Below, piece by piece: positions 1 through 35,613 of a stretch of DNA of 35,613 nucleotides. How positions within the stretch are numbered: position 1 is the first letter of the stretch; every line of letters begins with the position of its first letter. This DNA is from a virus. Both the position numbers and the translations under genes were made by a program. The notes under the pieces are model-generated. The model saw nothing but the letters and a program-made list of their open reading frames with translations. It ran no database searches and was not told the DNA's origin. The stretch lies in IMG/VR virus record IMGVR_UViG_3300047311_000317, positions 1 through 35,613 of that record. One strand, given 5' to 3'.

Positions 1-1751
1 TCTATATCGCCGGGCTTGATTGCGGGGATTATGTCGTCGCCACGAACGGGTCGGTGACAGTGCCGTTCGGGGCCTGTGACGGGCTGTTTACACTCGCATT
101 TCTCGAATCGGTTTCCGGCGGAGTGAATTTCGTTTTGCCGGGTACGGGCGCCGACCCTGTATTCCTGACCCAGCCAGCCGTACAGAGCTATTCCGATCCG
201 CTGCCGCATATTGTGGCCTGGCTTGGTTCGGCGGCGCCCGGCAGCACCAACATTATCGGCGAATACGATGGCGGCAATGTCTGCGCGCAGTTCAATTTCA
301 GTTCCGGCGCATTCGTTTCGCGGCAGGACATGTCCGCGCTCGGCGTCTATCCAGGCGTTCTGAACGGCAACACGGTATTGTCGCCAGACGGGAAAATGTG
401 GACCACCAACGATCACTCGACCGGCCCCGGCGCTTATGTCCGTGTTGATCCGTCCGGCTCGCCGTGGAGCGTTACCGATTCATGGGGTGTCTATCCAGCG
501 GACGTTCCCACCGGATCGCCCTACCCGATTTCCCAGGCGTATCTGACGATGGGTTCGACGCACTGGCTGGTGCAGGGCGGCTTTACCAATAGCCATATTA
601 CGGTCCTGCGTGCCGATCCGCCCGCTTATCCGGCCGGGCACTTCGGTTTCTGGGGCCATCAGACAGACATCACCAGCGACGGTTCGTTCGGCGTCTGCGC
701 CGGCCCGCAGTCTGCATCGAGCGCAACGGCATACTGGACGGCAGAAACCCATGCGTCAGGCCCGCCGTACAAACTCGGCAAGACCGTGATCGCGAGCGGC
801 GCGGAGAACTACGATCCTGCGACGTGGACCACGCCCAACGGGTTCATTACCACAACCACGATCAAGACCTATGTGCCCACGGATTTCGATGCAACATGGA
901 CCACGATTTTTGCCTTCTGCGGCCCGGCCTACGACGCGACCGACGGCCATTTGCTGTTGCAGGTGCGCACCACCGATGCCGTCACCAACAAGCAGTACAT
1001 CGTCAAGGTCAATTCCTCCACGGGTGCCGTGATCTGGAAGGTGGCGGTGCTGAGTGCGTTTTTCAACGAACAGGCCGTGTGCTTTTCGCGCATCCAGACC
1101 GGGTACTATTTCTATCAGGCCCAGACCTCCACCTGGGGCGGCACCGCGTACAGCATCAAGACTTCGGACGGAACAACCACTACGCAGACCTATACGGGGC
1201 TGTCCGGTTTGAGCGAGCAGGTATCCGACGACGTGCTGGGCTGCATCATCGGCAACGGCGGCTGGGACAAGGCGCAAGGGAACATCACCTTGCTAAACTC
1301 TACGCCGAACTCCGGCGGTACGCTGGTGGCGATCTATTTTGTGACGCCGGGCACCGCCGCAACCAATACGATCCTTGCGACCGCCCCGGTGGTTATCGGG
1401 TTTCGCTTTCCCTCCAAGGGTCAGTTGCTTCGCCCGCAGTCTCCCGAAGCGAGTGGCGCGCGCAACGGTCCTGCAATGGGCAAGACGCGGCGGCCTCACC
1501 GGGCGGCCGCCTATCTGGTGAACGCCATTAACGGCACGACGTATTGGGGTACGGATTTCACTACCGTATATCCGCTGATTTTTGAATCGCCGCGCGAATC
1601 AGACACAGTGCTACAGCCCTTCACGGGAGTTCAGCGGTTCGAGTTGCAGGGCGACTACGACTACGACGGCATGATCGCATGGGAAACGTCCAGCCTCTAT
1701 CCGCTGGCGGTCGCAGCGATTGAAGGATTTTTGGAAACGCAGGACATCTGA
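1..1751 (+). CDS. Large tail structural protein, 3' part only
   Basis: The reading frame is open from base 3, before any start codon, so the gene begins upstream of the window. The visible part (about 583 residues) is rich in Gly, Thr, Ser and aromatics, with repeated short beta-strand-like stretches. The end has the layout usual for large podoviral tail proteins: a block of basic residues (RRPHRAAAYLVNA), then YPLIFESPRESD, then a Phe-Thr-Gly / Asp-Tyr-Asp segment before the stop. That layout suggests a tail tube, stabilisation or knob protein facing outward. It is followed by internal virion genes with a TGATG overlap. The exact role is inferred, and the first in-frame GTG at 54 is not the real start. 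Confidence 0.7.
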   Translation, partial: YIAGLDCGDYVVATNGSVTVPFGACDGLFTLAFLESVSGGVNFVLPGTGADPVFLTQPAVQSYSDPLPHIVAWLGSAAPGSTNIIGEYDGGNVCAQFNFSSGAFVSRQDMSALGVYPGVLNGNTVLSPDGKMWTTNDHSTGPGAYVRVDPSGSPWSVTDSWGVYPADVPTGSPYPISQAYLTMGSTHWLVQGGFTNSHITVLRADPPAYPAGHFGFWGHQTDITSDGSFGVCAGPQSASSATAYWTAETHASGPPYKLGKTVIASGAENYDPATWTTPNGFITTTTIKTYVPTDFDATWTTIFAFCGPAYDATDGHLLLQVRTTDAVTNKQYIVKVNSSTGAVIWKVAVLSAFFNEQAVCFSRIQTGYYFYQAQTSTWGGTAYSIKTSDGTTTTQTYTGLSGLSEQVSDDVLGCIIGNGGWDKAQGNITLLNSTPNSGGTLVAIYFVTPGTAATNTILATAPVVIGFRFPSKGQLLRPQSPEASGARNGPAMGKTRRPHRAAAYLVNAINGTTYWGTDFTTVYPLIFESPRESDTVLQPFTGVQRFELQGDYDYDGMIAWETSSLYPLAVAAIEGFLETQDI

Positions 1752-2176
1752 TGGCTGTCGATTACGGAGCGATTGGCGGTGGGGTGAAGGGCCTGACGGG
1801 CGGCATCGCCGATCTGTTTGCGTCCGGCATGTACGGCCAGCAAGCCAATATCTACGGACAGGACGTAAATCTCGCCAAGGAATCCACTGGCCTAAAGGAA
1901 TATGCAGCCACCGGCGAAGCGCTCATGGGGTTGGGTGCAACCCGTACAGGCTACGGCGGCGGCAATCTGGCAACGTCCGGCTCGGCGGTCGATGTGCTGG
2001 CAGAATCGGCCAAAAACGCCAGTCTCAACAAAAGCATGATCGCCATTCAGGGACAGCTAGAGGAAAACGATTTTCTCATCAAGCAGCAGGCCGCGAAGTC
2101 TCAGGAAACAAGCAGCCTCATCGGCGGCATCGGCGGGCTGATTGGCGGCGCGGCACAGATCGGCATGGGTATCTGA
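1751..2176 (+). CDS. Small internal virion / tail-associated protein
   Basis: A 141-residue protein whose ATG overlaps the previous stop as TGATG, so translation is probably coupled. It is Gly/Ala-rich with hydrophobic glycine-zipper-like ends (GAIGGGVKGLTGG near the N-terminus, IGGIGGLIGGAAQIGMGI at the C-terminus) around a more polar helical middle. Proteins of this size and composition lie just before the large ejection proteins of podoviruses and are thought to be packed inside the head and ejected with the DNA. No enzyme motif is seen. The role is inferred from position and composition. Confidence 0.6.
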   Translation: MAVDYGAIGGGVKGLTGGIADLFASGMYGQQANIYGQDVNLAKESTGLKEYAATGEALMGLGATRTGYGGGNLATSGSAVDVLAESAKNASLNKSMIAIQGQLEENDFLIKQQAAKSQETSSLIGGIGGLIGGAAQIGMGI

Positions 2177-2177
2177 C

Positions 2178-3722
2178 ATGGCGGCAATTCCTGTTTACAA
2201 CCCGCTGAACGCAATCGGTCAGGGACTCCGCATCCCAGAAGGCGGTGCCGGCGATCTTGGCGTGGCAGCGCGCCATGCCAGCGCGCAACTGCGTGTGGGC
2301 GGAGACGCGATCGCCGGCACCGTCGAAACCTACGGCCAGCACGAAGTCCAGCAGGAAAACGCCGATATCGAAACCGCCAAGGCCGGCACTCTCGATCCGC
2401 TGACACAAGGCATCAACAAAGCGCTCGCCAACGCCCCGCAGGGCAAAGAGCACGATGCACTGAACGAATATCTGAACGGCCAGGGCGCCGAACTCATCAA
2501 CAAGATCGGTGCGGATGCATCCACTACCGAAGGCCAGCAGCGCGCCACGTCCGCGCGCGCCGAACTCACCAGCTATGCGTTTCGTTTCGGGCATTCCGGC
2601 GTCTCGATTATCTCGGCCGTCAACGTCAGGAACAGCGTCAACAACGGCGCCAATGTCTATGCCCAGCAGGCCGGTCAGGGATTCATGTCGCTGGCCGACG
2701 CGCGCGAGAACACCCGTGCGCTGGTGGAAAGCTCGATCAAGTCCGCGCCCGATATTTCCGCCGAAGACGCGGCGCGGGTGCGCGATGCGGTTCTCTCATC
2801 GAAGTATCACGACATCGACGCTGCGGTGGGCAAGGGCTGGGCTGAACGCGATCCGGTACGTCTTGGCGAAGCCATTGCGAAGGGCGAGCTGCCGAACCTG
2901 AGCGGCGAAGAAGTCGATGCACTGAAGGACCACGCCGTCACCTACAACCGCGCTCAAGTCGATTTTGCCCAATCGCAACAGAAGAAGCAGGCCGACGATT
3001 TGCTGGCACAATCCTATTCGGGGCTGTCTCTCGACGGCAACGGCAACATGATCCTGACCCCGCAATTCATTCAGGGCAGGGACCAGTATGCGCACATGCC
3101 GGGCGCGGAAGCCGCCAAGACCGAATCGTCGCTGAAACTTGTGCAGCAGGTGCAGCGCGATCAACTCGACGGCAAGAGCGTCGTTACCGACCCGCGCGTT
3201 TACGCCGACCTGACGAAGCGTCTATTTCTGCCTTCTGGCGACCCGCACGCACTATCGTTCGCCGATATAGACGAAGCACGAATCCACGGTGCGCTCAGCG
3301 ACCGCGACTGGAAGATGATGCACGAGTCGCTTGAGGACCTGGAAAAAGACCCGGTAAAGAAGGACGCCTACGGCCAATTCTCAAAGCAGACGGAGGCTCT
3401 GAAAGGCGTCATCACCAAGACGAATCCGGTCGCCGGTATTTTCGATGCGGGCGGCGACCAGCGTTACGCAGAATTTCTGGTGGCAGCCCATTCACGATTC
3501 GATGCGGCGTACAAATCCGGCCAGTGGCACAAATTGCTCGATGCAAACGAGTTGGGAAAGCTGGCCGTGCAGTACGGCAACCTTCCACCCCAGAGCGGTT
3601 CGCCAACACTCGGCAAGCCGCAATATGTCCCGCCGCCTGCAAATGCGGCCCCCGCCCCAACTACCAAGCGCAATCAGGGCGAAACAGCGGAAGCCTATCT
3701 TGCCCGCGTGGGCGCGCATTAA
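2178..3722 (+). CDS. Internal virion protein (ejection protein), 514 aa
   Basis: The start is taken as the ATG at 2178, one base after the previous stop; an upstream in-frame GTG would overlap that gene needlessly. The protein is mostly predicted helix with many Ala, Gln, Glu and Lys residues and long charged stretches. The C-terminal tail is rich in Pro and Ala. It sits directly before the 1609-residue ejection protein, the gp14/gp15-type slot of T7-like inner-core genes, so it probably forms part of the ejected complex that lines the channel across the cell envelope. No catalytic motif was recognised. Confidence 0.6.
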   Translation: MAAIPVYNPLNAIGQGLRIPEGGAGDLGVAARHASAQLRVGGDAIAGTVETYGQHEVQQENADIETAKAGTLDPLTQGINKALANAPQGKEHDALNEYLNGQGAELINKIGADASTTEGQQRATSARAELTSYAFRFGHSGVSIISAVNVRNSVNNGANVYAQQAGQGFMSLADARENTRALVESSIKSAPDISAEDAARVRDAVLSSKYHDIDAAVGKGWAERDPVRLGEAIAKGELPNLSGEEVDALKDHAVTYNRAQVDFAQSQQKKQADDLLAQSYSGLSLDGNGNMILTPQFIQGRDQYAHMPGAEAAKTESSLKLVQQVQRDQLDGKSVVTDPRVYADLTKRLFLPSGDPHALSFADIDEARIHGALSDRDWKMMHESLEDLEKDPVKKDAYGQFSKQTEALKGVITKTNPVAGIFDAGGDQRYAEFLVAAHSRFDAAYKSGQWHKLLDANELGKLAVQYGNLPPQSGSPTLGKPQYVPPPANAAPAPTTKRNQGETAEAYLARVGAH

Positions 3723-6700
3723 ATGAGCCAGCCGGGGATTGCACCGACACCGCCGGAAGCGGCAGGCGCGGCCAGACTGAATGCGCTTCGTCAGGGCGGG
3801 TTCAGCGAACAGGAAGCGTCCGACTATCAGGCGCGGCAATCTGTTGTGCTTGCGCGGGGTGGATTTTCCGGCAAGGAGATCAGCAACTATTGGGGCGGCG
3901 ATCCGAAAACCCCACAGCTCGCCCACACGCTTTCGATGAATGCCGACACGCCGAAAGAGGCTGGCAATCTCTACGAAGAATACATGGCCGGCTGGCAGGA
4001 CTCCGATCTTGGCCTTGCGATGCACGGCAAGCCGACGCTCGCGCATTCTCCCAAGAGCGGCATCATTGCGTCGGTGGTCAATCAGGCGGGACAATTCGCC
4101 GGCGATCTTCCGGCGGCTGTGCCGGGCGCGTTCATCGGCGCAGGTGCAGGCGGTGCGGCCGGCGCTCTGGTGCCCGGCGCGGGCGAGACTGGCGCGTCTG
4201 AAGCGATCGGCGCTGCCGCCGGTGCGGGCTTCGGATTCAATGCGGTGCCGCAGGCGGTGCGCGAGGGCTTGCTGGATGCGTACAATCGCGGCCAGGTCAA
4301 GACATGGACCGATGCATGGAACGTCGCATGGAACAGCGCCTCGAATGTGGTGAAACAGGGCGTCGTCGGTGCGGCAACAAACCTTGTCGGCGGCCCGGCG
4401 GCACAGGTTGCCGGAAAGGCCGGACTAGGCCCGGTTGCACAGACCGGCGTCAGGCTCGCGACGGAAGCAGGCACGGCCGTCACGACCGGGGCGGTGCTCG
4501 ACGGCCATGTACCGGACGCACACGATTTCGCCGCCGCCGGGCTGCTGATCTTCGGCCTGCATGGTGTCGCGGGCGCTGCGGGAAAGATCGTTGGGGGAAA
4601 ATATCGGGCGTCCACCGGCGAGAAGCGAATCGCCGCCAATCTGCAACAGGTCTATCGCGAGACAGGCATCCCGCCATGGCAGGCGGCAAAACTCGCGCAA
4701 AGCGATCCTGTCGTCTATCAGGAATTGCTCGCACAGGACACGGGCGGCAATCCATCGCTCGGCAAGACGCGCGCGCATGGCGGCATCGAGCCACAGCCGT
4801 TCGGCAAACGTACAGCCACGCCAGAACAGGAAGGCAAGACACCAAGCTTTGCGCGGACTGCCGACGATCTTCTGCCGACGGTCAGGGGCCTGGAAGGTTC
4901 GGGCATCGAAGCCAGAGACGACGCTGCAATCTCACCGGCGGGCGCAATGGGCCGCTACCAGATCATGCCGGGCACGGCGCGGCAATACGGCTTTGACCCG
5001 GCGCATTTGCTCGATCCGCATTACAACGAAATGGTCGCCCGTACCGTTCTCTCCGACCTCATCAAGCGGTATAATGGCGACACGGCTGCGGTGCTTGTGG
5101 CCTATAATGCCGGGCCGGGTTGGGCCGCGAAATTCCTTGCAGCCGGCCGCGATCCCTCCATGTTGCCGCACGAGACGCAGAAATATCTCACCCATGCGGA
5201 ATCGCTTGGGCTTACGCCGGTTGGTCCATATCGCGCGAACTGGAAGAGCTTTCGCGACCGGCCGGAAATGGTATTGCGCCAGAACACCGACGGCTCCATA
5301 GCGCCGGATGCGCGGTCGATTTCTTCTTATTTGCAGGAATTTGGCAGGCTCGCCAATTTCAGTTTCAAGATCGAGCCTGCGATGATGGACATAGACGAAG
5401 GGCCGGGGCCTTCGTTCGAGCATCGGCCGGCCGAACCCTTCGCCAGCACCTATCGCAATGTGTTCATCCCCGACACGCCGGAAGAAACACAGAAGCGCTG
5501 GTACGGACTAGGACGCTACGAAGTCCTCTATCACGAAGTCGGCCATGCGATCGACAGTTACCTGCATGGCGGAACAGGAACAACAAGACAGATTTCCGAC
5601 CCGGAATTGAAGGCGGAAATGGTGGCTTCGTCCAAGGCGTGGAAGCCGCTCATCTGGGAACGCTATCCCGACCATGCCAAGAAGCCTTCCGAACTCGTCG
5701 CCGACAACATCGCGCGCTATATTTCCGATCCTGTGGCGCGAAAGGACATGCCGCTGTTCGACAAACAGTACGGCGAAATCCTCAAACCGTACATCGAAGC
5801 GGCGGAACGCGCCCTGCCTGTGAAGGGCAGCGACGGAGAGTGGAGCGACCCGAAGGGCGCCCCGCAAGGCGGCGGCTGGTACGGCATGGGTGGCGGTGGA
5901 AAGAAACCGCCCGGCGGCGGCGGTACAGAAGGGGGAGAAGGTCCAAAGCAAATCCCCGGCCCGAAGGGAGACAGATTCCGGTTGCCGTTTGATTTGCGCG
6001 CGCAACGCTTTCAGGAAGACATGATCGGCAAGGAACCGGAACGCGGCACCCCGCCGCTCGGCGAAGCTGTCCGGCAATATGTCTCGGAACTGAAACCGGC
6101 CGAAGACATCGACACGCTGTTGCGCGAACGCGGGAAACTCGGGCCGAAATCCGTGGGCGTCGCCGATATGTTCCGGCAGACCTATGGCTCGGAAGGCCGG
6201 GCGCTCTCCATGCTGAAGGACGGCCCGCTGGATTTGTCTGACCCGAACAACATCACGCGGCGCGCCGGTATAAAGCCGTACATGAAGATTTTGGAGGACG
6301 TGCAAAAGGGCGGCGGCACGCTGGAAGGCTTCGACTACTGGCGTTCGGCCCAGCGCACGGTGCAACTGGACAAACGCGGCATAGAAGGCGTCATGCCGCT
6401 CGACGAAGCGAAAGCCACGATAAAAGACGCGCCGGAGATTTACGCGGAAGCGGACGGCGAACTGCAAAAGTTTCAGGGCGCCATGCTCGATTACATGGTG
6501 GCGTCTGGTACGATTTCGGCCAAGCAAAAGGCGCTGATGCTGAAGGCAGGGCCGTCCTATGTCTCGTTTCGCCGCATCATGGGCGACGACCAGAGTTTCA
6601 TCACCATGCGCGGCTCGCGATCGTTCCGTGTCGGGCGTTCGGTGTTCAAGGTCGAGGGCTCTGACAAACAGATCGTATCCCCGCTCATGTCGGACATCGA

Positions 6701-8552
6701 CAATGTGCGCCTGATGGTGCGCATGGCGGACCGCAACCGCGCCCAGCGCGCGGCGATCGGCACACTGGCGGAAGAAAAGGATGGAGTCCCGGCGCTCATC
6801 AAGCGCGAGAAGCCGATCGAGATTGCCGAACCTGGCAGCGACGTATTCAAGCCCTACAAACTCGACGCGGACACCGAGAAGGTCTATGCCGCGATGACGG
6901 CGGTGAAAGCGGAGTCCGGCGACAAAAACACCTTCACCCATTATGAGGACGGCGTTCCCGTTACCTATCGCGCGCAGTCGCCGGAACTCGCGCAACTCAT
7001 GCGCGGAGCGGATTCGGGCCAAGAGGCCCATATCATCGACCGCGTGTTTACCGCCGCCTCCAAGCTGACGCGGCTTGGTGTGGTGCTGTCGCCGGACTTT
7101 CCGGTGCGTATCGGTCTGCGCCATGAAATGACGGCGTACACCTATGATCCGCTTCACCCGCCGCCCCTGGTGAATTTCATCGAAGGGGCAATGGATATTT
7201 TCGGCAAGAGAGACGCCTTCAAGGCGTGGGCGGCGAACGGCGGGGCCGGAGCAACCTTTGCGGAAATGGGCAATGCCACGCTGAAGCACGATGTCTTCAA
7301 GCTGTTCGACGAAACCGGCTTTACCAACAAGGCGTGGAACGTGATGCACCATCCCATTGAGGCGGGGTTGGCGTTGCAGGAATTTATCTCGACGGCAAAC
7401 CGCGTGGGCTATTACAAGCGCGCGATCCGCATGGGCTATGAGCCGCTGAAGGCGGCCACCATGTCGCGGCCGGCCTATCTGGATTATTCCGAACGCGGAA
7501 CTTCCGCCTTCGTCAATACATGGTCGAAATGGACGCCGTTCTTGCGGGCGCACATTCTCGGTACGGAAATGCTCGCCAAAGCCTATGCCAAAGACCCGGC
7601 GGGAACGGTCGCCCGGCTGATGCTGTCGCACACCATCCCGTCGGTCATCCTCTATGCGCTGAACTACTGGCAGGATCAGTCGGGCCAAGTACCAGAAGAT
7701 CAGCAGTACAAACAGATTCCGCGCTGGGAGAAGGACACCTATTTCATCCTTCCCCAAGTGGGAGGTACGCGGCTTCGCATTCCCTATGGCTTCCAGTCCG
7801 GAGCGGTGTGGGGCGGCATGGTGCAGCGCTTTCTCGATTCCGAATTGCAGAAAGACCCGCAGGCTTTCAACGAGTGGGCCAAGGGAATTTCCGATGAACT
7901 GATCCCGCCGGTCCTCCCCGATGTCGCCCGCCCGCCATTGGAGATTGCCGCGAACAAGAACTTCTTTACCGGCAAGCCGCTCATCCCGGATTCGATGAAG
8001 GACGCCAGCGGTCAGTACCAGTTCACCGATGCGACGAGCGAGGCAGCAAAGACTCTGGCGAAATATGTCTCCCCCGTCGTCAATATCTCGCCCATCAACA
8101 TCGACGAACTGGTGCGAGGCTTTACGGGGACGCTCGGTCAGGATGCATTGAAAGCGGTTGACGCAGCATCCGGCAGGCCCGGTATGCCATGGGAAGTCGC
8201 GGATATTCCGTTCGTGCAATCCTTTGTGGTGCGCAATCGCGGGTCCAGTCCCCAGCGCATCGAAGATTTCTATACCGATCTGCACAAGCTCGAACAGAAG
8301 AACGTGGATTTCGGACTTGCCAGAAAACGCAACGACTACAGCGCCATGCTGGCGAACGCGAACGGACGGGCCTATTTCCGAATCGACCAGATCGCAAAAG
8401 CAATGGCCGTCCAGCATGACCTTATTCGCGGGATTGAAGCAAACCAAACCATGTCCGCCGACGAAAAGCGCCAGTCCATCGACGCCACCTACGCAATGAT
8501 GCTGGCGGAATCCAGGGCCGGTTCGGACGCCATCAGAAAGATTACCCCATGA
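3723..8552 (+). CDS. Giant ejection protein: lytic transglycosylase plus HEVGH zincin-like motif
   Basis: 1609 residues starting one base after the previous stop. The N-terminal third has Ala/Gly-rich hydrophobic stretches (about 115-165 and 225-285). Residues about 380-470 read as a soluble lytic transglycosylase domain: the likely catalytic Glu is E391 in GLEGSG, followed by ISPAGAMGRYQIMPGTA and VAYNAGPG. At 604-608 the motif HEVGH appears in YHEVGHAIDSYL, with SELVADNIARYISDP downstream as a possible third zinc-ligand region, so a metallopeptidase-like domain is likely. A Gly/Pro/Lys-rich linker lies at about 710-740. The last 600 residues match the style of the large polyvalent-protein C-terminal domain (LPD38-like: FISTANRVGYYKRAI, WSKWTPFLRAH). 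It is probably packed in the head and ejected to open peptidoglycan and to act in the cell. The enzymatic assignments come from motifs. Confidence 0.75.
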   Translation: MSQPGIAPTPPEAAGAARLNALRQGGFSEQEASDYQARQSVVLARGGFSGKEISNYWGGDPKTPQLAHTLSMNADTPKEAGNLYEEYMAGWQDSDLGLAMHGKPTLAHSPKSGIIASVVNQAGQFAGDLPAAVPGAFIGAGAGGAAGALVPGAGETGASEAIGAAAGAGFGFNAVPQAVREGLLDAYNRGQVKTWTDAWNVAWNSASNVVKQGVVGAATNLVGGPAAQVAGKAGLGPVAQTGVRLATEAGTAVTTGAVLDGHVPDAHDFAAAGLLIFGLHGVAGAAGKIVGGKYRASTGEKRIAANLQQVYRETGIPPWQAAKLAQSDPVVYQELLAQDTGGNPSLGKTRAHGGIEPQPFGKRTATPEQEGKTPSFARTADDLLPTVRGLEGSGIEARDDAAISPAGAMGRYQIMPGTARQYGFDPAHLLDPHYNEMVARTVLSDLIKRYNGDTAAVLVAYNAGPGWAAKFLAAGRDPSMLPHETQKYLTHAESLGLTPVGPYRANWKSFRDRPEMVLRQNTDGSIAPDARSISSYLQEFGRLANFSFKIEPAMMDIDEGPGPSFEHRPAEPFASTYRNVFIPDTPEETQKRWYGLGRYEVLYHEVGHAIDSYLHGGTGTTRQISDPELKAEMVASSKAWKPLIWERYPDHAKKPSELVADNIARYISDPVARKDMPLFDKQYGEILKPYIEAAERALPVKGSDGEWSDPKGAPQGGGWYGMGGGGKKPPGGGGTEGGEGPKQIPGPKGDRFRLPFDLRAQRFQEDMIGKEPERGTPPLGEAVRQYVSELKPAEDIDTLLRERGKLGPKSVGVADMFRQTYGSEGRALSMLKDGPLDLSDPNNITRRAGIKPYMKILEDVQKGGGTLEGFDYWRSAQRTVQLDKRGIEGVMPLDEAKATIKDAPEIYAEADGELQKFQGAMLDYMVASGTISAKQKALMLKAGPSYVSFRRIMGDDQSFITMRGSRSFRVGRSVFKVEGSDKQIVSPLMSDIDNVRLMVRMADRNRAQRAAIGTLAEEKDGVPALIKREKPIEIAEPGSDVFKPYKLDADTEKVYAAMTAVKAESGDKNTFTHYEDGVPVTYRAQSPELAQLMRGADSGQEAHIIDRVFTAASKLTRLGVVLSPDFPVRIGLRHEMTAYTYDPLHPPPLVNFIEGAMDIFGKRDAFKAWAANGGAGATFAEMGNATLKHDVFKLFDETGFTNKAWNVMHHPIEAGLALQEFISTANRVGYYKRAIRMGYEPLKAATMSRPAYLDYSERGTSAFVNTWSKWTPFLRAHILGTEMLAKAYAKDPAGTVARLMLSHTIPSVILYALNYWQDQSGQVPEDQQYKQIPRWEKDTYFILPQVGGTRLRIPYGFQSGAVWGGMVQRFLDSELQKDPQAFNEWAKGISDELIPPVLPDVARPPLEIAANKNFFTGKPLIPDSMKDASGQYQFTDATSEAAKTLAKYVSPVVNISPINIDELVRGFTGTLGQDALKAVDAASGRPGMPWEVADIPFVQSFVVRNRGSSPQRIEDFYTDLHKLEQKNVDFGLARKRNDYSAMLANANGRAYFRIDQIAKAMAVQHDLIRGIEANQTMSADEKRQSIDATYAMMLAESRAGSDAIRKITP

Positions 8553-8944
8553 CCACGCTCGCGGTACGCAATAATAACCCTACAAACATTAGGGCTTCTC
8601 ACCATGGCCTTCTCCCGTGGCAAGGCCAACTCGGCTCGAACGAGGGCTTCTGCGTCTTCAAGACGGCGGTTTACGGATTTAGGGCAGCAGCAAAGATCGT
8701 ACATGCATACGCGGGTCGCGGCATTTGCACCGTCGGGGCCATCGTGCGCACCTGGGCCCCGCCAAACGAGAACGACACGGACGCCTATGTATCCGACGTT
8801 TGCCTGCACTCCGGGTTTTCACCTGACACGGCGATTTCAACGGCTGCTGAAAAGGCTACCCTTCTCAAGGCAGTGGCAATGCATGAATCCGGCGGCTGGT
8901 TCTTTGCCGACACCGATTTGGTTCAGGGAATTGCACTCGCATGA
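8549..8944 (+). CDS. Virion-associated RNNNPxNIR family protein (hydrolase-like)
   Basis: 131 residues with an ATGA overlap to the preceding gene. The protein opens with VRNNNPTNIR, followed by WQGQLG, an F-x-V-F segment, GFRAAAKIVHAY and TVGAIVRTWAPPNENDTDAYVSDV. This series is typical of a widespread phage structural protein often annotated as virion protein or P5-like and thought to have a lysozyme-like fold. In this place, between ejection protein and tail fibre, it is probably a small virion-borne muralytic or adsorption-apparatus component. The family match is clear by eye; the activity is not proven. Confidence 0.65.
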   Translation: MTTLAVRNNNPTNIRASHHGLLPWQGQLGSNEGFCVFKTAVYGFRAAAKIVHAYAGRGICTVGAIVRTWAPPNENDTDAYVSDVCLHSGFSPDTAISTAAEKATLLKAVAMHESGGWFFADTDLVQGIALA

Positions 8945-10038
8945 CTGTCAAGCACCCGGCGATCGCGGTCAGGGGAATCCGGGGGCGGGGGCCGGCGGGC
9001 AGAGACTCCTTTACCATCGTTACCGATACATCGGGCAATTTCCAGTTCGCCAAGCTAAGCCACCTTGCCACCAAGGGCGATGTTGCGAGCGGCGGTATCA
9101 TGCCTCCGGTCTTTACCGCGACAACCGCCGGCATTGTCCCGGCCTCCGGCGGAGGCACGGTCAATTTCATCAGGGCCGACGGTACATGGGCGGCGCCTGC
9201 GACTTCCTCCGGGGCCAACCCGACCGCAACCGCAAGCGATGTAGCGGTCAATGGCGTGGCGACAACTTTTCTGCGCTCGGACGGCGCGCCTGCCGTACAG
9301 AAATGTTCATCTTCGCAATTCGGCCTCGCCAAGGTTGACGGTACGACGATCACGTCCGTAAGCGGCGTCATCAGCGCATCAACGACCGCTGCGGATTCCT
9401 CCATCGCGCGGTTCATCAATGTCCCGGCGCATCCGGGCTTCGATCCGCAGATGATCTACGGGGCAACCATCGTTCTTTCCAACAACAATAAGACGGCCAC
9501 TCCCGCGAGCGGGTCGCCGTACAATCATGCCTATGGGACACCCGCCCGCTACACCGGGAAATGGTATTGGGAAGTGGTGCCGGGCAACACTGGTTTCGAG
9601 AACATCGGCATCTGCGGGGGCGGCGGGCACGGAACGGACAGTGTCAACGGCAGCGTCGGCAACTTCGGCCAGTGGATCGACCGTACCGGACAGATCGGCT
9701 GGGCGAGTTCAGGCAATCTCTATTACTACAACGATTCAAATTGGCACACAGCTATCAATACCTGGGCGGCCACGAATGTGCTGGGCTTTGCGCTCGACAT
9801 CGACAATCTTCTGTGGTGGGCGCGGGTCGGAACCGGCAACTGGAACAACAATGTCTCGGCCGACCCGGCAACGGGTGTCGGTGGAATCAATGTGCCGTAT
9901 GTGTTGTCTGGCGCATCGAACGGCTTGATCTGGCCTGGCCTCAACATGGGAAACACGAGTGCCACGAGCATGTATCTGCTCTCCGCCGATTTCGCACATT
10001 CGGCACCCACAGGGTTTTCGCCGTGGGGCGGGTCGTAA
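8941..10038 (+). CDS. Tail fibre / receptor-binding protein with SPRY-like C-terminus
   Basis: 365 residues, ATGA overlap with the gene before. Residues 1-60 look like a virion-anchoring stretch. The middle is rich in Ala, Ser and Thr with the phage-fibre phrase RADGTWAAP and the later variant FLRSDGAPA, typical of fibre shaft repeats. From about 165 on, a SPRY-like beta domain is suggested by SNNNKTATP, TGKWYWEVVP, NIGICGGGG and GFALDIDN, which match the KWYFEV and GVALDLD phrases of phage SPRY domains. It probably binds the host surface and sets host range. It is the last clear virion gene of the tail cluster. Confidence 0.75.
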   Translation: MTVKHPAIAVRGIRGRGPAGRDSFTIVTDTSGNFQFAKLSHLATKGDVASGGIMPPVFTATTAGIVPASGGGTVNFIRADGTWAAPATSSGANPTATASDVAVNGVATTFLRSDGAPAVQKCSSSQFGLAKVDGTTITSVSGVISASTTAADSSIARFINVPAHPGFDPQMIYGATIVLSNNNKTATPASGSPYNHAYGTPARYTGKWYWEVVPGNTGFENIGICGGGGHGTDSVNGSVGNFGQWIDRTGQIGWASSGNLYYYNDSNWHTAINTWAATNVLGFALDIDNLLWWARVGTGNWNNNVSADPATGVGGINVPYVLSGASNGLIWPGLNMGNTSATSMYLLSADFAHSAPTGFSPWGGS

Positions 10039-10067
10039 CGGGGCCGCGAATCGCATAGACACTCCGC

Positions 10068-10784
10068 ATGGGGCGACCTCTTGCGATTGATCTTTTCTGT
10101 GGTTTAGGCGGCTGGACGGACGGCCTGCTTGCCGAAGGCTGGGACGTAATCGGCTTCGACATTGAGCAACACGTTTACGGCGAGCATCGCTATCCGGCGC
10201 AGCTTGTCGTCCAGGACGTTCTCACGCTCCACGGCTCGCAATTCCGTAATGCTGACCTGATCGTCGCCTCGCCGCCCTGCCAAGCCTACAGCTACCGCGC
10301 CATGCCGTGGAAACGCGCGAAGGCGTTGCCGCCGCCGGATAATACGCTGTTCGAGGCGTGTTTTCGCATCAAGCGAGAAGCCTCTGAAGCCGCTGGCCGG
10401 GATATTCCTCTGATCGTGGAGAACGTGCGCGGTGCGCAGAAATGGGTAGGGCGCGCCCGCTGGAATTATGGCTCGTTCTATCTGTGGGGCGACGTGCCGG
10501 CGATCATGCCTGTGGTTGCAAAAGCTTACAAGACAACCGGGCACACACATCGGAGAGATGGTCATCCCCACACAAAGCGACTGACGAATCCAGCCGAATT
10601 TTCTGTCCGCAAAGCGCCAAGCGGAACGCAATGGTTCAATGACGGGCCGCGCTCACCGGGTTCGCTCGCATCGTCCGGCAGCAAATCGCCAGCTCGCAAA
10701 TTCGCCTCCGCCATGATCGCCAAGATACCGCTGCCGCTCAGTCGCTATATCGGCGCGACGTTCAGGCCCTTGCACTCATCCTGA
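10068..10784 (+). CDS. Short C5-cytosine DNA methyltransferase-like protein
   Basis: 238 residues. Motif I is LFCGLGGWTDGL at 9-20 (S-adenosylmethionine binding). Motif IV is ASPPCQAYSYR at 68-77, with C71 as the likely nucleophile. Motif VI is ENVRGAQ. The protein is much shorter than standard Dcm-type enzymes (330 or more residues). The QxRxR motif and a clear target-recognition region are not obvious, so it resembles the compact phage cytosine methylases that protect viral DNA from restriction. It stands between the tail fibre and lysis genes, after a 29-bp gap. A hairpin covers its stop codon. Activity and target site cannot be told from the sequence. Confidence 0.75.
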   Translation: MGRPLAIDLFCGLGGWTDGLLAEGWDVIGFDIEQHVYGEHRYPAQLVVQDVLTLHGSQFRNADLIVASPPCQAYSYRAMPWKRAKALPPPDNTLFEACFRIKREASEAAGRDIPLIVENVRGAQKWVGRARWNYGSFYLWGDVPAIMPVVAKAYKTTGHTHRRDGHPHTKRLTNPAEFSVRKAPSGTQWFNDGPRSPGSLASSGSKSPARKFASAMIAKIPLPLSRYIGATFRPLHSS

Positions 10785-10798
10785 CTCCGCGTCAGGAT
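10778..10798 (+). promoter_or_regulatory. Hairpin over the methyltransferase stop codon
   Basis: The arms ATCCTGAC (10778-10785) and GTCAGGAT (10791-10798) are perfectly complementary around a 5-nt loop. The TGA stop at 10782 lies inside the left arm. No T-run follows, so it is not a standard intrinsic terminator. It could slow transcription or shield the mRNA end between the methyltransferase and the lysis genes. Confidence 0.5.
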
Positions 10799-10824
10799 TG
10801 GTGAGGGCGTGCTGGCCGATTCGC

Positions 10825-11025
10825 ATGATGACCGTGCTTGTCGTTGTTTTTCTTCTGAAGGGGCACCCTGACGTGCAAAGTTTCGCCATTCCGTTCGAGC
10901 CAGGCGTCACCGTGCAGGAATGCAAACTGGCATCCGGCCCGGTTTTGCAGGAAATTCCCCGCACCATCCAGATGCTCGGCTGGGCGTGTATCAGTATGCC
11001 CTTCACCAAAGCCGTTTCGCTGTGA
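10825..11025 (+). CDS. Small protein with hydrophobic N-terminus
   Basis: 66 residues from ATG 10825; a GTG further upstream is possible. The N-terminus MMTVLVVVFLLKG is a short hydrophobic stretch like a signal or signal-anchor. The rest is polar with two cysteines and no recognisable domain. It ends three bases before the holin-like gene, so it probably belongs to the lysis group. The function is unknown, and the product could be a small envelope protein. Confidence 0.45.
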   Translation: MMTVLVVVFLLKGHPDVQSFAIPFEPGVTVQECKLASGPVLQEIPRTIQMLGWACISMPFTKAVSL

Positions 11026-11027
11026 CC

Positions 11028-11486
11028 ATGCACTCCACAGCCGCAGGCTCACCAACCGCGCAACTCATCGCGGCGTCCGCCGCAGTTCTTACCGTGCCGG
11101 CACTCCCTCTCTGGCTCGCGATCAGCGCGGCCGCTGTTCCCACCATCTATTACCTGTTGCTCACCCTCGATTATCTGCGCAACTGGAAAGCCTCGCCGAC
11201 CCCGGCCACGCTCGGTTCTGCGCTCGCCACCCTGACGGGCATCTGGAAACAGGACAAACCGATGCTGATTGCCGGGGCCATGCTGGCCTATGCGGGCGCG
11301 CAATACGCCCACCTGCCGATCCCCGCATGGATTTCAACGCTCGCAATGGCTGCGGGCCTCGTCATCGTCCACAACGTCTCCAAACAGACCACCCTTGCCA
11401 CCCTCACCCCGGTTTCGGCGTCCATTGCTCCCCTGGTGGAGAAGATCGTCGCCGCCGCACAACCAGAAGGAACTCCAAAGCCATGA
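11028..11486 (+). CDS. Putative holin (multi-pass membrane protein)
   Basis: 152 residues from ATG 11028; a longer in-frame opening would overlap the previous gene. Hydrophobic segments are visible at about 12-45 (two closely spaced stretches up to YYLLLTLDYL), at about 80-98 (MLIAGAMLAYAGAQYA) and at about 102-118. The C-terminal tail is polar. Size, several membrane spans, and location between virion genes and a secreted protein plus a papain-like hydrolase fit a holin that would release lysis enzymes. No family signature was recognised, so the call is from topology and place. Confidence 0.5.
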   Translation: MHSTAAGSPTAQLIAASAAVLTVPALPLWLAISAAAVPTIYYLLLTLDYLRNWKASPTPATLGSALATLTGIWKQDKPMLIAGAMLAYAGAQYAHLPIPAWISTLAMAAGLVIVHNVSKQTTLATLTPVSASIAPLVEKIVAAAQPEGTPKP

Positions 11487-11890
11487 AGCATCTATTCACC
11501 GCCGCTCTTGCGGCGATTGTTCTCTCAATCGCCGCACCTGCCAGTGCCGCCTCATTCGATCTGAACGGGCTTCTTGCTGCGACAGCAAACGACCTTGCCG
11601 CCGCCGATGCGGACGCCATCGCTCATCATGACGTGTTCGCCAGCCAATGCTATGAAGGCGTGGCCGCTTTCGTGACGGCAAATCCGCTCAACCTCACTCT
11701 GCCAAACGTGGTCGGTGTCGCCTCCGCCTTTCAGGTGGCGCGTGACGGCGTAAAGGCCGCGCAGACCGTCAAGGCGACGGGGCTTCTGCCGCCAGCCCTT
11801 GTGCAAGCCTGCGGCCCTCTCGCCCTCGATGTCCAGAACGACCTCGGCAAAGCAGTCAACACAGGATTGCTCTCTTTCCTGCATCTTTGA
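11483..11890 (+). CDS. Secreted (periplasmic) small protein of unknown function
   Basis: 135 residues, ATGA overlap with the holin-like gene. Residues 1-22 are a textbook signal peptide: MKH, a hydrophobic AALAAIVLSIAAP core, then the cleavage site ASA|A. The mature part is Ala-rich, helical, and has two cysteines (in SQCYEG and QACGP) that could form a disulphide in the periplasm. No lipobox is present. Secreted proteins in this place can be spanin-like, lysis-accessory or superinfection factors; nothing here decides between them. Confidence 0.6.
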   Translation: MKHLFTAALAAIVLSIAAPASAASFDLNGLLAATANDLAAADADAIAHHDVFASQCYEGVAAFVTANPLNLTLPNVVGVASAFQVARDGVKAAQTVKATGLLPPALVQACGPLALDVQNDLGKAVNTGLLSFLHL

Positions 11891-11917
11891 TTCAAGCCTC
11901 ACAGGAAGCCACACAGT

Positions 11918-11964
11918 AGCGTGAGGGCCGGACAGTCTGAGATACGACTGGTCCGGCCTTCGCT
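11918..11964 (+). promoter_or_regulatory. Long intergenic hairpin
   Basis: The arms GGCCGGAC (11926-11933) and GTCCGGCC (11951-11958) pair perfectly. An inner AGTC/GACT extends the stem and an outer AGCG/CGCT can pair across a small interior loop. It lies in the 136-bp gap between the secreted protein and the papain-like hydrolase. No T-run follows on the + strand. It may be a weak or Rho-assisted terminator, or an RNA processing or stability element that separates two expression levels. Confidence 0.5.
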
Positions 11965-12026
11965 TGCCACGGGCCAGCGTGGAGAACATTTACCGGCGGT
12001 TTTGACAGTCCCTTGAGGAACAAACC

Positions 12027-12608
12027 ATGATTTCCTCATTTGACACGTCCCAAACGGGAAATCAGGTCATCCGTTTGCAGTTCGTCCGCGAAGCCGCGCT
12101 GTCCTCAGACCTGATTGCATGGTTCTCCCACGGCGGCGGGTTTTCTCATGTCGATGCGGTCGGGCCTCGCGGCGAACTCTGGGGCGCACGCTCGGATCTG
12201 GTAGGAACCATCCCATCCGGGGTGCAGATTCGCCCGGCTGATTACCACACATTTGTCCACAGGGTTATTTTCACGCTGCAAGTTTCGCCGGACCAGCGCA
12301 AAGCCTTCTGGCGGTTCCTCTATGCACAGGTGGGCAAGCCCTACGACTCAAAAGCGATCTGGGCATTTGCCTTTGATCGTGACTGGCGGGCGACCGATTC
12401 ATGGATTTGCAGCGAACTTCAGATGGCCGCACTCGAAGCAGCAGGCATCGTCCCGGCCCTCTATGTGCCGACGGTAAAGATCACGCCGCGCGACGTGGCC
12501 CTTGTCATTTCGGCCATCGGGGCTAAGGTGCTGCCGGAGATGACATGGCAGACGGAATCGGCCGGGCAAAAGCCTATCGCTTACGCGCCGAAGAACTGCG
12601 CCGCATAG
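12027..12608 (+). CDS. Permuted papain-like (NlpC/YiiX-type) hydrolase, lysis candidate
   Basis: 193 residues with a GAGG ribosome site about 8 bases before ATG. The phrase FSHGGGFSHVDAV (H41 in FSHVD) near the N-terminus and DSWICSELQMAAL (C128) near the middle give the His-before-Cys order of circularly permuted NlpC/P60 or YiiX-like cysteine hydrolases. YAQVGKPYDSKAI is another typical phrase. Such proteins cleave peptide, amide or acyl bonds. Here, behind a holin-like and a secreted gene, it could be an endolysin or virion-release factor, although many relatives are of unknown substrate. There is no signal peptide, so export would need the holin. Confidence 0.6.
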   Translation: MISSFDTSQTGNQVIRLQFVREAALSSDLIAWFSHGGGFSHVDAVGPRGELWGARSDLVGTIPSGVQIRPADYHTFVHRVIFTLQVSPDQRKAFWRFLYAQVGKPYDSKAIWAFAFDRDWRATDSWICSELQMAALEAAGIVPALYVPTVKITPRDVALVISAIGAKVLPEMTWQTESAGQKPIAYAPKNCAA

Positions 12609-12736
12609 CTGACGCCATGCACCCAGAGGCCCGCGATCAGTTGCGCCGCCTTGCCAGCAATTATGACCGCATGGCGGCGAACGCAGAACTGGAAGCCATT
12701 ACGGAAACGGGGTTTAATCCGCGCTTTGTACCGTAA
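12545..12736 (+). CDS. Small RAEELRRIAD-type protein
   Basis: 63 residues whose start overlaps the previous gene by 64 bases in another frame. The pattern RAKAYRLRAEELRRIAD ... EARDQLRRLASNYDRMA is that of a small helical protein family common in alphaproteobacterial chromosomes, so it is one of the better host clues. It is probably a two-helix coiled hairpin; the function is unknown. It ends at the exact base next to the convergent reverse block. Confidence 0.55.
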   Translation: MADGIGRAKAYRLRAEELRRIADAMHPEARDQLRRLASNYDRMAANAELEAITETGFNPRFVP

Positions 12737-12937
12737 TCAACATTCGTCGTCCACTTCGCCGGCCGCGTGGACAAGCGGCGGGACGATTGCCTTATGCACA
12801 TGCGGCGCCGCTTCGATGATAAGGCGTGACAGGCTCGCATGGTCGATTTCGTATGTACGAAATGCCCCCGGCCTCGGTTCCAGCACACAAAGCCTGAGCG
12901 GATTGTCCACGATGTAGAACACATTACGGTCGGTCAT
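12737..12937 (-). CDS. Hypothetical 66-aa phage protein
   Basis: Start ATG at 12937 overlaps the stop of the upstream gene (ATGA). The protein begins with MTDRNVFYIVDNPLRLCVLEP. No family was recognised. It is the last gene of the long reverse block, and its stop abuts the stop of the forward gene ending at 12736 with no spacer. Confidence 0.5.
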   Translation of the reverse strand: MTDRNVFYIVDNPLRLCVLEPRPGAFRTYEIDHASLSRLIIEAAPHVHKAIVPPLVHAAGEVDDEC

Positions 12938-13134
12938 ACTGTCGCCTCGTGTTGCATCGCCTTTGAAATTGCCACGCCAAGCTCATAGAGCAGATCATCT
13001 ATATCCGTGCCCGATTTTCCCCGTGCCGTAAAGAACACTTCACAGGGATTCCCATTGTCGCGGAACCCGATCGTCGCCACGAACGGGCCGACTTCGACGT
13101 TGACCGCATGGCGGCGAGTCGGAAGGGACCACAT
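12934..13134 (-). CDS. Small TSCPD-like protein
   Basis: 66 residues from the ATG at 13134, chosen because it overlaps the HNH stop (TAATG); an in-frame ATG at 13164 is possible. The phrases VATIGFRDNGNPCEVFFTARG, KSGTDIDDLLYELG and AISKAMQH match the TSCPD module found at the C-terminus of class II ribonucleotide reductases and as stand-alone small phage proteins. It may bind a metal or nucleotide-related ligand or simply be a domain remnant. It has no reductase partner in this window. Confidence 0.55.
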   Translation of the reverse strand: MWSLPTRRHAVNVEVGPFVATIGFRDNGNPCEVFFTARGKSGTDIDDLLYELGVAISKAMQHEATV

Positions 13135-13619
13135 TACGCGGCGATCCTTTCCAGATGCGTCCATTTGGCATAGCGTTTTATGGCGCTTACCGTTGTTTGG
13201 GTGACTCCGAATGCTGCGGCTATATCGACTTGACGCCCACTGGCAGCACGGATGGCTTGCACCTGTTCCGGCGTGAGTTTCGCCCGCCCGTTGCGCTCAC
13301 CCGCCCTGTCGGGAATGACCATGCGGCCCTTTGCGATCATGTCGTCTGTGTTTTCCTTCGCCGTTCCAAGGAATAAGTGATTTGGGTTGACGCAAGCGCG
13401 GTTATCGCATTTGTGCAAAACGAACAAGCGTTCCGGTATCTCGCCATAGTGTAACAGCCAGCTTACGCGGCTTGCCTTGAGCGGGACGCGAGTGCCTGGT
13501 CCCGCCCCGATCTGCCCGTACCCGTGCGTTGTGCTGGCCTGCCATTGCCAGCAGTCGTCATTCCCGGCTTTGACGACCTTGGCCCAGAAGCGTTCAGCGA
13601 GAGGCTTTGTTCGTGGCAT
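13134..13619 (-). CDS. HNH homing-type endonuclease with C-terminal HTH
   Basis: 161 residues from ATG 13619. The N-terminal half has the HNH_3-type pattern: CWQWQAS...GYG, SRVSWLLHYGEIPERLFVLHKCDNRACVNPNHLFLGTAKENTDDM. The C-terminal part, from NGRAKLTPEQVQAIRA to DIAAAFGVTQTTVSAIKR, is a helix-turn-helix-like DNA-binding segment. This build is that of free-standing mobile endonucleases in phages. The gene lies out of frame over the last 157 bases of the metallophosphoesterase reading frame, as if it had inserted at that gene's natural end. Confidence 0.8.
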   Translation of the reverse strand: MPRTKPLAERFWAKVVKAGNDDCWQWQASTTHGYGQIGAGPGTRVPLKASRVSWLLHYGEIPERLFVLHKCDNRACVNPNHLFLGTAKENTDDMIAKGRMVIPDRAGERNGRAKLTPEQVQAIRAASGRQVDIAAAFGVTQTTVSAIKRYAKWTHLERIAA

Positions 13620-14413
13620 CCAAGATGACTCCAATCATCATAAGGATACTTTTTGCACATGAAGCTATGCAAGGTCTGCCTCTCATATTTGCGGGCGAGA
13701 TAGTCCAGTGTTAGCGGCATTTCGCAGAACTCGCCGTCCTCGACTTCGTTGAGCACGACCACGCCACGCCAATGTCGCTGACCTTGATTGCCTCTGTATT
13801 CTTCGCGCTGTGGGTACGCACTCCCCGCGACGATCCCCGTCCATGTCCGCCCTGACGCCATGAGCTTCTTGCCAACATCGTAGCCCTGCTGGTGGCCTTG
13901 GACGAAGGACGCGCCGATCTTGGAAAGCCTGTTCTGTACCGTTCCTCCGATCGGTCGCCCCGAATGCGTGTTGGCGAAATAGTGAGCATATAGGACCGAA
14001 TCGACGTTGACGATTTTAAGGAATTTGTGGCGCTCCCAATCGCGCGTATCGCAATTCTCGGACCCAACATGGCCGCAGTATTTCGGATCATTCAGGCAAG
14101 CCCGATCGGCTCTATCTTCATGGTTTCCGAGAAGGAATATCTTGCGCGGCCTCCACGCCTTCGAGCGCCGGCACTCCCGCTCCATCGGCTCGCTGATAAG
14201 CCGCATGGCTTCGGCACCTGATTCAAGATCAGCCTTGTAGCGCGCGCCTTCAAGCGGTTGCGAACCAGGCTTTTCGTGCGAATTGAGGCTCGGAAAATCC
14301 CATGTGTCACCGAGATTCACCACCACGTCCGGCCGGTATTCGACGAGGGCTTGGCCGATCCAGCGGCAATGATCCAGCGGCACGCCAGGCTTGGCCTGAA
14401 TGTCAGGAATCAC
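13463..14413 (-). CDS. Calcineurin-like metallophosphoesterase
   Basis: 316 residues counted from the in-frame GTG at 14413. Motifs in order: VIPDIQAKPGVP at the start, NLGDTWDFPS at 34-42, LLGNHEDR at 95-101, and FVQGHQQGYD further on. Together these give the Asp/His/Asn set for a two-metal phosphoesterase. Phage members of this family are of unclear substrate (nucleic acid or nucleotide). The natural C-terminus probably lies near KKYPYDDWSHL; the last 55 or so residues are low-complexity read-through under the HNH gene. The start is odd: the family usually has a basic residue and a short strand before VIPD. In-frame codons encoding KIPKRHF do precede GTG 14413 but lack a start codon (see the slippery site). 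Confidence 0.75.
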   Translation of the reverse strand: MIPDIQAKPGVPLDHCRWIGQALVEYRPDVVVNLGDTWDFPSLNSHEKPGSQPLEGARYKADLESGAEAMRLISEPMERECRRSKAWRPRKIFLLGNHEDRADRACLNDPKYCGHVGSENCDTRDWERHKFLKIVNVDSVLYAHYFANTHSGRPIGGTVQNRLSKIGASFVQGHQQGYDVGKKLMASGRTWTGIVAGSAYPQREEYRGNQGQRHWRGVVVLNEVEDGEFCEMPLTLDYLARKYERQTLHSFMCKKYPYDDWSHLGCHEQSLSLNASGPRSSKPGMTTAGNGRPAQRTGTGRSGRDQALASRSRQAA

Positions 14414-14430
14414 GAAATGGCGCTTAGGAA

Positions 14431-14457
14431 TTTTCCCGCCCCGAACGAATCAGCCAC
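14431..14457 (-). other. Possible -1 frameshift site ahead of the metallophosphoesterase
   Basis: On the minus strand a GTG at 14457 opens a short frame, MADSFGAGK..., that would stop at 14410. In that frame the codons GGA AAA (14436-14431) sit in the heptamer G GGA AAA (14437-14431), a perfect X XXY YYZ slippery sequence. Slipping back one base there yields MADSFGAGKIPKRHFVIPD, joining exactly to the metallophosphoesterase frame and supplying the otherwise missing first strand. A single-base assembly or sequencing error in the G/A runs would look the same. Confidence 0.4.
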
Positions 14458-14491
14458 GCAACCCTAGATGATTCGCCAGCTCCGCAATAGA

Positions 14492-14809
14492 CTATCCGTC
14501 CCCATCAGCGTTGCGGGCGAGAGCCATGCGGGCGATCTTCCCTGCGGTCCATCGACCAGGTTCTGCCTCTCCTATATCGCCGCGGATTGTCTCCCCGTGC
14601 GTGTACGTTTCCGGACTCGCGTAGAATTTCAGCGCTTCCCGCGCCTCCGCGAGTTCGGCCTTGAGGCGGGCGATTTCTGTGAGAAGGTCATCGCGGTCGT
14701 TCAACAGTTGGCCTCCCCACGTTCCATCGGCAAAGCCATTTGGCCCTGCGGTCGCTCCGCGAATATCTTTCGCGTGGCGCTTTCCGATTGCGTCCAGATC
14801 AGCGGTCAT
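14492..14809 (-). CDS. Hypothetical phage protein with coiled coil
   Basis: 105 residues from ATG 14809; a GTG two codons upstream is possible. The centre DDLLTEIARLKAELAEAREALKFYA is a clear short coiled coil. It is followed by HGETIRGDIGEAEPG and the end phrase GRWTAGKIARMALA, a layout seen in small proteins of many proteobacterial phages. No function is known. It is in the same frame as the metallophosphoesterase downstream, separated by a TAG and 34 bases before the GTG at 14457. Confidence 0.55.
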   Translation of the reverse strand: MTADLDAIGKRHAKDIRGATAGPNGFADGTWGGQLLNDRDDLLTEIARLKAELAEAREALKFYASPETYTHGETIRGDIGEAEPGRWTAGKIARMALARNADGDG

Positions 14810-14857
14810 GGTCACACCAAGTAACCCAACCGCAAAGCCTGCACCACAATTTTAGAA

Positions 14858-15229
14858 TCATGGCGCTGGCCTCCAGATATGGACTGCGACGTTCCACAGC
14901 CAAAGAGTGATACCATTCGCCGCAATCTCACGCGCCTGCGCTTCGAGCTTGGAGGCGGCTTTGCGGTTCGCGTCTGCTGCTTTGGCGAAAAACTCCTTAT
15001 CGTCCTCGTGCCGTCGAACCTCAGCCTCAAGTGAGCACTCGTCTAAATCGTTCGCGATGCTGCGCAGTTCATTCGCTGCCTCAACTGCATCCCCGCTCAG
15101 GGCGGGAGGCGGAGGGGCGAGGTCAGCGCGGAGAAATTCGGTTGTTCCTCCGGAATCGAACGCGACCGCGCGCCATAGACCACCGTCATCCATTTTGAGC
15201 CAAACCCGCTCCGGCGCTCTATCGGTCAT
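14858..15229 (-). CDS. Hypothetical phage protein, 123 aa
   Basis: Start ATG 15229 overlaps the stop of the SLOG-like gene (ATGA). The N-terminus RVWLKMDDGGLWRAVAF and TTEFLRADLAPPPPA is a phrase common in small phage proteins that look like a short beta sheet followed by a helical tail. The second half is a charged helical stretch (ANELRSIANDLDE, ANRKAASKLEAQAREI), probably a coiled coil. The function is unknown. Confidence 0.5.
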   Translation of the reverse strand: MTDRAPERVWLKMDDGGLWRAVAFDSGGTTEFLRADLAPPPPALSGDAVEAANELRSIANDLDECSLEAEVRRHEDDKEFFAKAADANRKAASKLEAQAREIAANGITLWLWNVAVHIWRPAP

Positions 15230-15600
15230 GGCTTGGTCCTCGGTGCGATAGTTACAACGCGGACGCCGCGCGCTCTTGCAACCTTCCGCATGTGTGCGGT
15301 GCCCTTCCCACCTGGAAAAGCGACGACAAGATCAGGCTTGCCTTCAGAAAGCATCCGAAGATTGCGGATTGGCCCGGCTGCTTTGCCGTCGCGCGTCCAA
15401 TCGGCGTAATACACTTCGGTAGGGATGCTATTGCTGAAGGCCCAGCATCCGGCGCGTGCATCAGCGCCCCCCGCCCCGCCGTGAATGAGCACTGCGAAAG
15501 GGCTTGCTTTATGTGCTGCATCAAGCACAAATTTCATGTGCGCGTGGTCTCTGTAATCGCGCCCACCGCAAACGAGAACGCGCCGTCCCATCACGTTCAT
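15226..15600 (-). CDS. SLOG-superfamily (DUF2493 / YspA-like) nucleotide-sensing protein
   Basis: 124 residues; the ATG at 15591 is an alternative start. The pattern is RRVLVCGGRDYRDH at the start, VLIHGGAGGADARAGCWA, YADWTRDGKAAGPIRNLRML and DLVVAFPGGKGTAHM. This is the DUF2493 member of the SLOG superfamily, a Rossmann-like fold related to LOG/Smf-DprA that is proposed to bind or process nucleotide-derived ligands. In phages its role is unclear. In bacteria SLOG domains occur in conflict systems as sensors, so here it could process or sequester a defence signal, or act in nucleotide metabolism. It overlaps the next gene and lies in a run of other small enzyme-like genes. Confidence 0.75.
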   Translation of the reverse strand: MNVMGRRVLVCGGRDYRDHAHMKFVLDAAHKASPFAVLIHGGAGGADARAGCWAFSNSIPTEVYYADWTRDGKAAGPIRNLRMLSEGKPDLVVAFPGGKGTAHMRKVARARGVRVVTIAPRTKP

Positions 15601-15625
15601 TTCCCGTCCCTCTCGCGCCCGTTGG

Positions 15626-16144
15626 TCATGGTGTGTACGCCTGCAACGGCGTGGTGGATTTCAGGAACAGCGGATGCTTCGGCGCGCGAGCCTTTGTAAA
15701 TCCGAGGCAATAGATCATCGGACGGCGCGGCGTCACCAAGTCCCTGAACGTCTGCGCTTTCTTTTGAGCGAATGGGTGTGCGCCCCATGCAAAAACCACA
15801 ACATCACAGCGAGTAATAGCCGCCTCGACAATGCGCTCATTGTCAGGGCCACTTGCATCAGGCGCGTTGGGCAATTCGTCAGGATCGGTGGAGCGCCATG
15901 CAAATAGGTTGACCACTTCAAAACTTCCGTAGCCCCATGATTTTGAGATGCGAATGCATGACCGAATCGTAGGATCGTCAATCTCCGCGTCTGCCGTTGA
16001 CGGATTTAGCATGACGAAAAGCGCACGCGGCTTTGTGTGATCCCATGCCCGGCGCAGCAGATAACGATAGCGCCCGCAATCGGAAATCACCGCATCGCGC
16101 TCCATGAACAGATTGGACGGCGCCCGCCCATTGCTTTCCGTCAT
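15626..16144 (-). CDS. DUF1643-like protein
   Basis: 172 residues from ATG 16144, which overlaps the stop of the preceding gene (ATGA); longer in-frame openings are ignored. The phrases RYRYLLRRAW, LFVMLNPSTADAEIDDPTIRSCIRISKSWGYG, VVNLFAWRSTDP, CDVVVFAWGAHPF and IYCLGFTKARAPKHPLFL are diagnostic for DUF1643. The family is widespread in phages and mobile DNA; its biochemical role is unknown, and it may be nucleic-acid related. The first eight residues, MTESNGRA, are identical to those of the gene just upstream because their start sequences are a direct repeat. Confidence 0.75.
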   Translation of the reverse strand: MTESNGRAPSNLFMERDAVISDCGRYRYLLRRAWDHTKPRALFVMLNPSTADAEIDDPTIRSCIRISKSWGYGSFEVVNLFAWRSTDPDELPNAPDASGPDNERIVEAAITRCDVVVFAWGAHPFAQKKAQTFRDLVTPRRPMIYCLGFTKARAPKHPLFLKSTTPLQAYTP

Positions 16145-16145
16145 G
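16120..16145. repeat. Start-region direct repeat, copy 1
   Basis: 26 bases identical to 16581-16606. On the minus strand they are the ATG and first eight codons of the DUF1643-like gene plus one base before it. Confidence 0.9.
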
Positions 16146-16605
16146 CTGCCAACTCCCACCGGAATTTGTCTTGCTTCGGGGTTTTGTCCACGCGCGGGCG
16201 AGACGGGCAATTCCAACTGCGGCCCTTTACTTCCGCGACGATACGGAAACCGACCGCGCGAAGCGATGCGCCGCTTTCGGTTTTGAGTGTGTACGTCGAT
16301 ACGCGACGATAGCCGAGCGCGAAGATTGCCTTGCACGATGCGCCATAAAGGAACGATGAGGCGTTGCGCGTTCCGTCTGTAGCGAGCCGGGTAATCTCAA
16401 GCGTCATGCCGTCCTGCATGGCTCGCGCGCTCGGCCGCCCGATGATCGAAACGCCTACGATGGAGCCAGCAAAAACCGCGCCGAGAGAGAATTTATGCCC
16501 CACTACCGTTCCATGATGGCGGTGATGCTGCACGACAAACGCGTTTGCCTCGCCCAACTCTAACGGAACGAGCAGTAACCGCGCCCGCCCATTGCTTTCC
16601 GTCAT
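16141..16605 (-). CDS. XF1762-family (GNAT-like) protein
   Basis: 154 residues from ATG 16605, overlapping the upstream stop (ATGA). The recognisable series is VVQHHRHHGTVVGHKFSLGAV, VGVSIIGRPSARAMQDG, LEITRLATDGTRNASSFLYGAS, ALGYRRVSTYTLKTESGASLRAVGFR. This is the XF1762 group of phage proteins with an acetyltransferase-like (GNAT) layout. The substrate is unknown; it may modify a host or phage protein or a nucleobase. The start MTESNGRA is shared at DNA level with the next gene downstream. Confidence 0.75.
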   Translation of the reverse strand: MTESNGRARLLLVPLELGEANAFVVQHHRHHGTVVGHKFSLGAVFAGSIVGVSIIGRPSARAMQDGMTLEITRLATDGTRNASSFLYGASCKAIFALGYRRVSTYTLKTESGASLRAVGFRIVAEVKGRSWNCPSRPRVDKTPKQDKFRWELAA

Positions 16606-16606
16606 G
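16581..16606. repeat. Start-region direct repeat, copy 2
   Basis: 26 bases identical to 16120-16145. On the minus strand they are the ATG and first eight codons of the XF1762-like gene plus one base before it. The identity stops after the eighth codon; the proteins then have no similarity. Confidence 0.9.
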
Positions 16607-16829
16607 GGGAGTATTGCCGATGCAGATATTCTTCTGACACATGCACCTTCTTAAATTCCTGCATGAATCTCCCGCTGCCCGTTACTGTCACAGGTCCGTC
16701 CTGACTGTACATAAAGACGTAATGGCAGCACTCGCGGACCACGGCCGCAAGACTTTTGCCTGTTCCGCCAGCGACCAGCAACCCGTTCTGCTTCAATTCA
16801 AACCAATGGGTATCACGCGATTTTGACAT
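16602..16829 (-). CDS. Hypothetical 75-aa protein
   Basis: Start ATG 16829 overlaps the HNH gene end by 17 bases; the stop overlaps the next start (ATGA). The protein begins MSKSRDTHWFELKQNG and has the phrase GPVTVTGSGRFMQEFKKV. It looks like a small alpha/beta protein with no known motif. The chain overlap pattern supports it being real. Confidence 0.5.
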   Translation of the reverse strand: MSKSRDTHWFELKQNGLLVAGGTGKSLAAVVRECCHYVFMYSQDGPVTVTGSGRFMQEFKKVHVSEEYLHRQYSP

Positions 16830-17190
16830 AACGTCCTGCTTGCCAGTCGTATTTCCAGGCTTTCGGGTTGGGAGCGGAGAGCGGACGCTTCGACTTGGTG
16901 ATCCCCAGATGCTTTTTGCGGGAACGGGCGACTTTCGCTTTTTCTGCCACGTCGGCCGCGTTCTTTGCGGGTAGGCAGTTGCAGCACGTCAAGCGCAAAT
17001 TCGGTTCGGCATTCACGCCGCCGTTAATGATTGCGGTCAGATGCTCGCATGTCCATTTCTCGGCTGGACCGATCGGCCGAAGGCACTTATGGCAGCGGCC
17101 AAGACACCGTTCAAAGACCCGCAACCGCACGCGCGCGGGAACGGGCGTGTCGTCATTCTTTCCAGCCCATTCTTTGACGCTACGGGGCAT
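16813..17190 (-). CDS. HNH endonuclease
   Basis: 125 residues from ATG 17190 (MPRSVKEWAG), chosen for its short overlap with the upstream gene; a TTG at 17229 would extend it. The core reads VFERCLGRCHKCLRPI, WTCEHLTAIINGGVN, EPNLRLTCCNCLPAKNAADV, that is, CxxC, an E-H pair, an Asn and a second CxxC as in the zinc-stabilised HNH fold. The C-terminus is basic (RSRKKHLGITKSKR). Such small nucleases can be mobile or can take part in phage DNA processing. It sits in the recombination block behind recT. Confidence 0.8.
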   Translation of the reverse strand: MPRSVKEWAGKNDDTPVPARVRLRVFERCLGRCHKCLRPIGPAEKWTCEHLTAIINGGVNAEPNLRLTCCNCLPAKNAADVAEKAKVARSRKKHLGITKSKRPLSAPNPKAWKYDWQAGRYVKIA

Positions 17191-17344
17191 TTTGTTCGGC
17201 AAGTTTCTGTGACCGGATATATTCTTCAAGACTCGGCGGTTCGCCGCAGTAGTGCATACAAAACGCTTTCCATTCGCTGCGATACCGCCGAAGTTCTGCT
17301 TCGGTCACATGCACGTCCGGCAGCTTTTTCACTATAATACTCAT
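17180..17344 (-). CDS. Hypothetical 54-aa protein
   Basis: From ATG 17344, which overlaps the stop of the upstream gene (ATGA). The sequence MSIIVKKLPDVHVTEAELRRY continues with YRSEWKAFCMHYCGEPPSLEEYIRSQ-type residues. It is a small charged helical protein with two cysteines. No family was recognised. Confidence 0.5.
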   Translation of the reverse strand: MSIIVKKLPDVHVTEAELRRYRSEWKAFCMHYCGEPPSLEEYIRSQKLAEQNAP

Positions 17345-17550
17345 AACCCAAGCCTCGCCTCTTCCGCCCAGATTTCTTCGGCGTCTCGCTTGGCTTCGGT
17401 CAGAGTCTCGAAAGCCTCCGCCAGACATTCGCCGGCATCGTCCACAGTTCGCTGATTGTGTTCGCGCCGTCCCAGAAGAATGCGCGCGTCATCGTCCATG
17501 TCGGCACGCATCGCCAAGATGGTCATGCCGTTCCAGTTTTGTAGTGCCAT
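17341..17550 (-). CDS. Hypothetical 69-aa protein
   Basis: The ATG at 17550 follows the recT stop without a gap. The protein is acidic and helical (ADMDDDARILLGRRE, ECLAEAFETLTEAKRDAEEIWAEE), like a small adaptor or DNA-mimic-sized protein. It probably shares a message with recT. The function is unknown. Confidence 0.5.
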   Translation of the reverse strand: MALQNWNGMTILAMRADMDDDARILLGRREHNQRTVDDAGECLAEAFETLTEAKRDAEEIWAEEARLGL

Positions 17551-18246
17551 TCAATCCTCCAAACAGGCTTCGAGGGGAATTGCCGGGTTTGTGTCCTGTA
17601 CGGGCGACGTATCGTCCAGAAAAGCCGTGGACTTTACTTCTCGCTCAACCGGAGCTTCCAAGTCTCTCACTTCCTCCGCAATCGCCAAGCCTTTCAGGCA
17701 ATCGGCAAAGCCGTTTCTGAGCGCAAAAGCCCGCGCCCGGTTGAACAGCATCCGCGAGGGGTACAGAATCCACGGCTGCTTCGACGAATTGGCCCACAGC
17801 TTTGCGCGTTTGGCATCGCCGACCGAGAATTTGCCCTCGTAAGGATTGGGCTGGCCTTTGCGCCATGCGCGAAAAATCGCCGTATAGGAATCCGTACCTT
17901 CCTCGCCCTCGAACAGCGACTCATGGTTGACCAGCGTACCGTTGCGCTGTGCCAGAGCCACCGCCAGATCGCCCCACACCGCCGGACGGTTGTTGATGAT
18001 GGCAATGCCGGAAAGCGCCTGCATGGGCGGCACGCCAAGTTCCAGTCCGCACATGATCCCGATAGTGACTTGTTCGGCGTCCTTGTAACTGGAAGGCGCC
18101 AATCCAGACTTCCAGATGGCGCTCGCGAAACGCGAGGCTTCGACATGATCGCGCGGGACGATGGCCTGTACTGCGCCGCCCGCCAACATGGGGGTCTTCG
18201 GCTTTTCGACAACGGCCGGCAGGGTTTCGGATTTCGCTTCGCTCAT
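17551..18246 (-). CDS. recT: RecT-family single-strand annealing protein
   Basis: 231 residues. The phrases FASAIWKSGLAPSSYKDAEQ, IGIMCGLELGVPPMQALSGI, INNRPAVWGDLAVALAQ, KFSVGDAKRAKLW and PSRMLFNRARAFALRNGFAD give the RecT pattern. The protein anneals complementary single strands during phage recombination and works with a 5'-3' exonuclease, here the RecE-like gene just upstream in the same block (10-bp gap). The C-terminus is acidic, as is usual for a partner-binding tail. It may also help to circularise or repair phage DNA. Confidence 0.85.
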   Translation of the reverse strand: MSEAKSETLPAVVEKPKTPMLAGGAVQAIVPRDHVEASRFASAIWKSGLAPSSYKDAEQVTIGIMCGLELGVPPMQALSGIAIINNRPAVWGDLAVALAQRNGTLVNHESLFEGEEGTDSYTAIFRAWRKGQPNPYEGKFSVGDAKRAKLWANSSKQPWILYPSRMLFNRARAFALRNGFADCLKGLAIAEEVRDLEAPVEREVKSTAFLDDTSPVQDTNPAIPLEACLED

Positions 18247-18256
18247 TTGGTTTTCC

Positions 18257-19303
18257 TCACAGCGCCCAAGGCGGAATGTCGCCGTCTTGCAGCATTTCGA
18301 TTTTCTGCGGTGTCACCCAAGGCAACTCTCCGTAGGTATCAAGACAGGTGCCATAAGTCTGTTTCAGCGACTCGATTTCCGCGCGGGCCGTCTCACATAT
18401 CATGGATTGAGGTGAGAGGGTGCGGCCGATGACCGCCGGGGCGGGGCCTTTCGACTGAAAAATCCACAGCCACGTCTTCGGGGAATCGGCCAAGAGCGCT
18501 TTCATCAGCGGGTCATATTCGGGAGACACGCCGTCGGCGCGCCCATCCTTGACAAACCCCGCAACGAAACTCGCCGCCTCCATGTAGAACGTTGCCTGTA
18601 TGTGATAACGGCGCCTTCCGATTTCCAGCCGCACCGTATCGGCCAAGGGCGTTCCGCTCTGGGCGAGTATGGTTTTCAAATCAACGATCGCGCGGGCCTT
18701 CAGATAATCCAGTCTCGCCTTGCAATTCACACCGATCTTCGGACAGGTCCAGAAGATTGATACCTCGCTGGCCCCGCCCGAAAATGCCTTGGAAAAAGTC
18801 GGATCACGTTCGATCATCGCGGCGGCAATCTCGATCTTGTCCAACCACTTTTGCGTGAGGAAGGTCTTGCCGGCGTGCGCGGCTTCATGGGTATCAAGGA
18901 AGTGATCCCAGATTTTTGCGTTCGGGTCGGCTTCGTGCAGTCGCTCGATCAGTTCGGCTTTAGACCCCGAGACCTTCAATCCGAGTTCGCGCAGCCGCGC
19001 TTTCAGGTCGTCGGCAGTTTCCAGACAGTCGGGGAAATCCTCCGGGATCACCTTTGGCGCATAGCGGGCATTGAATGCTGTTGGCCCCTCGCAAATCCGT
19101 TTGTGAAAGGCGGAGCCCAGGTCTTTCGCTTCGGACGATGTTTCGTCTGCCAGTACATCGGCCTGATTCGGATTCATGCTTGACCGCACCCAGAAATCGA
19201 GCGGCGACTGGCGCAGGTTCTTCATCCCCGAAGCAGAGAGCGCCGGGACCGAATGATATTCGGCTTCACTTAGGTTAAAGAAAACGCCCTCGCGAAATTC
19301 CAT
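18257..19303 (-). CDS. RecE-like PD-(D/E)XK exonuclease with SAP-like segment
   Basis: 348 residues from ATG 19303, overlapping the upstream stop. The N-terminus FNLSEAEYHSVPALSASGMKNL and GSAFHKRI is typical of the exodeoxyribonuclease VIII-like PDDEXK family. The catalytic area reads CKARLDYLKARAIVDLKT (Asp ... Asp-x-Lys), followed by RRRYHIQATFYMEAA with the Gln/Tyr motif. Residues about 97-122 (DDLKARLRELGLKVSGSKAE and following) match the SAP fold, a helix-extended loop-helix that binds DNA. The enzyme would digest 5' ends to expose single strands for RecT. The SAP insert may improve DNA grip. Confidence 0.8.
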   Translation of the reverse strand: MEFREGVFFNLSEAEYHSVPALSASGMKNLRQSPLDFWVRSSMNPNQADVLADETSSEAKDLGSAFHKRICEGPTAFNARYAPKVIPEDFPDCLETADDLKARLRELGLKVSGSKAELIERLHEADPNAKIWDHFLDTHEAAHAGKTFLTQKWLDKIEIAAAMIERDPTFSKAFSGGASEVSIFWTCPKIGVNCKARLDYLKARAIVDLKTILAQSGTPLADTVRLEIGRRRYHIQATFYMEAASFVAGFVKDGRADGVSPEYDPLMKALLADSPKTWLWIFQSKGPAPAVIGRTLSPQSMICETARAEIESLKQTYGTCLDTYGELPWVTPQKIEMLQDGDIPPWAL

Positions 19304-19578
19304 CACGCCGCCTCCAGCGCCGCCAGTGCAGCGCGGGCCTTGGCGATAGCTTCCTCGCGGGCTTTGGGGGCGGTTGTGGCCCACTCCGATTCGAGCGCGG
19401 CGAGCGTCCCCTCAAAGGTTGTCTCGGTGCTTTGCACGTTTACCCCGCGATATTCCAATGAGCCGTAAATCTTTTCGCCCATGTAATCCTGTGTATAAAC
19501 GGCGGCGTGGATCCTCGCGCCCTCCCCAATTTTTGCGCATAACACGAGCGCCGCAACCCTAAATTCCAAAGGCGTCAT
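19303..19578 (-). CDS. Hypothetical 91-aa protein, first gene of the recombination block
   Basis: The ATG at 19578 has a strong AGGAG ribosome site (TAGGAGAA) seven or so bases before it, as expected for the first gene of an operon. The protein starts MTPLEFRVAALVLCAKIGEG, has a beta-rich middle and an Ala-rich helical end (AREEAIAKARAALAALEAA). No family was recognised. Its stop is coupled to the nuclease start. Confidence 0.55.
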   Translation of the reverse strand: MTPLEFRVAALVLCAKIGEGARIHAAVYTQDYMGEKIYGSLEYRGVNVQSTETTFEGTLAALESEWATTAPKAREEAIAKARAALAALEAA

Positions 19579-19786
19579 GTGATTCTCCTAAGTTAATGCC
19601 AGCGCCTCACGTCTTGCCCAGCACGTCCCACATTGCGAGCGTCTTAATCCGCTATCGGGATGCGACATACAACGACTCGCGCGCGCAATCTTCCAGAATT
19701 TTCGTCCGGCTTGGTAAATTTCCGGTTAATGCACTTGACCGCGCAAACTTATCCACTAAAGAATTGCCCGTCGAAGGGAACCATAG
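19579..19786. promoter_or_regulatory. Divergent control region between recombination and replication blocks
   Basis: 208 bp without a gene between oppositely directed operons, relatively AT-rich for this genome (GGTAAATTTCCGGTTAATG). On the + strand TTGACC (19735-19740) and TAAAGA (19757-19762) are 16 bases apart and could form a sigma70-type promoter for the RusA block, which has a GAAGGG-type ribosome site before its ATG. The promoter of the reverse block must lie here too, but I cannot point to clear boxes. Confidence 0.45.
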
Positions 19787-20293
19787 ATGGATTCTACCGC
19801 AGCCTTCATCGGGCGCTTCGCGCCCGCAGCCAAACAACCCAAACCCAAAAAGCAAAAGATACTCGGCCAGCTCCGGGAAATATCATTCACCATACCAGGA
19901 CTCATCGGCGGCAAAGCAAGGCCACGCTTTTCCATGCGGCAGGGGCCGGGCGGCCCTATCGCCCATGCCTACACCCCGCTCAAAACCAAGAGCGACGAAG
20001 CCATTGTACGGCACTATGCCCATGACGCGGTGCGTGAAAGCGGCTTGCTGCACGGCCCATTGGAATTGACCATGCATGTTGTGCGGACTTGTCCGGCGTC
20101 GTGGTCGCAGAAGAAAAAGGCCGCCGCCCACTGGATCACCGGCAAGCCCGATGCGGACAACTCCATCAAGCTCGCGGGCGACGCCATGAACGGAATCGTT
20201 TATGGCGATGACGCCCAGATTTCCTGTGTGTCGTTTCACCGGACCTATGGAGCAGAAAATTCTGTGCATATCACGGTAAGCGAACTCACATGA
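19787..20293 (+). CDS. RusA-family Holliday junction resolvase
   Basis: 168 residues from ATG 19787. The region GKPDADNSIKLAGDAMNGIV and YGDDAQISCV carries the conserved acidic residues of RusA (D122, D124, D132, D141/D142 in this numbering). The N-terminus contains FTIPGLIGGKARPRF, also typical. It is a dimeric endonuclease that cuts four-way junctions made during recombination and replication, and so completes the RecE/RecT set across the divergent promoter region. The basic N-terminal extension of about 25 residues (KQPKPKKQK) could help DNA binding. Confidence 0.85.
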   Translation: MDSTAAFIGRFAPAAKQPKPKKQKILGQLREISFTIPGLIGGKARPRFSMRQGPGGPIAHAYTPLKTKSDEAIVRHYAHDAVRESGLLHGPLELTMHVVRTCPASWSQKKKAAAHWITGKPDADNSIKLAGDAMNGIVYGDDAQISCVSFHRTYGAENSVHITVSELT

Positions 20294-20523
20294 GAAGCAA
20301 TATCACCCACGCGCAGAGTCATCCAAACACTGTCGCCCGCAAGGAAAGAACCGTGGCCCTCTTGCGCGGCCTGCAAAAGCGCGGCGGTATTGGCCCGCTC
20401 GGCAACATGAGGGGCCTTCCTGGCTGGCGATGGTCGCTCGCGCAAGGCGTGATCGCGACCGACAACAAACAGTGGTGGATAACTCCGCGCGGACTTTTCT
20501 GGCTGGAATGCTACGGCACATGA
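20290..20523 (+). CDS. Small winged-helix-like hypothetical protein
   Basis: 77 residues coupled to the resolvase by ATGA and to the methyltransferase by another ATGA. The order is ERTVALLRGLQKRGGIGPLG then GWRWSLAQGVIATDNKQWWITPRGL. A helix pair followed by a probable beta wing is like small DNA-binding or transcription proteins in phages. No exact family was found by eye. Confidence 0.5.
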   Translation: MRSNITHAQSHPNTVARKERTVALLRGLQKRGGIGPLGNMRGLPGWRWSLAQGVIATDNKQWWITPRGLFWLECYGT

Positions 20524-21074
20524 ACGATCTACGGGACTTTGGTGCGATTCTGTGCGACCCGCCGTGGGCTTTCAAGACCTATTCCGGCAAGCATTCCACG
20601 CCACATCGCTGTGCCGAAGATCATTACACAACGATGCATCTTTCGGATCTGAAAGAGTTGCCAGTCGAAGACATGGCAGCGAAGAATTGCGCGCTCTTTA
20701 TGTGGACGGTGGACTCGCATCTGCCGGATGGAATCGACCTCGCAAAAGCATGGGGATTCGATTACAAAACCGTTGCGTTCGTTTGGGAAAAGGGCCGGAT
20801 CGGTATGGGCTATTGGACGCGAAAGCAGGCTGAAGTCTGCCTTATGTTCACACGTGGGAAGCCCGTTCGAATCTCCAAAGGTGTGCGACAAGTCATTCGT
20901 GAACCCCGCCGCGAGCACTCGCGCAAACCAGATTGCACCCACACCAGAATCGCGGCACTTGTCGGCGGGCCATATCTCGAACTATTTGCCAGGTCGCCTG
21001 TGGATGGTTGGACCGTATGGGGAAACGAGACAGACAAGTTCACGAATCTCTTTTCGGTTCCTGTGCAGAACTAG
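20520..21074 (+). CDS. MT-A70-family adenine methyltransferase
   Basis: 184 residues from ATG 20520 in an ATGA overlap; the longer in-frame opening is not used. The catalytic DPPW is at 13-16 in GAILCDPPWAFKTYSG. AEDHYTTMHLSDLKELPVED, NCALFMWTVDSHLPDGI, GFDYKTVAFVWEK, MGYWTRKQAEVCLMFTRGK and the end phrase GPYLELFARSPVDGWTVWGNE are diagnostic for phage MT-A70 enzymes. It would methylate N6 of adenine in DNA, giving protection against restriction or marking phage DNA. The site specificity is unknown. Confidence 0.85.
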   Translation: MNDLRDFGAILCDPPWAFKTYSGKHSTPHRCAEDHYTTMHLSDLKELPVEDMAAKNCALFMWTVDSHLPDGIDLAKAWGFDYKTVAFVWEKGRIGMGYWTRKQAEVCLMFTRGKPVRISKGVRQVIREPRREHSRKPDCTHTRIAALVGGPYLELFARSPVDGWTVWGNETDKFTNLFSVPVQN

Positions 21075-21118
21075 CCCGGTCCACAGCCACCCTCATTGCG
21101 ATACCTTCCGAATGCGCG

Positions 21119-21130
21119 CACTGATTCGCG
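21119..21130 (-). repeat. CGCGAATCAGT core, inverted copy
   Basis: The minus strand of 21120-21130 reads CGCGAATCAGT. It lies in the 75-bp gap between the MT-A70 gene and the replication initiator, about 20 bases before the initiator ATG. Confidence 0.65.
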
Positions 21131-21149
21131 CGTCGAAGGGTGATTCCGC

Positions 21150-21860
21150 ATGGCTGATGTTTGGTTCCGGTTCTACAATTCTGCCCGAAATAGTCGGAAA
21201 GTTTCCGGACTCAGTCCGATTTGCTTCCGATGTTGGGTGCTTCTTTTGACGATCGCCAGCGAAAAGAACGGCGACATTCCAAAGGACTTTGATGATCTTG
21301 CTTTCGAGCTGCGTATGGAACCAAAGCGGGTAAGACTCGCCGTGAAAGTCCTTGTGGACGTTGGCCTTTTGGTCGATTGCGAAACCTGCTTCCGCACACC
21401 GGACTGGAATGAGCGCCAGTTCAAATCCGACAGCTCAAAAGAGCGGGTAAGGGCCTTCAGGGAACGTCACAGAAACGTTACTGTAACGGCGCAAGAGACA
21501 GATACAGATACAGATACAGAGAAGAAGAAAGAAACCACAGTGCTTCGCACTGTGTCAAAGAAAGCGCGATCACAGATCGGCGACTGGATTCCGTCGCTCA
21601 AGGAACAAGAGGCTGCGAAGAACTACTGGCTGTCCAAAGGCCGCCCAGACATCAGCCTGTCAGAACAAGTTGACCAGTTCCGGGATCACCACCTAAAACT
21701 AGGTTCGCTGATGGCCGACTGGCCGGCCGCATGGCGAACGTGGTATCGAAACGCTCCGAAGATGACCAGGCAGGAACATGGACAGCGAAGCAAAGCCGAT
21801 AGGCCAAGTGCTCACGACAAATTCTTTGAGGGCGGCCGAAGGCTACTTGACGGAGAATAG
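21150..21860 (+). CDS. Phage replication initiation-type protein
   Basis: 236 residues. The N-terminal 85 residues (VWFRFYNSARNSRKV, CFRCWVLLLTIASEKNGDIP, LAFELRMEPKRVRLAVKVLVDVGLL) form a helix-turn-helix of the phage replisome-organiser type. A linker coded by a CAGATA repeat follows (TDTDTDTEKKKE). The C-terminus DQFRDHHLKLGSLMADWPAAWRTWYRNA matches the helical tail of phage DnaD/O-like initiators. It should bind the phage origin and recruit host helicase machinery. No obvious iterons were found inside the gene, so the origin is not placed. Confidence 0.7.
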   Translation: MADVWFRFYNSARNSRKVSGLSPICFRCWVLLLTIASEKNGDIPKDFDDLAFELRMEPKRVRLAVKVLVDVGLLVDCETCFRTPDWNERQFKSDSSKERVRAFRERHRNVTVTAQETDTDTDTEKKKETTVLRTVSKKARSQIGDWIPSLKEQEAAKNYWLSKGRPDISLSEQVDQFRDHHLKLGSLMADWPAAWRTWYRNAPKMTRQEHGQRSKADRPSAHDKFFEGGRRLLDGE

Positions 21861-22239
21861 CTCAGCCGCCAAAGCCAAGGACGAAGCGATCGTTGCTTTG
21901 CTGTTTGAGCTGGCAACGCTTTACTGGCGTCCTGATTTCACGCCGGACCAAGCCAAGGTCGTGATTCGGCAATACCTGGAAGACCTCAGAGACTTTGCCG
22001 TGAAGGATATCGCACACGCTATCCGCACATACCGCAGGAACCCAGAATCCAAATTCTTCCCCCACCCCGGCGCTCTGCGCGGGATTCTAGAAACCCCGCC
22101 AGCATGGCATACACTCGGCAAGGCCAAATGGCTGGCAGACTGCCGCAGAGAATCCGCCGCCGAACTGGCAAAAAAAGAGGCGAGCCTGTTACGACTCGCC
22201 TCTCCAGACGGCAGGGAAGGGAAGAACCTTACCGCCTGA
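21778..22239 (+). CDS. Replication accessory / helicase-loader-type protein
   Basis: 153 residues; the ATG at 21778 lies 83 bases inside the end of the initiator gene in another frame. The middle has FTPDQAKVVIRQYLEDLRDFAVKDIAHAIRTYRR and FFPHPGALRGILE, a pattern of phage proteins paired with initiators and often thought to act as helicase loader or primosome partner. No Walker motif is present, so it is not an ATPase loader. The C-terminus is a charged helix. Its end overlaps the convergent reverse gene by 11 bases. Confidence 0.55.
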   Translation: MDSEAKPIGQVLTTNSLRAAEGYLTENSSAAKAKDEAIVALLFELATLYWRPDFTPDQAKVVIRQYLEDLRDFAVKDIAHAIRTYRRNPESKFFPHPGALRGILETPPAWHTLGKAKWLADCRRESAAELAKKEASLLRLASPDGREGKNLTA

Positions 22240-22519
22240 AACTCGCATTCATGTCTTCGGCGCGCGCTGACTCCGCTTCGGGTTCCTCATCGCAGAATCG
22301 CTGGAATAGCGGATGATCCAAGGTAACAAGCACACCGCCCTCTGATATTTCGATTCGATAGGGCCCCGGCCAGTCCACAGGATACGATCCGCAATAGATT
22401 TCCGCGAGCCAGTGCAAAGCCTGACACTCGGCGTCTTCGCCATCGTCGCCAGCATCTTCCGGCGTTCCTATCGTCATCCAGATAGGACCGATCTTGCGTT
22501 GCAGACGGAGTTGAATCAT
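22229..22519 (-). CDS. Hypothetical acidic 96-aa protein
   Basis: From ATG 22519, overlapping the upstream stop (ATGA). The protein is acidic, with EDAGDDGEDAECQALHWLAEI in the middle and a beta-like stretch YRIEISEGGVLVTLD. No family was recognised. It is the last gene of the short reverse block and its stop overlaps the convergent forward gene by 11 bases. Confidence 0.5.
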   Translation of the reverse strand: MIQLRLQRKIGPIWMTIGTPEDAGDDGEDAECQALHWLAEIYCGSYPVDWPGPYRIEISEGGVLVTLDHPLFQRFCDEEPEAESARAEDMNASFRR

Positions 22520-22932
22520 TTCGGCGGCTCCCAATCTGGAAATAGCAGTTTCGCTTGGCGGTCGAACTCTTGTGCTTCTCGCCTCTGCGCGGCGTTCGCG
22601 CGACACCCGGAAACCAGTGTACCTCGACAAAGCGCGCGTTTCATCCACGGTGCCCAATCCTTGACGTAAGGCGCAAAGTAGCAGGGCACGCCACCGATCA
22701 CGATTCGATAATGGCTCTGGGCCCACGCGGTTTCTTTCCAGCCTTCGGACACCGGAATGAACGCGCGAGCTGCCAAGCTCTTGCGCAGCCACGTCTCGAC
22801 GTTCTCACGCGGCTTGGCTTCCGGCTTGCGAATGACAGCCAGCACGACCGGCGGATTCAGTACCGCTTGGCGTTTGGCGTAGATTTCCGCGTGGCGCGAT
22901 CGCACCGGATAGGCAAGAGCAACGGCGCTCAT
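22516..22932 (-). CDS. Hypothetical basic 138-aa protein
   Basis: From ATG 22932, coupled by ATGA to the tiny upstream gene; the longer in-frame opening has a low-complexity Cys-rich lead that looks like out-of-frame reading. The protein is basic and aromatic (RSRHAEIYAKRQAV, WKETAWAQSHYRIVIGG, YVKDWAPWMKRAL). No known motif; possibly nucleic-acid binding from its charge. Confidence 0.5.
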   Translation of the reverse strand: MSAVALAYPVRSRHAEIYAKRQAVLNPPVVLAVIRKPEAKPRENVETWLRKSLAARAFIPVSEGWKETAWAQSHYRIVIGGVPCYFAPYVKDWAPWMKRALCRGTLVSGCRANAAQRREAQEFDRQAKLLFPDWEPPK

Positions 22933-23045
22933 TTTAGCGCCTCGACGACTGGCGCGAATATCGCTGCAAATGCGTGTTCGGCCGGCAGGGCAACAGCATG
23001 AGCCGCAACCCAAGCACCAAACACGACAACGCAAGCGTAGAGCAT
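22929..23045 (-). CDS. 38-aa hydrophobic microprotein
   Basis: ATG 23045 to a TGA that overlaps the next start. The sequence MLYACVVVFGAWVAAHAVAL continues to an Ala-rich second half (EHAFAAIFAPVVEALK). One membrane span or a signal peptide is likely. It lies directly behind another small membrane gene and is kept in the tight overlap chain, which is the main support. The function is unknown. Confidence 0.45.
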   Translation of the reverse strand: MLYACVVVFGAWVAAHAVALPAEHAFAAIFAPVVEALK

Positions 23046-23053
23046 GAGCGCCC

Positions 23054-23245
23054 TCACAACAGCACCCATGCGACAATCGCCGACACAGTCACAACCGACA
23101 ACAGCGCCGGTCCGATGATGGCTGCGGCCTGGTATTGGAACTCGTTCGCCGCGATAGCAGCATCGGCCGCGCGTTCAATCATAATGCGCCTGCACTCTCG
23201 ATCCGATGCAGCCCGGTTGTATTCGAGGTGTGTCATTGGCTTCAC
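23054..23245 (-). CDS. Small tail-anchored membrane protein
   Basis: 63 residues from the GTG at 23245, which overlaps the upstream stop as GTGA; the ATG at 23236 is also possible. The first two thirds are charged and helical (HLEYNRAASDRECRRIMIERA). The last 22 residues (AAIIGPALLSVVTVSAIVAW and following) form a single membrane span at the very C-terminus. This layout fits a tail-anchored inner-membrane protein, possibly for host takeover or exclusion. Confidence 0.5.
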   Translation of the reverse strand: MKPMTHLEYNRAASDRECRRIMIERAADAAIAANEFQYQAAAIIGPALLSVVTVSAIVAWVLL

Positions 23246-23613
23246 CTGTACCAGTAGGTCACGCCGTCAAACTCGGCGCTAGTGTAGTCCATCTGCAATT
23301 CCCGCGCGGCCTGTTCCCAATCTATGCAGTTGGCGGGCCACTTTGCATCGCCGGGAATGAGGTCAAGTTCTTCGGCCAATTCCTCGGCGTAGGCTTTGAA
23401 ATAGGAATCCCGAACCATCGTCACGGGATACCAGTCGCCCCGCCATTGCTCGTCTCCGCCACTGCCCTTCGTCTCGTCAAGCAATTCTGAGAGCGCCTTA
23501 AACTCGGCCTCGTCGGCTCCGTCCCGGCTAGCGGCCTGCTCAAGTTCTTCAAAGCGCGCGATAGCGTCGCGCATGTCGAATACGTCATCGCTGTTTGTTG
23601 GTGGTTCACGCAT
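23242..23613 (-). CDS. Very acidic phage protein (possible antirestriction-type DNA mimic)
   Basis: 123 residues with 31 Asp/Glu against 12 Lys/Arg. Its ATG has a GAAGGGA ribosome site, so it heads the short reverse block. The C-terminal phrase WPANCIDWEQAARELQMDYT continues with SAEFDGVTYWYR. This ending recurs in small proteins of many phages and mobile elements and recalls the ends of antirestriction-like proteins. The charge suggests DNA mimicry or binding of a basic partner. No experiment-linked family is claimed. Confidence 0.6.
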   Translation of the reverse strand: MREPPTNSDDVFDMRDAIARFEELEQAASRDGADEAEFKALSELLDETKGSGGDEQWRGDWYPVTMVRDSYFKAYAEELAEELDLIPGDAKWPANCIDWEQAARELQMDYTSAEFDGVTYWYR

Positions 23614-23814
23614 GGTCTAGTTCCCTTCTCAATTCACTCGCCACAACGCACGATCCGGCTTGCCGGTCCACACATTCCCGCGAACGCGGTAAAGATCTGG
23701 TTAACGCGACGCCGTGTCATTTGATGGCAATCCGCGCCGTCCAGCAGTAAAACAAACCAACCAAAGCACCTACACTCTCTCCCTGCTCTGCTCGCTCCCG
23801 GAGCGGGGCAGTCG

Positions 23815-23827
23815 TGACGCTGCGTCA
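23815..23827. promoter_or_regulatory. Operator-like palindrome 1
   Basis: TGACGC T GCGTCA, a perfect 13-base palindrome with a single central base. Its close relative lies 120 bases downstream. Confidence 0.55.
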
Positions 23828-23934
23828 TGGTCAGGTGAACGAGGCCGGTGATGGGGCGGCCTGGGTGATGGTCCCTCCCCCTTTCCCTTCTCTCTATGTC
23901 CACATTATCTGTGTGGTCTTTGCCGTTAACATCT

Positions 23935-23947
23935 TGACACTGCGTCA
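23935..23947. promoter_or_regulatory. Operator-like palindrome 2 overlapping a -35-like box
   Basis: TGACAC T GCGTCA differs from palindrome 1 at one base. TTGACA at 23934-23939 overlaps its left arm, so a bound repressor would block a promoter there. Confidence 0.55.
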
Positions 23948-24130
23948 TTCTTTTCCATCCTCTGCCCTCTTCTGCTGGCCCGAGGCGCGGCCGAAAAGAC
24001 CGGGGGCGGTGCCGGCGGGGGGCCGCAATGCGGGGGCGTGTGGGTGAGGCTAGTCCCCTCTCTGTTTCGCTTTGCGGCGGGATTTCCGGAGTTTGACTGT
24101 CCCCGTGGGACATGCCATGCTGGCGGGGCG

Positions 24131-24442
24131 ATGGGCGCTATCATCGAATGTCTGGGTTGCGGGTACGGGCACGACAATTTGTGGTCGTGCGAGCGGGCGC
24201 GTGTTGCCCGTGAGAGGGCGCCGTTTCCCGTTGCTGTGCCTGCTGTTTCCGGGGCGGCGGTGCTTCCTGTGGAAAACATTGCCGAAAAGACCGGGGGGCC
24301 GTCTGAGAGCATGGATGAGCTGCGCCTTCGGCTGGCGGCGACGGAACAGAAATTGGCGGAAATGCTGGGGAAACGCCGCAGCATGGAGCGCCGGAAGAAG
24401 GCGCGCCACCGGGCGAATGTGAAGGTCAAGTGCGGTCGTTGA
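24131..24442 (+). CDS. Small Cys-containing basic protein, first gene of the forward block
   Basis: 103 residues from ATG 24131; a longer in-frame opening exists. The N-terminus MGAIIECLGCGYGHDNLWSC has a CxxC and a further His/Cys that could hold one zinc. The C-terminal third is helical and strongly basic (LRLRLAATEQKLAEMLGKRR, MERRKKARHRANVKVK). The general order, zinc-like knuckle then basic helix, resembles small proteins from related phages. It could bind nucleic acid; no proof is seen. Confidence 0.5.
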   Translation: MGAIIECLGCGYGHDNLWSCERARVARERAPFPVAVPAVSGAAVLPVENIAEKTGGPSESMDELRLRLAATEQKLAEMLGKRRSMERRKKARHRANVKVKCGR

Positions 24443-24583
24443 CAGTTTGTGGTGAGAAGGCCAATGCTTTGTGCGGGCGATTCGAATCTGATTCCGGGGT
24501 GTCGCAGACAGACTACGCCTAGGATTGGTTCCTGCGCCCTTGGTGTTGGGGCTCGCGGACTTTGCTTTCACGAAGGGGCTTTC

Positions 24584-24658
24584 ATGGACACTGTGACGGG
24601 CGTGGTCGTTTTGCTGGCTCTGCTGTTCGTCGGGTTGGCGCTTTTGCTCGATGCGTGA
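24584..24658 (+). CDS. 24-aa single-span membrane peptide
   Basis: ATG 24584 with a GAAGGGG ribosome site about 6 bases upstream; the end overlaps the ImmA-like gene start by 8 bases. MDTVTGVVVLLALLFVGLAL plus LLDA is one membrane helix with short polar ends, similar in look to KdpF- or CydX-type peptides. It may attach to a membrane complex or be a small toxin-like or holin-like peptide. Confidence 0.5.
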   Translation: MDTVTGVVVLLALLFVGLALLLDA

Positions 24659-25073
24659 TCTAGAGAGCCGTATCCGTGCCGTTGTACGGCGACGCACGCC
24701 GAAAGGCTGGAAGGTTGTCGAAAAGCCCCACGCCGATTATCACGGCCGCGCAACAAGCGACCGGGTAATCGTTTGCCCGCGTCTCGACGAGCGCGACGCC
24801 CTGCTGATTTTTCTCCATGAAGTCGGCCATGTCGTTCTGGGCCATCTGGACGATCCGACTGTCCCGGACTGGAAAGCGGAATACGAAGCCGACCAATGGG
24901 CGATGAAAGCCATGCGGGCGGAAGGCGTTGCTGTACCGGAACGCGCCCGTGGAGTGCAGCGTCACATGGTCCGGTGCTACGTCGAAAAGGCGCAGGACAA
25001 AGACCCGGACCTGGAAATCGACGACGAAATCCTGCGCTATTGCTATCCTGATAACTGGAAGCTTGCCGCATGA
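24651..25073 (+). CDS. ImmA/IrrE-type metallopeptidase
   Basis: 140 residues. The zinc motif is HEVGH at 56-60 in LLIFLHEVGHVVLGHLDD, and the third ligand is probably in AEYEADQWAMKAM, about 20 residues later, as usual for ImmA/IrrE (gluzincin) proteins. Family members cleave repressors to start a lytic or mobile-element programme, or act as regulators. No repressor gene of the ImmR/cI type is seen here, so the target may be a host or superinfecting-phage regulator. It is coupled to both neighbours by overlap. Confidence 0.75.
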   Translation: MRDLESRIRAVVRRRTPKGWKVVEKPHADYHGRATSDRVIVCPRLDERDALLIFLHEVGHVVLGHLDDPTVPDWKAEYEADQWAMKAMRAEGVAVPERARGVQRHMVRCYVEKAQDKDPDLEIDDEILRYCYPDNWKLAA

Positions 25074-25264
25074 GCTACACCGCAAGGGAAATGAATTGGG
25101 CACGCGATTTGTTTCTGGGCGCGCCGCCCCGCGCCATCTGCATCAGCTCCCGCCGCACCAATAACAATACAAGCTGGCACTGTACGGACGGCGCGGAATT
25201 TGAATCGTGCCGTGACGCGCTCGACCATCAAGAGGTGCTGGTTGCTGCGGGTAGCGCGCTGTGA
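25070..25264 (+). CDS. Hypothetical 64-aa protein
   Basis: ATGA overlap with the peptidase gene and GTGA overlap with the terminase small subunit. The protein reads MSYTAREMNWARDLFLGAPP and then a Ser/Arg/Asn-rich part. No family was recognised. Confidence 0.5.
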   Translation: MSYTAREMNWARDLFLGAPPRAICISSRRTNNNTSWHCTDGAEFESCRDALDHQEVLVAAGSAL

Positions 25265-25977
25265 AAAAGCAGTACGCCCCCTCCGGCAAGCGGATACTGA
25301 CCCCGCCCAAAGGCAAGCCGCTTCCAGCCTCGTCGCGCAAGACCGCCAACCCGCCGCAGATCATTCTCGATCCAGGCCGCGATTATGGTCCGGCCATGGC
25401 GAAGCTGACCGACAACCGCAAACGGTATGTCATTGCCTATGTCGGCACGGGCGGGCGCTCGCCGAAACTGGCGGCAGAACTGGCAGGCATAGGAGGTACG
25501 CCGGAAAACGCCGCGTCCGAAGCCTGTCACCTGATGCGCAACGAACTGGTGCTCGAAGCGATCCGCGAGGAAACCGAGTTTCTGTTTCGCGGCGCCGTCA
25601 TCCGTTCTGCGGACACGCTCCTGTCGCTGCTCGATGACGAAAGCGCGAAAATCCGGCTCGATGCAGCCAAGGAACTGCTGAACCGTGGCGGAATGATTAT
25701 TTCGCAGCACATCACGGTCAAGCACGAACACACGCTGGAAGATTTGAGCGGCGATGAACTGATTGCGCGCCTCGTCGAACTGCGGGCGAAGAACAACCTG
25801 ATCGAATACAAACCTACGCTTGACGTGTCTGGCCAGCCGGACAACGCCATTGCTGTGTTCAACAGCGACATGAATGAAGTACGCGAAAGTGAGCATACGG
25901 AAAACCGCATATCCGGCGAAGATGCGGAAAACCGTATATTGGACGGCGATTTCGTCGAACTACAGGAGGCGGCATGA
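25261..25977 (+). CDS. terS: Terminase small subunit-like protein
   Basis: 238 residues from GTG 25261 (GTGA overlap). The region LTDNRKRYVIAYVGTGGRSP, KLAAELAGIGGTPENAASEA, HLMRNELVLEAIREE, IRLDAAKELLNRGG has the helix-turn-helix and helical oligomer layout of terminase small subunits that recognise phage DNA to begin packaging. The C-terminal tail is acidic and holds a small internal repeat (ENRISGED / ENRILDGD). The large subunit follows about 1 kb downstream, with small genes between them. Confidence 0.75.
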   Translation: MKKQYAPSGKRILTPPKGKPLPASSRKTANPPQIILDPGRDYGPAMAKLTDNRKRYVIAYVGTGGRSPKLAAELAGIGGTPENAASEACHLMRNELVLEAIREETEFLFRGAVIRSADTLLSLLDDESAKIRLDAAKELLNRGGMIISQHITVKHEHTLEDLSGDELIARLVELRAKNNLIEYKPTLDVSGQPDNAIAVFNSDMNEVRESEHTENRISGEDAENRILDGDFVELQEAA

Positions 25978-26141
25978 CGGCATGGGACTTGTGTCTGCTG
26001 GTGTTGTGGCTCGCGTTCGGCATAGTGCTTTGCGCTGTGATGCTGCCGTCATTCGCTCTCGGGTTTCTGTGGTGCGGCTGCGAAAACACGTTCCGCAGAG
26101 GCTACAGACTGTTCGATACATTCATTGACTGGAACCCATGA
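25974..26141 (+). CDS. 55-aa membrane protein
   Basis: ATGA overlap with terS. MTAWDLCLLVLWLAFGIVLC then AVMLPSFALGFLWCGC gives one or two membrane spans, followed by a polar tail FRRGYRLFDTFIDWNP. The function is unknown. A 13-codon opening (26138-26179) follows with ATGA overlap and may only serve to carry ribosomes onward. Confidence 0.5.
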   Translation: MTAWDLCLLVLWLAFGIVLCAVMLPSFALGFLWCGCENTFRRGYRLFDTFIDWNP

Positions 26142-26189
26142 GCGCCCGCCCAAAAACCAAACCGGCGAACCGAAACTGAAAGAGGCCGC

Positions 26190-26348
26190 ATGAACAAGAA
26201 CAACACCCGCGACGCGCGCTGCGTGCGGCTGGGTTTTACGCAGCAGCAATGGGCCGAACTGGCGAAAATCGCCAAGGAAAATCGCCGTGCCATCAATGCG
26301 GAGATTGCCTTTCGCATCGAAGAATCGCTGCCTCGCGAGGGCGAGTGA
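26190..26348 (+). CDS. Arc-type ribbon-helix-helix DNA-binding protein
   Basis: 52 residues, too short for usual gene callers, with GAGG before the ATG. CVRLGFTQQQWAELAKIAKE followed by NRRAINAEIAFRIEESL is the Arc/MetJ ribbon-helix-helix pattern: the N-terminal strand (ARCVRLGF) pairs in a dimer to read the major groove. It is the only clear small transcription regulator in the forward block and a candidate for binding the palindromes near 23.8-23.9 kb. That link is inference. Confidence 0.7.
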   Translation: MNKNNTRDARCVRLGFTQQQWAELAKIAKENRRAINAEIAFRIEESLPREGE

Positions 26349-26587
26349 GTACGTCGCTCCCGATTGTGTTGCACGGGTTCAAGACGTTTCTGCATGAGCG
26401 AGCGATTGAGCCTTCCCATGTCTCGATCACTCTCACATTCAAGACCCATGACGCTTACTGCCGGTGGGAATTATTCATGTGCGAGTGGATGGCGCAGATG
26501 CAGATAATTCCAAAATCGTATGAGCCGCCCCACCAGTTCACACTCATGGGTATTCCAATCAAGACCGAACTCGACACGTCGAAATGA
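26345..26587 (+). CDS. Hypothetical 80-aa protein
   Basis: GTG 26345 overlaps the RHH gene stop (GTGA). The protein includes LHGFKTFLHERAIEPSHVSI and FMCEWMAQMQIIPKSYEPP. It ends with LMGIPIKTELDTSK and may be a small alpha/beta protein. No family was recognised. The stop overlaps the next start. Confidence 0.5.
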   Translation: MSTSLPIVLHGFKTFLHERAIEPSHVSITLTFKTHDAYCRWELFMCEWMAQMQIIPKSYEPPHQFTLMGIPIKTELDTSK

Positions 26588-26607
26588 CAAAATCGCCGGA
26601 CAGACAG
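26584..26607. repeat. Start-region direct repeat, copy A
   Basis: 24 bases beginning exactly at the ATG, identical to 26739-26762. The following GCA is shared too if a 4-base ACAG insertion in copy B is allowed. Confidence 0.9.
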
Positions 26608-26742
26608 GCATTGGAACTGGCGCGCATTGAAGCGGTGCTGGACCGTTTCGCCCGATTCGTACTGCGCCATAGCGAAGACAAGATGACTGTGCTTGTCGAA
26701 ACGCGCCGCCTCGCGCACATGATCACGGGCAGACTGCCATGA
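26584..26742 (+). CDS. Hypothetical 52-aa protein with duplicated start
   Basis: ATGA overlaps on both sides. MTKSPDRQALELARIEAVLD then RFARFVLRHSEDKMTVLVET is a helical protein. Its first eight codons are identical in DNA to those of the following gene. The function is unknown. Confidence 0.5.
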   Translation: MTKSPDRQALELARIEAVLDRFARFVLRHSEDKMTVLVETRRLAHMITGRLP

Positions 26743-26762
26743 CAAAATCGCCGGACAGACAG
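26739..26762. repeat. Start-region direct repeat, copy B
   Basis: 24 bases beginning exactly at the ATG, identical to 26584-26607; followed by an extra ACAG unit. Confidence 0.9.
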
Positions 26763-27038
26763 ACAGGCAAATCGGCCTTCATGGACGGCATGTGGGCGGC
26801 GTTTGTCGATTGGGCGTTCCGCATGGACGATATGCGCAAAGCGTTTGAATCGGAGACTGGCGAGGTGTTCCCGGCGCTGGCGGCCACCCCGCTCGATGCG
26901 ATGATCGACAACGCTTGTGGTTTCGATCGAAAAACCGCGCTCAAAGTCTATTGTGAAAGATTCACCAATTGGGTGACGATCAATCATTGGGGTTACGAAG
27001 ACGCGCCTGAGAAGTGGCGGAAAGCGCACCCACGTTGA
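26739..27038 (+). CDS. Hypothetical 99-aa protein with duplicated start
   Basis: ATGA overlap with the gene before; begins MTKSPDRQ like its neighbour and then differs: GKSAFMDGMWAAFVDWAFRM, EVFPALAATPLDAMIDNACG, FTNWVTINHWGYEDAPEKW. It lies just before the large terminase and overlaps its start by four bases (if TTG 27035 is used). No family was recognised, but its position suggests a packaging-related role. Confidence 0.5.
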   Translation: MTKSPDRQTGKSAFMDGMWAAFVDWAFRMDDMRKAFESETGEVFPALAATPLDAMIDNACGFDRKTALKVYCERFTNWVTINHWGYEDAPEKWRKAHPR

Positions 27039-28507
27039 CCAAGCCCAAACAACCGGATCGCACAGCCCTACTTGAAGAAGCCAAGCTTCAAGAAGCTCTT
27101 GCCAAACGGCGGCGATTCTTCGCGCTGGATTTTTACAAACCGTACACCAAGCAAAAGCTCTTTCACGACTTCGGCGCAACCAAACACGAGCGCGCGCTGA
27201 TCGCGGCCAACCGTTCGGGCAAGACGTGGTGCGCGGGCGCTGAAGTCGCCATGCACCTTTCGGGGCTTTATCCGAAATGGTGGGAAGGGCGGCGCTTTGC
27301 CGAACCGACGCGCTGGTGGGCGGCGGGCATGACCGGACTTGCGGTGCGCGATGTCTGTCAGAAAGTGTTGTTCGGTACGCCGAACGTGCTGGACGATCGC
27401 GGCACCGGCATGGTGCCGAAGTCTTCGGTAAATTGGGACAAGGGCACGACACTGGCCCACGGCTATGCGGGGCTCTACGACACCGTACAGGTCAAGCACA
27501 AATCCGGTGGTACATCGACCGTTCGTTTTATGACTTATGAGCAGGGACGGGAAAAATGGCAGGGAGAAACCCTTGACGGCGTGTGGTGCGATGAAGAACC
27601 GCCGATCGCTCTCTACTCGGAAGGGCTGACCCGCCTCGCTACTACCGGCGGGATCATGCTTTGCACCTTTACCCCGCTGATGGGCCGTACAAAGGTTGTC
27701 CACAGGTATCTTTCCGAACCGTCGGATGACCGCGCCTACGTAGGCATGACGATAGACGACGCAGAACACATCAGGCCGGAAGAGCGCGAACGCATTGTCG
27801 CGGGCTATCTTTCGCACGAACGAGCGGCGCGCGCACGCGGCGAACCGATGATGGGCTCGGGGCGCATTTTCGAGGTGGACGAAGAAGACCTGAAAGAGCC
27901 GTCCGTCAATCCGGTTCCGGCGCACTGGTTCAAACTCTGGGCGATCGACATTGGCACGGAGCACCCGTTCGCTGCCGTGCTGCTCGCGCACGACCGCGAC
28001 GCCGATGTCGTCCATGTCCTGCACGCCTTCAAGATGCGGGAATCCAGACCGATAGATCATGCCTCCGCGATGAAGCCCTGGGGGAAGGAAATCCCCGTCG
28101 CATGGCCCCATGACGGTCATATCCGCGAGCGTGGAAGCGTCGAACCTGTGATGCGCCTCTACAAGGACGCTGGCCTGAAGACGCTTCCCAGCCATGCTGC
28201 ATTCCCCGACGGGACGATTTCCACCGAAGCAGGAATCCGCGTGATGGACGACAGGATGCGTTCGGGCCGCTTCAAGGTGGCTTCGCATCTTTCCGAGTGG
28301 TTCGAGGAATACCGGCACTATCACCGGATTCCGAAGAACGACGGCTCATCCGAAATCGTCAAGCAGAACGACGACCTGTTGAGTGCGACCCGGATTGGAT
28401 GCATGACGATCCGCTCCGCGCGTCGAGGCGCCGTCGGACAGGAACAGCGGCAAGGCTCAGACGTTTGCCGCGATGTTGATTTCGACGTACTGAGTTGCGC
28501 CGCTTGA
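27035..28507 (+). CDS. terL: Terminase large subunit (packaging ATPase-nuclease)
   Basis: 490 residues from TTG 27035 (TTGA overlap); GTG 27014 is the other option. Walker A is at about 57-64 (AANRSGKT). Walker B-like GVWCDEEPP lies at about 182-190. A CTFTPLMG coupling motif follows. The nuclease part begins at LWAIDIGTEHPFAAVLLAHD, and further acidic residues occur in AWPHDG and KQNDDLLSATR. It cuts concatemers and drives DNA into the head through the portal. After NDDLLSATRIGCMTIRSARR the C-terminal end looks less regular (VGQEQRQGSDVCRDVDFDVL), near an HNH gene that may have invaded. Confidence 0.9.
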   Translation: MTKPKQPDRTALLEEAKLQEALAKRRRFFALDFYKPYTKQKLFHDFGATKHERALIAANRSGKTWCAGAEVAMHLSGLYPKWWEGRRFAEPTRWWAAGMTGLAVRDVCQKVLFGTPNVLDDRGTGMVPKSSVNWDKGTTLAHGYAGLYDTVQVKHKSGGTSTVRFMTYEQGREKWQGETLDGVWCDEEPPIALYSEGLTRLATTGGIMLCTFTPLMGRTKVVHRYLSEPSDDRAYVGMTIDDAEHIRPEERERIVAGYLSHERAARARGEPMMGSGRIFEVDEEDLKEPSVNPVPAHWFKLWAIDIGTEHPFAAVLLAHDRDADVVHVLHAFKMRESRPIDHASAMKPWGKEIPVAWPHDGHIRERGSVEPVMRLYKDAGLKTLPSHAAFPDGTISTEAGIRVMDDRMRSGRFKVASHLSEWFEEYRHYHRIPKNDGSSEIVKQNDDLLSATRIGCMTIRSARRGAVGQEQRQGSDVCRDVDFDVLSCAA

Positions 28508-28542
28508 CCTGCTGAGTGCGAATCAGATTTGGTCGGGGCGCG

Positions 28543-28941
28543 ATGAAAATTATCGACGCCCTTATTTGTGCCGCGCAGGAAGGCAAGTGCTTTTACTGCG
28601 GCGGCGAATTTCGCGGCCAGCGCGTTACAGAGCGTCGCAAGAGTCCCCGTCCCGACAAGTGGACGCGCGATCACCTCTTTCCGGTATCTCAGGGCGGGGG
28701 CAAACTGCGCAACATCGTTCTGGCGTGCGAAGCGTGCAACACCGGGAAGAAAGACCGCGCCCCCACAGAAAATGAGATTGTGCGTGCTGCGCGCGTCTTC
28801 GCTACCGTCGAACGGTTGCTGCGGTGCATGACGGGCGACGAATGGGATGCGCACCTACCGGCCTGTTTCAAGTGGCCCCGTGAAGAACTGCCGGCGCAAT
28901 CGAAGCTGGCCGAAGAATTGTCGCGGCGCCTTGATGGGTGA
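28543..28941 (+). CDS. HNH endonuclease next to terminase
   Basis: 132 residues from ATG 28543; the GTG at 28516 is an alternative. The core is GKCFYCGGEF, DKWTRDHLFPVSQGGGKLRN and IVLACEACNTGKKDRAP: two CxxC pairs, a DH pair and the final Asn, the classic zinc HNH fold. HNH proteins beside terminases can aid DNA cleavage at packaging in some phages, or may be homing enzymes. The near-copy of terminase sequence just before this gene favours a mobile origin, but both stay open. Confidence 0.85.
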   Translation: MKIIDALICAAQEGKCFYCGGEFRGQRVTERRKSPRPDKWTRDHLFPVSQGGGKLRNIVLACEACNTGKKDRAPTENEIVRAARVFATVERLLRCMTGDEWDAHLPACFKWPREELPAQSKLAEELSRRLDG

Positions 28942-29218
28942 CAAAATCACTCCCGAAGAACGTGCTGCCATCCTCGCCTATGCGGGGAAGGTAACGCGCT
29001 GTCCCGATGGCGAAGCGCAGCACGCGACTCTGAGCTGGCACATCAGCCCCTATGATGTTTGGCTTTCGCAACAAGGCATTGCCGTTGTGCCGGACAAAAC
29101 CTTTCAGGAAAAACGCGGGGGCCGAATCGGCAGGGAGTTCCGGTACAGCAACAGCCAGATCGTAGGCAGCCGGGGCGACCTTGTGGATCAACTATCAGCT
29201 GTTCTGAAGGCCGCTTGA
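28934..29218 (+). CDS. Hypothetical 94-aa protein
   Basis: ATG 28934 overlaps the HNH gene end by 8 bases. The protein starts MGDKITPEERAAILAYAGKV, has DGEAQHATLSWHISPYDVW in the middle and ends with GDLVDQLSAVLKAA. No known family. It is followed by a 52-bp gap with the CGCGAATCAG element. Confidence 0.5.
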   Translation: MGDKITPEERAAILAYAGKVTRCPDGEAQHATLSWHISPYDVWLSQQGIAVVPDKTFQEKRGGRIGREFRYSNSQIVGSRGDLVDQLSAVLKAA

Positions 29219-29226
29219 CGGCGAAT

Positions 29227-29241
29227 CGCGAATCAGTCGTT
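29227..29241 (+). repeat. CGCGAATCAGTCGTT element, copy 1
   Basis: 15 bases identical to 30915-30929, in the gap before the 45-residue membrane gene. The core CGCGAATCAG also occurs at 1593-1602 and, inverted, at 21121-21130. Confidence 0.8.
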
Positions 29242-29270
29242 GATGCGTGCGGGCAAAGGCGTAACGGATC

Positions 29271-29408
29271 ATGTTTCACTTCGACTGTGATTTCGGGGCG
29301 TGTCTGTTCGGGGTGTTTTTCGACGGCGTTTCGGTTTTCTACATTTGCTTCGGGCCGCTCTGTCTTTCGATCTGGCTTGGCGGCGACGATGACGAGGCGC
29401 TCGCATGA
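29271..29408 (+). CDS. 45-aa membrane protein
   Basis: ATG 29271 to a TGA overlapping the next ATG. MFHFDCDFGACLFGVFFDGV then SVFYICFGPLCLSIWLGG is one hydrophobic aromatic-rich segment with an acidic end (DDDEALA). Likely a single-span inner-membrane protein; function unknown. The element CGCGAATCAGTCGTT lies 44 bases before its start. Confidence 0.45.
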   Translation: MFHFDCDFGACLFGVFFDGVSVFYICFGPLCLSIWLGGDDDEALA

Positions 29409-29698
29409 ACTTCTGGCGCAGCCGCCCCGAAGCCATTGTGGTGGAAGAATCGCCGTCCCAGAACCGCGTCTATGTCTGTTCCAACGACATGATGGGGCGC
29501 CTCTCCCGCTATGAGCGCGACGAAAAAGGCAGACCAAGACTGACCCACGTGTACCAGCATCCGGTCATGCCGTGCATGTTTGTTGGGCGCGCGGTCGAAC
29601 TGATGCGTCTTTCGCCAGCCGACGAGTGGAGAGTCGCTGTACCGGAAGAATCGCCGTCGCCAACCGCACCGAACGCAGCCGCAGCGAGGGCCGCATGA
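29405..29698 (+). CDS. Hypothetical 97-aa protein
   Basis: ATGA overlap on both ends. It contains EESPSQNRVYVCSNDMMGRL and DEKGRPRLTHVYQHPVMPCM, then an Ala/Pro-rich tail. A small beta-type protein is likely. No family was recognised. Confidence 0.45.
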   Translation: MNFWRSRPEAIVVEESPSQNRVYVCSNDMMGRLSRYERDEKGRPRLTHVYQHPVMPCMFVGRAVELMRLSPADEWRVAVPEESPSPTAPNAAAARAA

Positions 29699-29859
29699 AA
29701 ACCATCTACTGTCTTGTGCTCTCTGAATCCGAGTTCAAATGGCTGCGCGCCTGGATCAATGCGGGCGTTTCGCCGGAATCGGAAGGCGCCAGCGTTCTCC
29801 GAAAAATCGAACAACTCGCCGAAGACGACAGGCCAAAACCGCAAAGGGTGTTTCCATGA
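29695..29859 (+). CDS. Hypothetical 54-aa protein
   Basis: ATGA overlap on both ends. MKTIYCLVLSESEFKWLRAW and SEGASVLRKIEQLAEDDRPK indicate a short strand and two helices. The function is unknown. Confidence 0.45.
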   Translation: MKTIYCLVLSESEFKWLRAWINAGVSPESEGASVLRKIEQLAEDDRPKPQRVFP

Positions 29860-30032
29860 CTTCCGCACTCGAAATCCTGCAAGCCGAACGCGATGCTGTT
29901 GAGACGGCGGTTTCTTCGCAGCTCTCCTATCTGGCGACACTGAAGACCGAGCTTGCCAAGACACTGAAAGCGCTGGCGGCAAACGAAGCCTTCCGCGACG
30001 AACTGCAAACCACGATCGAAAAGATCAACTGA
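29856..30032 (+). CDS. 58-aa coiled-coil protein
   Basis: ATGA overlap with the gene before. ALEILQAERDAVETAVSSQL followed by SYLATLKTELAKTLKALAAN has leucines at heptad spacing over nearly its full length, so a coiled coil is probable. It ends four bases before the tRNA-like structure. Confidence 0.5.
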   Translation: MTSALEILQAERDAVETAVSSQLSYLATLKTELAKTLKALAANEAFRDELQTTIEKIN

Positions 30033-30035
30033 ACA

Positions 30036-30104
30036 GCCGGGGATAGCATAGGCAATGCGTCTGTCAGCTCCCAGAAGATGCAGGTTCCAATCCTGCTCCC
30101 CGGC
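30036..30104 (+). tRNA. tRNA-like structure, anticodon arm defective
   Basis: The ends CCGGGGA (30037-30043) and TCCCCGG (30097-30103) form a full seven-pair acceptor stem, extended by G30036-C30104. The T arm is perfect: GCAGG TTCCAAT CCTGC. The D arm GCAT/ATGC has only a five-base loop containing GG. The anticodon arm is TCTG ... CAGA with an eight-base loop TCAGCTCC, one base short of the usual arm and without a correctly placed U33, so no anticodon can be read. No CCA is encoded. It may be a decayed or non-decoding tRNA, or a tRNA mimic. Confidence 0.45.
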
Positions 30105-30123
30105 GACCCTTTAGTGGAAGGTA

Positions 30124-30384
30124 ATGGAGGGTAATGGATTGTACGCGCGTCCCCGTCCCGGCGAGTGGATCCCGGCCAAACAGAACGGCTATCTGTTCGA
30201 GTGCTGCCACTGTGCGCTTGTCCACAGATTTGATTTCATCGTGGTGAGCCGCTTCGGGCTATGGCTGAGCGCCTTTATCAATCTGTTGGGGGCGAAGGCG
30301 ATGTTTCGCGCATATCGTGACGACCCCGCAACAGACGAAAGACGCAAGGTGCGAGATTCCGCTTGCGCCATGAATGAATTTTGA
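30124..30384 (+). CDS. Small phage protein with CCxC-H zinc-like motif
   Basis: 86 residues. The phrase RPRPGEWIPAKQNGYLFECC continues as HCALVHRFDF, then FRAYRDDPATDERRKVRDS. The same layout (GEWV ... GY ... CCDCGLVHRMDF ... FRAWRDNRAT) is widespread in proteobacterial phages near packaging genes. The Cys/His cluster probably binds zinc. The role is not known. GGAAGG lies before the ATG. Confidence 0.6.
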   Translation: MEGNGLYARPRPGEWIPAKQNGYLFECCHCALVHRFDFIVVSRFGLWLSAFINLLGAKAMFRAYRDDPATDERRKVRDSACAMNEF

Positions 30385-30445
30385 GTCAAGGTGCGCCCGC
30401 ACGCGAGGGAATTGGCTCTCGCACGCAAGCGGAAAGGCTTGATCC

Positions 30446-30646
30446 ATGAAAAGCTATAGCGATCTGAAAACCGCCGTCCAGAAAGCATCCTCGCCGGAAC
30501 AGGCGGCAGGAACCTTCATCGACAGCGTATCCACCATCATTGAAACCAATCGCAGCGATCCGTCGGTGCTCAACGATTTCGTCCGCGATCTGCGCTCGAA
30601 CAAGCAATCTCTGTTGCACACCATCACCGGCAAGCTCGGAAGTTAA
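30446..30646 (+). CDS. Hypothetical 66-aa helical protein
   Basis: From ATG 30446. MKSYSDLKTAVQKASSPEQA and VLNDFVRDLRSNKQSLLHTI make a small all-helical protein. It is the last gene before a strong terminator and so closes the packaging-side message. The function is unknown. Confidence 0.5.
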   Translation: MKSYSDLKTAVQKASSPEQAAGTFIDSVSTIIETNRSDPSVLNDFVRDLRSNKQSLLHTITGKLGS

Positions 30647-30681
30647 GCCATAACCCCCAGCCCCGTCGAAGGGGCTACCTT

Positions 30682-30717
30682 GAGCGGCAAGTATCCTCCC
30701 CTGCCGCTCTTTTTTTT
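30682..30717 (+). terminator. Rho-independent terminator
   Basis: Arms GAGCGGCA (30682-30689) and TGCCGCTC (30702-30709) pair perfectly across a 12-base loop and are followed by eight T (30710-30717). It is the clearest intrinsic terminator in the window and separates the packaging/small-gene message from the head genes. Confidence 0.85.
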
Positions 30718-30914
30718 CACTTGACGGGAAAATTCGCCGCGCAGTAAACAAGGGCGCAACCACAACGCACGAAAGGGCTTCCGAAGGATACCTCGACGAA
30801 ACCCTCCCAAGCGGGCCGGTCGGCGGCACAGCAAAAACCGGCCGGCCTGTTTCGTTCGCGGGTGTGAGACACGTGGCCCGCTCCAAACCTGACGCACCGT
30901 CATTGACATAAAAC

Positions 30915-30929
30915 CGCGAATCAGTCGTT
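30915..30929 (+). repeat. CGCGAATCAGTCGTT element, copy 2
   Basis: Identical to 29227-29241, 37 bases before the small gene that precedes the portal. A looser copy (TGCGAATCAG) stands at 28515-28524 before the HNH gene. Confidence 0.8.
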
Positions 30930-30965
30930 TTGGTACGGGCCACCCCTCTCGCGGCTCGATCTTCT

Positions 30966-31193
30966 ATGGCTGGACAGACCGCTCTCGGTAGCTGGATCAC
31001 CAATACCTTTGCTCCGCCTGCCGGGCCGCTGGCAAAGGCCATGTCGGGCTCGCAGACGCCGGACCCGAACAAGGGTCTGACTCCGGACGAAATCGCCGCC
31101 CGCAAAAAGAAGCTGATGGCCGCCGGTCAGAGTCAGGGCCCGATGTCGTCCTTTGGCGATTCCGTGATGGCGCTGCTCGGTTCGCATCGCTGA
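30966..31193 (+). CDS. Small head-region protein, 75 aa
   Basis: From ATG 30966. MAGQTALGSWITNTFAPPAG and KGLTPDEIAARKKKLMAAGQ show a Gly/Pro-rich lead and a basic helix. Proteins like this often precede the podoviral portal gene. Its stop overlaps a 12-codon opening (31193-31231) that ends just before the portal gene and may assist ribosome transfer. The function is unknown. Confidence 0.55.
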   Translation: MAGQTALGSWITNTFAPPAGPLAKAMSGSQTPDPNKGLTPDEIAARKKKLMAAGQSQGPMSSFGDSVMALLGSHR

Positions 31194-31236
31194 TGGAACA
31201 GGATTTCGGCTGGATTGAAGGCTGGACCTGAGTCTG

Positions 31237-32997
31237 ATGGCTGCGGAACGCACGCTTTCTGGTTACGGCGATTCCGGCGCGGCGAAAGTCGCGCAGACCG
31301 CACGCGAACTATCCATCGTTGACGAACGGCTGCGCAGTTTCGCGCAGAAGCAGGCATACAGAGGCCCGCGTGCGCTTCAATGGGAAGAGTCTGCCTCGCT
31401 GATGGCGCCGCAGTACAAAAACACCTTCTATTTCGGCAACTACAATTTCCCCGGCATCAAAAAGACCCAACTGCAAGTCGATTCCACCTGCCAGCTCGCC
31501 AACTGGAAATTCGGCGCCATCTGCGACGCAATGATGACCCCGTTCTCGTCCACCTGGGCGGTTCTGGCTTCGACCGATCCCAACATTCAGAAAGACCGCC
31601 AGTCCCGTCTCTATTTCGAGCGCGTTTCGCACATTCTCGCAGAAATGCGCAATGCGCCCAACGCCGCGTTTCGCCGGAACAATCAGGTCATCTGGCAGAT
31701 GCTCGGCGCGTTCGGCAACGGCCCGCTGTTTGTGGACCGCGAAATCGACGCACGCGGAAACCCCGCCAGAGGCGTTCGCTATTCGGCAATCCCGCTCGGT
31801 CAGGTGTACATCGAGACAAACCATCAGGGCCGTGTCGTCGGATTCGACCGCTGGTTTCGGCTCACCGCGTTTCAGGCGTCCTGCGCGTTCGAGAAAATTC
31901 CCGAACAACTGCAAACCGCGCTGGAAAAGAACTCGCAGGCCCCGTTCGATTTTCTGCATTGCGTCTGCCCGAACAGCGAATACGAACCAGGCCGCAAAGA
32001 CGCCGAGGCCATGCCGTTCCGCAGCTACTACATTTCGCTCACGACAAAACAACTGCTGACGCCAAAGGGCGCGGCCTCCAACATCGGCGGCTATCGTACA
32101 TTCCCGCTGCCCTATGCGCGTTATCTGCAAAACCCCGAAGACCCGTATGCGGACGGTCCGGCGCAACTGATTCTCCCGGCGCTGAAAACCCTCAACGCCG
32201 AAAAGACGATGTATCTGAAGGTCGGCCACCGTACAGCCGACCCTATTCTGCTTGGCCCCGACGACGGCCTTGTCGATCCGTCGCTGCGCCCCGGCACCTA
32301 CATGAAGGGCGGCATGGGCCCAGACGGCAAGCCGCTGGTTTCGCCGCTCGAATACGGCTCCATCCAGATCACCAAGGAAATGATGGACGAGGAACGCGCC
32401 ATCATCGGCGAAGCGTTCCTGACCACGATTTTTTCCGCTCTGGTCGAAAATCCGCAGATGACCGCGACACAGGTTGTCGAACTCATCAACCAGAAGGGAA
32501 TCTTTCTCGCCCCGATGGCGGGGTCGGTGGCACCGGAATATCTCGGCGCGATGATCGAACGCGAAGTTGACCTTGCGGACGACTTGATGCTGCTGCCGCC
32601 CATGCCGCCGCTTCTGCGCGAGGCAGGTGGACAGTACAAAGTCATCTATACCAGCCCCTTGTTCAAGGCGGCCCGTGCTGGCGATGCGGCAGGCTTTTTG
32701 CGCACGGTGGAATCCGCCCTCGAAGTCGCCGGCCAGACCGGCGATCCCTCGCACATGGACCCGTTCGCCTTCAAACGCGCATGGCCCGCGATTGCCGATA
32801 TTCAGTCCGTCCCCGAATCGTGGATGGCAAGCCCCGACGAAATGGATGCGCTCGTACAGGCCCGCGCAAAAGCCAAGCAGCAGGAACAGGACGTACAGGC
32901 ATTGCCCGCACAGGCCGCCATGCTGAAAGCGCAGGCCGTTGTTCAGAAAGCAGGCGGGCGGATCAATCAGCAGCCAGGCGGACAGCCGACCGCATGA
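31237..32997 (+). CDS. Portal (head-to-tail connecting) protein
   Basis: 586 residues, the usual size of the podoviral head-tail connector (PF12236-like). Typical parts are QWEESASLMAPQYKNTF near the start, VDSTCQLANWKFGAICDAMM followed by TPFSSTWAVLAS, NNQVIWQMLGAFGNGPLFVD, and late MTATQVVELINQKGIFLAPM with GSVAPEYLGAMIEREVDL. The protein forms the ring at one head vertex that docks terminase and later the tail. The C-terminal tail is Gln/Ala-rich. It is coupled to the next gene by ATGA. Confidence 0.9.
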   Translation: MAAERTLSGYGDSGAAKVAQTARELSIVDERLRSFAQKQAYRGPRALQWEESASLMAPQYKNTFYFGNYNFPGIKKTQLQVDSTCQLANWKFGAICDAMMTPFSSTWAVLASTDPNIQKDRQSRLYFERVSHILAEMRNAPNAAFRRNNQVIWQMLGAFGNGPLFVDREIDARGNPARGVRYSAIPLGQVYIETNHQGRVVGFDRWFRLTAFQASCAFEKIPEQLQTALEKNSQAPFDFLHCVCPNSEYEPGRKDAEAMPFRSYYISLTTKQLLTPKGAASNIGGYRTFPLPYARYLQNPEDPYADGPAQLILPALKTLNAEKTMYLKVGHRTADPILLGPDDGLVDPSLRPGTYMKGGMGPDGKPLVSPLEYGSIQITKEMMDEERAIIGEAFLTTIFSALVENPQMTATQVVELINQKGIFLAPMAGSVAPEYLGAMIEREVDLADDLMLLPPMPPLLREAGGQYKVIYTSPLFKAARAGDAAGFLRTVESALEVAGQTGDPSHMDPFAFKRAWPAIADIQSVPESWMASPDEMDALVQARAKAKQQEQDVQALPAQAAMLKAQAVVQKAGGRINQQPGGQPTA

Positions 32998-33302
32998 GTC
33001 AACTGAACGAACGCCAAGAGTGGCTGAAGGCCGCTTATGAAAACACGCTGCAATTCCTCGACTGGCGCCGCCGCAGTTATCAACTGAAATTTCCCAACCG
33101 GGCGACGGACACGATCCTGATGGACCTCGCCCGTTTCTGTCATGTCAATGAGGATTGCCCGCACAGCGACCTCTACAAACTCGGCGAGTGGAACGGGATG
33201 CAGAAGGTGTTTCGTCGCATCCAGCGCCACTTGAATCTCACCACCGAAGAACTGTTCGAGTGCTATTCCGGCATTCGGCAGCAGAAGGAGAATCGATCTT
33301 GA
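32994..33302 (+). CDS. Bbp19-like structural protein
   Basis: 102 residues. The central phrase TDTILMDLARFCHVNEDCPH with the end FRRIQRHLNLTTEELFECYS matches the Bbp19 family named after a Bordetella podophage protein, normally located right after the portal gene. The function is unknown but is thought to be virion-related. ATGA overlap upstream and TTGA overlap downstream. Confidence 0.7.
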   Translation: MSQLNERQEWLKAAYENTLQFLDWRRRSYQLKFPNRATDTILMDLARFCHVNEDCPHSDLYKLGEWNGMQKVFRRIQRHLNLTTEELFECYSGIRQQKENRS

Positions 33303-33490
33303 GCGACGTTATGCGGCAGACATACCGAGAACTGAACGCCGACGAAAAAGAAAATCTGAAAGCGTTCAAAGACCTTGGGCAGCAGTTTTATATACATTGC
33401 GATGCACAGAACCCGTCGCGTGAAATTTCGATTGCCAAAACCAAGATTGAAGAAGCGGTCATGTGGGCCGTGAAACACATCACGAAATAA
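33299..33490 (+). CDS. acb2: Acb2/Tad1-hairpin-like protein (anti-CBASS sponge candidate)
   Basis: 63 residues from TTG 33299, chosen because AAGGAG lies 7 bases upstream and TTGA overlaps the previous stop; ATG 33311 is the alternative. The pattern is TYRELNADEKENLKAFKDLGQQF, a short loop, then SREISIAKTKIEEAVMWAVK: two helices joined as a hairpin, as in the Acb2/Tad1 domain. The known Acb2 binds and hides cyclic oligonucleotide signals of CBASS immunity as a hexamer. Two ligand residues in its founder, a Tyr and a Lys, are 15 positions apart; here Y9 and K24 have the same spacing. The position among head genes agrees with known Acb2 loci. Binding itself is inference. Confidence 0.7.
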   Translation: MSDVMRQTYRELNADEKENLKAFKDLGQQFYIHCDAQNPSREISIAKTKIEEAVMWAVKHITK

Positions 33491-33499
33491 GGAGAAATC

Positions 33500-34420
33500 A
33501 TGAGTCAGACAGGAACCGCCGCCGCCACTGGCGATACCGGCGCAGCAGCAGCACAGGCAGCGGCAGCAGCAGCCGCGACGGCACAGGCCGCAGCATCGAA
33601 TGCGGCGCCATGGTTCGACACCATGAAGACCGATGCAGAGTTCGTCGGCACATTGCAGACGCGCGGCCTCGACAAGAAATCCGCACTGGAAGCGGCGCAC
33701 GATTTCTACAAGGGCCACCGCGAAGCAACCCAGATGATTTCCCGCCTGACGGGAACGCCGGACAAGGATCGCATTGTGATCCGGCCGAAACCCGATGCAA
33801 CGCCGGAGGAAATCGCGGCCTTCCATGAAAAACTCGGCCGACCCGCGAAAGCCGATGACTACGACTACAAGGACGTGAAATTCCCTGACGGCACCGAACT
33901 GGACGCCGATTATGCCGCGCATCTGCGGGCCGCAGCGTTCAAAGCCAACCTCACCAAGGACCAGGCCGCGTCGATCGCCAAGGACCAGGCCGCGTACATT
34001 CAGAAGATCGACGAAGCGCGCACGGTTGTGGATCAGGCGAAGCTCTCCGAAGAAATCCGCGCCATCGAAGCGGCATGGGGACCAAACCACGACGCCTTCC
34101 TGTTCATCGCCAAGCAGGCAATGACGAAGTTTGGCTTTACCCCGGACATGCTGCAAACCTTGCAGAAGACCATTGGCGCATCAAAAGTGATGGACGGCTT
34201 CCTGAAGCTCGGCCAGCAAACCGGCGAAGGTCGGTTCATCGCCAATCAGGCGCCGGGCGGGACGGGACTGATGACGCCCGAACAGGCAACCGCCAAGGTG
34301 AAAGAACTGATGAGCGAAAAAGGCCCCGACAGTTTCGGTGCCAAGGTCCGCCGTGGCGATGTTGCCGCGACCGAACAGTACAACGCGCTCGCCGAAATGA
34401 TTACGCCAAGGGGAACGTAA
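33500..34420 (+). CDS. Scaffolding protein
   Basis: 306 residues with an excellent ribosome site (AAGGAG, 7 bases before ATG). The N-terminal 35 residues are almost only Ala, Gly, Thr and Gln. The middle has VIRPKPDATPEEIAAFHEKL followed by GRPAKADDYDY, typical of podoviral capsid assembly/scaffold proteins, and long helices follow. It stands between portal and capsid as expected. A 24-base tandem duplication at 33954-33995 gives KDQAASIAKDQAAYIQ. It would guide procapsid assembly and then leave. Confidence 0.8.
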   Translation: MSQTGTAAATGDTGAAAAQAAAAAAATAQAAASNAAPWFDTMKTDAEFVGTLQTRGLDKKSALEAAHDFYKGHREATQMISRLTGTPDKDRIVIRPKPDATPEEIAAFHEKLGRPAKADDYDYKDVKFPDGTELDADYAAHLRAAAFKANLTKDQAASIAKDQAAYIQKIDEARTVVDQAKLSEEIRAIEAAWGPNHDAFLFIAKQAMTKFGFTPDMLQTLQKTIGASKVMDGFLKLGQQTGEGRFIANQAPGGTGLMTPEQATAKVKELMSEKGPDSFGAKVRRGDVAATEQYNALAEMITPRGT

Positions 34421-34422
34421 CC

Positions 34423-34605
34423 ATGCCCAGTACATCACAGGCGCAATCCCGGTATATGCACATGGCGGATTCCGCAAAGGGCCGTGCGAAACTGAAGGCG
34501 GAGGGCAAGGAACCTCCGCCCAAGTCCGTCGCCCATGAATTTGTCTCGGCCGATCGCGGAAAGAAAACCGGGCTGCTTCCCGAGCACGCCAAAAGGCGGG
34601 GTTGA
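34423..34605 (+). CDS. Small 60-aa protein before the capsid gene
   Basis: From ATG 34423, two bases after the scaffold stop. It reads MPSTSQAQSRYMHMADSAKG, then PPKSVAHEFVSADRGKKTG and LLPEHAKRRG. The same kind of short basic protein with a KSVG/A-x-EFV-x-AD centre occurs in many phages and prophages. It is probably a minor virion or DNA-binding protein. Confidence 0.6.
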   Translation: MPSTSQAQSRYMHMADSAKGRAKLKAEGKEPPPKSVAHEFVSADRGKKTGLLPEHAKRRG

Positions 34606-34768
34606 CAACAAACACCACAGACTGACATGATTCGTCAGGCCCGATAGTGATTCGGGCGCGGGACCGCGCAAGCGCCGCTGGAAGCTGTCGAAAGACAGAA
34701 CTCCGGCCCCCCTCTTGGGACACGGCCAAAGCAAATCGCTTTGAACCTGACCAAGAGGGATTACACCC
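34606..34768 (+). promoter_or_regulatory. Structured leader of the major capsid gene
   Basis: 163 bases without a gene. Consecutive hairpins can form: CTGAC/GTCAG (34622-34638), CCCGA/TCGGG with a 7-base loop (34640-34656), a GC-rich segment with alternatives (34656-34678), and CTGTC-GAAA-GACAG (34685-34698), which has a GNRA tetraloop. AAGAGGG precedes the GTG start of the capsid gene. The set probably stabilises or processes the capsid mRNA or regulates its very high translation. Confidence 0.5.
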
Positions 34769-35613
34769 GTGGCCGACGCATACGAAATTGCCCTAGCCCA
34801 AACCAAATTCTCGCTGGCGCTCGAAATGGCGCTTCAGCAAGAGACAACCAAGATTCGCGGCGCGGTGCGCGAACAGGGGATTACGGGCGCCAAGCTCATG
34901 TCCCCGATTCAGCAAATCGAGCCCGTCCAGATGAAGGCCGTTTCCGGCCGCTTCTCGGACAAGAATTACGACGCCAACTACTACACCCGGCGCTGGGTTG
35001 CCCCGACCGATTATGTCGGCGACACGCTCATCGACACTTTCGACTTGCTCAAGACCGAAATCGACCCCAAGGGCGAGACGGTCAGTTCGTGGGCAAGTGC
35101 CTGTAACCGCGCTTTCGACGACGCGATTGTCACCGGCGCCTTCGGCACCAATCAGATCGGCACCGACGCCAACTCGCTCTCCAACGAAACCTTCGACGAC
35201 ACCAAATACACGGTGGACGAGGATTTCGGCGGAACGGGATCGGGCCTTCTGGTCGCCAAGATCATCGAAGGCCGGCGCATCATGCGCAAGAATCATGTGG
35301 ACATCGAGCGTGAAGGCGTAACCCTCGTCATCGGTTCCTTCCAGGAAGCCGACCTTCTCAAGCAGTCGCAGGTTGTGTCCAGCGAGTTCAACCGCAATGG
35401 CGGCGTCGTGGAGAACGGTACAGTCACCCGTCTCTACGGCTGCAACATCATCGTCATGGAGCGGCTGCCGCTGGTGGAATCGGCCGCAGTCCGCAACTGC
35501 CTGATGTTCGTGAAGTCCGGTTTGGTGCTCGGCGTCTGGCAGGACATCAAGACCCAGCTGGCTCAGATTTTCACCAAGGAAGGCAACCCGTGGAACGTGT
35601 CCACCGTGCTTGC
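34769..35613 (+). CDS. Major capsid protein, 5' part
   Basis: 281 codons from GTG 34769 (ribosome site AAGAGGG) and still open at the window end. The sequence ADAYEIALAQTKFSLALEMA, TGAKLMSPIQQIEPVQMKAV, NYYTRRWVAPTDYVGDTLID, NRAFDDAIVTGAFGTNQIG is typical of the podovirus HK97-fold capsid family (Phage_capsid_2-like). The later ENGTVTRLYGCNIIVMERLP agrees. The protein builds the icosahedral shell with the scaffold just upstream. The rest of the gene and the next head-tail genes are missing from the window. Confidence 0.85.
   Translation, partial: MADAYEIALAQTKFSLALEMALQQETTKIRGAVREQGITGAKLMSPIQQIEPVQMKAVSGRFSDKNYDANYYTRRWVAPTDYVGDTLIDTFDLLKTEIDPKGETVSSWASACNRAFDDAIVTGAFGTNQIGTDANSLSNETFDDTKYTVDEDFGGTGSGLLVAKIIEGRRIMRKNHVDIEREGVTLVIGSFQEADLLKQSQVVSSEFNRNGGVVENGTVTRLYGCNIIVMERLPLVESAAVRNCLMFVKSGLVLGVWQDIKTQLAQIFTKEGNPWNVSTVL

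Follow-up and report, generated by a model that had tools for sequence, protein, structure and literature searches.

A compact Acb2-family hairpin protein, a candidate immune-signal sponge, in a 201-bp present/absent cassette of a phage head operon

Gene organisation of the locus

The window, i.e. the whole stretch of 35,613 nucleotides analysed here (IMG/VR record IMGVR_UViG_3300047311_000317), ends in a head operon (Table 1); no end repeats were found in this 35.6-kb virus record. Within the operon lies a short ORF of 63 codons, read from the sequence with a TTG start and a TAA stop and preceded by an AAGGAG ribosome-binding site, all as described in the initial annotation. Its TTG and the TGA of the preceding gene overlap as TTGA, which makes the proposed coupling of its start to the upstream gene plausible. 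The ORF had been placed between portal and scaffold. The scaffold side of this placement holds, but on the portal side a gene for a Bbp19-like protein intervenes.

Table 1. Features of the head operon and of the cassette carrying the hairpin ORF (window coordinates)
Feature	Position	Strand	Basis or remark
Terminase	27014-28507	+	Gene order
Portal / head-to-tail connecting protein	31237..32997	+	PF12236, E 3e-61; phrog_332
Bbp19-like phage protein, 103 aa (upstream neighbour)	32991..33302	+	PF25181, E 7e-5, 23 bits, slightly below the cut-off of 25
Ribosome-binding site AAGGAG	33285..33290	+	Sequence read directly; 8 nt upstream of TTG
201-bp present/absent cassette (hairpin ORF and RBS of the next gene)	33296..33496	+	Junction alignment, BLAST boundaries
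Left short direct repeat ATCTTGAG	33296..33303	+	Stop-start overlap; also at the empty site of the sisters
Hairpin ORF, 63-aa minimal Acb2/Tad1-hairpin protein, candidate immune-signal sponge	33299..33490	+	PF24729, AF2, PDB matches
Right short direct repeat ATCATGAG	33497..33504	+	One mismatch; includes scaffold start codon
Scaffold-like protein (downstream neighbour)	33500..34420	+	phrog_3742, E 9e-24; weak phrog_458 protease; precedes capsid
60-aa ORF	34423-34605	+	Between scaffold-like and capsid genes
Major capsid protein, extends past window end	34769..35611	+	PF19821, E 5e-37; phrog_3437

Three further observations were made in the window. Compared with shuffled sequence, the 163-nt leader in front of the capsid gene (34606-34768) folds far more strongly (z -4.96). 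The diverged relative L170 retains the distal part of this leader (GGGACACGGCCAA); an Rfam search with the leader gave no match, and it is possibly a structured RNA. Two DNA methyltransferase genes (10068-10781 and 20430-21071; phrog_363 and phrog_359) are possibly further counter-defence genes, directed against restriction. A virion protein of 1609 aa (3723-8549), with a lytic transglycosylase region at about residues 400-490 (phrog_2013, phrog_342), is probably an ejected internal protein.

Family membership and predicted structure

The Pfam profile PF24729 ("Acb2/Tad1, hairpin domain") matches the 63-aa protein with 57.1 bits (E = 2.1e-15), a wide margin over its curated cut-off of 27 bits, and the alignment joins residues 8-63 to profile positions 1-58 of 58, i.e. 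the full length. On the same profile, the founder Acb2 of phage PaMx33 scores 66.1, T4-type Vs.4 71.0, the short form of Gordonia phage DatBoi 76.6 and Tad1 of SBSphiJ7 34.2. A profile built from 79 relatives was searched against the PDB and found T4 Vs.4 (E = 3e-5), Acb2 homolog 43 (9e-5), PaP2 Acb2 (p26; 1.5e-4) and Tad1 (3e-3), with E-values below 0.01 for Acb2 and Tad1 chains only. Together with an aligned Tyr/Lys pair (see below), these matches bear out the Acb2-type identity suggested by the initial annotation.

Relatives were found in viral contigs (371) and in bacterial genomes (56, mostly Alphaproteobacteria) and, together with the PF24729 match, they exclude a chance origin of the ORF as judged by sequence. 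Of 385 genomes sampled evenly across the class of one carrier, six had a match above the cut-off. The protein has no match in NCBIfam or in PADLOC, whose models describe defence proteins and do not include sponges, and its PHROG matches (717, 1454 and 15810) are all families of unknown function.

The AlphaFold (AF2) model consists of two helices (residues 14-35 and 41-62; mean pLDDT 92), in agreement with the two-helix hairpin pattern noted earlier. When this model was compared to the PDB with Foldseek, the top eight matches were all Acb2 (probability 0.96-1.00), with E-values that are weak (0.07-0.33) because the fold is a small helical hairpin. VIA-align gave Z-scores of 7.2 against T4 Vs.4 (60 residues, 2.7 A), 6.6 against PaP2 Acb2 (59 residues, 2.1 A) and 6.2 against 9ptq (57 residues). 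Since several unrelated two-helix proteins have VIA Z-scores close to these values, the fold score alone is indecisive, and it is the sequence profile and the residues that decide membership in Acb2.

Pocket residues and their conservation

A phmmer alignment paired residues 8-31 of the 63-aa protein with residues 10-33 of the 8h2j chain. Both Y9 and K24 are present, and the alignment agrees with the earlier equation of this pair with Y11 and K26 of the PaMx33 founder. Y9 also corresponds to Y8 of T4 Acb2, R41 to R67 of the founder and T48 to T68 of T4 Acb2. In T4 Acb2, ligand binding is lost in the mutant Y8A (PMC12657218, PMC12657230), while T68M reportedly lowers the binding affinity (PMC12657230). 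T48 is the sole invariant column over Acb2, Tad1 and the relatives.

Among the 79 relatives, K24 and R41 are kept in all 79 and Y9 in 73. These relatives were retrieved mainly via the peptide EEAVMWAV, the conservation of which is inflated because it was the search seed; therefore, only Y9, K24 and R41, which lie outside this peptide, were used as conservation evidence. The ligand-stacking Phe82 of T4 Acb2 corresponds to T62 in the 63-aa protein. A C-terminal stacking aromatic is not a family-wide trait, as the PaMx33 founder has an Ala there too.

Comparison with solved and annotated proteins

The founder Acb2 (PaMx33/PaP2 p26; PDB 8h2j, 8h2x) has the PF24729 domain, the antiparallel two-helix hairpin, the residues aligned above and the KT of the GKTD/AKTK motif in common with the 63-aa protein. 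It is larger, however, with 93 aa: its hairpin tip is extended by about 22 residues, and it also has one more turn at the N-terminus and a tail at the C-terminus. T4 Vs.4 (Acb2 of T4, PDB 7uq2) is the best fold match, ranking first in Foldseek, and shares the AKTK..EA.MWA motif in addition to Y8 and T68, but differs in its longer tip and in the stacking Phe82. Acb2 homolog 43 (PDB 9ptq, solved with 3'cADPR; six copies of the chain in the entry) is likewise a short, tip-less hairpin, with a chain of 76 residues. It has K24, R41-E42, T48-K49 and E51-E52 in common with the 63-aa protein at an identity of only about 26%, and its best matches among annotated phages are actinophages.

The protein had been described as shorter than the founder and perhaps a minimal form. 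It is indeed shorter, but the short length is not new, as the 76-residue 9ptq chain precedes it. By its sequence, the 63-aa protein belongs to the Acb2 family as a minimal form without the tip; this family is known and curated, and short forms of it have already been solved. As cited in PMC13232231, the diversity of sponges is treated in a 2025 preprint.

Tad1, which binds gcADPR (PMC12043709), shares the C-terminal helix motif SRE..A.T..EEA.MW and the Pfam hairpin model with the 63-aa protein, but carries an N-terminal beta-sheet domain. Membership in Tad1 was rejected, as the protein has only 63 aa, no strands in its AF2 model and no beta domain.

These comparisons bear on the ligand. An Acb2 member with a changed ligand, binding mainly 3'cADPR or another ADPR derivative as a signal of the Thoeris type and not the cyclic dinucleotides of CBASS, is a possibility that we consider rather unlikely. 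The short homolog 9ptq bound to 3'cADPR, with its shared positions, and the helix motif in common with the gcADPR binder Tad1 point in this direction. However, the residues equivalent to Y9 and K24 are also the pair that serves cyclic dinucleotides in the founder, and sequence cannot tell the ligands apart. Such a shift would be a variant of the sponge reading, overlapping with it rather than contradicting it.

The closest annotated phage proteins are gp37 of Sinorhizobium phage Aussie (53% identity) and DVVG_00015 of Dunaliella viridis virus SI2 (51% identity). Both contain the same hairpin domain and are annotated as hypothetical proteins; they differ in their gene neighbourhoods and in an N-terminal extension (..STSDxRTVNN) that the 63-aa protein does not have. 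Most relatives carry a conserved extension of this kind (..V.STSDxRTVNN) in front of the hairpin, e.g. L138:5956-6189 and L084:4950-5192.

Presence and absence in sister phages

A search with both neighbouring genes retrieved four sister contigs without the cassette (L147/L153, L148/L155 of 44.3 kb, L149/L154 and L150/L152). Their DNA is 95-99.5% identical to the window on either side of the cassette, the stop of their Bbp19-like gene is directly joined to the scaffold start, and no hairpin domain was found anywhere in the four contigs. A further contig, L001 from metagenome 3300046535, carries the hairpin gene with DNA identical to the window copy, while L147, from the same metagenome, is one of the four without it. 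In the more diverged relative L170/L171 (identity to the window of 73% for the portal, 58% for the Bbp19-like protein and 43% for the scaffold), the gene order is the same but the hairpin gene is missing, with no copy within its 40.7-kb record. The G+C content of the hairpin gene (45.8%) is below that of every one of 1,749 stretches of 192 nt sampled from the rest of the window, which average 59.0%.

These differences are most simply explained by a recent acquisition of the hairpin gene in the lineage of the window, a podovirus-like phage. Because the sister and the diverged phages do without the gene and the gain appears to be recent, we infer that it is dispensable for particle formation.

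A recent gain would also suit a mere passenger, i.e. a protein that shares the fold but no longer binds a signal and plays no part in counter-defence. The T4 stacking residue is not kept, and ligand binding is a prediction, both of which are in line with such a passenger. Nevertheless, this explanation is improbable, as the protein retains the pocket residues of known effect, whose columns rank among the most conserved, and as the copies in the window and in L001 are identical in DNA with an intact frame.

Gene neighbourhoods of the relatives

Among 95 neighbourhoods of relatives, the commonest neighbouring PHROG family occurs seven times downstream and five times upstream (terminase), and other neighbouring families include portal, endolysin, ParB-like, methyltransferase and exonuclease. 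The hairpin gene lies between the head-tail adaptor and the stopper in Sinorhizobium phage Aussie, near a holin in SI2 and among recombination genes in ctCJ8213, where it is annotated as a hypothetical protein as in the other two. The initial annotation had likened the head-gene position to that of known Acb2 loci. This does not hold, because the founder acb2 gene (PaMx33 ORF24) is the last gene of an operon for DNA replication that runs convergently to the structural genes, and T4-type acb2 is found among small genes near regB; a head position is thus not typical of Acb2.

The location in a head operon, the coupled start, the place between the Bbp19-like and scaffold genes and the adaptor/stopper setting in phage Aussie could all be expected of a small protein of the virion or of morphogenesis, with a hairpin that aids scaffold, portal or capsid assembly. 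Such a role is very improbable, however, since sisters that are nearly identical in those head genes have no such gene, nor has the diverged L170/L171 with the same gene order. Moreover, relatives adjoin endolysin, ParB-like, methyltransferase, exonuclease or holin genes, and each PHROG family is found in at most 7/95 neighbours. On the absence in sisters and the heterogeneous neighbours, a part of the virion was ruled out, and the association with virions considered earlier is unlikely. The clean absence in sister phages, the low G+C content and the varied neighbours therefore indicate that the hairpin gene is a mobile accessory gene and not a virion part.

Some relatives adjoin endolysins or a putative holin. 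A lysis-cassette context is not claimed, as a Pfam search with ten candidate neighbours gave no match. In two relatives (L005:3959-4612 and L019:3965-4654), the hairpin reads on in frame into a C-terminal domain that contains strongly hydrophobic segments, looks holin-like by eye and has neither a Pfam nor a PHROG match. In L005, this extension is 40% homologous to a separate membrane-type gene immediately upstream of the hairpin gene in L078/L079. These fusions hint at a membrane-tethered sponge or at a link to lysis genes. In another relative (L080:3968-4690), the hairpin is followed by a long in-frame extension with a putative Ig-like domain at its end (He_PIG, E 0.003, under the cut-off; Hoc-like phrog_2973, E 0.009), which could place the sponge on the particle.

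Proposed function and implications

Based on the family assignment, the modelled fold and the pocket residues, the 63-aa protein is very probably an Acb2-type signal sponge, whose oligomeric state, ligand and protective effect are predicted by analogy. It would form a small oligomer, presumably hexameric like the Acb2 proteins of known structure, and would bind, but not degrade, a cyclic nucleotide that the host produces as an alarm signal. As a short Acb2 form has been solved with 3'cADPR, either CBASS (a cyclic di- or trinucleotide) or Thoeris (a cADPR isomer) could be the source of this signal. Kept from its effector in this way, the bound signal would no longer act, and the infected cell may live long enough for phage release. 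Expression from the head operon would mean that the sponge is made late and in large amounts together with the capsid proteins, and late, abundant production would suit a stoichiometric binder.

A more speculative proposal, which we consider rather unlikely as a whole, is that the tip-less Acb2 hairpin is a plug-in cassette of about 200 bp that enters translationally coupled late operons, so that near-identical phages of one community occur with and without it, and that the ligand of this minimal form is not the cyclic dinucleotides of the founder but, for example, a cADPR-type molecule.

What is new here is that phages in nature differ cleanly at one locus by the presence or absence of a single 201-bp cassette. 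Carrier and non-carrier lineages, with one pair from the same sample, are rarely available for a counter-defence gene and, if the protein is a sponge, their comparison could reveal the host immune systems that select for it. The Acb2 sponge family is also extended to a compact form of 63 residues with bacterial relatives mostly in Alphaproteobacteria, and this minimal size helps to define what such a signal pocket needs.
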